Assembly: GCF_000975035.1 (NCBI RefSeq)
Contig: NZ_BBRA01000001.1
Location: forward strand, 682,001 to 746,000
Direction of reading: 5' to 3'
DNA: 64,000 bases
DNA from: Demequina flava
GTDB lineage: Bacteria; Actinomycetota; Actinomycetes; Actinomycetales; Demequinaceae
Part shown: piece by piece, positions 1 through 64,000 of the stretch
How the letters are laid out: every line of letters begins with the position of its first letter
Position numbering within the stretch: position 1 is the stretch's first letter
Notes under the pieces: generated by a model
What the model was told of the DNA's origin: nothing
Database searches by the model: none
What the model saw: only the letters and a program-made list of their open reading frames with translations
Program-made: the position numbers and the translations under genes

Positions 1-636
1 ATCGGCCACGACTGCGCTCACGGGCCGCCGTGCCCAGTCTGCGTTCTGGCTCGTCATCATGGCGGTGTCAGTGGCGCCCGGGTATGCGGTGGCGACGTGC
101 ACGCCTGTGCCGTGGAGTTCGCGGCGGAGCGCCTCGCCGAAGGCGGCGAGGCCAGACTTGGTCGCGGCGTAGACCGCATAGAACGGCATTGCGACGAGCG
201 CGATCTCGCTAGAGATGTTGAGGACGAGGCTTCCGGAGTCGTCGGCTGAGGCGCGCACCGTGGGCAACAGCGCGCGGGTCAACTGCACCGGCGCGGTGAG
301 GTTGAGGTCAATCATGGCCTGCACGTCCGCCGCCGAGGACTCCTCGAGCCGGCCCGCGCGCACGTTGCCCGCATTGTTAACTAAGAGATCCAGGCTGTCC
401 CACCGCTCGACGGCTTCGAGCACCGCGTCAATCGCCTCGAGCCGGCTCAGGTCCTGCACCAAGACGTCAGCGGTTCCGCCCGCGGCTTCAACCTTCGTCG
501 CGGTTTCGTTCAGGGTTTCTTCAGTTCGGCCAACGAGTAGCAGGTGTCCGCCGCGTGAGCCGAACTCGACCGCGAGCGCTTGTCCGATACCTTGCCCGGC
601 CCCGGTAATCACGCCGTTTCGGTTGCTGAGATCCAT
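1..636 (-). CDS. SDR-family oxidoreductase (partial, runs off the left edge)
   Basis: This is a short-chain dehydrogenase/reductase, an NAD(P)-dependent oxidoreductase with a Rossmann fold. Reading the complement from the ATG at 634-636 gives 212 codons without a stop, and the C-terminus lies outside the window. The cofactor loop TGAGQGIG is at residues 11-18, the structural NNAG at 87-90, the catalytic serine at about 142-143, and the catalytic Y156 and K160 in YAVYAATK. The substrate cannot be read from sequence. It diverges from a TetR-family gene across about 140 bases holding a palindrome, so repression by that TetR protein is likely (inference). Confidence 0.85.
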   Translation of the reverse strand, partial: MDLSNRNGVITGAGQGIGQALAVEFGSRGGHLLLVGRTEETLNETATKVEAAGGTADVLVQDLSRLEAIDAVLEAVERWDSLDLLVNNAGNVRAGRLEESSAADVQAMIDLNLTAPVQLTRALLPTVRASADDSGSLVLNISSEIALVAMPFYAVYAATKSGLAAFGEALRRELHGTGVHVATAYPGATDTAMMTSQNADWARRPVSAVVAD

Positions 637-697
637 GCTGATTGTTCCCTTCGTCGGTGGGCCCGGGGGCGCCCGGGAGAACTCAAAACAAGTTCTG

Positions 698-709
698 TAC
701 CGAACGGTA
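698..709. promoter_or_regulatory. Candidate TetR operator between SDR and TetR genes
   Basis: The sequence TACCGaaCGGTA is an inverted repeat with 5-bp arms and a 2-bp centre, lying between the two divergent start codons. Placement and symmetry fit autoregulation by the adjacent TetR protein and control of the SDR gene. The assignment rests on position and symmetry only. Confidence 0.5.
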
Positions 710-763
710 ACATAGTCGATTTTGCTTTGCTAACGACCGGTACCAAAAGCCCCTGTCTCGGGC

Positions 764-769
764 TACAGT
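764..769 (+). promoter_or_regulatory. -10 box TACAGT, probable leaderless start of the TetR gene
   Basis: TACAGT ends exactly six bases before the ATG at 776 and no Shine-Dalgarno sequence is visible. This matches the spacing of leaderless actinobacterial promoters and supports 776 as the start codon. Confidence 0.5.
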
Positions 770-775
770 GGACAG

Positions 776-1381
776 ATGACGACTCGCATGACAGCAGGGA
801 CTGGGCGCCCCAGGCTCTTCGACGAGGAGGCAGTCCTCGCGACGCTGACTGAGCTTTTCTGGCGCCAGGGGTACAGTCAAACGTCGTTGTCAGACATCGT
901 CGACGCCAGCGGCGTCCACAAGCCGAGCTTGTACCGCACCTTCGGCTCCAAAGACGAGCTGTTCGCCATCGTCCTGCGCCGCTATCTCGCTGAGCGCATT
1001 GCGATGTTTGGCTCAATGATCGACCAAGCGGGCCCCGGCATCGACGGTGTGCACCGCTTCCTCGATCTCTTCGAAGCCGATGCGGAATCCGACCGCGGGC
1101 GCGACGGCTGCCTACTGGTCATGGCGTCCAACGAGTTGCGCGGCACGGTGGCAGACTTCGACTTCGCTACCGCCTACAGGGCACAGATGCGGGAGACGAT
1201 CGGTGGGCTCATCGCGCACACTGTGCCAGCAGGCGAGGGCGACTCCGAGCTCGCGCATGCCCGCGCCGACCTCTTCACGACCTACCTCCTCGGACTGCAC
1301 GTGACCATGCGCGCAGGCGCGCATGCCGAAGAGATACATCGCTATATCCACTCGATGCACGTCGTCGTCGACCAGTGGTGA
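776..1381 (+). CDS. TetR/AcrR-family transcriptional regulator
   Basis: This 201-residue protein has an N-terminal TetR helix-turn-helix (about residues 14-60). It includes the stretch TSLSDIVDASGVHKPSLYRT, followed by FGSKDELF, the usual end of the domain. The rest is a helical ligand-binding domain with no recognisable ligand signature. It diverges from the SDR gene, with a palindrome between them, so it probably represses that gene and itself in response to an unknown small molecule. The start at 776 is supported by a TANNNT box six bases upstream; an in-frame ATG at 788 is the alternative. Confidence 0.85.
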   Translation: MTTRMTAGTGRPRLFDEEAVLATLTELFWRQGYSQTSLSDIVDASGVHKPSLYRTFGSKDELFAIVLRRYLAERIAMFGSMIDQAGPGIDGVHRFLDLFEADAESDRGRDGCLLVMASNELRGTVADFDFATAYRAQMRETIGGLIAHTVPAGEGDSELAHARADLFTTYLLGLHVTMRAGAHAEEIHRYIHSMHVVVDQW

Positions 1382-1396
1382 CGCACAGAGCAGCTT

Positions 1397-1711
1397 CTAT
1401 GACAGCGGCGTCGTAAGCCCCAAAAACGCGAGCGCCAAGCCAAAGACCACCATGAGGGAAATGTCGACGGCGCGGCGCCGCACAGAAAACGCCACCCCGG
1501 CGGGGAGCACGATGCGCAGTGCGGCACCCGCGAAAGCGGCGCCGGCCAACAGAAGCGTGCCCGCCTGGGCGTTCACCATCGCACCCACCGCAACGCAAAC
1601 GGCCACGACGGCGAGCACAATCCCCGCGGTCAGAGCGCGCGTCTGAGGGGTGTTGTCGGTGACGACCACGACAGGTTCGCTCACCTGCTCCTCCTCAGAC
1701 GGTTCAGACAT
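1397..1711 (-). CDS. DUF3017 membrane protein
   Basis: This 104-residue protein has an acidic N-terminus (SEPSEEEQ) followed by three hydrophobic segments (about residues 28-45, 50-70 and 85-101). It resembles the actinobacterial DUF3017 family, which is typically found beside purH as here. Its function is unknown. It lies 15 bases downstream of purH on the same strand, so it is probably co-transcribed with purN-purH. I see no catalytic residues. Confidence 0.75.
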   Translation of the reverse strand: MSEPSEEEQVSEPVVVVTDNTPQTRALTAGIVLAVVAVCVAVGAMVNAQAGTLLLAGAAFAGAALRIVLPAGVAFSVRRRAVDISLMVVFGLALAFLGLTTPLS

Positions 1712-1726
1712 TTTCCGGCGCCCGTC

Positions 1727-3283
1727 CTAGTGGAAGAAGTGCCGGGTACCGGTGTGATACAGCGTAATCCCGGCGGCGTTTGCGGCGTCGATGACCTCCT
1801 GGTCACGCACCGATCCGCCCGGAGACACCACTGCCTTCACGCCGGCGTCGATCAGCGTCTGCAGTCCATCAGCGAAGGGGAAGAAGGCGTCGGAGGCGGC
1901 GACGGAGCCGGTCGCCCGCTCCGCCCCTGCGCGCGACACGGCGAGTCCGCACGAGTCCACACGGTTCACCTGCCCCATGCCAATACCGACCGCGGCGCCG
2001 TCCTTAGCCAGCAGGATTGCGTTGGACTTGACCGCGCGGCACGAGCGCCACGCGAAATCGAGGTCCGCGAGCGTCGCCTCATCGGCCGCAGTTCCCGCGA
2101 CCAGCTCCCACGTGGAGACCGGGTCGCCGGGGGCGTCGATGGCATCGGCCTGCTGAACGAGCAGCCCGCCGGTGATGCGGCGCCATTCGGCCTTGAGAGG
2201 TGCCGGGTCTACGACGAGCAGGCGGATGTTCTTCTTGGCCTGGAGCACCTCGGCGGCGCCGTCCTCGAAGGCGGGGGCGACCACGACCTCGGTGAAGATC
2301 TCCTTGATCTGTTCCGCGGCCTCGACGGTGATGGGGCGGTTGGCGGCAATGACGCCGCCGAACGCGGAGACGGGGTCCGTTGCGTGAGCCTTGGAGTGGG
2401 CCGCGGCGATGGTGTCCGCAACAGCGATGCCGCAGGGGTTGGCGTGCTTGATGACTGCAACGGCAGGCTTGTCAAAGTCGTATGCGGCGCGCAGCGCGGC
2501 ATCGGCGTCAACGTAGTTGTTGAAGCTCATCTCCTTGCCGTGCAGCTGCTGCGCCTGGGCGAGGCCACCGGACACAGCGGGGTCGGAGTAGACGGCAGCG
2601 GCCTGGTGCGGGTTCTCGCCGTACCGGAGGATCTGCGTGCGGTCGAAGGACGCGGCCACCCAGGAAGGCAGTGCGGTCTCAGGCTCGGGCGCGACGACCG
2701 AGGTCATCCACGACGCGACCGCGATGTCGTAGTCGGCGGTGTGGCGGAACGCGGAGGCGGCGAGTGCCTGGCGCTCGGACAGCGTGAAGCCACCACCAGC
2801 AACGGCAGCGAGCACATCGCCATAGGCGGCAGGGTCTACGACCACGGATACGGACGGGTGGTTCTTTGCCGCGGCTCTCACCATCGACGGACCACCGATG
2901 TCGATCTGCTCTACTACCTCGCCCTGCGACGCGCCAGAGGCAACAGTCTCGACGAACGGGTACAGGTTGACGACCACGAGGTCGAACGGCGCGATCTCCA
3001 GCTCATCCAGCTGCGACCGGTGCGACTCGAGGCGACGGTCGGCCAGGATGCCGGCGTGCACGCGCGGGTGCAACGTCTTCACGCGCCCATCAAGGCACTC
3101 AGGGAAACCCGTGATCTCTTCCACCGGCGTGACTGCTACCCCAGCATCGGCGATCCGAGCCGCCGTGGAACCGGTCGAGACAATCTCAACCCCAGCATCG
3201 GCCAGACCCCGGGCCAGGTCCTCGATCCCGCTCTTGTCGTACACCGAGATCAGTGCTCGACGCACTGGCTGCCGCTCGCTCAT
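1727..3283 (-). CDS. purH: Bifunctional AICAR transformylase / IMP cyclohydrolase
   Basis: PurH performs the last two steps of de novo purine synthesis. It formylates AICAR with 10-formyl-THF and then cyclises FAICAR to IMP. The 518-residue length is normal. The N-terminal MGS-like cyclohydrolase domain opens with ISVYDKSG and contains STGSTA and DGRVKTLHP. The C-terminal transformylase domain carries K279-H280 in KHANPCG, the catalytic pair. The start overlaps the purN stop (ATGA type), giving a coupled purN-purH pair followed by the DUF3017 gene. No riboswitch was seen upstream. Confidence 0.97.
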
Positions 3284-3915
3284 GCTGTGCCTTCCTTGCC
3301 GAGGGTGACCCGGCGTCCGTCAATGGTCCATCCGTCGCGGGCCATGCGGCCCACAGTCTCCGCCACGAGGGCGCGTTCCACGGTCTTGATGCGTTCGTGG
3401 AGGGAATCTTCGGTGTCATTGTCTCGCACCTCGACGGCCGTCTGCGCGAGGATCGGGCCCGTATCGACGCCGTTGTCGACGAGCATGACGGTGCAGCCAG
3501 TGATCTTGGCGCCATTGGCGAGCGCGTCCCTCACTCCGTGCGCGCCGGGATAGGCGGGCAGCAGCGCGGGGTGGGTGTTGATGATTCGACCGCCGTGAGC
3601 CTCCAGCGTGGGGGCGCCGATGAGCTTCATGAATCCGGCGCACAGCACCATGTCCGGCGCGAACACGTCGATGGCCTTGAGCAGCGCCTCATCCCAGGCG
3701 GCACGATCGGGGAAGTCTGCGAGCGCGACCGTCGCGGTGGGGATCCCGGCCTCGCGTGCGATGTCGAGCCCCGCGGCATCCGCCTTGTCGGAGATGACGC
3801 CGACAATCCGGGCTCCGTACGCGTCCTCGGCGCTGGCTTCAAGCACCGCGCGCATGGTGGAACCGGCACCAGAAATGAGCACAACGAGCCGCTGAGGCGC
3901 TTGTCGGTTTGTCAC
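3280..3915 (-). CDS. purN: Phosphoribosylglycinamide formyltransferase
   Basis: PurN transfers a formyl group from 10-formyl-THF to GAR in purine synthesis. The 211-residue protein shows the N-terminal ISGAGSTM phosphate loop (14-21), the catalytic N113 and H115 in [15 protein letters not shown], and D151 in the [10 protein letters not shown] motif. The start is GTG at 3913-3915. It lies seven bases after a TAGGCT box with no Shine-Dalgarno sequence, so the operon may begin with a leaderless message. The stop overlaps the purH start. Confidence 0.96.
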
Positions 3916-3922
3916 GGAGGCG

Positions 3923-3928
3923 AGCCTA
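3923..3928 (-). promoter_or_regulatory. -10 box TAGGCT upstream of purN
   Basis: On the minus strand TAGGCT ends seven bases before the purN GTG. It is a candidate leaderless promoter for purN-purH-DUF3017. Confidence 0.4.
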
Positions 3929-3965
3929 TCGGCATGCTGGTCACACCACCTACCTCTGGAGCACC

Positions 3966-4391
3966 GTGGCCGAAACAGAAGAACCTCGTCCCACCATGCC
4001 CGATCACGTACGTCGCAACGTGACCTGGTTCACCATTGTGTTGGGGCTCACGGTGTTGTTGTACCTGTTCTCGATCCCCCTCGCGTACGGGATGCTGATC
4101 ACAGCTCCCGTGGCGATTTTCCTGGGCGCGCGCATCCTGATTCTGTCGCGCAAGGAGAAGAACGCAGCCGTCTTCCGGATCTCCGTGACGCTCGGGCTCG
4201 CAATTGCAGGTTTCTCGTTCCTGCTGGGAGTGTCAATGGTGTTCCTTGGCACCACCATCACCGCCCTCCAGGACTGCATGGAGCGCGCGGTCACTAACTC
4301 TGCACAGCAACGGTGCCAGACGGAGTACGAAGACGGCCTGAACGACCGACTCGAGTCCGTCTATGAGCGCTTTGGCGTGACCCCTCCCTAA
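3966..4391 (+). CDS. Small membrane protein of unknown function
   Basis: The GTG at 3966 preceded by TCTGGAG gives a 141-residue protein, VAETEEPRPTMPDHV onward. Hydrophobic segments lie at about residues 20-40, 43-62 and 76-100. They are followed by a soluble tail with two cysteines (DCMERAVTNSAQQRCQTEYED) and a helical C-terminus. I do not recognise the family. It diverges from purN and ends 4 bases inside the end of the convergent DUF6350 gene. The domain order suggests a membrane-anchored protein with a short C-terminal face; no function is proposed. Confidence 0.7.
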   Translation: MAETEEPRPTMPDHVRRNVTWFTIVLGLTVLLYLFSIPLAYGMLITAPVAIFLGARILILSRKEKNAAVFRISVTLGLAIAGFSFLLGVSMVFLGTTITALQDCMERAVTNSAQQRCQTEYEDGLNDRLESVYERFGVTPP

Positions 4392-5665
4392 ATCGTCGCG
4401 GGGTCGGTGTCCTTGGTTTCGGCCGATGCTGGGGCTGAGTTGGCCTTGGCGGTCGCGCCAGTGCGGCGTCGCCTCCACCATTGAGTGAGCGCGAGAAGGC
4501 CGGTCGTGAGTGCGAGTCCGGCGAGCGTCAGGCCGAGCATCGCCGCCAGCACTGGCACGATCGCGGGTCCAGTGGTCTCGAGCGGTCCGGGGCCAATCGA
4601 TCCTGCAGCCATGGCCACGAGTGCGCCCGCCACCGCGCCCACCGTTGCCAGGGCCACGCCGTCTGCCGCAGCGTCATCCCAGGTCAGGTCCTCCGTGCGC
4701 CGCGTCATCCACCGGGCGGCGGCCGCAATTGCGACGATCACCAGCGGCACCCACACCAGCCACGAGGCGGTCCAGTCGGGCAGCGCCGCCAAGAGCGGGA
4801 TCTGGGGAAGAACATCGGCCTCCGCCACGCCGGGCGAAAACGCCGTGCCCTCTCCCACGGAGAATCCCGGGCCGGCCAGGTAGGACAGCATCCACACGAT
4901 GAAGGTGGGCGCGTAGGCCAACTGGGCAATCGCGAGCACTACGCCGCCGATCGCGTCGACTCCCAGGCCGGTCGCCCATGACGCCATCTGGTCGCCGTGG
5001 AGCACCACGGTCGTGACGGACAAAATCGATGCCGCGGCGAGCGCCCATGCCATGACGCCCAGTCCGCGACGCAAGCCTCGACGGGTCCAGTCGGGCAGTT
5101 GCAAGACCCACGCAAACGATGCGCCGTGCGCGCGCCAAATCCCCAGCGCAGCCGATGCTCCGGCCACCAACGCGGCGACCGTGCAGGCGCGTACGACGAG
5201 GCTTCCGCCGTCCGCGTCTGTGCCGAGCGAGAACGAACCGATGACGCCGACGACGGCCACATAGGACACGACAGCCAAACCCCAGCTCATCCACGATCGC
5301 GTCGCGAACCGGCGTGCACCCGCGGCGATGACTGCGCCGCACAGGATCGTGAGTCCGGCAGGCAAGAGCGTGAAGGTGACGCCGCCCGCGATCGCGGGGA
5401 CGCCGTGAGCCATCAGAAAGACGGTGGTTGCGACTGAGAACGCGGCGCTCCAGTCAATGCCCGAAGACGTCGTTGCTCCGGGGTCGGAGGCGATCACTGC
5501 GAGCGACAGCACCACGACCACGAGGTACGGGATCAGCGCGCCCTGAATGCCAGTGAGAACGCCGCCCACCCAGCCCGGGTAGCCCTCGAAAAACCCCTTG
5601 ACCTTGCCCCCAAAGGCACGCAGGTCTCGCGAGAAGGATCGTGGCATGGGTCCATGGTCGCTCAC
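4388..5665 (-). CDS. DUF6350 (PerM-like) polytopic membrane protein
   Basis: The 425-residue protein has about eight to ten hydrophobic segments and a short charged N-terminus (FSRDLRAFGGKVKGFFEGYPGW). It resembles the actinobacterial DUF6350 family, which includes the mycobacterial division-associated protein PerM and is commonly encoded upstream of purN, as here. A link to cell division is known for PerM only and is inferred here. The start is GTG at 5663-5665 or the ATG at 5645-5647. The C-terminal PASAE codons contain a copy of the iterated 10-mer GGCCGATGCT. Confidence 0.75.
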   Translation of the reverse strand: MSDHGPMPRSFSRDLRAFGGKVKGFFEGYPGWVGGVLTGIQGALIPYLVVVVLSLAVIASDPGATTSSGIDWSAAFSVATTVFLMAHGVPAIAGGVTFTLLPAGLTILCGAVIAAGARRFATRSWMSWGLAVVSYVAVVGVIGSFSLGTDADGGSLVVRACTVAALVAGASAALGIWRAHGASFAWVLQLPDWTRRGLRRGLGVMAWALAAASILSVTTVVLHGDQMASWATGLGVDAIGGVVLAIAQLAYAPTFIVWMLSYLAGPGFSVGEGTAFSPGVAEADVLPQIPLLAALPDWTASWLVWVPLVIVAIAAAARWMTRRTEDLTWDDAAADGVALATVGAVAGALVAMAAGSIGPGPLETTGPAIVPVLAAMLGLTLAGLALTTGLLALTQWWRRRRTGATAKANSAPASAETKDTDPATI

Positions 5666-5754
5666 TCGCGCGCCGAACCTCGGGAACGGCTCGCCACCAC
5701 TGGCCCACCGCTCCGCTTCCCTACCGTCTCAGCACCTCCGCACCCGCCTCACTC

Positions 5755-5814
5755 CGATTTCGGGACATCAGTGCTCAATGTGAACGTTCCGCGGGCGCTG
5801 GTGTCCCAAAATCG
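5755..5814. repeat. Hairpin repeat family A, copy 1
   Basis: The 46-nt core (5762-5807) begins GGGACATCAGTGC and ends GCGCTGGTGTCCC. These arms pair with one or two wobble positions. Outer bases CGATTT (5755-5760) and AAATCG (5809-5814) extend the stem. The inner block CAATGTGAACGTTCCGCGGGC (about 5775-5795) is identical in copy 2 at 6862-6907. It lies just past the 3' end of the AbiEi/DUF559 gene. It may terminate transcription, but identity of the loop suggests a dispersed element. Confidence 0.75.
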
Positions 5815-5827
5815 CGAGGAAGAAGGA

Positions 5828-6736
5828 TCAGGAGCGCCGTTCGAGCACCTCGATCACGCGGCGTCGACACCACGCCGGCCGCTTGGTGAGGTCTCGCCAT
5901 CCAAAACGGAGGGTCGTGTACCCTGCCGCGGCGAGGTCAATATCGCGCTCATGGTCAGCCGATTGCGCTGTCCGGGACTCGTGATACCGCGCGCCATCGA
6001 GTTCAACGATGACCTTCTTCTTGCGGTGCAGCATGTCCGGACGCACCCGCCTGTGTCCAAGGTCGAGCGTGGCCTGCCACTCAAACTCGTCAAACGGCGG
6101 CCTCACAAATGTTTCCTCCTGAGCGATGCGTTCCAGCGGGGTCGTCGCACCGGCCTCGCACGCGTCGATAAGTCTCAGAAGTTCCGCCCGTCCGGGCAGT
6201 CGGGGTGACACCTCCATAATCCGCCGCAGGTATTCGAGCCCGAAAGCGCGCGCCCAGAATGCCTCGTAGAAGATGTTGCGCCGTGCCTGCGGCGGGGAGG
6301 TCCGCCAAGCGTCAACCAGCGCCCACGCCGTTGGCACCGTGCGCACACCCTGGGCGTACCCTTCCGTCTCCGGGACGATCCCCTGAATGCACGCGACCCA
6401 GTCTCGCGCGCGAGGTCTGAAGCCGGACGCGACCCGGATGCTCGCCAACGACGGCGCTGGCAACTGGGGGCGATGGAGGTGGAGTGCTAGCCCACCGGTC
6501 ACGAGACCCGCCGGGTGCCAGAGGTTGAGCCCGAGCGCCCACACGATTGGATCCGCGCGAAGCTCTCGCCCGCAGTACACGTCCGGAAGCAGGCGAACCA
6601 CGGTCCCCGCGGCCACCTCGCCGTCGAGCGCACGCCTGCCCCAGCGCTGAACTGCCTGCTCGCGGGAGAGCACCCGTGGTTCATGGTTGAGAAACGCCTC
6701 GAGTGAGATGGGCTTGGGACGACTGGCGAGCGGCAC
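5828..6736 (-). CDS. AbiEi-like N-terminal domain fused to a DUF559 nuclease-like domain
   Basis: From the GTG at 6734-6736, preceded by GAGGTGAG, this is a 302-residue protein. The first 100 residues (LSREQAVQRWGRRALDGEV, then LPDVYCGRELRADP) resemble the winged-helix region of AbiEi-type antitoxins. The C-terminus is DUF559-like (Vsr/PD-(D/E)XK fold), with RRVRPDM, IVELDGARYHE, ERDIDLAAAGYTTLRFGWRDL. The aspartates and ELDG are the expected metal-site residues. No toxin gene or methylase lies beside it. The frame stays open another 65 codons upstream but runs into a hairpin repeat, so I reject the longer start. It is bracketed by repeat copies at 5762 and 6862. Confidence 0.75.
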   Translation of the reverse strand: MPLASRPKPISLEAFLNHEPRVLSREQAVQRWGRRALDGEVAAGTVVRLLPDVYCGRELRADPIVWALGLNLWHPAGLVTGGLALHLHRPQLPAPSLASIRVASGFRPRARDWVACIQGIVPETEGYAQGVRTVPTAWALVDAWRTSPPQARRNIFYEAFWARAFGLEYLRRIMEVSPRLPGRAELLRLIDACEAGATTPLERIAQEETFVRPPFDEFEWQATLDLGHRRVRPDMLHRKKKVIVELDGARYHESRTAQSADHERDIDLAAAGYTTLRFGWRDLTKRPAWCRRRVIEVLERRS

Positions 6737-6853
6737 GGTTCTCACCTCAACGCACGGGCGCAGCGGCCGCCCGTGCAGCACGTGGCTCAGTGGACTACAC
6801 CCACAACTCGGCACGTTGGGGACGCCGCCGCCTACGCCAACAAAAGACCTCGG

Positions 6854-6915
6854 CCGACACTGGGACACCAGCGCACAATGTGAACGTTCCGCGGGCACCC
6901 ATGTCCCAAAGTCGG
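6854..6915. repeat. Hairpin repeat family A, copy 2
   Basis: The 46-nt core is 6862-6907, the same length as copy 1 at 5762-5807. It begins GGGACACCAGCGC and ends GCACCCATGTCCC, with outer CCGAC/GTCGG bases extending the stem. The central 21 bases are identical to copy 1. It lies upstream of the AbiEi/DUF559 gene, so the two copies flank that gene in the same orientation. Confidence 0.75.
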
Positions 6916-6959
6916 GAAAAGGAGGGGGCACGAGGGTGGGAAGCAGGAGGGAAAAGCAA

Positions 6960-6995
6960 ACGGCCCGCCTCCCCCGACGAGGGGAAGCGGGCCGT
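6960..6995 (-). terminator. Rho-independent terminator of sucCD
   Basis: The arms ACGGCCCGC (6960-6968) and GCGGGCCGT (6987-6995) pair perfectly. C-rich and G-rich inner bases extend the stem. On the minus strand the stem is followed by a T-rich stretch, just downstream of the sucD stop. Confidence 0.8.
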
Positions 6996-7012
6996 CCAGC
7001 GGACTAAGCGAC

Positions 7013-7891
7013 TTAGCCGTTGATGATGGCGCGCATGAGCTCCGCGGTCTCGGTCGGCGTCTTGCCGACCTTCACGCCCGCGGCCTCAAGGGCCTCTTTC
7101 TTGGCCTGCGCGGTACCAGCGGAGCCAGACACGATGGCGCCAGCGTGGCCCATGGTCTTGCCCTCAGGCGCCTCGAAGCCGGCCACGTAGCCCACGACGG
7201 GCTTGGTGACGTTGTCCTTGATGTAGGCCGCGGCGCGCTCCTCGGCGTCTCCACCGATCTCACCGATCATCACGATCGCTTCGGTCTCGGGGTCGTTCTG
7301 GAACGCCTCGAGGCAGTCGATGTGCGTGGTGCCGATGACGGGGTCGCCGCCAATGCCGACTGCGGTGGTGAAGCCGATGTCGCGCAACTCGAACATCATC
7401 TGATAGGTCAGCGTGCCCGACTTGGACACGAGGCCGATCTTGCCGGAGCCGGTGATGTTCGCAGGCGTGATGCCGACGTTGGACTGGCCGGGCGTGATGA
7501 GTCCGGGGCAGTTGGGGCCGATGAGGCGCACGCCCTTGGACTGCGCGTACGCGAAGAACTCGGCCGTGTCAGCGACGGGCACGCCCTCGGTGATGATGAC
7601 GGCCAGCTCGATGCCGGCGTCAACAGCCTCGATGACGGCGGCCTTGGTGAAGGCCGGCGGCACAAAGAGCACGGAGACGTTGGCGCCGGTGGCAGCCATG
7701 GCATCGGCCACCGAGCCGTACACGGGCACGGAGGTGCCATCGAAGTCGACGGCGGTACCTGCCTTGCGGGGGTTCACACCGCCCACGATGGTGGTGCCGG
7801 AGGCCAGCATGCGCGCGGTGTGCTTCTGCCCCTCGGATCCGGTCATGCCCTGGACGATGACCTTAGAGTCGGAGTTAATGAAGATCGACAT
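7013..7891 (-). CDS. sucD: Succinyl-CoA synthetase alpha subunit (ADP-forming)
   Basis: SucD is the CoA-binding, phosphohistidine-bearing subunit of succinyl-CoA synthetase, which makes ATP from succinyl-CoA in the TCA cycle. The 292-residue protein starts at the ATG at 7889-7891 with GGAG just upstream. It contains the CoA loop QGMTGSEG (14-21), [16 protein letters not shown] and the phosphorylated H249 in GHAGAIVSG. It follows sucC by 11 bases and ends at a strong terminator. Upstream codons in the same frame are the antisense-like end of sucC and are not part of the gene. Confidence 0.97.
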
Positions 7892-7902
7892 AAGTGGACT
7901 CC

Positions 7903-9069
7903 TTAGGCGTTGGCCAGCTCGGCGGCCTTGGCCGCTGCGCCGTCCATGGTCTCGACGATGGTCACGAGCGGGTGGTTGGCGGCGGCGAGGATCTCGCGGC
8001 CCTCCTCCACGGAGTTGCCGTCCAGACGCACGACGAGCGGCTTGGTGGCTGCATCGCCGAGGGTCTCGAGCGCACCCACGATGCCGTTGGCAACCTCGAT
8101 GCACGAGGTGATGCCGCCGAACACGTTGACGAACACGCTCTTGACCTGTGGGTCGTTGAGGATGACGTCGAGACCGTTGGCCATCACGGCTGCGGATGCG
8201 CCGCCGCCGATGTCCAGGAAGTTCGCAGGCTTCACGTGACCGTGCTGCTCGCCGGCGTAAGCGACAACGTCGAGGGTCGACATGACCAGGCCTGCACCGT
8301 TACCGATGATGCCGACGGAACCGTCGAGCTTCACGTAGTTGAGGTCGAGCGCCTTGGCCTTCGCCTCGAGCGGGTCGGCAGCGTCCTTGTCCTCGAGGGC
8401 CGCGTGGTCCTCGTGGCGGAAGCCGGCGTTCTCGTCGAGCGTCACCTTGCCGTCCAGCGCGATGATCGAGCCGTCCTCGGTGCGCACCAGCGGGTTGACC
8501 TCAACCAGCGTCGCGTCCTCGTTGGCGTACACGCCCCACAGCTTGACGATGACGTCAGCGACGGCACCCTTCAGGTCCTCGGGGAAATTCGCGGTGTCCA
8601 CGATCTCTCGCGCCTTGGCCTCGTCGATGCCAACCAGCGGGTCAACGGCGACACGTGCGAGTGCCTCGGGGCGCTCGACAGCGAGCTGCTCGATTTCCAC
8701 GCCACCTTCGACGGAGCACATTGCGAGGTACTGGCGCTGCGCGCGGTCCAGCAGCACGGAGAAGTAGAACTCCTCGGCGATCTTGGCGCCTGCAGCGATC
8801 ATCACGCGGTGCACGGTGTGGCCCTTGATGTCCATCCCGAGGATGGCTTCAGCGGCAGCCTCAGCCTCTTCAGGCGAGTGCGCGAGCTTCACGCCGCCGG
8901 CCTTACCGCGGCCTCCGGTCTTGACCTGAGCCTTGACGACGACTGTTCCGCCGCCCATCTGCTCAGCTGCGGCCTTAGCCTCCGCAGGTGTTTCGGCGAC
9001 GATGCCGGGAAGCACGGGGACACCGTGCTTTTCGAACATATCGCGCGCTTGGTACTCGTAGAGATCCAT
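7903..9069 (-). CDS. sucC: Succinyl-CoA synthetase beta subunit
   Basis: SucC carries the nucleotide-binding ATP-grasp domain of succinyl-CoA synthetase. The 388-residue protein begins [19 protein letters not shown], the standard N-terminus. It has [18 protein letters not shown] for nucleotide binding, EVNPLV for metal binding, and NFLDIGGGA and FVNVFGGI near the C-terminus. AAGGA precedes the ATG at 9067-9069. It forms a two-gene operon with sucD. Confidence 0.97.
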
Positions 9070-9204
9070 GTGCGTCCTTGCTTGTCGCGAGCGGCGAACG
9101 GGTCTCGCACGCCGGGGTTCGTGGGGCACAGCCTAGTACGCCTAGATGACCGTTCCGTAACGCGATTGGTGAGGGCCGATGCTGGGAAAACAAACGCGGT
9201 TGCT

Positions 9205-9210
9205 TACCCT
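9205..9210 (+). promoter_or_regulatory. -10 box TACCCT, probable leaderless start of the L,D-transpeptidase gene
   Basis: TACCCT ends six bases before the GTG at 9217. A copy of the iterated 10-mer GGCCGATGCT lies just upstream at 9174-9183, in the space shared with sucC. Confidence 0.5.
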
Positions 9211-9216
9211 GGTGAG

Positions 9217-10083
9217 GTGAGCGCCTCTCCATCCTCAAGCCCGGGTAAAGCGGAAGGAAGCCGTACGCCGATCATTCTCGGCGTGGTCATTGCACTGTGC
9301 ACCGTCGCCGCCGTCGTGATCGCGATACTGGCCTCGGGTACGGACGATGAGCCAGCATCGGCCCCCTCGACGAGCCCCACGAGCTCCGCGAGTGCCACCG
9401 TCGCGCCATCGCCGTCGGCATCGCCAAGCGTGACGCCGTCCTCCGATGCCGTCGCGCTGGAGCCCGGCGAGTTGATCGCCACGAGCACGGTCGACGAGTT
9501 GGGTCTGTATGAACGGCCCGGCGACGAGGCCCCGATGGACTCCTACGGACCCTGGTCTGCTTACGGTTCGCCCACGACCCTCATGGGCTTCGCGACGCAA
9601 AGCATCGCGGGCACCGAGTGGATCCAGGTCGAACTCGTAGGATCCCCGAATCACCGGCAGGCATGGGTGCGCGCGGACGACGTCGAGACCTCGTCAACCG
9701 ACGTCGCGGTGCACATCTACCTGGAGGAGCGCGAGTTGGAGCTCATGAACGGCGACGACATCGCGCTTGCCTCTGAGGTTGTGATTGGCGCCCCCGAGTC
9801 GCCCACGCCGCCGGGTACGTTCTTCCTCACGGATCCGCTGGACTTCTCCTCGAACCCGTCGGGCGTCTACGGCGCCTATGCGCTGGGCACAAACGGCTAC
9901 TCCGAAACGCTCGACGAGTTCAATGGCGGCGACCCGCAGATCGCTATCCACGGCACCGATCAACCTGAGTTGATGGGCCAGAACATCTCCAACGGCTGCA
10001 TCCGCGTTCCCAACGACATCGTGCTGGAACTTGCCGATGCCATGGAGCTCGGGACACTCGTGATCGTTCACGCGAGCCGCTAA
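9217..10083 (+). CDS. L,D-transpeptidase (YkuD domain), membrane-anchored
   Basis: This 288-residue protein has one N-terminal membrane segment (TPIILGVVIALCTVAAVVIA, about residues 21-40) and a Ser/Pro/Ala-rich linker of about 45 residues. An SH3-like region follows, then a C-terminal YkuD domain. The catalytic motif is complete, with H245 in HGTD and C261 in SNGCIRV. Such enzymes form 3-3 cross-links in peptidoglycan outside the membrane. The frame is open far upstream, but only antisense to sucC. The GTG at 9217 lies six bases after TACCCT, which fixes the start. Confidence 0.9.
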   Translation: MSASPSSSPGKAEGSRTPIILGVVIALCTVAAVVIAILASGTDDEPASAPSTSPTSSASATVAPSPSASPSVTPSSDAVALEPGELIATSTVDELGLYERPGDEAPMDSYGPWSAYGSPTTLMGFATQSIAGTEWIQVELVGSPNHRQAWVRADDVETSSTDVAVHIYLEERELELMNGDDIALASEVVIGAPESPTPPGTFFLTDPLDFSSNPSGVYGAYALGTNGYSETLDEFNGGDPQIAIHGTDQPELMGQNISNGCIRVPNDIVLELADAMELGTLVIVHASR

Positions 10084-10099
10084 GCCGGACACCGCGCGG

Positions 10100-11050
10100 T
10101 TAGACGCCGAACTTGTCCGCAGTCTCGCGGATGGACCGGGCCGATGCCTCAAGCGCAGCGCGCTCGGTGTCGTCCAACGGAACCGTCGCGTGGTGCTCGA
10201 TGCCGTTGCGGCCGATCACCGCGGGCACCGACATGCAGACCTCGCCCACGTTGGGGTACTCGACCATCGTGGACACCGGCATAATCCGGCGCTGATCCCC
10301 CAGGACCGCCTCGACGATGCGCGCTCCTGCGGCACCGACCGCGTAGTTGGTCGCGCCCTTGCCCTCGATGATCGTGTACGCCGAGCGCATGACGTCGTGG
10401 TGGACTTGTTCACGCGTGGCCTCGTCCATCACGATGTTGCCTGCACGGTCTGTCCACTCGGTGAGGGGCTGGCCGCCAATGGTGGCCGAGGACCACAAGG
10501 CAACCTCGGAGTCACCGTGCTCGCCTGCGATGTACGCGTGGACGTTGCCCACGGCGATGTCACATTTTGCGGCGATCTGGTGGCGCAAGCGGGAGGTGTC
10601 GAGCGCAGTGCCGGAGCCGAACATCTGAGCGGGGTCCATGCCCGACTTCTTGATCGCGGCAAGTGTCACCACGTCCACGGGGTTCGTCACCATGATGTAG
10701 ATCGCGTTGGGGGCAACCTTGAGCAGCGGCGGCAGCACCTTGTCCATCAGGCCGATGGTCGCGCCCGCGAGATCCATGCGGCTCTGGCCCGGCTGCTGCT
10801 TGGCGCCGGCGGTCACGACGATCACGTCGGAGTCGCGGCAGACCTCGACGTCGTCCGAGCCGAGCACCGTGGCCTCGGGCATGAACTGAATGCCCTGAGC
10901 GAGGTCGAGCGCTTCCGCCTCCACCTTCGCCTTGTTGATGTCATACAGCGCAACGGTGCGGGCAAAGCCCCTCATCAGACCCGCATACGCGAGGGTCGAA
11001 CCCACCGCTCCGGCTCCGACAATCGAGACCTTCGGCGTCCTGGTTTCCAC
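10100..11050 (-). CDS. ldh: L-lactate dehydrogenase
   Basis: The enzyme reduces pyruvate to L-lactate with NADH. The 316-residue protein has the Rossmann loop GAGAVGS (12-18), and AGAKQQPGQSRMDL with glutamine (about Q85) at the specificity position. Lactate dehydrogenases have Gln there and malate dehydrogenases Arg. R91 is present, and the catalytic H178 lies in IAGEHGDSE. The start is GTG at 11048-11050 with an AGGAGG ribosome site. It converges with the L,D-transpeptidase gene. It could drain NADH from the phosphoketolase/acetate route encoded further along. Confidence 0.93.
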   Translation of the reverse strand: METRTPKVSIVGAGAVGSTLAYAGLMRGFARTVALYDINKAKVEAEALDLAQGIQFMPEATVLGSDDVEVCRDSDVIVVTAGAKQQPGQSRMDLAGATIGLMDKVLPPLLKVAPNAIYIMVTNPVDVVTLAAIKKSGMDPAQMFGSGTALDTSRLRHQIAAKCDIAVGNVHAYIAGEHGDSEVALWSSATIGGQPLTEWTDRAGNIVMDEATREQVHHDVMRSAYTIIEGKGATNYAVGAAGARIVEAVLGDQRRIMPVSTMVEYPNVGEVCMSVPAVIGRNGIEHHATVPLDDTERAALEASARSIRETADKFGV

Positions 11051-11137
11051 GGGTTCCTCCTGGGGTGAGACAGCGATTCGACTGCGATGCGGCAAGCCTA
11101 GCGGGAGGGCCGATGCTGTGGCCGGCGTTGGCCGAAA

Positions 11138-13762
11138 CTACAGTTTGTCGAGGCTGTTGAACCGCAGCACCAGGCGCTTGACGCCCTCGGATCCGAAGTC
11201 GACCTTCGCGACGGCGTTGCGTCCCGAGCCCTCCGTGCCGACAACCTTGCCCATGCCGAACTTGTCGCTGACAACGCGGTCGCCGACTTCGAAGCCAACG
11301 TCACCGCCGCCACCACCGGGCGGGCTCGGTGGCACGCGACGCGTCGAGACGGCGCCCGCGCGGCTGTAGGTGTTGCCATCGGCGCGGTCCTGGGAACCGC
11401 CGTACCCGCCTGCGCCACCGGAGCCGCCGGACCCGTAGCCCATGCCGGACCACGATCCCGAGCGACTGGTGCCGCGGTCGGACTTAGCGCGCAGGGCCTG
11501 CATCGAGGTCTGCGCGATCTCCCACTCAATGAGCTCAGCCGGAATCTCCTCGACAAAGCGCGAGGCGCCAAAGTACTGCGGCGCACCCCAGCTCGAGCGC
11601 ACTTGAGCACGCGTCAGGTAGAGCTTCTGGCGCGCACGGGTCAGACCCACGTAAGCGAGGCGTCGCTCCTCTTCCATGTCCTTTGTTGCGCCGGACTCGA
11701 TCGAGCGCATGTGAGGGAACGTGCCGTCCTCCATGCCGGTGAGGAACACGACAGGGAACTCGAGGCCCTTCGCGGTGTGCAACGTCATCATGGTGACCAC
11801 GCCGCCGCCCTCGGCATCATCCGGCAGCTGGTCGGCATCGGCCACAAGTGCGACCTTCTCCAGGAAGTCCTCAAGCGTGCCGTCGGGATTCTCCTCAGAG
11901 AACTCACGTCCCACGGCCACGAGCTCCATGATGTTCTCGACGCGACTAGCGTCTTGGGGGTCGTCACTGGCGCGGTAGGCCGTGAGCATCCCGGAACGGT
12001 CAGCGATGGCGTCGAGGACACCTGCAGGGCCGTTGTCGACCGCGAGCGCTCGCAGGTCGTCCATGAGAGACAGGAAGTCGCCCAGCGCGCGGATTGCCCG
12101 GTTCTGCAGCCCCGTCTCGTCAGCGCGACGCAAGGCGTCACCGAAACTGACCGAAGCATCGGCCGTGGTCAAGGACCGGCGCAACGCGTCGACGCCCTCC
12201 ACTGCCGTATCGCCAATCCCTCGCTTGGGGGTGTTGATGATGCGACGCATCGCGATGTCGTCATCCTCGTTCACCACGGCGGCGAGGTAGGCGAGCATGT
12301 CTTTGATCTCTTTGCGCTCGTAAAAGCGGGTACCGCCGATGACCTTGTACGGAATGTCGGCGCGCATGAAGCGCTCTTCCAGCGCACGGGACTGAGCGTT
12401 GGCGCGGTACATGATCGCCATGTCGCCGGGCGAGTAGTCGCCGCTGTCGCGGAGCGCATTGATCTGGTCCGCGATCCACTTGGCCTCGTCCTGCTCGCTC
12501 TCCGCGCCGTAGCCGGTGATCTTGGCGCCATCGCCCGAGTCCGTCCACAGGTTCTTGGGGCGGCGGTCCGAGTTGTTCTTGATGACCGTATTGGCGGCCG
12601 TCAGGATGGTCTGCGTGGACCGGTAGTTCTGCTCGAGGCGCACGATGTGCGCGTTCGGGTAGTCCTTCTCGAACTCCATGATGTTGCGGATCGTGGCGCC
12701 GCGGAACGCGTAGATGGACTGGTCGGCGTCACCGACGACCGTGAGCTCTCCCGGAGGCAGCGACGCGTCGCCGTCCTTGCCAATGAGTTCGCGCACGAGC
12801 GTGTATTGCGCGTGGTTGGTGTCCTGGTACTCATCCACGAGCACGTGGCGGAAGCGCTCGCGGTAGCGGCGGGCGACGTCCGGGTTGTTCTGGAGCAGGC
12901 GGACGGTGCGGACGATGATGTCGTCGAAGTCGACGGCGTTGGCTGCCTCGAGGCGCTTTTGGTACTCGCCGTAGGCGCGGCCGGCCGCGTTGTCGATCGA
13001 AAACTTCGACGCCTTCTCGGTCATCACGAGCGCCTGCTGGGGGCTCATCAGCTCGTCCTTGAACTTGCCGATGCGGTTCAGCAGCGCCTTCGCGTTGAAC
13101 TTCTTGGGGTCGATGTCGAGTTCCTTCGCCACCAACTTCATGAGGTTGGCGGAGTCGGAGGAGTCGTAGATCGAGAACGTTGACTTGAGTCCGGCCGCCT
13201 CGTAGTCGGCGCGAAGCATGCGCACGCACGCCGAGTGGAAGGTCGACACCCACATGCGGCGCGCCTCGGGACCGACGAGGTGTTCGACGCGCTCGCGCAT
13301 CTCACCCGCGGCCTTGTTGGTGAACGTGATCGCGAGAACCTCGTGCGGGCGGGCGCGGCCGGACTCGAGGAGGTAGGCGATGCGGTGGGTCAGCACGCGC
13401 GTCTTGCCCGATCCGGCTCCGGCCATGATGAGCAACGCTTCGCCCTCGTGCAGGACCGCCTCAGCCTGGGCCGGGTTCAGGCCCTGGACGAGCGGAGAGT
13501 GCTCGCCAAGTGGAGTCGCGGGGGCCACGTGCACGGGCTCGGGAGGGACCCAGGCGTCCTGGGGCATCGGCTCGTCCTCGGGCTCCGGCGCCGGTTCGGG
13601 TCCGGGCTCCCACTCAGGCTCAGGGCCGGGCTCCGGCTGTGACGCAGGAGCCGGCTGCGGCGGGGCTGCGTCGGGCTCAACCCCGCGGCCGGCGGGGTCG
13701 GAAGGGCGGGTGGTCGCGGGCTTCGAGGAGTCGGAGCCGTCGAGTTCAAAAAGCGCATCCAT
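11138..13762 (-). CDS. pcrA: ATP-dependent DNA helicase UvrD/PcrA
   Basis: PcrA is a superfamily 1A 3'-5' helicase of nucleotide excision repair and replication. The roughly 874-residue protein has Walker A GAGSGKT, DEYQDTN, GDADQSIYAFRGA, QNYRST, and later TLHTAKGLEFPVVFLTG and VGLTRARQKLYLTRA. A C-terminal Tudor-like segment (VGDRVVSDKFGMGKVVG) is typical of PcrA. The N-terminus is unusual: about 100 disordered residues rich in Pro, Glu and Ala precede the helicase core. A Gly/Ser-rich linker precedes the C-terminal domain. The start is the ATG at 13760-13762; an in-frame GTG lies three codons upstream. Confidence 0.95.
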   Translation of the reverse strand: MDALFELDGSDSSKPATTRPSDPAGRGVEPDAAPPQPAPASQPEPGPEPEWEPGPEPAPEPEDEPMPQDAWVPPEPVHVAPATPLGEHSPLVQGLNPAQAEAVLHEGEALLIMAGAGSGKTRVLTHRIAYLLESGRARPHEVLAITFTNKAAGEMRERVEHLVGPEARRMWVSTFHSACVRMLRADYEAAGLKSTFSIYDSSDSANLMKLVAKELDIDPKKFNAKALLNRIGKFKDELMSPQQALVMTEKASKFSIDNAAGRAYGEYQKRLEAANAVDFDDIIVRTVRLLQNNPDVARRYRERFRHVLVDEYQDTNHAQYTLVRELIGKDGDASLPPGELTVVGDADQSIYAFRGATIRNIMEFEKDYPNAHIVRLEQNYRSTQTILTAANTVIKNNSDRRPKNLWTDSGDGAKITGYGAESEQDEAKWIADQINALRDSGDYSPGDMAIMYRANAQSRALEERFMRADIPYKVIGGTRFYERKEIKDMLAYLAAVVNEDDDIAMRRIINTPKRGIGDTAVEGVDALRRSLTTADASVSFGDALRRADETGLQNRAIRALGDFLSLMDDLRALAVDNGPAGVLDAIADRSGMLTAYRASDDPQDASRVENIMELVAVGREFSEENPDGTLEDFLEKVALVADADQLPDDAEGGGVVTMMTLHTAKGLEFPVVFLTGMEDGTFPHMRSIESGATKDMEEERRLAYVGLTRARQKLYLTRAQVRSSWGAPQYFGASRFVEEIPAELIEWEIAQTSMQALRAKSDRGTSRSGSWSGMGYGSGGSGGAGGYGGSQDRADGNTYSRAGAVSTRRVPPSPPGGGGGDVGFEVGDRVVSDKFGMGKVVGTEGSGRNAVAKVDFGSEGVKRLVLRFNSLDKL

Positions 13763-13895
13763 GACGGCCACGAGTCTAGGCGCTGGCGGTGACACTCGCT
13801 TCCGTCACCGACTCATCGGACCCTCAGTAGGGTTCCCGGGTCACAATCGAGCGAAATGTGACGCTGAGGTACTACTGAAGCACCGCTCCGAGTGT

Positions 13896-14327
13896 CTAGC
13901 CAGCGGCGCGACTCGGAAGCGTGCCGTATCGCTCAAAGGCGGTGAGCGCCTCATCCGCAGCACCGCTCACGACGGGGTCTGAGTCCGCTGCGAGCGTCAG
14001 CAGCGTGGCCCACACCTTGCGGTCGGCGGGACCGCGCCCAGCTTGCGCGAGGATTGCGAAACTCTTGGCGACAGTGGTGCGGGTGTAGGCGCTGCGGTCG
14101 CTAGCGAGGCGGAGAAGTTCGGGGACCATCGCTTCGAGTTCACGGACGCGGGCCTTGCGTGCATCCTCCCGCGCGGCGGCTTGGGCAACAGGGCCGATGC
14201 GCGGAGCGGGCTCGGAGAGTTGATGGTGCCCCACCCAAAACGCCAAGGCACGCAAGCGTTGCTGACTGTCGTCGGCTTGTCGCTCTTGCTTGAACGCGTC
14301 ACTGCGCTCAGCGGCCATCAGGGTCAT
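13896..14327 (-). CDS. Hypothetical helical (HEAT-like) protein
   Basis: This 143-residue protein looks all-helical and soluble. The C-terminal two thirds (LEAMVPELLRLASDRSAYTRTTVAKSFAILAQ, then KVWATLLTLAADSDPVVSGAADEALTAF) read as two HEAT/ARM-like helical pairs. I do not recognise a named family and see no catalytic residues. The start is the ATG at 14325-14327 or one three codons later. It lies downstream of pcrA in the opposite reading sense of transcription order (upstream on the minus strand) with about 130 bases between; co-transcription is possible but unproven. Confidence 0.55.
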   Translation of the reverse strand: MTLMAAERSDAFKQERQADDSQQRLRALAFWVGHHQLSEPAPRIGPVAQAAAREDARKARVRELEAMVPELLRLASDRSAYTRTTVAKSFAILAQAGRGPADRKVWATLLTLAADSDPVVSGAADEALTAFERYGTLPSRAAG

Positions 14328-14517
14328 CCGGTGTCAGCCATCTCTCGGGGGATTCTCGCTGGAGGTTACCGAATGTTCACCCTCAGGTACCTGTGAAAGA
14401 CAACCCAAGCATCGGCCCTCCGCACGCACCATCGCGACGCGATGCCTAGGTCAAGAGAGCACCAAGGTCCGGCACGAGTCCTGCCGGCCAAAATCCCCGA
14501 GAACCGACGCCGAAGTG
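14328..14517. other. Intergenic stretch with one iterated 10-mer and a weak hairpin
   Basis: No gene is supported here. The stretch holds AGCATCGGCC at 14408-14417, one of the few intergenic copies of the iterated 10-mer. A short stem, CCGGCA (14469-14474) with TGCCGG (14482-14487), could end the response-regulator message but lacks a T run. Confidence 0.4.
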
Positions 14518-15168
14518 TCAGACGATGCGCCGTTGCGCGGCCCAATGCGCGAGCTCGTGCCGGTTGGACAGTTGGAGCTTGTGGAGCACCTTGCCAACGT
14601 GCGTCTCCACGGTCTTGACGGAGATGAAGAGCTTCTCCCCCACCTCGCGGTACGTGTATCCGCGGGCGATGAGGCGCATTACTTCTTGCTCGCGCGCGGT
14701 GAGTTGATCGAGTTCGTCGTCGGCAGCGGCGACCTCTCCCCCGGCGGCGCCGAACGCGTCGAGCACGAAGCCGGCCAGGCGCGGCGAGAATACGGCGTCT
14801 CCCCCAGCGACCCGGCGCACGGCATCGGATAGGTCCGGTCCGGAGATCGACTTGGTCACGTAGCCGCGAGCGCCCGCGCGGATCACGGAGACGACGTCCT
14901 CGGCAGCGTCAGACACCGACAGCGCGAGCGTGCGCGTGCCCTCCACACGGCCGCGGATCTCGGCGAGTACGTCGAGCGCTCCCGCGCCCGTTCCTCCGGG
15001 GAGGTGCACGTCGAGGATCACGACGTCGGGGCGCTGGTCGAGGATCTCGGCGATCGCCGACTCCACATCACGCGCTTCGCCCACGACGGTGATGCCGTCG
15101 TCGAGGCTCTCGCGCACGCCCACGCGGATGACATCGTGGTCGTCCACAATCACTACTGACACGCTCAT
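14518..15168 (-). CDS. NarL/FixJ-family response regulator
   Basis: This 216-residue protein has an N-terminal receiver domain with acidic residues in VIVDDHD and the phosphorylatable Asp in VVILDVHLPGG. A LuxR-type helix-turn-helix follows (LTAREQEVMRLIARGYTYREVGEKLFISVKTVETHV). It starts directly after the stop of the sensor kinase gene (TAGATG), so the two form a coupled two-component system. The divergent PspC-domain gene is the likely first target (inference), as in related actinobacterial loci. Confidence 0.93.
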   Translation of the reverse strand: MSVSVVIVDDHDVIRVGVRESLDDGITVVGEARDVESAIAEILDQRPDVVILDVHLPGGTGAGALDVLAEIRGRVEGTRTLALSVSDAAEDVVSVIRAGARGYVTKSISGPDLSDAVRRVAGGDAVFSPRLAGFVLDAFGAAGGEVAAADDELDQLTAREQEVMRLIARGYTYREVGEKLFISVKTVETHVGKVLHKLQLSNRHELAHWAAQRRIV

Positions 15169-16185
15169 CTAGTCCTCCTTGGGGACGGTGATGGACACTT
15201 CGGTGCGGCTGCCCGGTGCCGACTGCACGGCGGCGTGACCGTGGTGCCGCTCGATGCGGCCGATGATGGATTGGCGGATGCCCAGGCGGTCCTCAGGGAT
15301 CGTGGCCGGGTCGAAGCCGGGGCCGCCATCGCGGACATAGATCTCGACCTCGGTCGCCGTGACCTCGGCATAGACAGAAATAGGGCCGATGCCGTGGCGA
15401 GCAGCATTTGCCGTCGCCTCCCGTGTGGCGGCGACGGCGGCGCGCAGGTTTTCGGTGAGTGGCGCGTCGCCGACGGTGATGGCCTCGATGACGACTGACT
15501 GGGAGTCCTCGACGTCGGCGATCGCGTCCTTGAGTGCGGTCGCGACGGAGTCTGAAGGGTCGGGGCGGTCGGCATACAGGTAGGCGCGCAGGTCACGCTC
15601 TTGCGCTCGGGCGAGGCGGGACACCGCGTCCGGGTCCTCGGCACGGGCGCGGATCAGAGTGAGAGTTTGCAGCACAGAGTCGTGCAGGTGGGCGGCGATC
15701 TCCGCGCGCTCGTGCTCGCGGATCCGCTCGGTGCGCTCGATCGAGACTTGGCGGATGAGGCGCAGCCACCAGGGCGCGAGCATGAGGGCAATCCCGAGCA
15801 CGATCACAACCGACGCCACGACCGAGCGCAGTGCGACCGACTCCGTGTACTCCCACGTCGCGAACCACCCCAGCGCAACGATGCCCAGCGTGAACCCCAC
15901 GAGCAGACGGAGCCAGTCGTCGCGACGGAACAAGCCCTGCACGTCGAGGCGCCGCGCGTCCTGACCGAAGGCGCCGTCCAGCGGGCTCCACGTCAGCCCG
16001 AGCGAGGCGAGGAACAACAGCAGCGGCATCAACCAGCCGGGAAGATCGTCAGTTCCCCATCGCTGGAGCGCGAGAACCCCGGCCCCCACCAGCAACGCGA
16101 TCCCGATGAGGGCGCGCCACACCGCGGGCGCGTTGCTGCGGCGCTCCAGGGGGCGTGCGACGCGGGTCGCCTGAGGGGTGGTCAC
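15169..16185 (-). CDS. Sensor histidine kinase (HisKA_3/DesK type)
   Basis: The N-terminal half holds four or five hydrophobic segments. The HisKA_3 motif EIAAHLHDSVLQTLTLI carries the phosphorylated His, and the C-terminal ATPase region has ATREATANAARHG (N box) and VRDGGPGFD (G1 box). It pairs with the adjacent NarL-type regulator. The start is uncertain: GTG at 16185 gives VTTPQATRV, while GTG at 16203 adds six residues; neither has a clear ribosome site. The divergent PspC-domain protein suggests a cell-envelope stress role (inference). Confidence 0.88.
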   Translation of the reverse strand: MTTPQATRVARPLERRSNAPAVWRALIGIALLVGAGVLALQRWGTDDLPGWLMPLLLFLASLGLTWSPLDGAFGQDARRLDVQGLFRRDDWLRLLVGFTLGIVALGWFATWEYTESVALRSVVASVVIVLGIALMLAPWWLRLIRQVSIERTERIREHERAEIAAHLHDSVLQTLTLIRARAEDPDAVSRLARAQERDLRAYLYADRPDPSDSVATALKDAIADVEDSQSVVIEAITVGDAPLTENLRAAVAATREATANAARHGIGPISVYAEVTATEVEIYVRDGGPGFDPATIPEDRLGIRQSIIGRIERHHGHAAVQSAPGSRTEVSITVPKED

Positions 16186-16366
16186 GGAAACATCGTCACA
16201 CACGGGCGCGCGCGGCCCGGGCGTAGGGCATCAATCTCAGGGTTCGCCCCGCGTAAGAACCAGGGTGCCAATCAGGGTGATACCTCATAGCGGGAGCGCG
16301 TGGGTCTTCGCGAGACTTGAGCCATCAGCCGGTGCGTCAAGGCACCCGAGACGTTCAAGGAGCATC

Positions 16367-18001
16367 ATGACCGAGAATCCGCAGCCTCCACGCGAGGCCG
16401 CATTCTTCACCACCATTCGCGAATGGGGGCTCGTCCGTGAAACCCGCGGCCTGGGCGGCGTGGCCTCCGGGTTGGGCGCGCGGGTCGGGATGGCGCCAGT
16501 TCCCGCGCGCCTCATCACTGTGGTCGCCGCACTCGTGCTTCCCGGCCTCGTCCTCCTTGCCTACGCCGCGGCATGGGGGCTGCTGCCCGACCGCAACGGG
16601 CGGATCATCATCCAAGACTTTGGGCGCGGCGTCACGAATGTGGGAGCGCTCCTCGGTATCGCCGCCATGGCGATTATCGGCATGTTGACCCTTGACTCTG
16701 GGCCGCTCTTCAGCGTCTTTGGCGGCAGCTGGGGCTGGTGGAACTACGGCGGTGGCTACGACCCGTTCCACATCATCGCCACCTTCTTCTCCGTCGTCAT
16801 TCCTCTGGCGGTCGCCGGAGGCATCACGTTCCTGGTGATTTACCTGGTGCGCCGACAGAAGCAGGCAGATCAGCAGGTGCCACCCAGGTCTGCGCCGGGC
16901 ACGACATGGAATAGCGCCGATGCTCAAGAGACTTCCGCCGACAACGCACCTGCGGAGGGGCCTGAAGCCCCTGAGGGTCCGGTAACGGACGGGACATCGG
17001 CTGAGCCCTCGCCAGCAAACTCGGCCCCAGCCTCAGGTGAGACCCTGGCGGCAGCTGCCCCGGCATCGGCCGTCAGCACCGACGCGCCTCGCAAACCGCA
17101 GCCATGGGAACCTGCGGTGCCCCCGCAGGCGGCCGGCGGTTCCGCCTACGCGTGGAGTGCCTCAACCGGCTATCCGACGGCGGCCCCACCGGTCGGCGCG
17201 CGTGCTAACGGCCCAGCGGCACCCATTCACCGTGCCCCGACCAAGCCACCGCGGGTACCTGGACCGGGCAAAGGCGCATGGCTGGCGTTGCTGGGCGTGG
17301 TCTTCGTCTCCGCAGCCGGTGTCCTCATCGTCGACCGGACGACCGGGCTCGCCGTGCCGTGGCCGCTGGCGTGGTTTGCCGGTCTCGCGATCGGGCTCGG
17401 ACTCATCCTCGTGGTGGTGGCGCTCGCCGGACGGCGCCTGGGGTTCCTCGGGTTCATGTCTGTACTGGTCTTGATCGCGGGCGTAGTGCTGTCGGCGAAC
17501 TCCTCGGACTTGACCACCGCCTACGATCAGGCGCGCGTCGACCTTGGGCTTGAGACGGTCGATACCGAGCCGAGCCCCGGGCCCAATCTTCCCGTCGACA
17601 TCACGGTCGCTGAGGCGTTTGGAGACGACTACGCCTCGGCCTACGTCGAAGGCCAGTGCAAGGCCTACCCGGACGGCTGGGTTCCCAGCGATGACGACGG
17701 CGTCGGCTTCACAAACCGCATCCCTAATGCGGTGACGCGAGTCGACGAGGTCACCGAGAACACATTTGTCAGCTTGCGCGCGGAGGTCACCGACGTCACC
17801 GTTCCCGCAGACACATCGCTGTCGGTGAGCGGCGTGAACGGTCAGGTCGTCGATTGGCCCGAACGTCAGGTGTACTGCGAAGTCTGGTCCGACCGCAACG
17901 ATGGACCAGTCATTGAACTCACTAACCCGGACAGCCCGGTCCTGACGCTCAACGCGTACGACGGCGGCACCATCTACATCAACGAGGAGGTCACCTCGTG
18001 A
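16367..18001 (+). CDS. PspC-domain membrane protein
   Basis: The ATG at 16367, with AAGGAG ending four bases upstream, gives 544 residues. An N-terminal PspC domain (RGLGGVASGLGARVGMAPVPARLITVVAALVLPGLVLLAYAAAWGLLPD, about 27-75) is followed by two more membrane segments. A Pro/Ala-rich linker of about 130 residues comes next, then three further membrane segments and an extracytoplasmic-looking C-terminal domain of about 150 residues. PspC proteins sense or counter membrane stress. The gene faces a DesK/NarL-type system and is translationally coupled (GTGA overlap) to the next small membrane gene. Confidence 0.85.
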   Translation: MTENPQPPREAAFFTTIREWGLVRETRGLGGVASGLGARVGMAPVPARLITVVAALVLPGLVLLAYAAAWGLLPDRNGRIIIQDFGRGVTNVGALLGIAAMAIIGMLTLDSGPLFSVFGGSWGWWNYGGGYDPFHIIATFFSVVIPLAVAGGITFLVIYLVRRQKQADQQVPPRSAPGTTWNSADAQETSADNAPAEGPEAPEGPVTDGTSAEPSPANSAPASGETLAAAAPASAVSTDAPRKPQPWEPAVPPQAAGGSAYAWSASTGYPTAAPPVGARANGPAAPIHRAPTKPPRVPGPGKGAWLALLGVVFVSAAGVLIVDRTTGLAVPWPLAWFAGLAIGLGLILVVVALAGRRLGFLGFMSVLVLIAGVVLSANSSDLTTAYDQARVDLGLETVDTEPSPGPNLPVDITVAEAFGDDYASAYVEGQCKAYPDGWVPSDDDGVGFTNRIPNAVTRVDEVTENTFVSLRAEVTDVTVPADTSLSVSGVNGQVVDWPERQVYCEVWSDRNDGPVIELTNPDSPVLTLNAYDGGTIYINEEVTS

Positions 18002-18390
18002 TCACCACAGCTCCCCGCCGCCGCGCGGGCCAACGCATCTCATCCGCCCTGTGGGGCGTGCTCGTGATCGGCGCGGGCGTATTGATGGTTGTGTCCTTCT
18101 CGGGGCACGAGGTCGACCTCGAACTCCTCGCCATCATCCTGCTGGCCGCGCTGGGTGGCTGGATGCTGCTGTCCGCGGCGCTGTCAGGCTTGGGGCGCAA
18201 GCGCGAGATCCGCTCGGCCACTGCGCCGGTCGAGGAGGAGACCTACTCCGAGGTTGACGGCGCTCAGACTGCAGCGGGTGCCGAGTTCCGCAACGAGACG
18301 ACGGAATCCCCCGTTGCCACTGAGGACCCTGTCGAGGACGAGGACTCCTCGGACCAGCCCGACGACGACTCCGAGCCTCCGCGCTCGTAG
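17998..18390 (+). CDS. Small two-helix membrane protein, unknown function
   Basis: The GTG at 17998 overlaps the stop of the PspC gene by four bases, indicating translational coupling. The 130-residue product has a basic N-terminus (RRRAGQR) and two membrane helices (about 17-35 and 41-63). The soluble tail is strongly acidic (EDPVEDEDSSDQPDDDSEPP). I do not recognise the family. Coupling implies a job with the PspC protein in the membrane. A strong terminator follows. Confidence 0.7.
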   Translation: MITTAPRRRAGQRISSALWGVLVIGAGVLMVVSFSGHEVDLELLAIILLAALGGWMLLSAALSGLGRKREIRSATAPVEEETYSEVDGAQTAAGAEFRNETTESPVATEDPVEDEDSSDQPDDDSEPPRS

Positions 18391-18410
18391 CTACTGAACT
18401 TTCTGGCCCA

Positions 18411-18453
18411 GCCGCCGGGTGCGCTTGCCATCGCGCGCCCGGCGGCTTTTCTC
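18411..18453 (+). terminator. Rho-independent terminator after the PspC operon
   Basis: GCCGCCGGGTGCGC (18411-18424) pairs with GCGCGCCCGGCGGC (from about 18433) across an 8-base loop. The stem is followed by TTTTCTC. Confidence 0.9.
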
Positions 18454-18526
18454 TTGCTCGGAATCGTACTCGGAGCCGGGCTGTTGTCCTTCATAAGCCC
18501 GTAGCGCCGAGCCCTTGGAGGAGATC

Positions 18527-19228
18527 GTGAACGCACCCCTAGTGACCGCAGTTCTGGCAACCACCTTGGTGGTGGCTGGTTGTTCAAGCGACGCCGGCGA
18601 TCCTGACGCCACCGTCACTTCGACGGAGCCCGCCACCGAAACCACGGCATCGGCTGAATCCAGCACCTCCGCCACGTCGCAAACTGACGCCGACATCGAT
18701 GTTGACTCTGGCACCTCCCCAAGCGCCGACGCCCAGGATGCGGAAGGTAGCGCTTCGCTGGGAACCGCATTCGCGACAATCGAGATCACCCTGCCGGGCC
18801 AGTGGCAGTACGAGGGCACGTACGGCGACGGCGCTCTGCCCTACGCCGTGCTGGTCGATGCCTCTCAAGCCTTCGACCTCTCGGAGCCCGGCTCCGACGC
18901 TTACAAGGAGTCGGTCTGGCTTCAGGTCGAGACGTACCGAGTGGGCGACCAATGGCCTTACGGCGACGCGACGCCTGACGACCCTGCGGCACTGGGCGAC
19001 CAGATTGCCGAGGCCACCGGCGGAAGTGCCGAGGGGCTCGACGGTCGCGACGTGTCCATCGTGCACGCGACGTACGAGGAAGACGGCCAGCAGATCGACG
19101 ATCTCTACGCACTTCACGGCGACGTGTGGATTCTGGCGCGCGCCCATAACGTCGATGTCCCGGGATACGTCGATGGCGAGGACGTCGAGATCTTGACGGC
19201 CGTGCTGGAGACATCCCAGATCAAGTAG
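18527..19228 (+). CDS. Hypothetical lipoprotein
   Basis: The GTG at 18527, behind GGAGGAG at 18517-18523, gives 233 residues. The signal peptide ends in a lipobox, VVAGCSSD, so the protein should be anchored to the outer face of the membrane. About 50 residues of Thr/Ser/Asp-rich linker follow, then a compact domain with a LPGQWQYEG start and LQVETYRVGDQWPYGDATPDD. I do not recognise the domain. It stands alone between two terminators. Confidence 0.75.
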   Translation: MNAPLVTAVLATTLVVAGCSSDAGDPDATVTSTEPATETTASAESSTSATSQTDADIDVDSGTSPSADAQDAEGSASLGTAFATIEITLPGQWQYEGTYGDGALPYAVLVDASQAFDLSEPGSDAYKESVWLQVETYRVGDQWPYGDATPDDPAALGDQIAEATGGSAEGLDGRDVSIVHATYEEDGQQIDDLYALHGDVWILARAHNVDVPGYVDGEDVEILTAVLETSQIK

Positions 19229-19242
19229 CCGCTCACCAACGA

Positions 19243-19276
19243 AAAACGACGGCCAGGGTGACCTGACCGTCGTTTT
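19243..19276. terminator. Bidirectional terminator between lipoprotein gene and guaA
   Basis: AAAACGACGGcCAGG pairs with CCTGaCCGTCGTTTT around a 4-base loop. A runs on one side and T runs on the other serve both converging genes. Confidence 0.9.
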
Positions 19277-19314
19277 ACCGCCGCGTATGTACGGCCAGGG
19301 GAAATGTGCTCCCC

Positions 19315-20892
19315 TTACTCCCACTCGATGGTGCCCGGCGGCTTGCTCGTGACATCGAGCGTGACGCGGTTGATCTCGGGCACCTCGTTGGTGATGCGGT
19401 TGGAGATGTGCGCGAGCGTCTCGTAGGGCAGGCGCGACCAGTCGGCGGTCATGGCGTCTTCGGAGGACACGGGCCGCAGCACGACTGGGTGGCCGTAGGT
19501 GCGGCCGTCGCCCTGGACGCCCACGGAGCGGACGTCGGCGAGGAGCACCACGGGGCACTGCCAGATCTCGTTGTCGAGGCCCGCCTTGGTGAGCTCTTCG
19601 CGCGCGATGAGGTCCGCGGCGCGCAGGATCTCCAGACGCTCCTGAGTGACCTCACCAATGATGCGGATACCGAGGCCGGGTCCAGGGAAGGGCTGGCGGC
19701 CCACGATGTCCTCGGGGATGCCGAGCTCGCGGCCCACCGCGCGAACCTCGTCCTTAAACAGGGTGCGCAGTGGCTCGACGAGCGAAAACTGCAAGTCCTC
19801 CGGCAAACCGCCCACGTTGTGGTGGCTCTTGATGTTGGCCGCACCCTCGCCGCCGCCGGACTCGACGACGTCCGGGTAGAGCGTGCCTTGCACGAGGAAC
19901 TCGACGTCCTCGCCGTGAGCACCGGCCTCTTCAACCACCTGGCGCGCGGAGTCCTCGAACACGCGGATGAACTCGCGGCCAATGATCTTGCGCTTGGTCT
20001 CGGGGTCGGACACTCCCGCGAGCGCGTCCAGGAAGCGTTCCTTCTCATCGCGAATGATGAGGCGCACGCCGGTCGAGTCGACGAAGTCCTTCTCGATCTG
20101 CTCGACCTCGCCGGCGCGCATGAGGCCGTGGTCGACGTGAATACATGTGAGCTGATCGCCGACGGCCTTCTGCACGATCGCAGCCGCAACGGCGGAGTCA
20201 ACGCCGCCGGACAGCGCGCAGATGACGCGCTTGTCGCCAACCTGGGCGCGGATGCGCTCGACCTGCTCGTCGATGACGTTGGCGCTGGTCCAGTCGGCCT
20301 TGAGGCCAGCGACGCGGAACAGGAAGTTCTCGATGGAGGCCTGACCCAGCGGGGAGTGCTTCACCTCGGGGTGCCACTGGACGCCACACATGCGCTTGTC
20401 GAGATTCTCGAAAGCGGCAACGGGAGCGCCGTCGGTTTGCGCCAGGACCGTAAAGCCATCCGGTGCGGCGTGGACGGCGTCTCCGTGACTCATCCAGACG
20501 GTCTGCTCGATGGGGCTGCCCGCAAGCGATTCACCCTGCTGCCCGATCTCGGCAGTGGTGCGGCCATACTCGCGCTTGCCGGTCTGAGCGACGGTGCCGC
20601 CGAGGACCTGCGCCATGGCCTGGAAGCCGTAGCAAATGCCCATGACGGGGACGCCTGCGTCGAAGATTGCGGGGTCGATGCTGGGCGCACCTTCCGCATA
20701 GACGGACGACGGACCGCCGGACAAGATGATGGCAGCCGGGTCCTTCGCGAGCATGCGCTCGGCACTCATGGAGTGGGGAACGACCTCGGAGTAGACGTTG
20801 GCTTCGCGGACGCGGCGCGCGATGAGCTGCGCGTACTGGGCGCCGAAGTCGACGACCAGGACGGGCCGATGCTCGGTGGGCTGGGCAGTCAT
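19315..20892 (-). CDS. guaA: GMP synthase (glutamine-hydrolysing)
   Basis: GuaA converts XMP to GMP using ammonia from glutamine. The 525-residue protein has an N-terminal class I amidotransferase domain, with C87 in [10 protein letters not shown] and the His-Glu pair in [10 protein letters not shown]. The C-terminal ATP-pyrophosphatase domain has the PP-loop [10 protein letters not shown]. It ends with the conserved dimerisation sequence KPPGTIEWE. The start overlaps the stop of the DUF3817 gene upstream. With guaB at 51462 it completes the IMP to GMP branch in this window. Confidence 0.97.
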
Positions 20893-21251
20893 GCGGTCTC
20901 CTTGACGGCGGGCTCAAGTTCGCGGGCAATCCGCTTTTCGATAAAGAACGACAGTAGCGGGACAACTCCGCCGAGGACCATCGTGAGCAGGCGGCCGTAG
21001 CCCCAGCGCGCCTGCATCCATAGCTGCATCACGGTGATCACGTAGACGATGTACACGAACCCGTGGACCTGCGCGAGGATCGAGAATCCCGACTCCCAGG
21101 ATTCCGGGGTGTTCAGCGCCGGGATGTAGCGAAGCATCGCGAGAAACACGATGATCAGCAGGGTGCCTGTGATGATCGCCATCACCTTGTAGCGCTTCAG
21201 GGCTCCAGGGGTGACGGCCGATGCTGTGGCCGGCTGAGCGGACTCAGTCAC
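20889..21251 (-). CDS. DUF3817 membrane protein
   Basis: This 120-residue protein has three to four membrane helices ([61 protein letters not shown]), matching the actinobacterial DUF3817 family of unknown function. The GTG start at 21249-21251 overlaps by four bases (GTGA) the stop of a remnant SURF1 reading frame. It was therefore once translationally coupled to SURF1. That coupling has been broken by the island now lying upstream. A paralogue lies at 60285. Confidence 0.85.
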
Positions 21252-21336
21252 GAGGGTCCTTCCTTCAGGGCGGGGTCGGGGGTTTCCGCGTCCTCGTCAA
21301 TGGGGTCACGCGGCACCCGTCCATTGTCCCGTATCC
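21248..21336 (-). pseudogene. Displaced original 3' end of the SURF1 gene
   Basis: The complement of 21336-21248 reads RIRDNGRVPRDPIDEDAET followed by [10 protein letters not shown] and a stop. Its first 15-16 residues match the C-terminus of the intact SURF1 protein at 31279-32061 (IRDNGRVPRDPIDED), and the next residues are similar but diverged (AETPDPAL against MEAPNPAL). Nothing upstream of 21336 resembles SURF1. The fragment ends by overlapping the DUF3817 start. I read it as the ancestral SURF1 3' end cut off by insertion of the 10-kb island. Confidence 0.8.
21290..21336 (+). repeat. 47-bp direct repeat, left copy (att-like)
   Basis: The 47 bases are identical to 31306-31352 and in the same orientation, 10,016 bases apart. 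They begin GTCCTCGTCAATGGGG and end ATTGTCCCGTATCC. The repeat lies in the SURF1 coding sequence at both sites. Outside the core, similarity continues on the SURF1 3' side only, with mismatches. Confidence 0.95.
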
Positions 21337-21424
21337 GAGAAGCACCTGTCGCCAGGCTACCCGTGTCCCTTCAAGCCGAGCCGACCCAGTCGTGCACGTC
21401 AATCGCAATCACCGGGACTCATAC

Positions 21425-23068
21425 TCATGCAACTCCTGGCACGACTGGAATCGCATCTAGTAGTCGCTTGGTGTATTCCTCGCTCGGGTTGTCAAAAATG
21501 TCATCGACGCGACCCTGCTCCACGACCAGGCCCTTCTCCATAACCGCCACACGATCCGCAATCATGCGGACGACGGCGAGATCGTGGGTGATGAAGAGGT
21601 AGGTCAAATCCAGTTCTCGCTGCAACTCGTCGAGAAGACGCAAAATCTGATCCTGCACAATCACGTCCAAAGCAGAAACCGCCTCGTCCAGTACGAGGAT
21701 TTCAGGCTTGAGAGCCAGCGCGCGGGCAATCGCGACTCGCTGCCGCTGCCCGCCGGACAATTCGTTGGGGTAACGGTTGAGTGCAGCTTGCGGGAGAGCC
21801 ACTTCGTTCATCAGTTCCTGCGCCCGGTGCTCTCGCTCCGTTGGCGTTCCTACCCCATGAATTGCCAAAGGCTCGATCACGGTGTTGCGCACGCTGTACT
21901 GCGGATCAAGGGTGCCGTAAGGGTCTTGAAACACCGGCTGGATACGCCGGCGCAGTTGAAGCATTTGAGATGCCGTTGCATCGCCGATATTTTGCCCGCC
22001 GACGGTGATCGTCCCTGAAGTCGACTTCTCTAGACCCAGCACCATCTTTGCGAGCGTCGACTTCCCGGAGCCGGATTCACCGACAATCGCGGTCGTGGTG
22101 CCAGCGGGTACGCCAATCGACACGCCATCGACTGCCTTCACCTCCGCTTTCTTGCGGCCACGCAAGGCATAGACCTTGCGTACGTCCTGGATGTCGATCA
22201 CTGCGGTAGGCGATTCCGCGACACTCGTGCCAACGCTACGCGCACCAGTTAGGATTCTCCTTGCCGCGACGCTGGGCGCGGCAGCGATGAGGCGCTTCGT
22301 ATAGGGATGGCGAGGGTCGGACAAGATTTCAACCGAGGGGCCCGCCTCCACGACCTTGCCGCGGTACATAACGACAAGGCGATCTGCGCGTTCGGCGGCG
22401 ACACCGAGATCGTGTGTGATGAGGATCATGGCAGTTCCATGTTCACTCGTCATGTTCTTGAGGTGGTCCAGGATTCGCCGTTGGACAGTTACGTCGAGGG
22501 CGGATGTCGGTTCATCTGCAATAAGGAGCTGCGGACGCGCACTCATGCCGATACCAATTAGCACTCGTTGCCGCATTCCACCAGAGAATTGGTGGGGGTA
22601 CTGGGAAGTGCGCGCCGATGCCTCGCCCAGCCCCGCCTGTTCAAGGAGCTCAACCGCTTTCAACTTCGCATCTGCCCTGCTCATGGACGCCGTGTTTGCG
22701 CGCAGCGTCTCTTCCACCTGGAAGCCGATGGGCCACACCGGGTTAAGGCTCGACATCGGGTCCTGCGGCACATATCCGATTTGGGATCCGCGGATCGATT
22801 CGAAGTCGCGTGCCGACATGTGCGTGAGGTCCTTGCCGTTGAACGCGATGGACCCCCGAGTAACGCGGCCGTTACTCGCAAGCATGCCGATGACGGCCTG
22901 AGACGTCGTCGACTTTCCAGACCCAGACTCACCGACCACCGCGACGGTTTCCCCCGGGTACACCGAGAAATTCACATCCGAAACTGCCTTGACGACCCCG
23001 CTTCCGGTGGTGAACTCCACATCAAGGTCACGCACTTCTAACAGGGGGCTTCTGCTGACTTGGGTCAT
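21425..23068 (-). CDS. Peptide ABC transporter, fused double ATP-binding protein (DppD-DppF type)
   Basis: This 547-residue protein carries two nucleotide-binding domains. The first has GESGSGKSTTSQ, FSGGMRQRVLIG and DEPTSALDVTVQ. The second has GESGSGKSTLAK, LSGGQRQRVAIARAL and LVLDEAVSALDVIVQ. Such fusions energise oligopeptide/dipeptide importers. The ATG at 23066-23068 overlaps the stop of the permease gene (ATGA), so I choose it over an open frame 52 codons longer. It is the last gene of the oppA-B-C-DF unit, which ends about 90 bases from the left repeat. Confidence 0.93.
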   Translation of the reverse strand: MTQVSRSPLLEVRDLDVEFTTGSGVVKAVSDVNFSVYPGETVAVVGESGSGKSTTSQAVIGMLASNGRVTRGSIAFNGKDLTHMSARDFESIRGSQIGYVPQDPMSSLNPVWPIGFQVEETLRANTASMSRADAKLKAVELLEQAGLGEASARTSQYPHQFSGGMRQRVLIGIGMSARPQLLIADEPTSALDVTVQRRILDHLKNMTSEHGTAMILITHDLGVAAERADRLVVMYRGKVVEAGPSVEILSDPRHPYTKRLIAAAPSVAARRILTGARSVGTSVAESPTAVIDIQDVRKVYALRGRKKAEVKAVDGVSIGVPAGTTTAIVGESGSGKSTLAKMVLGLEKSTSGTITVGGQNIGDATASQMLQLRRRIQPVFQDPYGTLDPQYSVRNTVIEPLAIHGVGTPTEREHRAQELMNEVALPQAALNRYPNELSGGQRQRVAIARALALKPEILVLDEAVSALDVIVQDQILRLLDELQRELDLTYLFITHDLAVVRMIADRVAVMEKGLVVEQGRVDDIFDNPSEEYTKRLLDAIPVVPGVA

Positions 23069-24018
23069 CGGCGAGTCCGCTCCTTTGGATCCAAGGCGTC
23101 TCGCAATACGTCCCCAAGCATGAGGAACGACAAGACGGTGATTGACAAAGCGCCTGCTGGATACACCAGCAAGAGTGGGTTCGTCCGCAGCGAAGATTGG
23201 GCTTGGCTTATGTCGTTGCCCCACGACATCGTGGAAGCAGGAAGCCCGATTCCCAGGTAGGACAGCGTCGACTCGGCAACAATGAAAGTCCCCAGCGAGA
23301 CTGTCGCCACCGCAATGACGGGACCGAGCGAGTTAGGGACAACATGGCGCACGAGCGTCTTGAACGGCGATAGTCCGAGCGATGTCACGGCAGTCACGTA
23401 GTCAGATTTACGCGCGCTCAACACTGCACCCCGCGCAATGCGGGCAATTTGGGGCCAGGCAAAGACCGCAATGACGACAGCAACGAGGATCGCGGTGCGC
23501 TCATTCGACACTGACATCATGACGATCGCGCCCAGAACCATCGGGATCGCGAAGAAGATGTCGACCACCCGGGAAAGGATGGAATCGAGTATTCCACCGT
23601 AGAAGCCGGCAAGCGCCCCAACAATGCCACCAAAGGCAGTGGCGAGGAGCATGGCCAAGAGGCCAACCATCACTGATGCACGCGCACCGTAGATCACACG
23701 CGAGTACACATCACATCCTTGAACGGTGAAGCCGAAGGGGTGTCCCATCTGGGGTGGTCCATCCGAGTTCGCGAGCAGGCAGCCCTCGTCGGGCGACACA
23801 CTCGTGAACCAACTCGGGAAGGCCGCGACAGTCACAACCAAAGAGATGAGGATGGCCGAAGTCCAGAAGAGCGGCCGCTTGCGAATGGACATCCATACGT
23901 CGCTCCACACCGAACGGGGTTTGGTGCCTGCGTCGAGCGTGGGTTCAGAAATCCTCACATCGTCGTCGTCGAAGGGCGCAACGTAACGCTCGGACGGAAA
24001 TGGTGAACTAGTTGGCAT
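23065..24018 (-). CDS. Peptide ABC transporter permease (DppC/OppC type)
   Basis: The ATG at 24016-24018 overlaps the end of the upstream permease gene and gives 317 residues. A cytoplasmic N-terminus of about 55 residues precedes the first membrane helix (LFWTSAILISLVVTVAAFPSWF). Five more helices follow, with the inner-membrane permease signature near AGFYGGILDSILSRVVDIFFAIP and the EAA-like region TSLGLSPFKTLVRHVVPNSLGPV. It pairs with the DppB-type permease to form the membrane channel of the importer. Confidence 0.92.
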   Translation of the reverse strand: MPTSSPFPSERYVAPFDDDDVRISEPTLDAGTKPRSVWSDVWMSIRKRPLFWTSAILISLVVTVAAFPSWFTSVSPDEGCLLANSDGPPQMGHPFGFTVQGCDVYSRVIYGARASVMVGLLAMLLATAFGGIVGALAGFYGGILDSILSRVVDIFFAIPMVLGAIVMMSVSNERTAILVAVVIAVFAWPQIARIARGAVLSARKSDYVTAVTSLGLSPFKTLVRHVVPNSLGPVIAVATVSLGTFIVAESTLSYLGIGLPASTMSWGNDISQAQSSLRTNPLLLVYPAGALSITVLSFLMLGDVLRDALDPKERTRR

Positions 24019-24937
24019 AGCGGATCCTGGGGTCGAGTACGGCGTACAGGAGGTCAACGAGGAGATTCGCGAAGATGAAGATGATGACCATCACCGCAAC
24101 GATCGAAACAATGGTGGGTCCGTCCCCAAGCTGGACAGCGCGGTAGACCGTGCCACCGATTCCGTTGATGTTGAAGATGCCTTCCGTAACGATTGCACCC
24201 ACCATGAGCGAACCTAGGTCGACGCCGAGGAAGGTAACCACGGGGATCAGGGAGTTACGAAGCACGTGCACAGAGATGACCCTCCGGCGCGGAAGGCCCT
24301 TCGCCGTCGCGGTCCTCACGTGATCCATTGCCTGCGTCTCAACCACGGACGACCGCGTAAGTCTCACGATGTACGCGAACGACGCAGTCGCGAGCACAAT
24401 GGCGGGCAATACATAGTCTCCCCAGCTTGCGTTTGCTCCGACCGTGGGCGAGGCCCACCCCAGTTTCACCGCAAAGATGTACTGCAGCACGTAGCCGGTC
24501 ACAAAAGTCGGTATCGAGATCAGCAGGAGGCTCACGACTAGCGCTGACGCATCGAAGAATTTTCCCTTACGCAACCCCGCAACAAGGCCAATGGAGATTC
24601 CCGCGACGGCCTCGAAGAGGAGCGCGAGAGTGGCTAGCTGCAACGTCGCAGGAAACGCGTTCATGATGACTTCAGAGACCGGTCGACCGGTGTAAGTGGT
24701 CCCCAGGTCACCGTGAAGCAACCCCCATATGTAATGGAAATACTGGATGATGAACGGATCGTTGAGGTGAAACTGCTCGCGGATCTGCGTTAGGAGAGCT
24801 TCCGGCGGCTGCCGTTCCCCAAACAATGCACGAATAGGGTCACCCGGCAGAGCGAAGACCATGAAATAGATGAGGAACGTCGACCCAAAGAAGACTGGGA
24901 TCAACTGCAGTAGGCGCTTACCTGCATATGTGAGCAA
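24008..24937 (-). CDS. Peptide ABC transporter permease (DppB/OppB type)
   Basis: This 309-residue protein has the standard start MLTYAGKRLLQLIPVFFGSTFLIY and FALPGDPI. Six membrane helices are present, with an EAA loop near TATAKGLPRRRVISVHVLRNSLIPV and a C-terminus LDPRIRYAN. It is the second gene of the transporter unit. A long hairpin lies between it and the substrate-binding protein gene. Confidence 0.93.
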   Translation of the reverse strand: MLTYAGKRLLQLIPVFFGSTFLIYFMVFALPGDPIRALFGERQPPEALLTQIREQFHLNDPFIIQYFHYIWGLLHGDLGTTYTGRPVSEVIMNAFPATLQLATLALLFEAVAGISIGLVAGLRKGKFFDASALVVSLLLISIPTFVTGYVLQYIFAVKLGWASPTVGANASWGDYVLPAIVLATASFAYIVRLTRSSVVETQAMDHVRTATAKGLPRRRVISVHVLRNSLIPVVTFLGVDLGSLMVGAIVTEGIFNINGIGGTVYRAVQLGDGPTIVSIVAVMVIIFIFANLLVDLLYAVLDPRIRYAN

Positions 24938-24980
24938 TGGGGGCCTCCGTGGCGCCCTTTTCAGGGCTCCCGTGACTGGG

Positions 24981-25037
24981 GCGCAGTGCTCGGTCGGAGC
25001 ATTTCGGGGAGGGGCTTCCTCCGGCCGAGCACTGCGC
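24981..25037 (-). terminator. Intercistronic hairpin between oppA-like and dppB-like genes
   Basis: GCGCAGTGCTCGGTCGG (24981-24997) pairs with CCGGCCGAGCACTGCGC (25021-25037) over 17 positions, with one wobble and a 23-base loop. There is no T run. It probably lowers transcription into the permease genes, or stabilises the upstream message, so that the binding protein is made in excess. Confidence 0.65.
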
Positions 25038-25056
25038 AGGATCTACACGTGGATCG

Positions 25057-26694
25057 TTAGGACTCAGTCCCAGTGATTTCGTAGTAGAGAGGTGCGGAGT
25101 CCCAGCCGAAATCGACGTTGTCGACAGTTTCGGACCACACTCCGACAACGTTCTGGTACCAAAGCGGAATCATCGGGAGATCTGCCATCAAGATCTCCTC
25201 GGCATCCTGATACAGCTCGATGCTCTGCTCCAGGCTCTCGGCGTTGGCTGCGGCATCGAGCGCCGCGTCCATCTCATCCGATGCGTATCCCTCGAAGTTA
25301 TAGGTTGAGGTCGAGCCAAACAGCGGAGCGATGAAGTTTGCAAGCGATGGGTAGTCAGCCTGCCAGCCGGCACGCGTCGCTCCCGTCAGCGTGCCGCCCA
25401 CTCGCGGCTCAAGCGAGGCCGAGAACGACGGGTATGGGTTCCCTTGTGCCTCAATTCCGAGAACGTTTGAAATCGAGTTCGCGACTGCGTCAACCCAGAT
25501 CTGGTGTGGAGCATCCGAGTTGTAGTCGATGGTGAAGGTCTCGTCGTAGGGCGCGATCGCATCGGCTTCCGCCCAAAGCGCTTGGGCAGCCTCAGCGTCA
25601 TAGTCGAGCACCTCTGCTCCCGCGAGGGAATCCGACCAACCATCGACCACGGGAGAGGTAAAGTCCGTCGCCGGCGAACGCGTGCCGTCGAAGATCGTCT
25701 CGGTGATCTCTTCACGGTTGATCGCCATCGAGATCGCTGCGCGGCGCAGTTCGCCCTCCTCGCCACTCCAGTGGTCGAGGTAGAACGGGATGTTGAGCCC
25801 CTGGTTGATGGCAGCCGCCTGGTTAACGGAACGAGCTTCAAAGTCAGACTCAAACGTGGCCAGAGCGTTGTCTGGGATCTCGTCAAGCACATCGAGGTTT
25901 CCAGCCTGCGCATCTGCATAGGCCGCGTCCGCTGAGCCATAGAACACGAACGTCAAGCCATCGTTCTGGGCCTGACGCACTCCCGTGTAATCGGGGTTTG
26001 CAACCAGCGCGATCTGCTCGTTGTGAAGCCACGCACCTTCGCCTTCGAGCATGTACGGGCCGTTGCCGATGGGGTTTTCGCCGTAAGCAGCGATGTCTTC
26101 GTAAGCCACCGAGGGCATAGGCATGTATGCGGTGTAGCCCAGTCGTAGCGGCCAGTCGGACTGCGGAGCCGTGAGCTCGACCTCGAAGGTGAGGTCATCA
26201 ACCACAGTAAGCCCGGTCAGTTCCGAGTCCTCCGAGTCGCTGTAGCCGACGATGTTGTCAAAGAAGTAAGCACCTCCCTGAGCATTGGAAAGGAGGGCGC
26301 CATACTGCCACGCATCCACGAAGGAATCTGAAGTCACCGCCTCGCCATTCGTGAACTTCTGACCATCCTTGAGGGTCACGGTCCAAGTGATGTTGTCGTC
26401 GCTCTCGATGGACTCCGCAACATCCATTTCGATCGAGCCATCGGCGTTATATGAGACAAGACCAGCGAAAAGTGCGGTCATGATCTTGCCGCTGCCGGAC
26501 TCCTGAATCTCCGTGGTCACCAACGGGTACAGGGGCTCAGTTCCGTTGGCCGTGATGATGACGGGGTCCGTAGACCCGGCCTGGTCGCTCGAGGACGCGT
26601 CGCTATCGGAAGCGCCGTCTGAACACGCGGCGAGGGAGAGGGCGGTCGCCGCGGTGGCGGCGAATGCAAGGCCCTTCATGATTGATCGTGCCAT
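25057..26694 (-). CDS. Peptide ABC transporter substrate-binding lipoprotein
   Basis: The ATG at 26692-26694, behind AGGAGG, gives 545 residues. The signal peptide ends at the lipobox LAACSDG. The body is an SBP family 5 (OppA/DppA) domain, with LVSYNADGSIEMDVAESIESDD, WTVTLKDGQKFTNGEAVTSDSF and near the C-terminus ADLPMIPLWYQN. It should capture peptides at the outer membrane face for the permeases downstream. Peptide length and sequence preference cannot be read. The open frame extends 25 codons further but lacks a signal peptide start. Confidence 0.93.
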   Translation of the reverse strand: MARSIMKGLAFAATAATALSLAACSDGASDSDASSSDQAGSTDPVIITANGTEPLYPLVTTEIQESGSGKIMTALFAGLVSYNADGSIEMDVAESIESDDNITWTVTLKDGQKFTNGEAVTSDSFVDAWQYGALLSNAQGGAYFFDNIVGYSDSEDSELTGLTVVDDLTFEVELTAPQSDWPLRLGYTAYMPMPSVAYEDIAAYGENPIGNGPYMLEGEGAWLHNEQIALVANPDYTGVRQAQNDGLTFVFYGSADAAYADAQAGNLDVLDEIPDNALATFESDFEARSVNQAAAINQGLNIPFYLDHWSGEEGELRRAAISMAINREEITETIFDGTRSPATDFTSPVVDGWSDSLAGAEVLDYDAEAAQALWAEADAIAPYDETFTIDYNSDAPHQIWVDAVANSISNVLGIEAQGNPYPSFSASLEPRVGGTLTGATRAGWQADYPSLANFIAPLFGSTSTYNFEGYASDEMDAALDAAANAESLEQSIELYQDAEEILMADLPMIPLWYQNVVGVWSETVDNVDFGWDSAPLYYEITGTES

Positions 26695-26915
26695 GGGTGG
26701 GTTCCTCCTAGGTGTGGATGCAGGCGCTGGGGGATGACCTGCTGCGGTGCGCGCTGGACGCACCCTCATATGGCCCTGCTGGCAGAACTCCCAAAATTAG
26801 GGTTATCGTCCAGCAACATCACATATGAACGCCCTTCGCAAGCCACACCTTACAAGCATGTCGTGTTTCGGCGATGTTAACTGTCGCATGCGAAGCGCGG
26901 GGGTAGGCTGTCCCC
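26695..26915. promoter_or_regulatory. Divergent control region of the island
   Basis: About 220 bases separate the transporter unit (minus strand) from the peptidase unit (plus strand). The middle is AT-rich for this genome (AAAATTAGGGTTATCG, about 26792-26807). CATATG occurs on both sides of it, at about 26766 and 26823. The AsnC/Lrp protein encoded by the island is the obvious candidate to bind here; this is inference from position. Confidence 0.4.
26904..26909 (+). promoter_or_regulatory. -10 box TAGGCT, probable leaderless start of the M24 peptidase gene
   Basis: TAGGCT ends six bases before the ATG at 26916 and no Shine-Dalgarno sequence precedes that ATG. Confidence 0.5.
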
Positions 26916-28094
26916 ATGACTTCAACACCACTTGCCCCCGCCCTGCCCCTGCTCATTCATGGCTCAACTGCTTCGGCAAACATGGCCCACGTGATCCACC
27001 ACGAGGTCCATGACCCGTTCTTGTACATCGAAACGGCCGACGGGAACCACGTCGCAATCAAGACTCTTGAAGTGGCGAGAATGCAGGAAGTCGCAGGCCT
27101 GACCGTGCACGCCTTGGACGAACTGGGCTATGACGAATTCACCGCTGCCGGTGACGACCCCGACGTAGCTGAGCTAAAGGCGCTCGTGCGAGCATGCACG
27201 TCGCTCGAGATCTCGGAAGCCGTCGTCCCACCGGAGTTCCCCACTGAACTCGCCGACGCGCTGCGGGCAAGTGGCCTCACGCTGCACACCGACCGCAAGC
27301 TCTTTGCGATGCGTCGTCGCGTGAAGTCAGGAGCATTACTCAAGAGCGTCCGGCGCGCGGTCAAGGCGGCAGAAGCAGGTCTTGCCACTGTCGCAACGGA
27401 ACTAGCGAACGCCACGGTCGGCGCAAATGGCGGCTTGATGCGCGAAGGCCAACCACTCACTTGCGAATTCCTACAGGAACAAGTGCGTATCGCCTTCTTG
27501 CGGAACGGGGCGACGGACGCCGGGATTATCGTCGCGCATGGCGAACAGACCTGCATCGGCCACCACGCCGGCTCAGGTCAGGTTTTCGAAGGAGAGCCTG
27601 TCACCGTCGATATTTGCCCCAAGGACACGGACGGCGGCGGGTGCGCGGATCTCACACGCACATTCGTGGTGGGACCCATCGACGACAAGTTGCAGCGCTA
27701 CTTTGCGCTGGTGCAGGAGTCTCTGGAAAAGACGTACGCGGCGCTCAAGCCAGGCGTCACTGCGGCAGAATTGCACGCTATCTCCTGCCAGCCCATGATC
27801 GATGCTGGCGAACCGACGCAACTCACTAAGGAGCCTGGCAAGCCAAATATCGAAGGCTACTTCCATTCGCTTGGCCACGGCGTGGGAATCGAAGTTCACG
27901 AGGCTCCGAGCCTTAACCAGAACCCCGAAGCCATCGTCGCCGGCGACGTGCTCGCACTAGAACCGGGCTGTTACCAGCAAGGGTTCGGAGGCGTCCGACT
28001 CGAGGACAACGTGCTCGTCACCGAGGAGGGATATGAGATTCTCTGCGACTATCCATACGACTTGACCCCGGTCGCTACCACGCGAGGTCGCTAA
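26916..28094 (+). CDS. M24-family metallopeptidase (Xaa-Pro dipeptidase/aminopeptidase type)
   Basis: This 392-residue protein has a creatinase-like N-terminal domain (LLIHGSTASANMAHV, HDPFLYIETADGNHVAI) and a pita-bread catalytic domain. All five metal ligands are in place: D232, D245, H321 in HSLGHGVGIEVHE, E349 in LEPG and E363 in GVRLEDNV. The family removes residues next to proline. No signal peptide is seen, so it acts in the cytoplasm, presumably on imported peptides. It is first in a unit with an M20 peptidase, an AsnC regulator and an aminotransferase. The N-terminal domain match supports the start. Confidence 0.9.
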   Translation: MTSTPLAPALPLLIHGSTASANMAHVIHHEVHDPFLYIETADGNHVAIKTLEVARMQEVAGLTVHALDELGYDEFTAAGDDPDVAELKALVRACTSLEISEAVVPPEFPTELADALRASGLTLHTDRKLFAMRRRVKSGALLKSVRRAVKAAEAGLATVATELANATVGANGGLMREGQPLTCEFLQEQVRIAFLRNGATDAGIIVAHGEQTCIGHHAGSGQVFEGEPVTVDICPKDTDGGGCADLTRTFVVGPIDDKLQRYFALVQESLEKTYAALKPGVTAAELHAISCQPMIDAGEPTQLTKEPGKPNIEGYFHSLGHGVGIEVHEAPSLNQNPEAIVAGDVLALEPGCYQQGFGGVRLEDNVLVTEEGYEILCDYPYDLTPVATTRGR

Positions 28095-28096
28095 GC

Positions 28097-29443
28097 GTGG
28101 ATCGCCGGATCCTCGACAACGACTCCCGATTCATCGAAGACTGGCGGAGTATTTGCATGATCCCCTCGGTGTCGCGAAATGTCGCTGCCCTCGACACCGC
28201 ACGCGACTGGATAGTCGAACGCCTCACGCCACTCGCAGACACGGTGACGACGGTAACGCTTACCGGCCTCGGGGACGTGATCTTGGGCAGAATCCAGGGT
28301 CAGTCGGACCGCGCCATCACACTGTACGTGCACTATGACGTCCAGCCAGAAGGCGACCACGATCGCTGGACGCACCCACCTTTTGGTGCCGAGATTCACG
28401 ATGGACGCATGTATGCCCGGGGGGCTTGCGATGACAAGGCTGATGTCGCGGCGCGGCTCGCAGCGCTCGAACTTTGGCTCGAAGACCATCAAGGGACTCC
28501 GCCATACACCGTGATCTTCATCGCTGACCCCTGCGAAGAAATTGGCAGTCCGGGCTTGCGAGGCGTGCTCGAAGAGCATGCTGACGCGCTGCGGTCCGAG
28601 GGCGTGCTCTGGGAGAGTTACTTGCGCGAGGAGGACGGCCGTCCCTCCATCGGCCTCGGGTGTCGCGGTGTACTTGAAGTGGAGCTCAACCTCAAGTTAC
28701 TTACTGCGAACCAACACCCCTCCTATTCCCAGTTACTACGTTCCGCCCCGCTCGAGATGATGCGAACCATCAGCTCGCTCACCGACGCGGGGGGCAAGAT
28801 CACTATCCCGGGATTCACTGACGGCGCTCTCCAGCCCACTGCGTCTGCAGCGGAACGTGCAGCCACGATTGCGCTTCCTGAAGAGGCGATCGCAATGCCG
28901 GGGGTCAATCCCTTTCTGTCCTCCAACGAGCGCCAACGCGCGGTCGACTTTGTCTACGCCCCATCGATGAGCGTTTCTCGGTTTGACGTCGACGACGCTA
29001 TCCGGCAATCGATCGCCGCATCATGTGTTGCTCGAGTCAGGTTCGGCTTGGTCCCCGGAATGCACCCAGAATCAGCCTTTAGCGCCCTCTCCAGCCACAT
29101 CCAGAACCTCAACCCCGACATCCAAGTGAGCCTCGTGCGCTCTATGCAGCCCGCATACTCGCCTATCGGATCCGGCCTCGCTGATGCAGTCACAGTCGCT
29201 GCTCGCAAGGCATTCCAGTCAGGCGAGCCTCAGATCTATGACGTCATGACTGGTGCGGGTCCCGGCTCCGCATTCACCGACGTCCTGGGATCCCCCATCG
29301 TGTCGCCGTCTGGGACGCTACGTCCCGATGGAAATATGCATGGCTACGATGAGCACGGCCACACAGCCGATTTCCTTACTCACATACAATTCACGCTTCA
29401 AATCTTGCAGGAATTTGAAGTCACGATGGGAGCGCGATCATGA
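28097..29443 (+). CDS. M20-family metallopeptidase (dipeptidase type)
   Basis: The GTG at 28097 follows the M24 stop by two bases. The 448-residue protein has the M20 zinc signatures YVHYDVQPEGD (H79, D81), YARGACDDKAD (D112/D113) and DPCEEIGSPG (catalytic E147, E148), followed by a lid domain and a C-terminal NMHGYDEHGH histidine motif. M20 enzymes cleave dipeptides or N-acyl amino acids in the cytoplasm. The stop overlaps the start of the AsnC gene (ATGA), so expression is tightly coupled. Substrate is unknown; position beside a peptide importer favours dipeptides. Confidence 0.9.
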   Translation: MDRRILDNDSRFIEDWRSICMIPSVSRNVAALDTARDWIVERLTPLADTVTTVTLTGLGDVILGRIQGQSDRAITLYVHYDVQPEGDHDRWTHPPFGAEIHDGRMYARGACDDKADVAARLAALELWLEDHQGTPPYTVIFIADPCEEIGSPGLRGVLEEHADALRSEGVLWESYLREEDGRPSIGLGCRGVLEVELNLKLLTANQHPSYSQLLRSAPLEMMRTISSLTDAGGKITIPGFTDGALQPTASAAERAATIALPEEAIAMPGVNPFLSSNERQRAVDFVYAPSMSVSRFDVDDAIRQSIAASCVARVRFGLVPGMHPESAFSALSSHIQNLNPDIQVSLVRSMQPAYSPIGSGLADAVTVAARKAFQSGEPQIYDVMTGAGPGSAFTDVLGSPIVSPSGTLRPDGNMHGYDEHGHTADFLTHIQFTLQILQEFEVTMGARS

Positions 29444-29979
29444 CCGACGATTCGCAAGGATCACCGATGTCTCACATCGGCGATCTACTGGAACGCACTT
29501 TAGATCCGGTTTCTCTCGATGAAATCGATCAACGAGTCCTCACCATTTTGAGCGAGGATTCAACTATTTCCCAAAGAGCACTGTCAGCAAAGGTAGGAAT
29601 GTCGGCGCCGGCAATCGCAGACCGAGTTTCGCGACTTGAGCGCAACGGCGTGATACAACGACGTGGCATCGAAGTTGACTGGAGCGCCCTCGGGTACCCC
29701 ATGCTCGTCATCCTGCCGATCAACATCTCGGGGCACGTCGATGGCAGGGTTGTGGTGGAGCGCCTTCAATCCCTGCCCCACCTCACAGAGCTGCTCGTTC
29801 TCACGGGCACCTACGACATGATGGCTCGCTTCCGCCTCCGCGACTACAGCCACCTGCAAGAACTCCTCCTGGAGAAGATTTGGCAAATTCCAGGAATCGA
29901 ACGTGTCGAGACGATGCTCAGCCTGGGGAAGGTACGTGGCGAACACCCCCTGTCGAGGCTCGTTTTGCCCCAAGACTGA
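29440..29979 (+). CDS. AsnC/Lrp-family transcriptional regulator
   Basis: This 179-residue protein has an AsnC-type helix-turn-helix (LDEIDQRVLTILSEDSTISQRALSAKVGMSAPAIADRVSRLERNGVIQRRG, about 25-75). A RAM ligand-binding domain follows (LVLTGTYDMMARFRLRDYSHLQELLLEKIWQIPGIERVET). These proteins sense amino acids and control their transport and breakdown. It overlaps the M20 gene and precedes an aminotransferase, so it probably regulates the island. A weak direct repeat ACGTAGA follows the gene at about 29980 and 30001. Its reading frame is noticeably A+T-richer than neighbours outside the island. Confidence 0.9.
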   Translation: MTDDSQGSPMSHIGDLLERTLDPVSLDEIDQRVLTILSEDSTISQRALSAKVGMSAPAIADRVSRLERNGVIQRRGIEVDWSALGYPMLVILPINISGHVDGRVVVERLQSLPHLTELLVLTGTYDMMARFRLRDYSHLQELLLEKIWQIPGIERVETMLSLGKVRGEHPLSRLVLPQD

Positions 29980-30018
29980 CGTAGATTCACAACATTTTTA
30001 CGTAGACCCAGGAGAACC

Positions 30019-31206
30019 ATGCGCATCGACGAATCATGGCGCGAACTAGCCTCACCCGACTTCAGCCTGTTTTCAGGGATGGATCCTGACAACAAGATCA
30101 TGATGATGGGGGCCGACCCCTTCGCACCGGACAACGTCCTACCTCAACACATTATTGATGCTACTAAAAAGGCCCTCGACGACGGACTTACACACTATTC
30201 CCTCGACAACGGGTACGCGGAGCCACGACTAAAAGAAGCACTCGTATCTAAGTTGCGAAAATTCAACAACATGGAAGTCGACCCTGAGACGGAACTACTC
30301 GTGGGGCCCGGCTCGGCGTTCACACTGTTCCTAGCTATCCGCGTGTGCATTCGCCCCGGCGTGGGTGATGAAGTGCTGGTTATCGGGCCCGGGTTCGCCG
30401 AGAATCACAATGACGTACCTCAGATGGGCGCTGTTGCTGTCGAAGTCCCGACGTTCGCGGAAGATGACTTCGACCTACGTATGGATGAAATCACGAGCCG
30501 GATCACGCCTCGGACGCGCGCAATTGTCATCACCAACCCCAACAATCCAACTGGCACCGTGTACTCGCGGGAAACACTGGAACAACTTGCCTCCGTCGCC
30601 GAGGAACACGACCTCGGGGTGATCGTCGACCAGGACTTTGAACGCCAGGTCTATGACGACCGCGAGTTCGTGAATTTCGCTTCCCTTCCCGGGATGCGCG
30701 AGCGCACACTCACGGTCTTCGGCACGTCGAAAGACATGGGTCTCACCGGCTTCCGCGTCGGGTACTTGGTTGCTCCCGCAGAAATAATGCCAATCCTCAA
30801 GACCGCGACGTTCAATTACGTGGGTCCTACCAACACATTCGCGCAATACGGCGTGGCTGCCGCCTACGAAGACGACGCTTACTTGGAAGACTGGATGGCC
30901 ATCTACGACCGTAGACGTCGTTACGTGTACGAAGCCATATGCAATATTCCGCTGGTCGACGCAAAGATGCCGCAGGGTGGATTCTTTCACTGGGTGGGAA
31001 TCAGCAACCTAGGGTCATCACTGGATGTCGTGCGCTACCTTGCCTCTCACCAGTCCCTCGGGGTTTCGCCCGGGTCTTGGTTTGGAAATGCAGGCGAAGG
31101 CTACATCCGCGTGATGTACGGGACGAATGGCTCAGATGCCGTGTTCGAAGAGGGTGTGCGAAGGCTCGCTCAAGGCCTCCGACAACTCGCGTCCGAAGTT
31201 CAGTAA
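30019..31206 (+). CDS. PLP-dependent class I/II aminotransferase
   Basis: This 395-residue fold-type I aminotransferase has the cofactor loop GPGSAF (96-101), TNPNNPTGTVYS (172-183), Asp in VIVDQDFE and the PLP lysine K238 in FGTSKDMGLTGFRVGY. A C-terminal arginine lies in EGYIRVMYG. AGGAGA precedes the ATG. The amino acid used cannot be told from sequence. It ends the peptide-processing unit, so it may deaminate an amino acid released by the two peptidases. Low G+C (48% in one 60-base line) suggests recent transfer. Confidence 0.88.
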   Translation: MRIDESWRELASPDFSLFSGMDPDNKIMMMGADPFAPDNVLPQHIIDATKKALDDGLTHYSLDNGYAEPRLKEALVSKLRKFNNMEVDPETELLVGPGSAFTLFLAIRVCIRPGVGDEVLVIGPGFAENHNDVPQMGAVAVEVPTFAEDDFDLRMDEITSRITPRTRAIVITNPNNPTGTVYSRETLEQLASVAEEHDLGVIVDQDFERQVYDDREFVNFASLPGMRERTLTVFGTSKDMGLTGFRVGYLVAPAEIMPILKTATFNYVGPTNTFAQYGVAAAYEDDAYLEDWMAIYDRRRRYVYEAICNIPLVDAKMPQGGFFHWVGISNLGSSLDVVRYLASHQSLGVSPGSWFGNAGEGYIRVMYGTNGSDAVFEEGVRRLAQGLRQLASEVQ

Positions 31207-31278
31207 GACGACTGCCGATTCGCCCGCGGCCACGTGGGCGGCTCGGCTTGAGCAATCCATCGAGCGGGGCTTGTGGAC

Positions 31279-32061
31279 TCACAGGGCCGGGTTGGGTGCC
31301 TCCATGTCCTCGTCAATGGGGTCACGCGGCACCCGTCCATTGTCCCGTATCCACCGTGCGGCGATGAACGCGAAGAAGGCCCCGAACAACCACCATTCCA
31401 AGGCGTACGTGATGGAGCGGAAGTTCAGCGAGGTCTCAGGCTCGGGCTCGGGCATCGCGTTGAGCCCCTCTTCAGGGGCGTGATTGACGAGGACCGCCGA
31501 GTACAGCGGGCTGTCCCAGTGCTGCGCGAAGATCGCCGGCGACAGGGTCGGCACCCAGAAAGCTCCGGGAACGTGGGTCTGGGGTGTCTCGCCGATCCCG
31601 GCCAATCCTTCAGATCCGCGTAGGTAGCCCACGACGTCGGTCGTAACACTTGGGGCCTGAGAGACCTCAGTGATGTCGCCGGCGGGAAGCCAACCCACCA
31701 CGACCGCGAGCGTTCCCGGCTCCCCGGTGCCCGTGGCATCGGCGCTCACCGTGAACGGGCGGACCACCAGAACTGCTTCCTCGTCCTCGATGGTGCGTCC
31801 GGAAACCAAGGCAGCCTCAGCATCGGCCCACTGCCCGGGGGCTTCGACAGCTGTGCCGACGCTTCCCTCTGCAGGGCTCGCCGGCTCCAGGGCCTCCGCA
31901 ATGGGGACAGGCGTGAGGTCAGGAGGTGGCGCCTGTGCGTGGGTGCCTGCGCTCCACTGCCACCAGCCCAGCGAGACGCATACGATGATGACGATGGTGC
32001 CGAAAGCCCCAACGCCGAGGACCGCGCCCCACTTGACCGATCCGGGAGTACGGCCGCTCAC
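31279..32061 (-). CDS. SURF1-family protein with island-supplied C-terminus
   Basis: SURF1 proteins help assemble haem-copper cytochrome oxidases. The 260-residue protein has an N-terminal membrane helix (VLGVGAFGTIVIIVCVSLGWWQW) with the family's WWQW. It continues with VVGWLPAGD and a C-terminal helix (LEWWLFGAFFAFIAARWIRDNG). The start overlaps the GGDEF gene stop (GTGA). The final residues MEAPNPAL come from beyond the 47-bp repeat and differ from the displaced original end [13 protein letters not shown] at 21248, which once overlapped the DUF3817 start. Confidence 0.88.
   Translation of the reverse strand: MSGRTPGSVKWGAVLGVGAFGTIVIIVCVSLGWWQWSAGTHAQAPPPDLTPVPIAEALEPASPAEGSVGTAVEAPGQWADAEAALVSGRTIEDEEAVLVVRPFTVSADATGTGEPGTLAVVVGWLPAGDITEVSQAPSVTTDVVGYLRGSEGLAGIGETPQTHVPGAFWVPTLSPAIFAQHWDSPLYSAVLVNHAPEEGLNAMPEPEPETSLNFRSITYALEWWLFGAFFAFIAARWIRDNGRVPRDPIDEDMEAPNPAL
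31306..31352 (+). repeat. 47-bp direct repeat, right copy (att-like)
   Basis: These bases are identical to 21290-21336. They encode IRDNGRVPRDPIDED of SURF1 on the minus strand. This copy sits inside the intact gene, with true SURF1 sequence on its right and island-derived sequence on its left. Confidence 0.95.
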
Positions 32062-33260
32062 GCCCCAGCTCCGCGCACACGCCTGCGATCGGCGGCTCGC
32101 GGAAGTTCTTCGTCGACACTGGGTTCTCGGCGTACGGCGCTCACTCGGTCGCGTCCCTCCTGCTTGGACTTATACAGTGCGTCGTCGGCCCGCTTAATTG
32201 CGTAGTGCGCGGTACCGACGTGCTCACCGTTCGTCACACCGATCGACACAGTCACATAGTGCTCGTGATCGCCACACAGGATTGCTCGCTCGCCAATAGA
32301 CCGGCGGATGCGCTCCATCGTCAACGCGGCGTCCTCGAGGGAAACATCGGGCAGGACGAAGATGAACTCCTCGCCGCCCCATCTTCCCACGGAATCGCTC
32401 ACCCTCAATTCTGCGCGCACGCGTACGCCGACCTCGGTCAGCACCGTGTCACCGCACTGGTGCCCATGCTCGTCGTTGAGGTCCTTGAACTTGTCGAGGT
32501 CCGCGATGGCGACGCAGTACGGACTCCCGCCTACCGCGGCGAGCGCGTCGAGGCGACTGAGCACGGGCCTTCGTGTCGCTAGCCCCGTCAGCGCGTCCGT
32601 GTTGGCCAAGAATTCGGCTTGCTCCGCGGACAGCGCGGCCAGTTCGCGGGCCTGCTCCCCACGATGGTGGGTGAGGGCCGCGAGGGAAAAGAGGAGGCCC
32701 GCAGTGATGACCGCGGCAATAGAGAACATCGTGTTGAGAACCGTTTGAGGCATCTCGTATTGGGCGCGAGAAGCGGGAAACGCGACCTGACAGATAAGGA
32801 ACGACCCCAACGACACGAGCATCCAGAACGCCCGCCATAGGCGCTGGCGCTGCGTCAGGAGGACGTACACCAGCTGCGCGGCACCCAGCATGTAGAGCTG
32901 GATTCCCGACTCCCACCCCAGGAACCAGGTCGCGAAGACCATCTGGATCGTCGGGATCGCGAACGCAGCCAGGGCAGCCGTCAGTTGATGGCCCAGGCGC
33001 ACCATCACGATGGCTCCGACGTACAGGGCAATCCAGAGATTGTGCATCAGGATGAGATAGCGCAGTCCCGTTGCGTCGTAGGTGAGATAGAAGATGTCGT
33101 AGCCGAGCGACAGCGCCAGGCACAGGATCAGAAACGCCTGCGTCGTGGTCGCTGCGCGCCCCGTTTCCCCCTCGAGGCCACCCACGCGACGGTCAAGCAG
33201 GCGTGCGACGGCGCCAGAGAACGCGCGGTCGCGTCGCACGCCCGAATCCTCAGCTGTCAT
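32058..33260 (-). CDS. Membrane-bound diguanylate cyclase (GGDEF)
   Basis: This 400-residue protein makes cyclic di-GMP. About six membrane segments occupy residues 40-215, followed by a short coiled region (EQARELAALSAEQAEF). The GGDEF domain starts at NTDALTGLATRR. The active-site motif is WGGEEF, and the product-inhibition I-site RVSD lies exactly five residues before it, so both catalysis and feedback look intact. GAGGGA precedes the ATG at 33258-33260. It is followed by overlapping SURF1, a pairing without obvious functional logic. Confidence 0.93.
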   Translation of the reverse strand: MTAEDSGVRRDRAFSGAVARLLDRRVGGLEGETGRAATTTQAFLILCLALSLGYDIFYLTYDATGLRYLILMHNLWIALYVGAIVMVRLGHQLTAALAAFAIPTIQMVFATWFLGWESGIQLYMLGAAQLVYVLLTQRQRLWRAFWMLVSLGSFLICQVAFPASRAQYEMPQTVLNTMFSIAAVITAGLLFSLAALTHHRGEQARELAALSAEQAEFLANTDALTGLATRRPVLSRLDALAAVGGSPYCVAIADLDKFKDLNDEHGHQCGDTVLTEVGVRVRAELRVSDSVGRWGGEEFIFVLPDVSLEDAALTMERIRRSIGERAILCGDHEHYVTVSIGVTNGEHVGTAHYAIKRADDALYKSKQEGRDRVSAVRREPSVDEELPRAADRRRVRGAGA

Positions 33261-33426
33261 GGGTCCCTCACACCCACGGCAATCGGCTCACGCGGGTTCG
33301 CGAGCCGGCGGCCGTAGCCCCTCAGATCCCCCAGCCTACGCGCGGGCGCCGACATCCTCTACGGCTGTTGATGAATGGGACCACAGTCACGGGGCATGCA
33401 TGGCCCCTGCGTGAAAGGATGTCCAC

Positions 33427-35490
33427 GTGGCTCGGAACATTTACATCGCATCGGCAGAGGGCGACACCGGTAAGTCAACGGTGGCCCTAGGAATCACGGC
33501 GCTCCTGGCGCGGACTGTGACGCGCGTGGGGGTCTTCCGGCCCGTGGCGCGCGTGGCGGACGGCTCGGACTACGTGCTCGACTTGCTCCTTGGGCACGAC
33601 GGGGTCGACCTCTCGTACGACGAGGCCGTGGGAGTGACCTACGAGGACGTGCACCGCGATCCCGAGGCTGCCCTCGCGACCATCATGTCTCGCTATCACG
33701 AGGTCGAGCGCAAGTGCGATGCGGTCGTGATCGTCGGCACCGACTACACCGACGTGTCTGCCGCGGCGGAACTCGAATTCAACGCGCGCATTGCCGCAAA
33801 CCTTGGGGCACCCGTGGCACTCGTGGTGCACGGCAAGGACCGCACCCCGCGCGAGGTTGCCCGCGTTGTCGAGCAAGCCAGTAACGAGCTAGAAGACTCC
33901 CACGCGCACATTGCCGCAGTATTTGCCAACCGCTGCAATCCCGATCAGCTGGATCAAATCCGCGATCAGCTTCCCGAGGGCCTGTGCATGGGAGCAATCC
34001 CGGAAGACCCTCTGCTCGTGGCCCCGCACCTGGGACAACTCATGGAGGCCGTCGACGGCGAACTGCTCGCGGGCGATCCCGAGTTGCTGTCTCGCGAGGT
34101 GCGCCGCGTGCTCGTGGGCGCCATGACCTCGGAAAACCTCTTGGCACACTTGAAGGACGATGCCGTGGTCATCGTTCCGGGAGATAGGTCCGATGCCGTT
34201 CTCACCTTGATCACGGCCCACAGTGCCGAGGGATTCCCGACACTGTCGGGCATCATCCTTAACGGTGGCCTGGTGCCGTCGGAGACGGTCAGCCGCCTCG
34301 TGGCCGGAACGGGCTCCTCCCTACCTATCATCCGCACAGAGTTGGGCACCTTCGAGACCGCAAACCAGTGCTGGAACACTCGCGGCCGGCTCTCCCGTGA
34401 CTCCGCCGTCAAAGTGGACGTGGCGCTGAGCCTCTTTGACCGCAATGTCGACACCGCCGCGCTCGGCGCGCTGCTCGACGTCGCCCGCACCGACGTCGTC
34501 ACTCCCCTGATGTTCGAATACGACCTTTTGGACCGCGCTCGATCAAGCCGCAAGCACATCGTCCTGCCCGAAGGTGACGACGACCGCATCCTGCGTGCAG
34601 CATCGACCCTGCTCACGCGTGACGTCGTTGACCTCACCATCTTGGGCACGGAATCCGCTCTACGCCAGCGAGCCGGAGAGTTGGGTATCGACATCGACGC
34701 GGCCCGCATCGTGTCCCCATCGGACCCCGAGTACGTGGAGCCCTTCGCTGAGAAGTATGCGGAGATCCGCTCCTCGAAGGGCGTCACCGTGGACCACGCG
34801 CGTGACCTAGTCCAGGACGTCAGCTACTTCGGCACGATGATGGTGCTCGAAGGCATGGCCGACGGCATGGTCTCCGGTGCCGCGCACACCACAGCGCACA
34901 CGATTACGCCCTCCTTCCGGGTCATCAAGACGGCTCCTGGCGTCGGGGTCGTGTCGTCTGTGTTCTTCATGTGCCTCGCTGACCGGGTCTTGGTATACGG
35001 CGACTGCGCCGTGAATCCCGACCCCACGGCGGAGCAGCTCGCGGACATCGCGATCTCCTCTGCCGAGACCGCCCAGCAGTTCCACATCGAGCCGCGCGTC
35101 GCGATGTTGTCGTACTCCACCGGCGAGTCCGGATCGGGGCAGGACGTGGACAAGGTGCGAGAGGCGACGCGGATCGTCAAGGAGCGCCGCCCGGATCTCT
35201 TGGTGGACGGGCCGATGCAGTACGACGCAGCCGTGGAACCAACCGTCGCCGCGAAGAAGGCACCGGACTCCCCCGTCGCCGGCCAGGCCACCGTGTTGGT
35301 GTTCCCTGACCTCAACACGGGTAACAACACCTATAAGGCCGTGCAGCGCTCGGCGGGCGCCGTAGCCGTGGGCCCGGTGTTGCAGGGTCTACGCAAGCCC
35401 GTGAACGACTTGTCGCGTGGCGCACTCGTCCAAGACATCGTCAATACTGTGGCTATCACCGCGATTCAGGCACAGGGCCTGGACGCCTAG
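33427..35490 (+). CDS. pta: Phosphate acetyltransferase (long form)
   Basis: Pta interconverts acetyl-CoA and acetyl phosphate. The 687-residue protein is the long form, with an N-terminal P-loop/BioD-like domain (IYIASAEGDTGKSTVALG), a central DRTGG-like domain and a C-terminal catalytic PTA_PTB domain from about 350 (HIVLPEGDDDRILRAA, SYSTGESGSG, DGPMQYDAAV, FPDLNTGNNTYKAVQR). AAAGGA precedes the GTG at 33427. It is 12 bases from ackA. With phosphoketolase at 41873 it links acetyl phosphate to acetyl-CoA. Confidence 0.96.
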   Translation: MARNIYIASAEGDTGKSTVALGITALLARTVTRVGVFRPVARVADGSDYVLDLLLGHDGVDLSYDEAVGVTYEDVHRDPEAALATIMSRYHEVERKCDAVVIVGTDYTDVSAAAELEFNARIAANLGAPVALVVHGKDRTPREVARVVEQASNELEDSHAHIAAVFANRCNPDQLDQIRDQLPEGLCMGAIPEDPLLVAPHLGQLMEAVDGELLAGDPELLSREVRRVLVGAMTSENLLAHLKDDAVVIVPGDRSDAVLTLITAHSAEGFPTLSGIILNGGLVPSETVSRLVAGTGSSLPIIRTELGTFETANQCWNTRGRLSRDSAVKVDVALSLFDRNVDTAALGALLDVARTDVVTPLMFEYDLLDRARSSRKHIVLPEGDDDRILRAASTLLTRDVVDLTILGTESALRQRAGELGIDIDAARIVSPSDPEYVEPFAEKYAEIRSSKGVTVDHARDLVQDVSYFGTMMVLEGMADGMVSGAAHTTAHTITPSFRVIKTAPGVGVVSSVFFMCLADRVLVYGDCAVNPDPTAEQLADIAISSAETAQQFHIEPRVAMLSYSTGESGSGQDVDKVREATRIVKERRPDLLVDGPMQYDAAVEPTVAAKKAPDSPVAGQATVLVFPDLNTGNNTYKAVQRSAGAVAVGPVLQGLRKPVNDLSRGALVQDIVNTVAITAIQAQGLDA

Positions 35491-35502
35491 GGAGGAACAC
35501 GC

Positions 35503-36639
35503 GTGAGCGTCAATTACGAGGGGACCGCACTGGTCCTCAACTGTGGTTCGAGTTCGATCAAGTACCAGGTGGTCGACACCACACGCGAGGAACCCCTGAC
35601 CGTAGGTCTCGTCGAGCGCGTCACGAACCACAGCGAAGGCGTGCAAACCATCATCGCGTCGCTTGAGCAGCCAGGATCTGGCGTCGACATCGCAGACATC
35701 ACGGTCGTGGGCCACCGCGTCCTGCACGGCGGCGAGGAGTTCTCCGCGCCCACCATCATCGATGACGCCGTCGAGAGGACCATTGCGCTGCTCGCACCTC
35801 TGGGCCCACTCCACATTCCCGCCAACCTCGCTGGCATCAATGCCGCCCGTGCGGCCTTCCCGAACCTCCCCCACGTCGCGATTTTCGACACAGCGTTCCA
35901 CTCGACGCTCCCCGAAGCGGCCTACACCTACGCGATCGACCGCCGCGTCGCCGCCGAACACGGTGTGCGCCGCTACGGATTCCACGGCACCTCGCACTCG
36001 TACGTCTCGCGCGAAACCGCAAAGCAGATGGGCCGCTCGTACGACGAGATCAACACGATCGTTCTGCACCTAGGTAATGGAGCATCGGCCGCTGCTGTTC
36101 AACGAGGGCGCTGCGTCGACACGTCGATGGGCCTCACCCCGCTCGAGGGGCTCGTCATGGGAACCCGCTCCGGCGACATCGACCCCGCCGTCGTCACCCA
36201 CCTCGCACGCACGGCCGGCATGACGGTCGACGAGGTCGACACGCTGCTGAACCGCCAGTCGGGAATGCTCGGCATGACCGGTTACTCCGACATGCGCGAC
36301 GTGAACGCCGCGATTGCCACGGGTTCTCACGAGGCCAAGGTCGCGATGGACGTCTATTGCCGACGCATCCGCGGCTACGTGGGTCAGTACTACGCGCAGC
36401 TCGGCCACCTGGATGCCATCACGTTTACCGCAGGCGTGGGCGAAAACGACCACGTGGTGCGCGCTGGTGCCCTGGGAGGACTCGAGGAAATGGGCATTGT
36501 GCTGGACCCCGACCGCAATGCGGGCCGCAAGAAGGAAGCCACGCTCATCAGCACCGACGACTCGCGCATTCAGGTCTGGGTCATTCCCACCAACGAGGAG
36601 CGCGAGATCGCCGTGCAGTCCGTCGCGGCTGCGAGCTAG
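35503..36639 (+). CDS. ackA: Acetate kinase
   Basis: AckA makes ATP and acetate from acetyl phosphate. The 378-residue protein has LVLNCGSSSIKYQV at the N-terminus, GHRVLHGGEEFSAP, FDTAFHSTLP, RRYGFHGTSHSYVS, LHLGNGAS and FTAGVGENDHVVR, covering the ASKHA-fold ATP and acetate sites. GGGAGGAA precedes the GTG at 35503. It follows pta closely and they form an operon. One copy of the iterated 10-mer (36081-36090) falls within the NGASAA codons. Confidence 0.97.
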   Translation: MSVNYEGTALVLNCGSSSIKYQVVDTTREEPLTVGLVERVTNHSEGVQTIIASLEQPGSGVDIADITVVGHRVLHGGEEFSAPTIIDDAVERTIALLAPLGPLHIPANLAGINAARAAFPNLPHVAIFDTAFHSTLPEAAYTYAIDRRVAAEHGVRRYGFHGTSHSYVSRETAKQMGRSYDEINTIVLHLGNGASAAAVQRGRCVDTSMGLTPLEGLVMGTRSGDIDPAVVTHLARTAGMTVDEVDTLLNRQSGMLGMTGYSDMRDVNAAIATGSHEAKVAMDVYCRRIRGYVGQYYAQLGHLDAITFTAGVGENDHVVRAGALGGLEEMGIVLDPDRNAGRKKEATLISTDDSRIQVWVIPTNEEREIAVQSVAAAS

Positions 36640-36768
36640 GCCGCACCCCCAGGTGTGACTTATCCGACATGTCCGTTTTGGGCTTGTCGCACTGGGTGCT
36701 CGTTCACTCGCACGTAAGGTGACTCCACCGGCGCCCGGATGGCGGGCGCTGGCAAGGAGCGATACAGC

Positions 36769-37593
36769 ATGTCTGACACGTCAGTGTGGACGGTGAGCGC
36801 GACCCGTGAGCCCTCCGACGACTTCCTCGCGCGCCTAGACCGGCGTTGGCGAGACGGCATTGAAGCGGCGGCCGATGGTGCCTGCACGTGGAGCCGCGAC
36901 CCGATGCACACCTTTGTGCTCACGCACGTGGACCGTGCGGCGCACCGGCGACGCCTTCGCGCGGTGTTCTTCACCGCGGGCACTGCGCACGAGCGCGGCC
37001 ATGGCTTTACGCCGATGTCCGACCTCGTCACGGGCGACATGTTTGGGCCGCAGGAGATTGAGGCGCGCCACACCGGAGACTCGTCTCCTCTTGCAGCCGC
37101 CCTCGAGCTCGCGATGTCAGACCCCCACGTGCTGGCAGTGCCGCTCATGACCGAGCGGATGTACACGCAGATTGACTCGCTAGACGCGCACGCCGTCGAC
37201 GCGCTCCGTCCCGGCGTTCACGGCGCGGTGCTGCCGATCATGTACGCGCCAGCCGACGAGACTCTCGACGACGTCGATGCCCGCGAGAACATGCTCCGCG
37301 CTGGCGGGTTCGCGACCTACACCGTCGTGGTGGACTTCGCCGAAGACGAGCCCGTCGACATCCACCGCAGCGTGGCCGTCGTCCTCGAAGACGCGCTTGA
37401 CTCCGTGGCACACCTCAAGATGGACTCCAACGACGGCGCGCTTGCCAGTGGCCTCGCGTGGCCTTTAGTCGCGCTGCGGGCGGATGCCTCCTGGGATCCA
37501 GACCGGTGCCGCGCCGCATCCGGAGCTAGCCGTGAAGAACCTGCGGCCACAAGAACCGGGTCCGGGGCCTCACGCACAAGTCGCGAAACCTGA
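36769..37593 (+). CDS. Conserved-looking protein of unknown function with repeat-derived C-terminus
   Basis: The ATG at 36769, behind AAGGAG, gives 274 soluble residues. I do not recognise the family. The body is mixed alpha/beta, with MSDPHVLAVPLMTERMYTQID and RAGGFATYTVVVDFAEDEP as its most ordered-looking parts. From about residue 255 the frame enters an 86-nt hairpin repeat (37532-37617). The last 20 residues and the stop are therefore encoded by the repeat and are Ser/Thr/Arg-rich. The ancestral protein probably ended differently. It lies between ackA and an ABC-F gene. Confidence 0.65.
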   Translation: MSDTSVWTVSATREPSDDFLARLDRRWRDGIEAAADGACTWSRDPMHTFVLTHVDRAAHRRRLRAVFFTAGTAHERGHGFTPMSDLVTGDMFGPQEIEARHTGDSSPLAAALELAMSDPHVLAVPLMTERMYTQIDSLDAHAVDALRPGVHGAVLPIMYAPADETLDDVDARENMLRAGGFATYTVVVDFAEDEPVDIHRSVAVVLEDALDSVAHLKMDSNDGALASGLAWPLVALRADASWDPDRCRAASGASREEPAATRTGSGASRTSRET

Positions 37594-37617
37594 ATCCGCA
37601 CACCGCGAGTTATTGAC
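37532..37617. repeat. Hairpin repeat family B, copy 1 (86 nt)
   Basis: This begins GTGAAGAACCTGCGG, identical over 15 bases to copy 2 at 60683-60768, and is the same total length (86 nt). The right end ACCTGAATCCGCA...CACCGCGAGTTATTGAC aligns with ACCTGATCCGTG...CACCGCAAGTTCTTCAC of copy 2. The stem is more decayed than in copy 2. It covers the end of the gene upstream. Confidence 0.7.
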
Positions 37618-37632
37618 GAACGGAGACGCGTC

Positions 37633-37638
37633 TACCCT
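37633..37638 (+). promoter_or_regulatory. -10 box TACCCT, probable leaderless start of the ABC-F gene
   Basis: TACCCT ends six bases before the GTG at 37645. TTGACG at 37613-37618 overlaps the end of the hairpin repeat but leaves only 14 bases between boxes, so its role as a -35 box is doubtful. Confidence 0.45.
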
Positions 37639-37644
37639 TGACAG

Positions 37645-39459
37645 GTGGCACATCTCATTGGCGCTCAGGGCGTCCACCTCGACTTCGGCACCGGCACTGT
37701 CCTCGATGAGGTGACGATTGGCCTCGAGGACGGCGACCGCATCGGCATCGTCGGCGCCAACGGCGCGGGCAAGTCATCGCTCATGGCGATCCTCGCTGGA
37801 CGCCTCAATCCGCACGGCGGGCAGGTCACCACTTCACGTGGCACCAGCGTGGGCGTCCTCGATCAGTCAGACCACGTCGACGAGTCGCTCACCGTTCTCG
37901 ACGCCATCGTGGGCGACGCAGACACCCACGAATGGGCCTCCGACCCGCGGGTGCGCGACATCATGTCTGGCCTGGTCCCCGATCTTCCGGCCGATGCCGT
38001 CGTGGGGAACCTCTCCGGCGGCCAGCAACGTCGCGTTGCCTTGGCGCACGTCCTCGTCGGCGAGCACGACGTGGTGTTCCTCGATGAGCCCACCAACCAC
38101 CTCGACGTCGATGGCGTGGCGTGGCTCGCGGAGCACCTGAAGCGCCGCTGGGCGCGCGGCCGCGGAGCTCTATGCGTCGTCACACACGACCGTTGGTTCC
38201 TTGACGCGGTCACGGAGCGGACGTGGGAAGTTCACGACGGAATCGTCGACCAGTACGAGGGCGGCTACGCGGCATACGTGCTCCAGCGCGTCGAGCGCGA
38301 CCGGATCGCCGCCGCAACGGAGGCCAAGCGCCAGAACCTGATGCGCAAGGAACTTGCGTGGCTCCAGCGCGGCGCGCCGGCCCGCACCTCGAAGCCGAAG
38401 TTCCGCATCGATGCCGCCAACGAACTCATTGCGGATGTCCCTCCCGTGCGCGACAAGGTGCAGCTGGCCCGCATGGCCGCATCCCGCCTCGGCAAGGATG
38501 TGGTGGAGCTCATCCGCTGCTCAGTGGCGTATCCGCACCCGGACGGCGGCACCCGCGAGGTTCTTCACGAGGTCGACTGGAACATCGGCCCCGGCGAGCG
38601 CACGGGCATCCTGGGCACCAACGGCGCGGGTAAGTCCACGCTGCTGAAGCTCATCACCGGCGATGTTGAGCCGACCTCTGGCCGCGTGAAGACCGGCAAG
38701 ACGGTACGAGTCGCGACGCTGTCACAGCAACTGGCTGAACTCGATGACGTCGCGGATGAACGAGTCTCCGGCCTGGTCAAGCGCTTCCAGTCGATCGAGC
38801 TGTCCGACGGCTCCGAGATGACGCCCACGCAGCTACTTGAGCGCCTGGGATTCACCAGCGCGCAACTCAAGATTCAGGTGGGGCGCCTTAGCGGCGGTCA
38901 GCGCCGGCGCCTCCAGCTCCTCATGGTTCTCCTCACCGAGCCCAACGTGTTGGTTCTGGACGAGCCCACCAACGACCTCGACACCGATGTCCTGGCGGCG
39001 ATGGAGGATCTCCTCGACTCGTGGCCCGGAACGCTCCTGGTGGTCAGTCACGACCGATATCTCCTTGAGCGCGTCACGGACCAGCAGTATGCGGTACTCG
39101 ACGGCGGCCTACGCCACCTTCCCGGCGGCATCGACGAGTATGTGCACCTCACGCGCGAGCGCCGTGCGGCGTCCGGAGGAGTCGGCACGTTCGGCGCCGA
39201 TGGAGCCTCCGGCCAGTCGTCAGCCCTTGCCGCTGGTGGTGCCGAGCGGCGCGCACTGGAAAAGGAATTGTCCGCCGTGGAGCGTCGGATGAAGCGCCTC
39301 GAGCGCGACGCCGTCAAGATCCACGACCAGATGGCGGCACACGACCAGTCCGATTACGAGACCCTCGGCTCATTCACCGCCAAACTCCGCGAGTTCGAGG
39401 CCGAGACCGCCGAACTCGAAGAGCGCTGGCTCGAACTGTCCGAAGAGCTAGGCGCCTAG
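37645..39459 (+). CDS. ABC-F family ATPase (Uup/Ettα-like)
   Basis: This 604-residue soluble protein has two ATP-binding cassettes. The first has GANGAGKSS, LSGGQQRRVALA and VFLDEPTNHLD; the second has GTNGAGKST, LSGGQRRRLQLL and LVLDEPTNDLD. A linker between them carries the RRWARGRGALCVVTHDRWFLD and ELAWLQRGAPARTSKPKFR signatures of ABC-F factors. A C-terminal coiled coil (EKELSAVERRMKRLERDAVKIHDQM) resembles Uup. ABC-F proteins act on stalled ribosomes and some protect against antibiotics. There is no membrane domain, so it is not a transporter. Confidence 0.93.
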   Translation: MAHLIGAQGVHLDFGTGTVLDEVTIGLEDGDRIGIVGANGAGKSSLMAILAGRLNPHGGQVTTSRGTSVGVLDQSDHVDESLTVLDAIVGDADTHEWASDPRVRDIMSGLVPDLPADAVVGNLSGGQQRRVALAHVLVGEHDVVFLDEPTNHLDVDGVAWLAEHLKRRWARGRGALCVVTHDRWFLDAVTERTWEVHDGIVDQYEGGYAAYVLQRVERDRIAAATEAKRQNLMRKELAWLQRGAPARTSKPKFRIDAANELIADVPPVRDKVQLARMAASRLGKDVVELIRCSVAYPHPDGGTREVLHEVDWNIGPGERTGILGTNGAGKSTLLKLITGDVEPTSGRVKTGKTVRVATLSQQLAELDDVADERVSGLVKRFQSIELSDGSEMTPTQLLERLGFTSAQLKIQVGRLSGGQRRRLQLLMVLLTEPNVLVLDEPTNDLDTDVLAAMEDLLDSWPGTLLVVSHDRYLLERVTDQQYAVLDGGLRHLPGGIDEYVHLTRERRAASGGVGTFGADGASGQSSALAAGGAERRALEKELSAVERRMKRLERDAVKIHDQMAAHDQSDYETLGSFTAKLREFEAETAELEERWLELSEELGA

Positions 39460-39516
39460 CCCCGCCCGACCGTCGCCGCGCACCGCGCACACCCCCGTGC
39501 GCCATCACGCGTTATT

Positions 39517-39562
39517 GGGACATGAGCGCCCGAAACATGTCGATTCCGTGCGCTCATGTCCT
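39517..39562. repeat. Hairpin repeat family A, copy 3
   Basis: GGACATGAGCGC (39518-39529) pairs perfectly with GCGCTCATGTCC (39550-39561) around a 20-base loop. The element is 46 nt like the copies at 5762 and 6862. It shares their GGGACA...TGTCC ends but has a diverged loop. It lies between the converging ABC-F and ABC-2 permease genes and could terminate both. Confidence 0.65.
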
Positions 39563-39588
39563 ATTGTCGAGGCGGTCTAAGCGGCGGA

Positions 39589-40767
39589 TCAACCGCGCTT
39601 GAAAGCCTCCGTCAGCTTCATGCGCCCGCCTGTGTTCAGCACCGCGCCGGCGTAGACCTTGCCTGCAATCCAGGTCAGCACGGGGATGGTCACGAGGCAG
39701 ATCACAACTGCGAGGACAGTCTCGCCGGTGGAAATGGCGCCAAACGCCGCGCGCATCGGCACCATGAACGGCGCGAAGAACGGAATCTGCGTCAGCACTA
39801 CCGTCGCGGTCCCGTCGGGGTTGTTCGGCACTAGGTAGATCGCGAGATACAGCGGCACCATCATCAGCAGCATCATGGGCGTTGTCACCGAGCCGATGTC
39901 CTCTTGGCGAGACACCAGCGCTGCGAGCCCGCCAAAGAAGATCGTGAAGATCGCGAAGCCCAGCACGAACCACACGGCGAAGTTCGCCACAATCGTGCCC
40001 ACCGGGACCTCCAGCGACTCCAAGAAGCCCAGATACCAGGACGCAAAGAGAATCGGCAGGAACAGTGTCACGGCCTGCACCAGTGAGTACAGCCCCACGC
40101 CCAGCACCTTTCCGCCCAGCAGCGTCACGGGGCGCACTGTCGCGAGAAGCACCTCGACTACGCGCGAGGACTTCTCCTCCACGACGCCCATCATGATGAC
40201 TGATGCGCTCTGGATCAGGACGACGAACAGCACCACACAGACCACCAGGCCCGCAAAGAACGTCTCCGGGTCAAAGTCATCAGCGTCCCCCACGGGCGTG
40301 ACCGTGGGCGTCGCGGCCGCGAGCGCGGCACCGATTTGGGCAGGATCGCCACCGAGGTCAGTGACCTGAGCATCCAACACTGCAGCCTGCGTGGCGGAAT
40401 GCACCAAGGCCACCACGGCATCGTCGCTGTCCTCCATGAACAGCTCGGGAGTCTCGACGGGGCCCACAATGAGGCCTGCCGCGTCCTCGGGAAGCGTCGT
40501 ATCCGCACCGTCGACCTCAGCGTCTAGTTCTTCGATCTCGACGTCCATGCCCTGCGCCTCAGCCGCCGCCTCAATGAACGGGATCAGGGGCGCGGCCGTC
40601 GCAGAGTCCACCGCGAGCACGGTGGCCTCCGGCTCGGTGTCCGACAGGAAGGGCTTGGCGAGCAAGGCGCCGCCCACCACGAGCACCAGCATGATGGAAG
40701 TCGAAATCAGGTTGGCCTTGGCCAAAGTGCGGGTGCGAAATTCCCGCGTCGCAATCAGCCACATCAT
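39589..40767 (-). CDS. ABC-2 family export permease (NatB-like)
   Basis: This 392-residue membrane protein has one N-terminal helix (KANLISTSIMLVLVVGGALLA) and a large extracytoplasmic domain of about 130 residues. Five to six C-terminal helices follow, in the ABC2_membrane_3 (NatB) arrangement. The motif EEKSSRVVEVLLATVRPVTLLGGKV is the typical cytoplasmic coupling segment. The start overlaps the stop of the ATPase gene (ATGA). The exported substrate is unknown; NatAB relatives export sodium or are annotated as drug exporters. Confidence 0.88.
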   Translation of the reverse strand: MMWLIATREFRTRTLAKANLISTSIMLVLVVGGALLAKPFLSDTEPEATVLAVDSATAAPLIPFIEAAAEAQGMDVEIEELDAEVDGADTTLPEDAAGLIVGPVETPELFMEDSDDAVVALVHSATQAAVLDAQVTDLGGDPAQIGAALAAATPTVTPVGDADDFDPETFFAGLVVCVVLFVVLIQSASVIMMGVVEEKSSRVVEVLLATVRPVTLLGGKVLGVGLYSLVQAVTLFLPILFASWYLGFLESLEVPVGTIVANFAVWFVLGFAIFTIFFGGLAALVSRQEDIGSVTTPMMLLMMVPLYLAIYLVPNNPDGTATVVLTQIPFFAPFMVPMRAAFGAISTGETVLAVVICLVTIPVLTWIAGKVYAGAVLNTGGRMKLTEAFKRG

Positions 40768-41672
40768 GCGTCGCTCCCCTCCTCGGTCTCACTGACCACG
40801 TCTTGGAACAGGTCCGTCAGCGACGGGCGCACAGGAGCGAACTGCGTCACGGTTGCTTGCGATACGGCCGATGCTAGGACGGCCTGGGCAGCCGCGCGAG
40901 AGTCGGCTTCGACGAGCCAGGTGTGGTCGCCTTGCGCGGTGACGGTCACCCCGGGCCACGTGCCCGTGAGGTCACCGTCCGCGAGGCCCAGTTCCCACTG
41001 GAGCCGTTCGGTGGTGCGCAATTCGTCGGTTGTTCCCAGGGCCACGAGCCGGCCAGATTTCACGATCCCGACGCGGTCGCACAACCTCTCCACCAGTTCG
41101 AGTTGGTGCGAGGAGAAGATCACCGGCACGCCCTTGGCCGCCTGGCCGCGGAGCACGTCACTCATGACGGCAACTGCGACGGGGTCGAGACCCGAGAATG
41201 GCTCATCGAGCACCAGGATCTCGGGGTCATGCACCAACGCGGCCGCCAACTGAACCCGCTGTTGGTTACCGAGCGACAGTTTGTCGACCTCATCGTGACG
41301 GCGCTCGGAAACCCCGAGCACCTCGGTCCAATGCTCCATTGATGCGGTGGCCTCGGCAACGTCCATGCCATGAAGGCGCGCGAGGTAGACGAGTTGTTCG
41401 CCCACCTTCATGCGCGGATAAAGGCCGCGCTCTTCCGGCATGTAGCCGATGCGCTTGCGTACCGAGAGGTCCACGGGCGTGCCGTTCCAGCGCACCTGGC
41501 CGCCATCGCCACGCAGCACACCAAGGATGATGCGCATCGTTGTGGTCTTACCAGCACCGTTGGATCCCACGAATCCAAAGATCTCGCCCCCCGGGACATT
41601 GAACGAGACGCCGTCAAGCGCGCGAACCGCGCCGTATGACTTCTCGAGTCCGTCGATCTCCAAGACCGCCAT
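40764..41672 (-). CDS. ABC transporter ATP-binding protein (NatA-like)
   Basis: This 302-residue ATPase has Walker A GSNGAGKTTT, signature LSLGNQQRVQLA and Walker B LVLDEPFSGLDPVA, with a C-terminal extension typical of the DUF4162/NatA type. AAGGAG precedes the ATG. It drives the NatB-like permease encoded immediately downstream. A copy of the iterated 10-mer lies at 40866-40875 in the C-terminal extension. Confidence 0.92.
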   Translation of the reverse strand: MAVLEIDGLEKSYGAVRALDGVSFNVPGGEIFGFVGSNGAGKTTTMRIILGVLRGDGGQVRWNGTPVDLSVRKRIGYMPEERGLYPRMKVGEQLVYLARLHGMDVAEATASMEHWTEVLGVSERRHDEVDKLSLGNQQRVQLAAALVHDPEILVLDEPFSGLDPVAVAVMSDVLRGQAAKGVPVIFSSHQLELVERLCDRVGIVKSGRLVALGTTDELRTTERLQWELGLADGDLTGTWPGVTVTAQGDHTWLVEADSRAAAQAVLASAVSQATVTQFAPVRPSLTDLFQDVVSETEEGSDA

Positions 41673-41872
41673 GCATCACTCCTTGTAGCCCGTCGTTTGC
41701 TCGCACCACGGTACAGGCGGGCCCTGACGTGCAGGGTCGTCCGTGTGGACGATACGTACGCAAGGTCACTGCCTGCGACCAAGTCTTCCAAGCGTCGGCC
41801 CGATTACCCTGCACAAGTCGCCCGCAGGTGGAACGCTAGTGACCAGGTTCCCCACCGACGATGGAGGTAGAG

Positions 41873-44329
41873 ATGACCACGAGTTCCTGGATGCCCCGCA
41901 CCGCGGATTCCGCCACGGCGGAAGAGATTGATGCGGTTGACCGGTGGTGGCGCGCCACCAACTACATGTCGATCGGGCAGATCTACCTGCTCGACAATCC
42001 CCTGCTGCGCGAGCCGCTCCACCGCGATCACGTCAAGCCACGCCTCGTGGGCCACTGGGGGACGACCCCCGGCCTGAACTTCCTCTACGCGCACCTCAAC
42101 CGCATGATTAAGGCGCGGCAGCAGCCCACGATGTACATCACCGGCCCCGGTCACGGCGGACCCGGCCTGGTCGCGTCGAGCTTCCTCGACGGAACGTACA
42201 CAGAGACATACCCGCACATTTCTGCCGACGACGAAGGGATGAAGAAACTCTTCACGCAGTTCTCCTTCCCCGGCGGCATCCCATCACATGTCGCGCCAGA
42301 GACTCCGGGATCGATCCACGAGGGCGGCGAGTTGGGGTACTCTTTGTCCCACGCCTATGGCGCCGCGTTCAACAACCCGGATCTCCTGGTTGCGGCGATC
42401 GTGGGTGACGGCGAGGCAGAGACCGGGCCGCTCGCGACGAGCTGGCACTCCAACAAGTTCGTTAACCCCGCGACCGACGGCGTCGTCCTGCCGATCCTCC
42501 ACCTCAACGGCTACAAGATCGCCAACCCCACCGTGCTCGCGCGCATCGGGGACGACGAGCTCGATGCGCTCATGCGCGGCTACGGGCACACGCCGCACGT
42601 GTTTGTGGCGGGCTTCGATGACGAGTCGCACGAGTCCATCCACGAGCGCTTTGCCGCCATGGTCGACGACGTGATGGATGAGATCGCGGACATCAAGCAG
42701 CAGGCGGCGCAGGATCCCGAGATGGACCGCCCGGCCTGGCCCATGATTGTGCTGCGTACCCCCAAGGGGTGGACCTGCCCGCCTCAGATCGATGACGAGG
42801 TCACGGAAGGCTCGTGGCGCGCGCACCAGGTGCCGCTGTCCAGCGCCCGTGACACCGACGAGCACCTCCACGTCCTCGAGGACTGGATGCAGTCGTACCG
42901 CCCGGATGAGCTCTTTGACGAGACAGGCGCGCCATACCCCGAGACCCGCGCCATTGCCCCCGAAGGGGAACTACGCATGTCCGCGCGGCCAGAGGCCAAC
43001 GGTGGGCTGGTGCTCCGCGACCTCGTCATGCCGGACTTCCGCGACTTCGCCGTTGATGTGCCCAATCCGGGCGCCGGCCCCGTCGAGGCCACCCGGCAAC
43101 TCGGTGAGTTCCTGCGGGCGGTCATGGAAGCCAACATGGATAACTTCCGAATCTTTGCGCCCGACGAGCTGGCCTCCAACCGCCTTCAAGCGGTCCTCGA
43201 GGTCACAGACAAGGTCTGGGAGGGCGAACGGGAGGACGATGGCACCCACACCGCCGCGTCCGGCCAGGTCATCGAGATGTTGTCCGAGCACCAGTGCCAG
43301 GGGTGGCTCGAGGGCTACCTGCTGACCGGTCGCCACGGGCTCTTCACGTCCTACGAGGCGTTCATTCACATCATCGACTCGATGTTCAATCAGCACGCCA
43401 AGTGGCTCAAGGTCTCTCGCGAACTTCCCTGGCGCCGGCCCATCGCATCGCTGAACTACCTGCTGTCCAGCCACGTGTGGCGCCAAGACCACAACGGCTT
43501 CTCGCACCAAGACCCCGGCTTCATTGACCACGTCGTCAACAAGAAGGCCGAAGTGGTCCGCGTTTACCTCCCCGCGGACGCCAACACGCTCTTGTCGACC
43601 TACGACCACTGCTTGCGCTCGCGTGATTACGTCAACGTGGTGATCGCGGGCAAGCAACCGGCACCGCAATGGCTCACGATGGAGCAGGCCGAAGACCACT
43701 GCACGCGTGGCCTAGGTATTTGGGACTTCGCGTCCAACGTGCCGCTGGGCGAGGAGCCTGACGTGGTACTGGCGGCAGCCGGAGACGTGCCCACCCTTGA
43801 GATCCTCGCAGCGATCGACATTCTGCGTAGGGAGCTACCCGACCTCAAGGTGCGCATGATCAACGTGGTCGACCTGATGCGGCTCCAGCCCGAGGGTGAG
43901 CACCCCCACGGAATGAGCGACCGCGCCTTCGACCAGCTCTTCACGACCGACAAGCCGATCATCTTCAACTACCACGGCTACCCGTGGCTCATCCATCGCC
44001 TCACCTACCGCCGCACCGGGCACAACAACCTGCACGTGCGCGGATTCAAGGAGGAAGGCACCACGACCACGCCGTTCGACATGGCGATGCTGAACGACAT
44101 TGACCGCTTCCACCTGGTGATGGACGTGATCGACCGCGTTCCTGGGTTGGGAACCCGCGCCGCGCTCCTGCGTCAGCAGCTGTCAGACCAGCGCCTTGCG
44201 GCAAGGCGGTACGCACGTATTCACGGCGCGGACCTTCCCGAGGTGGCCAACTGGGTATGGCCCGATGCTGGGGCTGAGACCCGCGAAGCCATGGCCGGGG
44301 TGCAGGACACCGGCGGTGATAACGAGTAG
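41873..44329 (+). CDS. xfp: Xylulose-5-phosphate/fructose-6-phosphate phosphoketolase
   Basis: This thiamine-diphosphate enzyme splits xylulose 5-P or fructose 6-P with phosphate to give acetyl phosphate. The 818-residue length is standard. Motifs include [20 protein letters not shown], the ThDP/Mg motif [21 protein letters not shown], and the C-terminal [14 protein letters not shown] with [22 protein letters not shown] precedes the ATG at 41873; an in-frame ATG at 41861 contains that ribosome site and is less likely. The product feeds Pta and AckA encoded at 33427-36639. Substrate choice (X5P only or dual) cannot be read. Confidence 0.96.
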
Positions 44330-44350
44330 CGGGATGGGTTTCGGGCCGGC

Positions 44351-44905
44351 CTATGCGGACGGCTCGAAACCCGGGGCGTAGATCACGTAAGACAACGCCC
44401 CACCGTCGAGGAAGTACGTCATCCTCACGGTGTAGTCGTTGTCATCAGAGGTGAACGTGTCGACTGTCTCGCCAATGGCGCCGCTCTCGGTGGTCCCGTT
44501 GGACCAACCCGCGCCCTGAATTTCACCTTTGAGACTTGTCACGTCACCGACCGTGATGCCCTCGTAGAACTCGTAGGTCACGAAGTCTGGCCAGAAATCC
44601 ATCATTTCGTCAGGCTCTTGGTCGGGCAATGGAAGGGATGCCAAGATCTCGTCTTCGGCGCCGTCGCCGGCATCGGCCGCCTCCGCATCGTCCTCTTCCA
44701 TCGCGTCGTCATCCGTGGAATCTTCCTCCCTGGCGTCGTCGGTGGATTCCTCCATCGAGTCGTCAACGGTCGATTCCATGGTCGTGTCGTCCGCGGGCGT
44801 GTCGTCACCCTCTGAGTCGCTCGAGCATCCCGCGATGAGCGCGAGGCTGGCCAGTCCAGCGATGGTTCCTGTCACCCAATGCCGTGCGGCCTTTGAAGTA
44901 GTCAC
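44351..44905 (-). CDS. Hypothetical acidic lipoprotein, smaller of a pair
   Basis: This 184-residue protein has a lipobox (LALIAGCSSDSEG) and then about 55 residues made mostly of Asp, Glu, Ser and Thr (ESTVDDSMEESTDD and similar). A C-terminal domain with FWPDFVTYEFYEGITVGDV follows. AGAGGA precedes the GTG start. The linker resembles that of the next lipoprotein upstream, and both end in a short beta-rich domain with a WPD motif. I infer a paralogous pair, 18 bases apart. Function unknown; the acidic linker could span the cell wall. Confidence 0.75.
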   Translation of the reverse strand: MTTSKAARHWVTGTIAGLASLALIAGCSSDSEGDDTPADDTTMESTVDDSMEESTDDAREEDSTDDDAMEEDDAEAADAGDGAEDEILASLPLPDQEPDEMMDFWPDFVTYEFYEGITVGDVTSLKGEIQGAGWSNGTTESGAIGETVDTFTSDDNDYTVRMTYFLDGGALSYVIYAPGFEPSA

Positions 44906-44923
44906 GCCGTGTCCTCTGTCTCT

Positions 44924-45850
44924 CTATTCTTCGATTGTCACAATCGTGTTGAGCAAGTACTCCTCGTTGGTGCCGGCGTAGACCATGGCCACTCGGTACG
45001 TCCCATTCGTGTATTCCCGGAGACGGCTGACCTCGCCCTCGCCCAGCTCAAGATCAACCGATGACCCCTCCACCACGGTGAAGCCTTCGGCGACCATGGA
45101 AAGTCCGTGCTCGTCCATCCCCTCCGGACCGTCTAGGGACACCACCAGGTACCACTCGCCGTCGGTACCGAAGCCCTCGATAACTTCGCCGTCGGGCACG
45201 GGGATCTCGTCGGGCCAACTGTCGGGGACGCCCTCTCCGAACGTGAAGTCATCGCCGCCGTCACTGGCGGAATCGTCGGTGGAGTCCTCCATGGACTCGT
45301 CGGACGAATCGTCCATGGCCGTGTCATCTGCCGCATCAGATTCGACTGGTTCATCATCGCCGTCACTTGGGACGACGGTCATGCTGAAGAAGTACTCGCC
45401 GGGTGCGCCCACGAGTCCCACGATGACGTCGTGGCCGTTTCCGGAATACATGCGGCTCTCAAGGAGATCGTCTTCGCCGCTGCCGAGAGACGCGCTCGCA
45501 TCTTCGTTCAGGGCGTAGCCGGCGCCAGTGAGTTTCGCATCCAGGTCGTCGAGCACTGCGGAGTCCTCGACGAGCATCGATATCGTCAGGGTGCCTTCGA
45601 TATTCGATGACTGCTGGATGGTGCCGTCGGGCACCGGAAGCCCGTCCGGCCAACCGTCGGGAAGGTCCGCTCCGTCCCCATCCAGGTTGAGATCGATGTC
45701 CGCGTCTCCACCCGAACCCGCCTCGAGCGCTTTTTCCGCAGCGCCTTCGATGAGGCCGTTGGTCGCGTCTTCAAGCGGGTTGGAGCACGCAGAGAGCGTC
45801 AGTGCGGCGGCAAGTCCGCCAATGGCAAAGATGGTGGTGGTCGATTTCAT
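44924..45850 (-). CDS. Hypothetical acidic lipoprotein with a duplicated domain
   Basis: The ATG at 45848-45850, behind GAGGG, gives 308 residues with lipobox LTLSACSNP. Two similar domains follow. The first starts LPDGWPDGLPVPDGT (about residue 64) and the second VPDSWPDEIPVPDGE (about 210). They are joined by an acidic linker (DESMEDSTDDSASDGGDD) like that of the gene downstream. I do not recognise the domain. The repeated (I/L)PVPDG motif suggests internal duplication. It is first in a two-gene unit. Confidence 0.75.
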   Translation of the reverse strand: MKSTTTIFAIGGLAAALTLSACSNPLEDATNGLIEGAAEKALEAGSGGDADIDLNLDGDGADLPDGWPDGLPVPDGTIQQSSNIEGTLTISMLVEDSAVLDDLDAKLTGAGYALNEDASASLGSGEDDLLESRMYSGNGHDVIVGLVGAPGEYFFSMTVVPSDGDDEPVESDAADDTAMDDSSDESMEDSTDDSASDGGDDFTFGEGVPDSWPDEIPVPDGEVIEGFGTDGEWYLVVSLDGPEGMDEHGLSMVAEGFTVVEGSSVDLELGEGEVSRLREYTNGTYRVAMVYAGTNEEYLLNTIVTIEE

Positions 45851-45937
45851 GGTGTCCCTCAGCAACGATCTTCTCGATGGATCGCAGGAATCCGCACCCC
45901 TCGCAGAAGCACCGATGCCATCGAAGCCTGCCCGTCA

Positions 45938-45952
45938 ACACTGACACAGTGT
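45938..45952. promoter_or_regulatory. Short palindrome upstream of the lipoprotein pair
   Basis: ACACTGACACAGTGT is a 6-bp inverted repeat with a 3-bp centre, about 90 bases upstream of the lipoprotein start. It has the look of an operator, but no candidate regulator is adjacent. Confidence 0.3.
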
Positions 45953-46019
45953 GAGGCATGCCACAACAGGAGAGATCGTGTGTCACGGGATCGTAACCCT
46001 ACGCGTGGCCTCGAGCGAC

Positions 46020-46045
46020 GGCCCCGCCGGACATGCCTCGGGGCC
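46020..46045 (-). terminator. Hairpin after the alcohol dehydrogenase gene
   Basis: GGCCCCG (46020-46026) pairs with CGGGGCC (46039-46045). There is no T run, so termination is possible but weakly supported. Confidence 0.4.
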
Positions 46046-46092
46046 GCCACGCATGATGCGCGACGGCCCCGAGGTGAAGAGCGGGTTAGGTC

Positions 46093-47142
46093 TTAGGAGT
46101 GCGGCACAACCACGGCGCGGCCAAGAATCTCGTGGTTGACCAGCTTCTGGTACGCGTCAAGCGCCTCGTCCATCGTGAATGTCGTGACATCCATCTCAAT
46201 CTTGCCATCGCGATAGAGGGCCGCGATCTCGTGGAGGTCCTCGATGGTGCCCCAATACGTGTTCGTCAGGCTTGACTCGTAGGGCGTGGTGAAGAAGCTC
46301 CACTCGGCGACACCGTTCGCGATCCCAGCGACGGTGACTGAGCCCTGAATCGCAACGACCTCACGCGCGAGCTTGATGGTGGGCGTGATCCCCACGAAGT
46401 CGAAGACCGCGTTGACACCGGTCCCGCCCGTGATTTCGCGGATCCGCTCAGCCTGGCCTTCACCGCCCGGGACGGTCACTGCCCCGCGCGCTTCGGCCGC
46501 AGCCATTGCGTCTTCCTTCATGTCCGTCGCGATGACGGTCGCTCCGGTGATTGCCTGCAGAATCTGCACGGCAACCTGGCCCAAGCCACCCAAACCGATC
46601 ACCAGCGCATACCGACCTCCGCCCACAAGGCGAGGAGCCGCGTTCTTGATCGCGTGGTACGGGGTGAGGCCAGCATCGGCCAATGGCGCGGCCGCCACCG
46701 GGTCCGCGTCACCTAGCGGCACCAAGTTACGAGACGGAACCACCATGTACTCCGCCATGCCGCCATCGCGCCCCAAGCCAATCGCCGCGTACGGGTTGGT
46801 CATCTGGTTGATGCAATATGTGTCCTGGCCACGCGAGCACGCGGGGCACAGCCCACAGCCAATGGGGCCATAGACCAGGAAGGCCTCGCCCTTCTCAACG
46901 CCGAGGACGCCTTCGCCGACCTCCTCAACCCAGCCCGACGTCTCGTGACCCAGCGTGTACTCAGGTGCCATGAGCTTCGCGATGGGGAGGGAGTCGTCGT
47001 AGTCCTGGAAGACGGAGACGTCAGAGTGGCAGGCGCCCGCACCGGCCACCTTCAGGAGAACTTCACCGGGACCTGGGGCGGGGCGCTCAATGTCCTTGAG
47101 GACGGGCGGTGTGTGCCACGCTTCGAACCGAACGGCCTTCAT
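46093..47142 (-). CDS. Zinc-dependent alcohol dehydrogenase (MDR family)
   Basis: This 349-residue NAD(P)-dependent enzyme oxidises alcohols or reduces aldehydes. It shows the catalytic zinc ligands GACHSD and GHETSGWVEEVG and four structural-zinc cysteines in CGLCPACSRGQDTYC. The nucleotide fold is at VIGLGGLGQVAVQ, with acidic D in ATDMKED favouring NAD (inference). GGAGCC lies seven bases before the ATG at 47140-47142. The closest named groups are actinobacterial NAD-dependent alcohol dehydrogenases of the AdhA/AdhP type. Confidence 0.88.
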   Translation of the reverse strand: MKAVRFEAWHTPPVLKDIERPAPGPGEVLLKVAGAGACHSDVSVFQDYDDSLPIAKLMAPEYTLGHETSGWVEEVGEGVLGVEKGEAFLVYGPIGCGLCPACSRGQDTYCINQMTNPYAAIGLGRDGGMAEYMVVPSRNLVPLGDADPVAAAPLADAGLTPYHAIKNAAPRLVGGGRYALVIGLGGLGQVAVQILQAITGATVIATDMKEDAMAAAEARGAVTVPGGEGQAERIREITGGTGVNAVFDFVGITPTIKLAREVVAIQGSVTVAGIANGVAEWSFFTTPYESSLTNTYWGTIEDLHEIAALYRDGKIEMDVTTFTMDEALDAYQKLVNHEILGRAVVVPHS

Positions 47143-47317
47143 GACTGGCTCCAATCCACCACGGCGGACAGGTACCGCGAGCCTCGATGCCCCCGGGCAC
47201 GTCGTGGTCCCTCCACCCTATGCCTGCGGAGCGTTCGTACGGTCCGCGAAATGGTCCACTCCAGCCCGCACCGCACAGAGTGTGAGAATTCTCACGTCTG
47301 GGGGGCGCGGCCGAGAA

Positions 47318-48442
47318 TCACATCGGGTCGTAAGGCGAAATAACCACGTCGACGCGCTGGAACTCCTTGAGGTCCGAGTAGCCGGTCGTGGCCATCGAGC
47401 GACGCAGCGCGCCCATGATGTTGGTGGTGCCGTCTGCGGAGTGCGCAGGGCCGTTGAGGATCTCCTCAAGGCTGCCGCCGGTGCCGACCTCGACGCGCTC
47501 GCCGCGGGGAAGCTCCGAGTGGTACGCCTCCTGGCCCCAGTGATAACCCTGCCCCGGCGCCTCCGAGGCGCGAGCGAGTGCGGAACCCAGCATCACAGCA
47601 TCGGCCCCACACGCGAAAGCCTTCACGAGGTCACCGGAACGCCCCAGACCACCGTCGGCGATGACGTGCACGTAGCGGCCGCCGGACTCGTCGAGGTAGT
47701 CGCGACGTGCCGCCGCGATGTCGGACACGGCGGTCGCCATGGGGGCGTGGATTCCGACTGTCGCGCGGGTGCGCTGGGCGGAGCCGCCACCAAAGCCCAC
47801 GAGGACGCCCGCGGCACCGGTACGCATCAAGTGCAAACCAGCCTGGTACGTCGACGCGCCGCCAACGATGACGGGGACGTCTAGGTCGTAGATGAACTTC
47901 TTGAGGTTGAGCGGCTCAACGTGCTCGGAGACGTGCTCGGCGGACACGGTGGTGCCGCGAATCACGAACAGGTCAACGCCGGCCTTGAGCACCGTCTCGT
48001 AGTGCTCTTGGGTGCGCTGGGGGCTCAGGGCTCCCGCGACCGTCACGTCCGCTGCGCGGATCTCGCGCAAGCGCTCGGTGATGAGCTCGTCCTTAATGGG
48101 CTCGCGGTAGATCTCCTGCATCCGCGTAGTCGCGGCGGCCCCTTCAAGCTGCGCGATCTCCTCGAGCAGCGACGTGGGGTCCTCGTAACGCGTCCACAGC
48201 CCTTCGAGGTCGAGCACCCCGAGTCCGCCCAGACGCCCCAGCGCGATGGCGGTGGCGGGGCTCATGACGGAGTCCATCGGCGCCGCAATCACCGGGATGT
48301 CGAACTGGAAGGCGTCGATCTGCCAACTCAGCGACACCTGCTGGGGGTCGCGGGTACGGCGCGACGGCACCACAGCGATGTCATCAAAGGAAAATGCGCG
48401 GCGGCCACGCTTGCCAGCGCCGATCTCGATCTCATTACTCAC
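47318..48442 (-). CDS. guaB3: GuaB3-family IMP dehydrogenase-related protein
   Basis: This 374-residue TIM-barrel protein belongs to the IMPDH/GMP reductase superfamily and lacks CBS domains. It starts SFDDIAVVPSRRTRDPQQVSLSWQID, typical of GuaB3. The loop that carries the catalytic cysteine in IMPDH and GMPR reads GFGGGSAQRTRATVGI here, with no cysteine visible. The phosphate-binding IADGGLGRSGD and the start of the flap are present. Its activity is therefore doubtful as IMPDH. The GTG start lies six bases after TAGGGT. True IMPDH is encoded at 51462. Confidence 0.88.
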   Translation of the reverse strand: MSNEIEIGAGKRGRRAFSFDDIAVVPSRRTRDPQQVSLSWQIDAFQFDIPVIAAPMDSVMSPATAIALGRLGGLGVLDLEGLWTRYEDPTSLLEEIAQLEGAAATTRMQEIYREPIKDELITERLREIRAADVTVAGALSPQRTQEHYETVLKAGVDLFVIRGTTVSAEHVSEHVEPLNLKKFIYDLDVPVIVGGASTYQAGLHLMRTGAAGVLVGFGGGSAQRTRATVGIHAPMATAVSDIAAARRDYLDESGGRYVHVIADGGLGRSGDLVKAFACGADAVMLGSALARASEAPGQGYHWGQEAYHSELPRGERVEVGTGGSLEEILNGPAHSADGTTNIMGALRRSMATTGYSDLKEFQRVDVVISPYDPM

Positions 48443-48448
48443 TGCTCC

Positions 48449-48454
48449 ACCCTA
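48449..48454 (-). promoter_or_regulatory. -10 box TAGGGT, probable leaderless start of guaB3
   Basis: On the minus strand TAGGGT ends six bases before the GTG at 48440-48442. Confidence 0.5.
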
Positions 48455-48506
48455 TCGCTCCTTATATTTAGTGGGGAATGTCAGGGGCACATGGAAGAGT
48501 GGTGCC

Positions 48507-49214
48507 ATGAGTTGGTTAGACGAGACCATGGTGGGGTTCGACACCGAGACCACGGGCGTGTCCACGTCCCACGACCGGATCGTCACTGCCGCGATCCTCA
48601 CTCGCACGGGCGGTGAGACCACGACGCGGACCTGGCTCATCGATCCCGGAGTGGAGATTCCCGAGCGAGCCACGGAAGTCCACGGGATCACGACGGCGTA
48701 CGCACAGGAACATGGAGTTCCACCGGCCGATGCTTTGGAAGAGATCGCAGGCATTCTCGCCGCGGCGATGGGTGCAGGCTTTCCCGTGGTCGCCTTCAAC
48801 GCCCAGTTCGACTTGTCGATCATGGAGGCGGAGTTGGAGCGCAACGGCCTAGCGTCGCTGGCCTCGCGGCTTCCCGGTGGAATCGCACCTGTAGTGGACC
48901 CGTTGGTGCTGGATCGGCACCTGGACAAGTGGCGCAAGGGTCCACGCCGGCTGATCAACATGTGCGAGCACTACGGCGTGAGTGTCGTCGCCGATGACCT
49001 CCACGCTGCGGATGCTGACGTCGCCGCGACGCTGGACCTCTTGCCTGCGATGGCGCGCGCGCACCGCACCCTGGGTGAAGTCGCTCTCGCTGACTTGCAG
49101 GGCCAGCAGGTCGAGGCGCACCGGGTGTGGGCGACCGACTTCGCGTCCTGGCTCAAGTCCAAGGGGCGCACCGAAGACTTGCCGAGACCCGAATGGCCCG
49201 TCGCTTCTAAATAA
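48507..49214 (+). CDS. DEDDh 3'-5' exonuclease (DnaQ-like)
   Basis: The ATG at 48507, with GGAAGAG seven bases upstream, gives 235 residues. ExoI FDTETTG, ExoII NAQFDLSIMEAEL and ExoIII HAADADV are all present, so the four acidic metal ligands are intact. The family proofreads or trims 3' ends. A stand-alone DnaQ-type protein of this size is common in actinobacteria as a DNA polymerase III epsilon homologue. Its partner polymerase cannot be told. Confidence 0.9.
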   Translation: MSWLDETMVGFDTETTGVSTSHDRIVTAAILTRTGGETTTRTWLIDPGVEIPERATEVHGITTAYAQEHGVPPADALEEIAGILAAAMGAGFPVVAFNAQFDLSIMEAELERNGLASLASRLPGGIAPVVDPLVLDRHLDKWRKGPRRLINMCEHYGVSVVADDLHAADADVAATLDLLPAMARAHRTLGEVALADLQGQQVEAHRVWATDFASWLKSKGRTEDLPRPEWPVASK

Positions 49215-49295
49215 TCGTCGTTTTTCACTCCGAATCCGTGCAGGATTCGCATCTGCACCGCGTTAAAGTCGAAAGAACTCAACGAGGAGGCACGA

Positions 49296-50570
49296 ATGAA
49301 CACACCTGCCAGCGGAGACGCGGCAGTGATCCATGGTCCTTGGCATGACGCCCAGGCGCAGCTGACCGAGGCGGTCGCTCACCTGAAGTGTGCACCAGGG
49401 CTCCACGAGATGCTGGCGATGCCCCGGCGAGAACTCCAAGTTGCCGTGCCTCTGCGTCGCGACGACGGAACCACGGCAGTGTTCTCGGGCTACCGCGTTC
49501 AGCACAACTTCTCGCGCGGCCCTACTAAGGGTGGGCTGCGCTTCTCGACCGCCGTTGACCTCGACGAGGTCCGCGCGCTCGCGATGTGGATGACGTGGAA
49601 GTGTGCGCTCGTGGACGTGCCCTACGGCGGAGCCAAGGGTGGCGTGGCAATTGAGCCGCGCGACCACTCGGCCGCTGAGCTCGAGCGCGTGACGCGTCGC
49701 TACACGTCAGAGATCCTGCCGGTCATCGGACCGGACACCGACATCCCCGCGCCCGACATCGGCACGGATGAGAACACCATGGCGTGGATCATGGACACGT
49801 ACTCCGTGGCGAAGGGTCACACTGTGCCCGGCGTTGTCACTGGAAAGCCAATCGCCCTTGGAGGTTCGCTCGGACGCGCTGGTGCAACCTCACGAGGTGT
49901 CGCACATATCGCCATGATGGCGATGTCCTCAAAGGGCATTGAGCCAGAAGGCGCAACGGCGTCTGTGCAGGGATTCGGAAAGGTGGGCCGCGGTGCGGCT
50001 CGGCTTCTCGCCGAGGCCGGAGTACGTGTCCTGGCCGTGTCCGACGTCGACGGCGCAATCTTTGACGGCGACGGACTCGACATCACTCGACTTGGCGCGC
50101 ACGTGGACCGCACGGGATCCGTTGTGGGGTTCGACGACACCGAGAGCATTCACCCTGGCTCCCTGCTCACCCTTGACGTCGACGTCGTGGTGCCTGCCGC
50201 CGTCGAGGGAGTCATCACCGCACAGAACGCGGCCGATATTCGAGCGCGCATCGTCGTCGAGGGCGCGAACGGGCCCACGACCCAGGAGGCTGACGCCATC
50301 CTCACCGATCGCGGCGTGCTCGTCGTTCCAGACATCCTTGCCAACGCCGGCGGAGTGATTGTGTCCTACTTCGAATGGGTGCAATCCAACCAGGCGTATC
50401 AGTGGCGCGAACGTGAGGTGAACGACCGACTCGAAGAAAAGATGACGGACGCATGGCGCGACGTCGTGGACTACGCGGGTGCTCACGGTTTGACCTATCG
50501 CCAGGCTGCAACAGCTCTCGCGGTCCGGCGCGTCCTCGAAGCTCACGAGCTCCGGGGCCTCTACCCCTGA
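49296..50570 (+). CDS. Glu/Leu/Phe/Val dehydrogenase, probable glutamate dehydrogenase
   Basis: This 424-residue NAD(P)-dependent enzyme interconverts glutamate and 2-oxoglutarate plus ammonia. It has GYRVQHNFSRGPTKGGLRF, the catalytic lysine in VPYGGAKGGV, PAPDIGTDENTMAWIMDTY and the nucleotide fold VQGFGKVGRGAARLL. GAGGAGG precedes the ATG. Substrate assignment to glutamate rests on overall likeness. A strong terminator follows. Confidence 0.92.
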   Translation: MNTPASGDAAVIHGPWHDAQAQLTEAVAHLKCAPGLHEMLAMPRRELQVAVPLRRDDGTTAVFSGYRVQHNFSRGPTKGGLRFSTAVDLDEVRALAMWMTWKCALVDVPYGGAKGGVAIEPRDHSAAELERVTRRYTSEILPVIGPDTDIPAPDIGTDENTMAWIMDTYSVAKGHTVPGVVTGKPIALGGSLGRAGATSRGVAHIAMMAMSSKGIEPEGATASVQGFGKVGRGAARLLAEAGVRVLAVSDVDGAIFDGDGLDITRLGAHVDRTGSVVGFDDTESIHPGSLLTLDVDVVVPAAVEGVITAQNAADIRARIVVEGANGPTTQEADAILTDRGVLVVPDILANAGGVIVSYFEWVQSNQAYQWREREVNDRLEEKMTDAWRDVVDYAGAHGLTYRQAATALAVRRVLEAHELRGLYP

Positions 50571-50590
50571 TCTGCACCTCAGCCGCTGCA

Positions 50591-50640
50591 ATGGAGCGCT
50601 GGCCGCCACGAGCACGCCTCGATGGCGGCCCGTGCTCCAT
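50591..50640 (+). terminator. Long hairpin terminator after glutamate dehydrogenase
   Basis: ATGGAGCgctGGCCGCCA pairs with TGGCGGCCcgtGCTCCAT around a central loop, followed by TTC. The stem is 18 positions long with a small internal bulge. Confidence 0.75.
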
Positions 50641-50689
50641 TTCAGGCAGTGCTGGGCGAGGCCGGGCGTGTGGGACCGGAGTGCCGCGA

Positions 50690-51439
50690 CTAGGAAACGA
50701 GCACGCGCCACAGCATGACGAGCGAGACCACCACGATCAGCACGCGCAGCACCATGGGGTTCACGCGCAACAAGATGTGTGACCCGATGTATGCGCCAAT
50801 GAGCTGACCGGCAATCATCACCGCACCCACGATCCACACGATCTTTCCGGCGATGATGAATACGATGAGCGACGCGATGTTAGTGGCGAAGTTGAGCGTC
50901 TTGGCGATCGCGGTGGAGCGCCGCAGCGGAAGTGCCCGCAGCGCGACCCCAGACAGCGCGAACAGAGACCCAGTCCCAGGACCGAACGCGCCGTCGTAGG
51001 CACCGATGGCCGGCACCACTGTCGCCTCGTATGCCGGGTCGCTCATGCGCGGCTTTGCCGGTGGCTCATGGGACTTGGGCACGAACAGGAAGTACGCCGC
51101 GATCAGCGCCAGCACCACGGGAATCACAATCTCGAGGGCGTCGGCGGATACGAAAAGGATCGCGATCGTGCCAGCCACAGACCCAAGGAAAGCCCACAAC
51201 ATTGGCCAGCGAACATCGGCCCATCTCACGCCGTGTTTTCGTATGACCTGGTAGGTGGCCATACCGGTGCCGGCCGGAGCCTGGAGCTTATTGGTCGCGA
51301 GCGCCTCAAGCGGGGGCAACCCGGCCAACATCAGCGCGGGCACCGTGATCAGGCCGCCGCCTCCGGCAAGCGTGTCGAGGCACCCGGCCAACAGCGCGAC
51401 CACGGCGAGAAGGAGAAGGATCTCCCAACCGATATCCAC
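50690..51439 (-). CDS. TSUP-family (TauE/SafE) permease
   Basis: This 249-residue membrane protein has about eight helices. It carries the family's repeated motif in LAGCLDTLAGGGGLITVPAL and, in the second half, AIGAYDGAFGPGTGSL. TSUP members move sulfonates, sulfite or other organic anions; the substrate is not evident. It lies 22 bases upstream of nothing on its own strand and converges with the glutamate dehydrogenase terminator; it is transcribed after guaB, with 22 bases between the genes, so it may be read through from guaB. Confidence 0.88.
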   Translation of the reverse strand: MDIGWEILLLLAVVALLAGCLDTLAGGGGLITVPALMLAGLPPLEALATNKLQAPAGTGMATYQVIRKHGVRWADVRWPMLWAFLGSVAGTIAILFVSADALEIVIPVVLALIAAYFLFVPKSHEPPAKPRMSDPAYEATVVPAIGAYDGAFGPGTGSLFALSGVALRALPLRRSTAIAKTLNFATNIASLIVFIIAGKIVWIVGAVMIAGQLIGAYIGSHILLRVNPMVLRVLIVVVSLVMLWRVLVS

Positions 51440-51461
51440 GCGTGTGTCAGTTCGTTGCCGC

Positions 51462-52982
<1,521 letters not shown>

Positions 52983-53221
52983 CGGGCCTGCGCACGCACC
53001 GAGCGAACAGCAGGGAAACGCCCCGTAAACCTTCCTTCCTATTTCTGCGAAAGGTCTAGCCAAGCCCTGATCCGGGGAGTATGAATAGGAGAGATGGCCA
53101 CAACACACCTGGTGTCGACGGTTGGAGCCGGCACCAAATAGTGGGGTGAAATCTGGAGTTGTCCACTGCTCAACGGCGAGTAGTGGATGCGGTCGCAAGG
53201 CCCGAACGTGTAAGGAGTGCC
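52983..53221. promoter_or_regulatory. whiB upstream region
   Basis: About 240 bases without a gene separate guaB from whiB. TCCACTGCTC (about 53161-53170) pairs with GAGTAGTGGA (about 53180-53189), a hairpin in the likely 5' leader. TATGAAT near 53080 could be a -10 box. WhiB genes often have long regulated leaders; no factor is assigned. Confidence 0.35.
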
Positions 53222-53512
53222 ATGAGTACAGTTGCAAAGCTTCCCGCACCAACGCAGGAGCAGTGGGAGTGGCAGTACAGCGGAGCGTGCCGGGAGGCAG
53301 ACCCCGACCTCTTCTTCCACCCCGAGGGTGAGCGCGGAGCCGCTCGCCGACGCCGCGCGGAAGCCGCGAAGGCCTACTGCGAGCGGTGCCCGGTTCTCGA
53401 CCTGTGCCGCGAGCGCTCACTCGACGCCCGTGAACCCTTTGGTGTTTGGGGTGGCATCAGCGAAGACGAGCGCCACTCCATGCTTGTGCAGCGACTACCC
53501 AAGGCCGGCTAA
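53222..53512 (+). CDS. WhiB-family redox regulator (WhiB3/WhiD-like)
   Basis: The ATG at 53222, behind AAGGAG, gives 96 residues. Four cysteines (C23, C53, C56, C62) fit a [4Fe-4S] cluster, and GVWGG precedes a basic C-terminus for sigma-factor and DNA contact. WEWQYSGAC and FFHPEGERG closely resemble mycobacterial WhiB3 and Streptomyces WhiD, which respond to redox state and control lipid metabolism or sporulation. That group assignment comes from memory of the family. It is monocistronic with a strong terminator. Confidence 0.92.
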   Translation: MSTVAKLPAPTQEQWEWQYSGACREADPDLFFHPEGERGAARRRRAEAAKAYCERCPVLDLCRERSLDAREPFGVWGGISEDERHSMLVQRLPKAG

Positions 53513-53585
53513 GAGCCCCAAGCCGTAGGCCGCGCTCTAGACGTTCGGCGCACCGCACATCCCCCCGAGCGAGTGCCCGCACAGT

Positions 53586-53623
53586 AAGAAGCCCCCAACC
53601 GGATCTCCGGTCGGGGGCTTCTT
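53586..53623. terminator. Bidirectional terminator between whiB and groES
   Basis: AAGAAGCCCCCAACCGG pairs with CCGGTCGGGGGCTTCTT around ATCT, 17 positions with one mismatch. A/T runs flank both sides. Confidence 0.92.
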
Positions 53624-53642
53624 CGCGTCTGCGGAACGTGCG

Positions 53643-53936
53643 TTACTGCACAACTCCGAGCAGGTCACGCGACGAGAGGATCAGCAGCTCTTCGCCGCCG
53701 TACTTCACCTCAGTGCCGCCGTACTTGCTGTAGATGACCTTGTCACCCACCGCGACGTCCACGGGGATGCGGTTCCCGTTGTCGTCGAAACGACCCGGGC
53801 CGACCGCCAGGATTTCACCCTCCTGGGGCTTCTCCTTAGCGGCATCGGGGATGACGAGGCCGGACGCGGTGGTCTGCTCGGCGGCAGAGGGCTTCACCAC
53901 GACCTTGTCCTCAAGAGGCTTGATAGAGACCGACAC
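53643..53936 (-). CDS. groES: Co-chaperonin GroES
   Basis: GroES caps the GroEL folding chamber. The GTG at 53934-53936, with GAGG six bases upstream, gives 97 residues: [15 protein letters not shown], the mobile loop [12 protein letters not shown], and [25 protein letters not shown] perfect CIRCE element lies upstream. No groEL follows: the next gene downstream is whiB on the other strand behind a terminator, so groEL must be elsewhere. That separation is seen in some actinobacteria with several groEL genes. Confidence 0.96.
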
Positions 53937-54060
53937 AGCGGACCTCACCTTCCATGATCCATGACAGTTGTGTCCGTGTCCCTGGCGTCCGTCCTGCCGT
54001 CGCGGGGGTCAGGGCGGCCGATGCGGGCCACGGGTGCTCCTCTTCTGGAGCAAGTCCAAT

Positions 54061-54087
54061 TTAGCACTCACGCCATGCGAGTGCTAA
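54061..54087. promoter_or_regulatory. CIRCE element (HrcA operator)
   Basis: TTAGCACTC-N9-GAGTGCTAA is a perfect 9-bp inverted repeat, the canonical CIRCE consensus. HrcA bound here represses groES. The divergent methyltransferase gene starts 43 bases away and may share the control. Confidence 0.95.
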
Positions 54088-54129
54088 CCGATCTCACCTG
54101 TTGTTCACCGACCGTGAAAGGATCGCCCC

Positions 54130-55299
54130 ATGGACGCCGCCACTGCCCGCTCTCTCACGTCGCCTCAGGGCCGGGCACTCGTGGACTCGTTGCCGCCATA
54201 CGACGAAAAACAGTCGTTGGCGTGGGGCCAGACGATGCGTGGCGACGGCGTGGATCCGGCGCTCGTGGCCGCTGTTCTCACCCAGTCTCGCTTACGGGCC
54301 GATGCTCGGGTCAAGTTCGGCGACTTTGCCGCCGGGATGCTCCTCACCCAGGACGGGCTTGAGCAGGCAACGCGGCTGGCGGTTGCGGCGCGGCACGGCG
54401 CGCGCTTCCGCGACGCCGGGGTGACGCGGATCGCTGACCTCACGTGCGGGATTGGCGCGGACGCCATGGCCCTGTGCGCCCTCGGACTGACCGTCACTGC
54501 GGTCGAACGCGACGAGGCGACTGCACTTCTTGCCGACCACAACCTCCGCCACTGGCCTGATGCACAGGTAGTCCACGCCGATTCGATGGAGGTCGCCGCG
54601 CACCTGGACGTGGACGGATTCTTTGCGGATCCTGCTCGGCGCAATGCGCGCGGGCGCCGCCACCATCCCAAGGACTACTCCCCCGCGCTCGACGACGTCC
54701 TCGCACTGCGTTCGGTTCACGCCGCGGTTGGCGTGAAGGTGGGGCCGGCGATCCCCCACGAGGCCATCCCGAACGATGTCGAAGCCGAGTGGGTCAGCGT
54801 CGATGGCACCGTCGTGGAAGCGGCGCTGTGGTGCGGACCGCTCGCGGACGTCGCGGGTCACGCCGCGCTCGTCATGCGAGATGGCGGTGCGCACCGGCTC
54901 ACGGGTTCCACCGAGCGCGCGCCGGCCGGCGAGTTGGGCGAGTTTCTCTTTGAGCCGGACGGGGCCGTGATCCGGGCGGGCCTCATCGGCGAAGTGGCCG
55001 CCGCGACCGGGACCCACCTCATGGATCCGTCGATCGCCTACCTGACCGGCGGTGCCACTGTGGACTCGCCCTTCGTGCGCGGTTGGCGCGTGCTCGAGAC
55101 GGCTCCCTTGCACGCGAAGGTCATTGCCGCTGCCCTGCGGACTCGCGATGTGGGGACGGTGGACATTAAGAAGCGCGGCGTCGACATCACTCCTGAGCAA
55201 CTCCGGCCCAAACTCAAGCTCCGCGGATCCCAGCGCGTCACTCTCTTCCTCACGCGCGTGGGCGATAAGCGCCTCGCCATCATTGCCGAGCCGCTCTAG
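54130..55299 (+). CDS. Class I SAM-dependent methyltransferase with THUMP-like C-terminus
   Basis: This 389-residue protein has an N-terminal helical region and a Rossmann methyltransferase core with the SAM loop DLTCGIGADAMAL. FADPARRNARGRRHHPKDYSP sits at the catalytic-motif position. Actinobacterial relatives carry a THUMP-like domain at the C-terminus (KAALRTRDVGTVDIKKRGVDITPEQLRPKLKLRG fits). The substrate is unknown; RNA is inferred from the THUMP likeness. AAAGGA precedes the ATG. It shares its upstream region with the CIRCE-controlled groES promoter. Confidence 0.85.
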   Translation: MDAATARSLTSPQGRALVDSLPPYDEKQSLAWGQTMRGDGVDPALVAAVLTQSRLRADARVKFGDFAAGMLLTQDGLEQATRLAVAARHGARFRDAGVTRIADLTCGIGADAMALCALGLTVTAVERDEATALLADHNLRHWPDAQVVHADSMEVAAHLDVDGFFADPARRNARGRRHHPKDYSPALDDVLALRSVHAAVGVKVGPAIPHEAIPNDVEAEWVSVDGTVVEAALWCGPLADVAGHAALVMRDGGAHRLTGSTERAPAGELGEFLFEPDGAVIRAGLIGEVAAATGTHLMDPSIAYLTGGATVDSPFVRGWRVLETAPLHAKVIAAALRTRDVGTVDIKKRGVDITPEQLRPKLKLRGSQRVTLFLTRVGDKRLAIIAEPL

Positions 55300-55904
55300 A
55301 TCCCGAGGACGAGCATCACGGCGAGCGTGGCCATGACCACAGCAACAAATCCGTCGAGGATGCGCCATGACCGCGGGCTGGCCAGCACCCCAGACAGCAA
55401 CCGCGCGCCATATCCGAGGACCGTAAACCACACCAAAGAGCCTGTCATGGCGCCAAACGCAAACAACCACTTTTCATCGCCGTAGGTCCCTGCCACCGAT
55501 CCCAGCAGCACCACCGTGTCCAAGTACACGTGTGGGTTGAGCCACGTGATCGCGAACGTCGTGAGCGCAACCGACCAGATTGTCGTGCCCGCGCCCCGCG
55601 CCTGCGACGCTTCGAGGCCCTCGTCTCCGCCCTTCCATGCACGCCGGGCGGCGAGAATCGCGTACACGCCGAGGAAGACCGCGCCACCGGCACGTGCCAC
55701 AGTCTCGACCCATGGGTGCGCCCCGATCAGCGCGCCCAAGCCGGCTGTCCCGGCAGCGATGAGCACAGCATCGGACAGGGCACACACCAGGACAACGGCG
55801 ATCACGTGTTCACGGCGAATGCCCTGGCGCAACACGAACACGTTTTGCGCCCCAATGGCCGCGATCAACGACAGGCCGAGCCCGAACCCGATGAGATACG
55901 TCAT
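55296..55904 (-). CDS. LysE/ArgO-family amino acid exporter
   Basis: This protein of about 202 residues has six membrane helices and the LysE N-terminal motif GLGLSLIAAIGAQNVFVLRQG, plus LNPHVYLDTVVLLG. LysE exports lysine and arginine. I choose the ATG at 55902-55904, seven bases after TAGTTT; a GTG two codons upstream is the alternative. It diverges from a LysG-like LysR regulator, the classical lysE/lysG arrangement. Confidence 0.92.
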   Translation of the reverse strand: MTYLIGFGLGLSLIAAIGAQNVFVLRQGIRREHVIAVVLVCALSDAVLIAAGTAGLGALIGAHPWVETVARAGGAVFLGVYAILAARRAWKGGDEGLEASQARGAGTTIWSVALTTFAITWLNPHVYLDTVVLLGSVAGTYGDEKWLFAFGAMTGSLVWFTVLGYGARLLSGVLASPRSWRILDGFVAVVMATLAVMLVLGI

Positions 55905-55911
55905 GGGCACG

Positions 55912-55917
55912 AAACTA
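55912..55917 (-). promoter_or_regulatory. -10 box TAGTTT of the LysE-type exporter
   Basis: On the minus strand TAGTTT ends seven bases before the ATG, a candidate leaderless start. Confidence 0.4.
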
Positions 55918-55942
55918 GCGACCTCATTACCTAAGCACCACC

Positions 55943-55958
55943 AAGAGTTTCTACTCTT
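55943..55958. promoter_or_regulatory. Candidate LysG operator
   Basis: AAGAGTttctACTCTT is a 6-bp inverted repeat between the divergent exporter and LysR-type genes. It is the natural position for LysG binding; the assignment is inferred. Confidence 0.5.
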
Positions 55959-55962
55959 CCAT

Positions 55963-55968
55963 TAGCCT
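55963..55968 (+). promoter_or_regulatory. -10 box TAGCCT, probable leaderless start of the lysG-like gene
   Basis: TAGCCT ends six bases before the ATG at 55975. Confidence 0.5.
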
Positions 55969-55974
55969 GACTAC

Positions 55975-56847
55975 ATGAAGGTTCCCGTGGATCTCGCCCT
56001 CACGCTCGCGGCCGCGGTCGACGAAGGAACGCTTGAGGCGGCCGCACACCGACTTCACCTCACGCAGTCGGCAGTGAGCCAGCGCCTTGCCACGCTCGAA
56101 CGCCTCACCGGCCAGGTACTGCTTGTGCGCTCACGCCCCGTGCGCGCCACCGCCGCGGGAGAACGCGTCATCCGCTACGCGCGCCAGGTTGACCACCTTG
56201 ACGATGATCTCGCGCACCAGCTCGGCCTCGAGAGCTCTGCGGCCACCGTGCCGCTCGCCGTCAACGCGGACTCACTCGCCGCCTGGCTCCTGGGTCCACT
56301 CGTCGAGGCGGCGACCCGCGCCGACGTCCTCCTCGAGATCCATCGTGAGGACGAGTCCCACACCACCGCGCTACTCGCAGACGGCACCGTGGTCGCGGCG
56401 GTCACGACTGTCGCGGAACCCGTTCCCGGATGCTCATCGACCCCCTTGGGTCGCCTGAGCTATCAGGCCGTTGCGGCCCCCTCCTTCGCAGCCCGCTGGT
56501 TTCCCGACGCCGCGACCACTGCCGCGCTTGAGCAGGCGCCCGCGGTCGACTTCGACCGCCGCGACACGATTCAGAGCGAGTACCTGCGGGCCGTGGGCGC
56601 CGACCCTCGGCTGACGCCGCGCAATTTCCTGCCGTCCTCCACTGAGTTTGCACAGGCCATTGCGATGGGCCTGGGGTGGGGACTCCTCCCTGCCGTGCAG
56701 CGCGAGGGGCTAGACCTGGTCGAACTGGGCGGTCCGCCCGTCACCGTCACCCTGTATTGGCAGCAGTGGCGCGCGCACTCCACGACGCTCGGCGCGCTGT
56801 CGCATGCAGTGCAGTCCGCAGCGCGCGATTACCTCACGCCGCTATAG
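55975..56847 (+). CDS. LysR-family regulator, ArgP/LysG type
   Basis: This 290-residue protein has an N-terminal winged helix (EGTLEAAAHRLHLTQSAVSQRLATLERLTGQVLLVR) and a LysR effector domain. NADSLAAWLLGPLVEA and the repeated VAAVTTVAEPVPGC are typical of ArgP/LysG. It should activate the divergent LysE-type exporter when basic amino acids accumulate. The stop is four bases from the convergent GH3 gene's end. Confidence 0.92.
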   Translation: MKVPVDLALTLAAAVDEGTLEAAAHRLHLTQSAVSQRLATLERLTGQVLLVRSRPVRATAAGERVIRYARQVDHLDDDLAHQLGLESSAATVPLAVNADSLAAWLLGPLVEAATRADVLLEIHREDESHTTALLADGTVVAAVTTVAEPVPGCSSTPLGRLSYQAVAAPSFAARWFPDAATTAALEQAPAVDFDRRDTIQSEYLRAVGADPRLTPRNFLPSSTEFAQAIAMGLGWGLLPAVQREGLDLVELGGPPVTVTLYWQQWRAHSTTLGALSHAVQSAARDYLTPL

Positions 56848-56850
56848 CGC

Positions 56851-58548
56851 TCACTTGCCGCACACAGGCACCGGCAGGTCCAGCGCCACGGGCCAGTCTC
56901 CGCCCGGCTCGGCCTCGCCCGTCAGCACGTCTGCCAGTGCGTTGATGCTTGAGCCGCTCGTCCCGTAGAGCCCCACGTAGACGCTCGCCGTCGCATTCTC
57001 CAAGCCCCACGGTCCGCGGAGGGCGACCACAACATCGGCCGTGGGCGAGGACGTATCTGCCCCAGCCAGGCCGATGCTGGTTCCGGTCTCCCCAACACTC
57101 ACCCCACGCTCGGTGAGGGCCTTGGCGAGAGCCGCGCGGTTGCCTTCGGAGCCACCGCTGATCGAGACGCTGTCTCCAATAAGGGGGCCGCCGCATCGGC
57201 CCGTTGCGACCGTCGCGCCTGCGATGGCGAGGTCGTGCGCGTAGCCCGCCCCGGTGTCCTCCACTGAGTCCAGCTCGGCCCGCCAGCGGCCCGCGAGAAT
57301 CATGCGCGCGGCAGCGTCGGTGAGGCGAGAACGGTCGAGGTCGCCCGACTCGACCGCTTCGATGATTGCGTCGCGAGCCGCTTGCGGGCTTGGCGGGAGG
57401 AGCAGAACGTCGGCGCCTGCGGCGAGAGCAGCGACGGCGGCGTCACCGGGATCGTTGTCCTCCTGGATGGCACCCATGTTGAGCGCGTCCGTGATCGCCA
57501 GGCCGGTGAAGTTCAGTTCGTTGCGCAGGTAGGCGTACGCCTTCGGGTCCAGCGAGGCAGGCTTCGATCCCCACTCCTCGACGGCGATGTGAGACATCAT
57601 CACCGCAGGCACCCCGGCGTCGATTGCGGAGGCGAACGGAATGAGGTCAAACTTCTCGAGTTCGGCGATCGACGCGTCCTGAATCGGAAGGCCCTCGTGC
57701 GAGTCCACGTCCACCGAGCCATGGCCCGGGAAGTGCTTGGCGACCGGCACGATTCCCGAGGCGACATATCCGTCAACGGCGGCGTTGACGGTTGCCGCGA
57801 CCCGCTGCGGGTCATCGCCGGCGGCGCGGGAGCGGATCACCGGATCGCTCGGGCCCTGCGTTACATCGGCGACCGGGGCAAAGTCCATCGTGAAGCCGAG
57901 TCCCTCGAGGTCCACGGCCTGCTGGGTGTACGCCTCGGTCACCGCTGCCTTGTCGCGCGTAGCTCCCGCGGCCATGAACCCAGGCATGCCGGGCAGCACT
58001 CCTCGTAGGCGAGAAACAGTCCCGCCTTCCTCGTCGACGCTGACGACCGTGCCCCAGTCACGGTCGCCTCCCGCTTCGGAAATCGCGGAAGTCAGTGCGC
58101 TTACTTGTTCAGCGTCGTCCACCGCATTGCCCATGACGATGATGCCGCCAAGGCCCAGGTCCTCCACGAGGTCGGCGGCGCCTTCGGCGTCGGTGCTGTT
58201 CCACTGGGCCACGATCACCTGCCCGGCCGCTTCTTCTGTCGTGAGTGACTCAGCGGTGGCACGTGCCCGTGTCCAGTCACGAAGAGTGGGGCCCCACGAG
58301 AGCATCGGCTCGACAACGCTGAGGCTAGGCGTGTTGGCCAACCACTCCCCGTCGCCCGCAGGCATCGCCGGAAAAGGCTGGGGACTCGGAGTCGGAGCCG
58401 GGGACGCGCTTGGGGTGGCAGACGGCCCCAGGGTGACCGAAGCATCGGCCGGATTGGGGCGCATCGCGGCCCACGTCACGGACCCCGCGACCGCGAGGAC
58501 CGTGGCGCTCAGGGCCACCCATGCGGTAGCCGACTGCCGGCGAGACAC
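56851..58548 (-). CDS. Glycoside hydrolase family 3, beta-N-acetylhexosaminidase (NagZ-like)
   Basis: This 565-residue protein has an N-terminal membrane anchor (WVALSATVLAVAGSVTWAAM) and a Ser/Pro/Ala linker. A GH3 barrel follows with VDEEGGTVSRL, AKHFPGHGSVDVDSHEGLP and the nucleophile Asp in ITDALNMGAI. A C-terminal second domain follows. NagZ-type enzymes remove GlcNAc from cell-wall fragments; a membrane-anchored form would act outside the cell. It begins four bases after the tsaD stop, so the two are probably co-transcribed. Confidence 0.9.
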   Translation of the reverse strand: MSRRQSATAWVALSATVLAVAGSVTWAAMRPNPADASVTLGPSATPSASPAPTPSPQPFPAMPAGDGEWLANTPSLSVVEPMLSWGPTLRDWTRARATAESLTTEEAAGQVIVAQWNSTDAEGAADLVEDLGLGGIIVMGNAVDDAEQVSALTSAISEAGGDRDWGTVVSVDEEGGTVSRLRGVLPGMPGFMAAGATRDKAAVTEAYTQQAVDLEGLGFTMDFAPVADVTQGPSDPVIRSRAAGDDPQRVAATVNAAVDGYVASGIVPVAKHFPGHGSVDVDSHEGLPIQDASIAELEKFDLIPFASAIDAGVPAVMMSHIAVEEWGSKPASLDPKAYAYLRNELNFTGLAITDALNMGAIQEDNDPGDAAVAALAAGADVLLLPPSPQAARDAIIEAVESGDLDRSRLTDAAARMILAGRWRAELDSVEDTGAGYAHDLAIAGATVATGRCGGPLIGDSVSISGGSEGNRAALAKALTERGVSVGETGTSIGLAGADTSSPTADVVVALRGPWGLENATASVYVGLYGTSGSSINALADVLTGEAEPGGDWPVALDLPVPVCGK

Positions 58549-58552
58549 GAGC

Positions 58553-59590
58553 TCAAGCGACGATGCGCGTGAGCGGCATGGACGAGTCGACCCCGTAGCC
58601 GAGGTCGCTCGGGGCCACGCCGCGGCGCACCACCGCCGAGCCGAGCGCAGCGATCATCGCGCCGTTGTCCGTGCAGTAGCGGATAGGCGGTATGCGCACA
58701 TCGATGCCGGCCTCCTCGCCACGCTTGACGGCCATGTCGCGCAGCTGCGAGTTAGCGGAGAAACCGCCGCCGATCACAAGAGTGTCGATGTCGTGCTCGC
58801 GGCAGGCGTTCAGGGTCTTGAGCATGAGGACGTCAGCGACGGCGTCGGCAAAGGACGCGGCGACATCCTCGATGGGAATCTCACGCCCGGCGTCGCGTTC
58901 GCGCTCAACCCACCGCGCGACGGCGGTCTTGAGACCCGAGAAAGAGAAGTCGTAGGCGTGCTTGTCTTGAAACTTGGGCGCGGTGAGCGCGCGCGGGAAG
59001 GGAATCGCGGTGGGGTCGCCTTCGCGGGCAAGCCGGTCGATGTGCGGGCCGCCGGGATAGGGCAGTTCGAGCAGGCGGCCAACCTTGTCGAAGGCCTCGC
59101 CGGCGGCATCATCGAGGGTGTGGCCGAGCTCGGTGACCTGCGTTGCGACATCGTCGATCTTGAGCAGCGAGGTGTGACCGCCGGATACGACGAGCGCCAT
59201 TGTTCTATCGGGGAAGGCGCCGTGGACGAGCTCGTCGACGGCAGCGTGACCAATCACGTGGTTGACACCGTGCAAGGGCTTGCCGAGTGCGACGGCGAGG
59301 GACTTGGCGGCGGCGTTGCCGACCGTGAGCGAGCCCACCAGACCGGGGCCCGCAGCGACAGCAATCGCGTCGATGTCGGAGAGGGTCTTGCCCGCTCTCG
59401 TCAGCGCTTCCTCAAGCGTCGGGATAAACGCCTCGAGGTGCGCGCGACTGGCGACCTCGGGGACGATGCCGCCGAAGCGCGCGTGCTCGTCCATCGACGA
59501 TGCGGTCACGTCGACGAGGAGCTCAGTGTCCTTAACGAGTGCCACACCCGTCTCATCGCAGGTGCTCTCAATTCCCAGTACAAGTGCCAC
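58553..59590 (-). CDS. tsaD: tRNA t6A37 threonylcarbamoyltransferase TsaD
   Basis: TsaD transfers the threonylcarbamoyl group to A37 of ANN-decoding tRNAs, with TsaB and TsaE. The 345-residue protein begins [15 protein letters not shown]. It has the metal-binding [19 protein letters not shown], the phosphate loop [18 protein letters not shown] and [13 protein letters not shown]. The GTG start lies six bases after TAGACT. Its usual neighbours rimI and tsaB lie 3.3 kb upstream, separated by an unrelated block. Confidence 0.96.
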
Positions 59591-59596
59591 GCGATG

Positions 59597-59602
59597 AGTC
59601 TA
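59597..59602 (-). promoter_or_regulatory. -10 box TAGACT, probable leaderless start of tsaD
   Basis: On the minus strand TAGACT ends six bases before the GTG at 59588-59590. tsaD thus appears to have its own promoter rather than depending on tsaB-rimI. Confidence 0.5.
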
Positions 59603-59688
59603 GTTGGTGGGGTGGCGCGCAAGTGCCTTCTCACAGGGTCACGCACCGGTGTGCTGAGGGGCTCGCCACTCGGGTGACAATGGTTGAC

Positions 59689-60285
59689 ATGTCTACTTTT
59701 GTTCTTGACGCCGATGCACGCGCGACGCTCTTCACGGACGCGCGCTCAAATGTGCACTTCTCTGACCAGCCCGTGTCGATGGACGCCGTGCACGACGTGT
59801 GGGATCTCATCAAGTGGGGTCCGACCGCGAACAACACCGTCCCGCTGCGCCTTGCTGCTGCTACTTCGGACGATGCTCGCGCTCGTGTCCTCGAACACGC
59901 AGCCGAAGGGAACCGGGCAAAGGTCGAGGCCGCGCCCCTGGTGCTCGTCGCCGCTCGCGACGAGCGCTTCCACGACCACTTCGCCCTCACCGGCGGATCC
60001 GAGACCGCCGCGGCGCGCTTTGATTCTGACCCGGAAGCTCGCACGCGGTTCGCACACACCAACGCCATGCTGCAGACCGGCTACCTGATCGTGGGCCTGC
60101 GCGCGGCGGGCCTCGCTGTGCGTCCGCTTGGCGGGTTTGACCGCGCCGGCTTGGACGCTGACATGTTCGCCGACTCCCCTTGGCGTTCCGAGGTGATCCT
60201 CCTCGTGGGTTATCCCACCGACGAGCACGGCGCCGGCGACCGCAAGGGCCGCATCGACTCGACCCTTGCTGTCAAGGAAATCTGA
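59689..60285 (+). CDS. Nitroreductase-family protein, RutE/HadB type
   Basis: The ATG at 59689 gives 198 residues; an in-frame ATG at 59680 is an alternative. This FMN-dependent oxidoreductase resembles malonic semialdehyde reductases of the RutE group. WGPTANNTVPLRL is the FMN-binding start and LRAAGLAVRPLGGFD is typical. No other pyrimidine-degradation (rut) gene is near, so the substrate is open. The stop overlaps the start of the DUF3817 gene (TGATG). Confidence 0.85.
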   Translation: MSTFVLDADARATLFTDARSNVHFSDQPVSMDAVHDVWDLIKWGPTANNTVPLRLAAATSDDARARVLEHAAEGNRAKVEAAPLVLVAARDERFHDHFALTGGSETAAARFDSDPEARTRFAHTNAMLQTGYLIVGLRAAGLAVRPLGGFDRAGLDADMFADSPWRSEVILLVGYPTDEHGAGDRKGRIDSTLAVKEI

Positions 60286-60638
60286 TGAGCGCCGCTACTG
60301 ACACGGCCGCCACGACGCGGACCCCGTTCAAGGAGCTGCCCGGCATCTCGCGCGCCTATGTGGTGCTCGCGTTCATCGAGGGCTTCACGTGGGCGGGACT
60401 GCTGGTCGGGATGCTGATGGAGCACGTGCTTCACGTCACCGAGTGGGGCGTGACCGTCTTTGGGCCGCTGCACGGTGGTGCATTCATGCTCTACGGACTC
60501 GTCACCCTGATCGCCGCAGTGAAACTTCGCTGGGGATTCTGGGTCACGATCGCCGCGCTCGCCGCAGCCGTACCGCCGCTGACCACGATCCCGATGGAGA
60601 TGTGGCTGCGCCGCAAGGGCAAGCTCGACGCTCGCTAA
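60285..60638 (+). CDS. DUF3817 membrane protein, second copy
   Basis: This 117-residue protein has three to four helices (RAYVVLAFIEGFTWAGLLVGMLM; LHGGAFMLYGLVTLIAAVKL; FWVTIAALAAAVPPLTTIPMEMWLRR). It resembles the DUF3817 protein at 20889. It is translationally coupled to the nitroreductase. Function unknown. Confidence 0.8.
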   Translation: MSAATDTAATTRTPFKELPGISRAYVVLAFIEGFTWAGLLVGMLMEHVLHVTEWGVTVFGPLHGGAFMLYGLVTLIAAVKLRWGFWVTIAALAAAVPPLTTIPMEMWLRRKGKLDAR

Positions 60639-60682
60639 GCGACGCCGCCACTCGCCGCTCGACGCCGTTTCCGGCGTTCGCG

Positions 60683-60768
60683 GTGAAGAACCTGCGGTGA
60701 GCCGACCCCGCTCGCTGGATCCGTACGGACGCAGCAGGACCTGATCCGTGTCACCGCAAGTTCTTCAC
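60683..60768. repeat. Hairpin repeat family B, copy 2 (86 nt)
   Basis: GTGAAGAACCTGCGGTGA (60683-60700) pairs with TCACCGCAAGTTCTTCAC (60751-60768) over 18 positions with one wobble and a 50-base loop. It is the same length and has the same ends as copy 1 at 37532. It lies between converging genes and could fold into a long stem in RNA. Confidence 0.75.
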
Positions 60769-60792
60769 GTCTCCGCGCCTGGTGCCCGGCGT

Positions 60793-62334
60793 CTAGTGCC
60801 CGGCGCCCAGGTTCCCGGACAGCCGCCCGTGACGCTCGGCCGAGTCATCGTTCAGCCCGATGATCTCCACGGTCTTGCCGCGCGACTCGTACTTGGTCTT
60901 CACGGCGTCGAGCGACGCAACGGTCGACGCATCCCAGATGTGCGCGCCTGACATGTCGATCACGATGCGCTCGGGGTCTCCCGAGTAGTCGAATTGGTAC
61001 ACCAGGTCATTCGAGGACGCGAAGAACAGCTCACCCTCAACGGCGTAGACGCGCTCGCCGTCATCGTCGGTGGCGTCGAGCCGCTTGACGGTCGTCAGGT
61101 GCGCGACGCGACGGGCAAACAGCACCATCGCGACCAGCACGCCGGCGACAACTCCGTACGCAAGATTGTGGGTAAAGACAGTCACGGCAACGGTGATCAG
61201 CATCACGGCTGTTTCCGACTTGGGCATGGACTTCAGCGTCTTGGGCTGGATCGAGTGCCAGTCGAAGGTGCCGACGGACACCATGATCATCACGGCAACG
61301 AGAGCGGCCATCGGGATCGCGGCAACAACGTCGCCCAGACCCACCACCAGGATCAGCAGGAACACACCAGCGAGGAAGGTCGAGATGCGCGTGCGCGCAC
61401 CGGAAGCCTTCACGTTGATCATGGTCTGACCGATCATCGCGCAACCACCCATGCCACCGAAGAAGCCGGTGATGATGTTGGCGGCGCCCTGGCCCCACGC
61501 CTCGCGGGTCTTGTTGGAGTGCGTGTCGGTGACGTCGTCGACGAGCTTCGCGGTCAGCAGCGACTCGAGCAGACCCACCAGGGCCATCGCGAGCGCGTAC
61601 GGGAAGATGACCTGCAACGTCTCCCAGGTGAGCGGCACGTCCGGGAACAGCAGCGACGGCAGCGATTCGGGCAGCGCGCCTTCGTCACCCACGGTCGGCA
61701 CGTTGATCGCGGCGATCACGGCGGCGAGCGTCAGCAGCACGATCGCGACCAGCGGCGCGGGGATGACCTTGGTCCAGCGCGGCATGAACACCATGATGAC
61801 CAGGCCAATGACGACCATCGGGTACACGGCCCAGGGCACATCGATCAGGTGCGGAATCTGCGACGTGAAGATCAGGATCGCGAGGGCGTTGACGAAGCCG
61901 ACCATCACGGAACGCGGGATAAAGCGCATCAGTTTCGCGACACCGAGCAGTCCGAACGCCACCTGAATGATGCCGCCCAGGATGACGGTCGCGATCAGGT
62001 AGTCGACGCCGTGCGAGGCGACCACGGGGGCAATCACGAGGGCGATCGCGCCGGTCGCAGCGGAGATCATGGCGGGGCGCCCACCCAGGAACGCGATGGA
62101 CACTGCCATCGTGAACGAGGCGAACAAGCCAATACGCGGGTCCACGCCGGCAATGATCGAGAACGCGATGGCCTCGGGAATCAGCGCGAGCGCGACGACC
62201 AGACCGGCGAGGATCTCGGTGCGCAGCAGTCGCGGCGATCGGAGGGCGGCGCGCACGGAGTACGAAGCGTCGGCCTCGGGTGCGCCGGTGACCTCGACGG
62301 GCTCGGGCAGGCGGTCAGAAGCAGGTGTCGACAC
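60793..62334 (-). CDS. SulP-family anion permease with STAS domain
   Basis: The GTG at 62332-62334, preceded by AAGGA, gives 513 residues. Ten or more membrane helices carry the SulP motifs (ILAGLVVALALIPEAIAFSIIAGVDP, GGMGGCAMIGQTMINVKASGA). A C-terminal STAS domain follows (IVIDMSGAHIWDASTVASLDAV). SulP proteins move sulfate, bicarbonate or other anions. It diverges from a MerR-family gene across a perfect inverted repeat, suggesting control by that regulator. Confidence 0.93.
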   Translation of the reverse strand: MSTPASDRLPEPVEVTGAPEADASYSVRAALRSPRLLRTEILAGLVVALALIPEAIAFSIIAGVDPRIGLFASFTMAVSIAFLGGRPAMISAATGAIALVIAPVVASHGVDYLIATVILGGIIQVAFGLLGVAKLMRFIPRSVMVGFVNALAILIFTSQIPHLIDVPWAVYPMVVIGLVIMVFMPRWTKVIPAPLVAIVLLTLAAVIAAINVPTVGDEGALPESLPSLLFPDVPLTWETLQVIFPYALAMALVGLLESLLTAKLVDDVTDTHSNKTREAWGQGAANIITGFFGGMGGCAMIGQTMINVKASGARTRISTFLAGVFLLILVVGLGDVVAAIPMAALVAVMIMVSVGTFDWHSIQPKTLKSMPKSETAVMLITVAVTVFTHNLAYGVVAGVLVAMVLFARRVAHLTTVKRLDATDDDGERVYAVEGELFFASSNDLVYQFDYSGDPERIVIDMSGAHIWDASTVASLDAVKTKYESRGKTVEIIGLNDDSAERHGRLSGNLGAGH

Positions 62335-62458
62335 AGGAAATCCTTGAGATAGAGCGGTCAGAGCAGGGCGTAGGGCCATTGCCTGACGCCAGAAAAGTCT
62401 GTGAGCGCGACATCGCGCGGGGCTCAGGGCGGTTGTCACCTTCGGAGCCGGAGCAACC

Positions 62459-62478
62459 CTACCCTAACGTGAGGGTAG
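62459..62478. promoter_or_regulatory. Candidate MerR operator between sulP and merR-like genes
   Basis: CTACCCT-N6-AGGGTAG is a perfect 7-bp inverted repeat. On the minus strand TCGACT and TAGGGT flank 17 bases that include most of it, the usual geometry of a MerR-regulated promoter. The adjacent MerR protein is the obvious ligand. Confidence 0.7.
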
Positions 62479-62505
62479 AGTCGACCCTGCTGACATACAG
62501 AAAGA

Positions 62506-62910
62506 ATGGAACGCATGACCGCACCGCAGTCGCCTCATACCCACCACATCGGAGCCGTGGCAGAACGCACCGGCCTGTCGTTGCGCACGCTGCGACACTA
62601 CGACGAGGTGGGTCTGGTCACGCCATCCGGCCGGTCTGAGGGCGGTTTTCGCCTCTACACGGACGCGGATGTGGAGCGGATCCTACTGGTGCGGCGCATG
62701 AAGCCGCTGGGGTTCACGCTCGAGGAGATGGGCGACCTGCTCGGACTTGCCTCGACGTTGGAGTCCAATCCGGGGGCCGATGCTCGGGCCAGGCTGGACG
62801 GCTACCTCGCCTCCGCGCACGAGCGCCGCGAGGCTCTCCACAACAAGCTCGACATGGCCGATGAGTTCATCGCCCTCCTCGAACAGCGCCGGGACGGCGC
62901 GGACTCCTGA
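62506..62910 (+). CDS. MerR-family transcriptional regulator
   Basis: This 134-residue protein (131 if started at the ATG at 62515) has a MerR winged helix, HHIGAVAERTGLSLRTLRHYDEVGLVTPSGRS, and DADVERILLVRRMKPLGFTLEEMGDLL. A helical dimerisation region follows and there is no cysteine, so it is not a typical metal sensor. It faces the SulP permease gene across a palindrome. The effector is unknown. A copy of the iterated 10-mer lies at 62775-62784. Confidence 0.9.
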   Translation: MERMTAPQSPHTHHIGAVAERTGLSLRTLRHYDEVGLVTPSGRSEGGFRLYTDADVERILLVRRMKPLGFTLEEMGDLLGLASTLESNPGADARARLDGYLASAHERREALHNKLDMADEFIALLEQRRDGADS

Positions 62911-62917
62911 AGCCGGA

Positions 62918-63400
62918 CTACGGGCGTAGCCGCAGGCGCATCACGAGCGCGTCGAGCCCCTCGGGCTGGTAGTACCGGGGCCGCACGCGGACATCCTCAA
63001 ATCCGTACTCGCGGTACAGGGCCAGAGCCCCACGGTTGTTGGTCGCGACCTCAAGCCAGGCGTCCGGTGCACCGAGGCGCCGCGCTTCAGCCAAAAAGTC
63101 CTCGAGCAGGCGGCGCGCAAGTCCCTGCCGCCGCGCCTCGGGAACCACCGCGAGGTTCATGAGGTGGAAGGCATCGCCCTCGTACCCGTACACCGCGTAC
63201 CCGGACAGCAGTCCCTCGACTTCGATGCCGCGCCAGCGCGAGAAGCCGTAGAGAAAGTCCTCCCGGATCAGCGACAGCGACCAAGCGGCGAGCCCAAAGA
63301 TGTCGCGCTCGCGCTGGGCGACCCAGTCCAGGTCGTCGTCTTCGAGGTCCCGGATGATGACCTCGGCGTCGGAGTCCAGCGGGCCGGTGACGCCCTTCAA
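62918..63400 (-). CDS. rimI: Ribosomal protein S18 alanine N-acetyltransferase
   Basis: This 160-residue GNAT acetyltransferase has the acetyl-CoA signature LMNLAVVPEARRQGLARRLLEDFL and ATNNRGALALYREYGFEDVRVRPRYY, matching RimI. Position between tsaB and (formerly) tsaD supports the name. The start TTG at 63398-63400 overlaps the tsaB stop; no later ATG or GTG preserves the fold so well. Confidence 0.9.
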   Translation of the reverse strand: MKGVTGPLDSDAEVIIRDLEDDDLDWVAQRERDIFGLAAWSLSLIREDFLYGFSRWRGIEVEGLLSGYAVYGYEGDAFHLMNLAVVPEARRQGLARRLLEDFLAEARRLGAPDAWLEVATNNRGALALYREYGFEDVRVRPRYYQPEGLDALVMRLRLRP

Positions 63401-64000
63401 GCGCCGGGAATCCCGTGGACGTCGGGACGGCGAAGGTACATCGGCTCCACGGGGAAGTCAGTGATTCCGGCCGATGCTTGGGCTGAGTACACGCGTGCCA
63501 ACCAGGCGGGATCGGGGTCGCCGGCCTCGGCGTCTGGGAACGCGTCGGGGTACACCAGGGCGCCGCGTCCAATGACCGTGCCGGCAACGGGCACGTCGGC
63601 AGGCGCGCTCACCGCGGGTCCGTCGAGGCGTTCGCCGTCACGGTAGGTGGCCCAATAGACCTCCTTGCGACGGGCATCGGCCACCACTGTGACCTCGCTG
63701 CCGTGTACGGCCGCGAGCGCGTCGAGCGAACACACGCCGTGCACGGGCACACTCCACGCGAACCCCAAGGTGCGCGCGCTCACCAGGCCCACGCGTAGGC
63801 CGGTGAACGGCGCCGGGCCGGTGCCCACAACGATGCGTTCGATGTCCGCTCCGGAAACCGCAGCATCGGCCAGAATCCCCTCAACGAAACCGCTCAGGAG
63901 CTCCGCGTGACCGCGGGGGGCAAACTCGGCACGTTCGGCGAGCACGTCACCGTCGCGCACGAGTGCGGCGGAAACGGCGGCGGAGGTATCGATCGCGAGA
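63397..64000 (-). CDS. tsaB: tRNA t6A biosynthesis protein TsaB (partial, runs off the right edge)
   Basis: TsaB is the non-catalytic partner of TsaD in t6A synthesis. Reading the complement from the right edge gives LAIDTSAAVSAALVRDG, near the true N-terminus. GTGPAPFTGLRVGLVSARTLGFA and VVADARRKEVYWATY follow. Only the first few codons are outside the window. The stop overlaps rimI. Two copies of the iterated 10-mer lie in this gene (63469 and 63862). Confidence 0.93.
   Translation of the reverse strand, partial: LAIDTSAAVSAALVRDGDVLAERAEFAPRGHAELLSGFVEGILADAAVSGADIERIVVGTGPAPFTGLRVGLVSARTLGFAWSVPVHGVCSLDALAAVHGSEVTVVADARRKEVYWATYRDGERLDGPAVSAPADVPVAGTVIGRGALVYPDAFPDAEAGDPDPAWLARVYSAQASAGITDFPVEPMYLRRPDVHGIPGA

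Follow-up and report, generated by a model that had tools for sequence, protein, structure and literature searches.

Lineage-specific palindromes flanking a DUF559 nuclease gene of Demequina: a probable partnership resembling REPIN/RAYT

Introduction

The closest described counterparts of the locus considered here are the RAYT genes and their REP palindromes. According to PMC2817692, the RAYT gene is delimited by palindromes of its own, cognate copies are found between other genes, gene and repeat evolve jointly, and the gene changes unusually fast; REPs usually exceed 100 copies per genome, and the origin of the RAYTs is placed in the Gammaproteobacteria. AbiEi antitoxins are described as binding inverted repeats and regulating their own expression (PMC7319586), and new insertions of IS1272 as targeting and replacing inverted repeats (PMC5678879).

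The present analysis concerns a 64,000-nt stretch of the Demequina flava genome (the window throughout), in which an initial annotation had described an AbiEi/DUF559 gene between two near-identical 46-nt hairpins and had offered two readings of these, as mobilisation ends resembling those of REP/MITE-type cassettes or as regulatory stems. The Pfam entry DUF559 denotes a domain of unknown function and, to our knowledge, no role has been assigned to such DUF559 proteins. A link between DUF559 or AbiEi-like nucleases and palindromic repeats did not appear among the matches listed by a literature search, subscription papers and bioRxiv lying mostly outside its coverage. We propose, with a probability of roughly 0.6, that the locus is one member of a nuclease–palindrome partnership working like REPIN/RAYT, with a nuclease that recognises its cognate palindromes and probably also multiplies them. 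Throughout, G000 denotes the window's own genome, other G numbers the compared genomes and L numbers loci.

Results and discussion

A nuclease gene between two palindromes

The two 46-nt cores (Table 1) stand in direct orientation, each with GGGACA at its start and TGTCCC at its end, and share an identical 21-base centre; the initial annotation had placed, bounded and oriented them correctly, and only its 'near-identical' was slightly strong, 39 of the 46 positions being identical and 7 different. Fold energies of 61-nt segments are -34.4 kcal/mol (z -6.0) for the first copy and -21.8 (z -1.9) for the second on the plus strand, and -26.0 (z -4.4) and -28.7 (z -2.9), respectively, on the minus strand. 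The gene between them, which is adjoined by a DUF6350 gene and by sucD, identified by its succinyl-CoA ligase domains, has a long open frame on the minus strand (5828-6931) that does run into the upstream copy, as had been pointed out. Homology begins at residue 50 or later of this frame in 76 of 90 homologous loci, and the likely start, judged from the sequence, is a GTG preceded by GAGGTGAG; the overlap of frame and palindrome is therefore probably fortuitous. Given this start, the upstream palindrome ends 125 nt before the gene, and the downstream one begins 20 nt past the stop codon. Near the upstream palindrome, sucD is followed by a strong intrinsic terminator (6957-6998) with a 19-pair stem and a T-rich tail.

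Table 1. Coordinates of the palindromes and of the predicted nuclease gene in the window
Feature	Position	Strand	Basis and remarks
Cognate palindrome, downstream copy	5762..5807	.	Paired arms reach ~5755-5814; R2 match G000:C3:687759-687810
Cognate palindrome, upstream copy	6862..6907	.	R2 match G000:C3:688859-688910
AbiEi-like/DUF559 (Vsr-type) nuclease gene, predicted	5828..6736	-	302 aa; probable GTG start 6734-6736; called from Pfam DUF559, an AlphaFold2 model, AbiEi and Vsr/I-Bth0305I fold matches and seven invariant polar residues
Solo palindrome, same family	39514..39565	.	GGGACATGAGCGCCCG...CATGTCC; R2 match G000:C3:721514-721565

The window protein matches Pfam DUF559 (PF04480, E 1.4e-7), which bears out one half of its initial designation; the AbiEi half has no Pfam match and is recognised by fold. 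In the AlphaFold2 model (pLDDT 93), residues 6-193 match the AbiEi antitoxin 6y8q (Z 10.6, rmsd 5.9 over 182 residues), and the last ~100 residues match Vsr-like nucleases, namely 3hrl (Z 13.2), I-Bth0305I 3r3p (Z 12.7) and Vsr 1cw0 (Z 9.8). Of four proteins scanned with the PADLOC AbiEi models, three match and the window protein does not. In the nuclease half, E201, D233, E244, D246, H251, D260 and R263 are invariant among 48 proteins, as expected if the nuclease is a working one, and their conservation suggests that they are catalytic. A Pfam scan of the window protein found neither Y1_Tnp nor any other transposase domain. Similar proteins occur, at E 1e-20, in 82 of the 197 genomes sampled from the class Actinomycetes.

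The N-terminal half of the protein thus has the fold of the antitoxin of the type IV toxin–antitoxin system AbiE, but no AbiEii toxin gene adjoins it between its DUF6350 and sucD neighbours, a nuclease domain is fused to it, and the repeats lie on both sides of the gene as well as elsewhere. With Vsr and I-Bth0305I it shares the fold of the catalytic domain and conserved acidic and histidine residues, but differs from them in the fused AbiEi-like half and in that palindromes flank the gene, instead of the gene interrupting a single site. I-Bth0305I is known as an EDxHD homing endonuclease. The hallmark of a homing endonuclease is a gene that interrupts the cleaved site, the empty allele keeping that site intact; the sucD sites that are empty of the gene in two close species hold solo palindromes of other types.

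A dispersed palindrome population

Searched with a 46-position pattern, 17 positions of which were N, and with up to three mismatches, the 2.55-Mb genome yields just the two window copies. The reading of a two-copy repeat, derived from exact and three-mismatch patterns, was discarded once a covariance model that tolerates variation in type had been applied. This model, R2, was built from 41 gene-flanking palindromes and returned 42 rows in the window's genome, which correspond to at least 22 sites, part of the first-look candidates having been scored. Four of these sites flank two nuclease genes, that of the window and the one at G000:C3:1750270-1751184, and the other 18 are solo, all more than 5 kb from the listed places of nuclease homologues; a short one, at C2:321487, may be an ordinary terminator. 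Most sites are of a type like that of the window gene (GGGACATGAGTGCCCG) or of one like that of the second gene (GCAGGTGCTGAGTGCCC). The solo palindrome in the window, 33 kb from the nuclease gene, lies between convergent genes and has no nuclease gene adjoining it. The initial annotation had called for such a genome-wide search and had set many copies away from accessory genes against its own proposal; most copies in the genome are indeed solo, but the solo copies belong to the system. Its comparison with REP/MITE elements pointed in the right direction, the palindromes being a dispersed family tied to the gene.

R2 matches occur in 42 of 44 Demequina genomes and, in a sample of the order, in 6 of 6 Demequina but 4 of 73 other genomes, the latter with 1-2 rows each. 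The sites read number 22 in G000, 41 in G019, 16 in G008 and 13 in G040, all lower bounds, three further sites of G040 and at least one of G019 falling outside the reading. By their surroundings, for which genes were called with a simple script, 75 solo sites comprise 32 between convergent genes, 31 between tandem genes, 4 between divergent genes, 7 in a called frame and 1 undetermined; measured against how often each kind of junction occurs along 400 kb of the window's own genome, this is an excess of convergent (p 3e-8) and a deficit of divergent positions (p 0.004).

Duplex DNA or RNA hairpin

Such a preference of solo copies for 3' ends, together with the strength of the stems, is what one would see if the palindromes were bidirectional terminators or RNA-stability hairpins that surround the gene by chance. 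Against this, a terminator scan limited to loops of 3-8 called neither window palindrome, its output consisting of the sucD terminator (twice, nested) and one 5-pair match at 5995-6011; by reading, no T tract stands directly behind either arm, and an Rfam search of the palindromes gave no match. The alignment of the 41 gene-flanking palindromes, which come from 21 genes, contains 173 cells in which both sides of a pair have changed, against a shuffled mean of 60.1 (0 of 500 shuffles reach 173), and the count falls to 17-46 when the partner is shifted by 1-3 columns; this covariation is partly built in, the sequences having been chosen as palindromes, and the number of pairs with a both-sides change (16 of 19) is ordinary by shuffling (mean 14.5; reached by 81 of 500). 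Mismatches between the arms comprise 37 G-T and 42 A-C, that is, show no wobble bias. As a selected one-strand RNA hairpin should give an excess of G-T, these counts favour recognition of the palindromes as DNA. In addition, palindrome type matches the gene, as shown below, which terminators would not need. We accordingly regard terminators or RNA-stability hairpins as a very improbable explanation, and the regulatory stems suggested at the outset, lacking a terminator call, an Rfam match and a wobble bias, were not retained.

Matched flanks around related genes

Homologues of the window protein were found in 34 of the 39 genomes searched, the window's own included. Homologous places number 2-7 in each of 24 other Demequina genomes and six in the window's own, where the proteins at the other places are 27-46% identical to that of the window. 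Among 90 loci read, the 85 Demequina genes entered a flank test, the five loci outside the genus being excluded; the two flanks of each gene were compared with each other, in direct and inverted orientation, and flanks of genes from other neighbourhoods served as the control. Matched flanks were recorded for 52 of the 85 genes, compared to 50 of 6,460 mismatched pairs, at a threshold of 17.5 (the 99th percentile of controls), and scores above 20 for 47 of the 85 and 13 of the 6,460, respectively. The other 33 genes fall below the threshold, some of them with palindromes discernible by eye. In close relatives the palindromes measure ~44-53 nt, whereas distant relatives often have two ~16-nt boxes per flank, with one flank inverted relative to the other; in several relatives the stop codon ends 8-17 nt into the downstream palindrome. 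The nuclease genes of L036 and L046, which share neighbours and belong to two species, have a strongly paired sequence of a different kind, CTGCACCGACGGAGACGTTTGA...CGTCCCGTCGGT, at a long distance upstream (L036:62-120 and L046:184-250, in gene orientation).

The same arrangement extends beyond the genus. From the 29 best places among many more, with the gene start set 900 nt before the stop, L361, L372 and L375 were dropped for want of a frame with the expected motif; 15 of the 26 readable Actinomycetes loci score above 20, against 8 of 650 control pairs, 7 of these 8 coming from a few mutually similar loci. At L366, L368, L374 and others of these non-Demequina loci, the genes are bracketed by gene-specific palindromes or inverted repeats. 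G204, which belongs to another genus, has six occurrences of the palindrome arm of its gene, two of them in the gene's own flanks; the arm pattern has no match in seven congeners, and a reversed control pattern matches once in G204.

Palindrome type often follows the gene

Across 15 genes, distances between proteins correlate with distances between palindromes (Mantel r 0.645; 0 of 20,000 permutations), although the correlation could partly reflect the shared descent of gene and flanks. By eye, the types differ in a block of about six base pairs, and the outer and inner blocks look shared. Correspondence between solo palindromes and resident genes is complete in G008, where every site is of one type, that of gene L021. 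G019 has three types, two of which match its genes L048 and L011; the third (GCGAGGTGCTGAGTGCCCG), read at 12 sites that include L267, L268, L263, L265, L234, L131, L225, L229 and others, has no matching nuclease gene among the G019 flanks compared, and genes with this type occur in G002, G021 and G022. One of the two main types of G040 is that of gene L200, and none of the flanks compared belongs to a cognate gene of the other. Gene L210 of G040 lies between copies of a different inverted repeat, AAATGGCTCCATTTCGCTG, which also occurs solo at other junctions of that genome.

When each of 79 solo sites from four genomes was assigned to the nearest of 23 genes, 41 picked a gene of their own genome, where ~6 would be expected at random (13 of 13 in G008, 8 of 18 in G000, 15 of 36 in G019 and 5 of 12 in G040); the score was revised once, from whole sequences (37 of 79) to arms only (41 of 79). 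Many of the misses are near-ties between sister types or concern types without a gene.

Possible copying of palindromes

Three pairs of palindromes, all with sharp edges, look like copies. In G047:C14, the two members are separated by 7 kb and agree at every base for 96 nt, outside which their sequences are unrelated; the members of a direct pair in G008:C10 (L282:1122-2609) are identical over 62 nt and likewise unrelated beyond, and an inverted pair in G019:C23 (L281:1385-3156), identical over 59 nt, encloses DUF3800 and VanZ-like genes. Between the two G008:C10 copies lies one gene, of 426 aa and with no match in Pfam, an arrangement like that of the window with another gene inside. Such identical pairs are not numerous, and local duplication may account for them.

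The sharp edges of such units bear on what we consider the best rival explanation, namely, that the palindromes form an operator network of AbiEi type, in which binding of the AbiEi-like half to its own flanks and to the dispersed sites serves repression or insulation, and the nuclease half has a separate task, for instance, defence against phage DNA. The AbiEi fold of the N-terminal half, the PADLOC matches in the three proteins other than that of the window and the behaviour of AbiEi antitoxins on inverted repeats noted above (PMC7319586) are all in line with operators, but sharp-edged copied units speak for copying, the repeat stands behind the gene and not just in front of it, and a distribution with 32 of 75 solo sites convergent and 4 divergent is the opposite of operator placement. 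We therefore hold an operator network to be unlikely and prefer the reading in which a nuclease is partnered with palindromes that it probably multiplies.

Shared sites, empty sites and possible inversion

The initial annotation had also proposed comparing the locus in relatives. At the sucD junction the gene is indeed present in some species and absent from others, and the solo palindromes that stand there in two of the species without the gene are of other types. G055 has a 61% identical gene at the same junction with the same kind of palindrome, one centre being inverted, and G048 has another DUF559 gene, beyond the tblastn reach of the window protein; G040 and G008 have no gene and one palindrome each, and G015 and several others, by eye, neither gene nor palindrome. 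In a comparison with 115 loci, made with unequal flanks (~1,560 nt per side for 25 loci and ~500 for 90), the best match of the sucD-junction palindromes of G040 and G008 was a nuclease gene of the same genome (L200 and L213, respectively; L213 and L057 are the same gene). These varied junctions imply that both the gene and the palindrome are gained and lost here. Differing palindrome types at one intergenic site across Demequina species recall the repeat replacement described for IS1272, but that element is a conventional IS, encoding a transposase and present in at least 13 copies per genome (PMC5678879), whereas the window protein has no Pfam transposase domain. Along 400 kb compared between G000 and G040, the junction orthologous to a solo site of the family holds a palindrome of another type in three of six cases, and the corresponding counts are 5 of 19 for other convergent junctions (Fisher p 0.34 versus the solo sites) and 9 of 81 for other junctions; with a fourth, imperfect case and the sucD site, this is suggestive, and we do not claim an insertion hotspot.

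Grouped by neighbours, the 85 genes form 26 clusters, that is, 11 of 2-19 loci, which hold 70 genes, and 15 singletons. Each of the 11 has neighbours common to at least one other Demequina species, and the window gene counts as a singleton because G055, with its gene at the same place, is outside the set. In the largest cluster (19 loci, including L037, L052, L053 and L093) the gene has one orientation in 9 species and the other in 10, with no contradiction; a simple explanation is inversion between flanking repeats in inverted orientation, independent insertions being a possible alternative. Mean p-distances of DUF559 proteins at two shared sites are 0.43 (8 of 13 loci) and 0.57 (14 of 19), compared to 0.10 and 0.11 for SucD in the same genomes, and the two distances correlate with r -0.42 (n=8) and r 0.19 (n=14). 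As gene distance does not track that of sucD, simple vertical descent at the shared sites is without support; fast evolution and replacement of alleles by recombination would both account for the divergence.

These sites also bear on the possibility that the locus is an IS-like mobile cassette, with the palindromes as transposon ends and the nuclease as the transposase of its own gene. Orientation flips at shared sites, a stop codon near or inside the downstream repeat in several relatives and inverted flanks scoring above 24 at 37 of 90 loci are as such a cassette would have them, the last figure being set against 150 of 8,010 control pairs in a first control that was found to be inflated by neighbour-sharing loci and was replaced by a comparison omitting such pairs. 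Conversely, the genome has no second near-identical copy, its homologues being only 27-46% identical, and 70 of the 85 genes fall into the groups with common neighbours; as most gene sites are thus common to several species, a mobile gene cassette is without support. The window protein had no match at E 1e-5 in a plasmid collection or in a phage collection, and a plasmid- or phage-borne gene was set aside as a candidate. The cassette is in our view improbable, and the mobilisation ends envisaged initially are, in that form, not supported.

A proposed partnership resembling REPIN/RAYT

In Demequina, lineage-specific palindromes flank an AbiEi-like/Vsr-type gene, related types are scattered through the genomes, mostly after the 3' ends of genes, and gene and palindrome covary. 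The likeness to REPIN/RAYT accordingly extends to two cognate palindromes that delimit the gene (in the window and for the 52 Demequina genes with matched flanks), sometimes right at the stop codon, to cognate copies scattered between genes, to the coevolution of gene and repeat and to a fast-changing gene. The Demequina system differs in that its enzyme is an AbiEi-like/Vsr-type nuclease rather than a Y1 HUH transposase, that its single unit is itself a palindrome, that its lower-bound counts of 13-41 sites read per genome are below the copy numbers of classical REPs and that it is found in Actinomycetes. The Y1 transposase (PF01797) is absent from eight Demequina genomes, a search whose control gave matches in 6 of 14; a RAYT elsewhere in the genome was set aside as the driver on this ground. 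Because the enzyme is unrelated and these eight genomes lack a Y1 transposase, we classify the system as REPIN/RAYT-like and not as a member of that group.

The nuclease, we infer, binds, cuts and copies its palindromes. The cognate palindrome, as duplex or extruded DNA, would be recognised by the AbiEi-like half, which would probably sit on the two inverted arms as a dimer. The nuclease half would cut at the palindrome or next to it, and repair of the cut ends, or their copying, would then spread and homogenise the palindrome population in trans. Flanking copies would keep the gene and its sites linked, and recombination between them could invert the gene where they are inverted or, where they are direct, possibly delete it and leave a solo palindrome behind.

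Concluding remarks

More tentatively, and with odds that we put somewhat below even, the locus might represent an undescribed, class-wide selfish or domesticated element of Actinomycetes, whose AbiEi-like/Vsr-type nucleases would each use cleavage and repair to copy a palindrome population of their own around the chromosome. Palindrome specificity would change along with the protein, recombination of the flanks would invert or remove the gene, and the whole would amount to a transposase-free lifestyle invented independently of REPIN/RAYT. Cognate palindrome populations give DUF559-type nucleases, which are common in Actinomycetes, a testable function, and the recognition code likewise becomes testable, each protein lineage having its own palindrome type. 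If the proposed partnership is real, a second, unrelated enzyme would stand behind REP-like repeats, and such partnerships would have arisen more than once.
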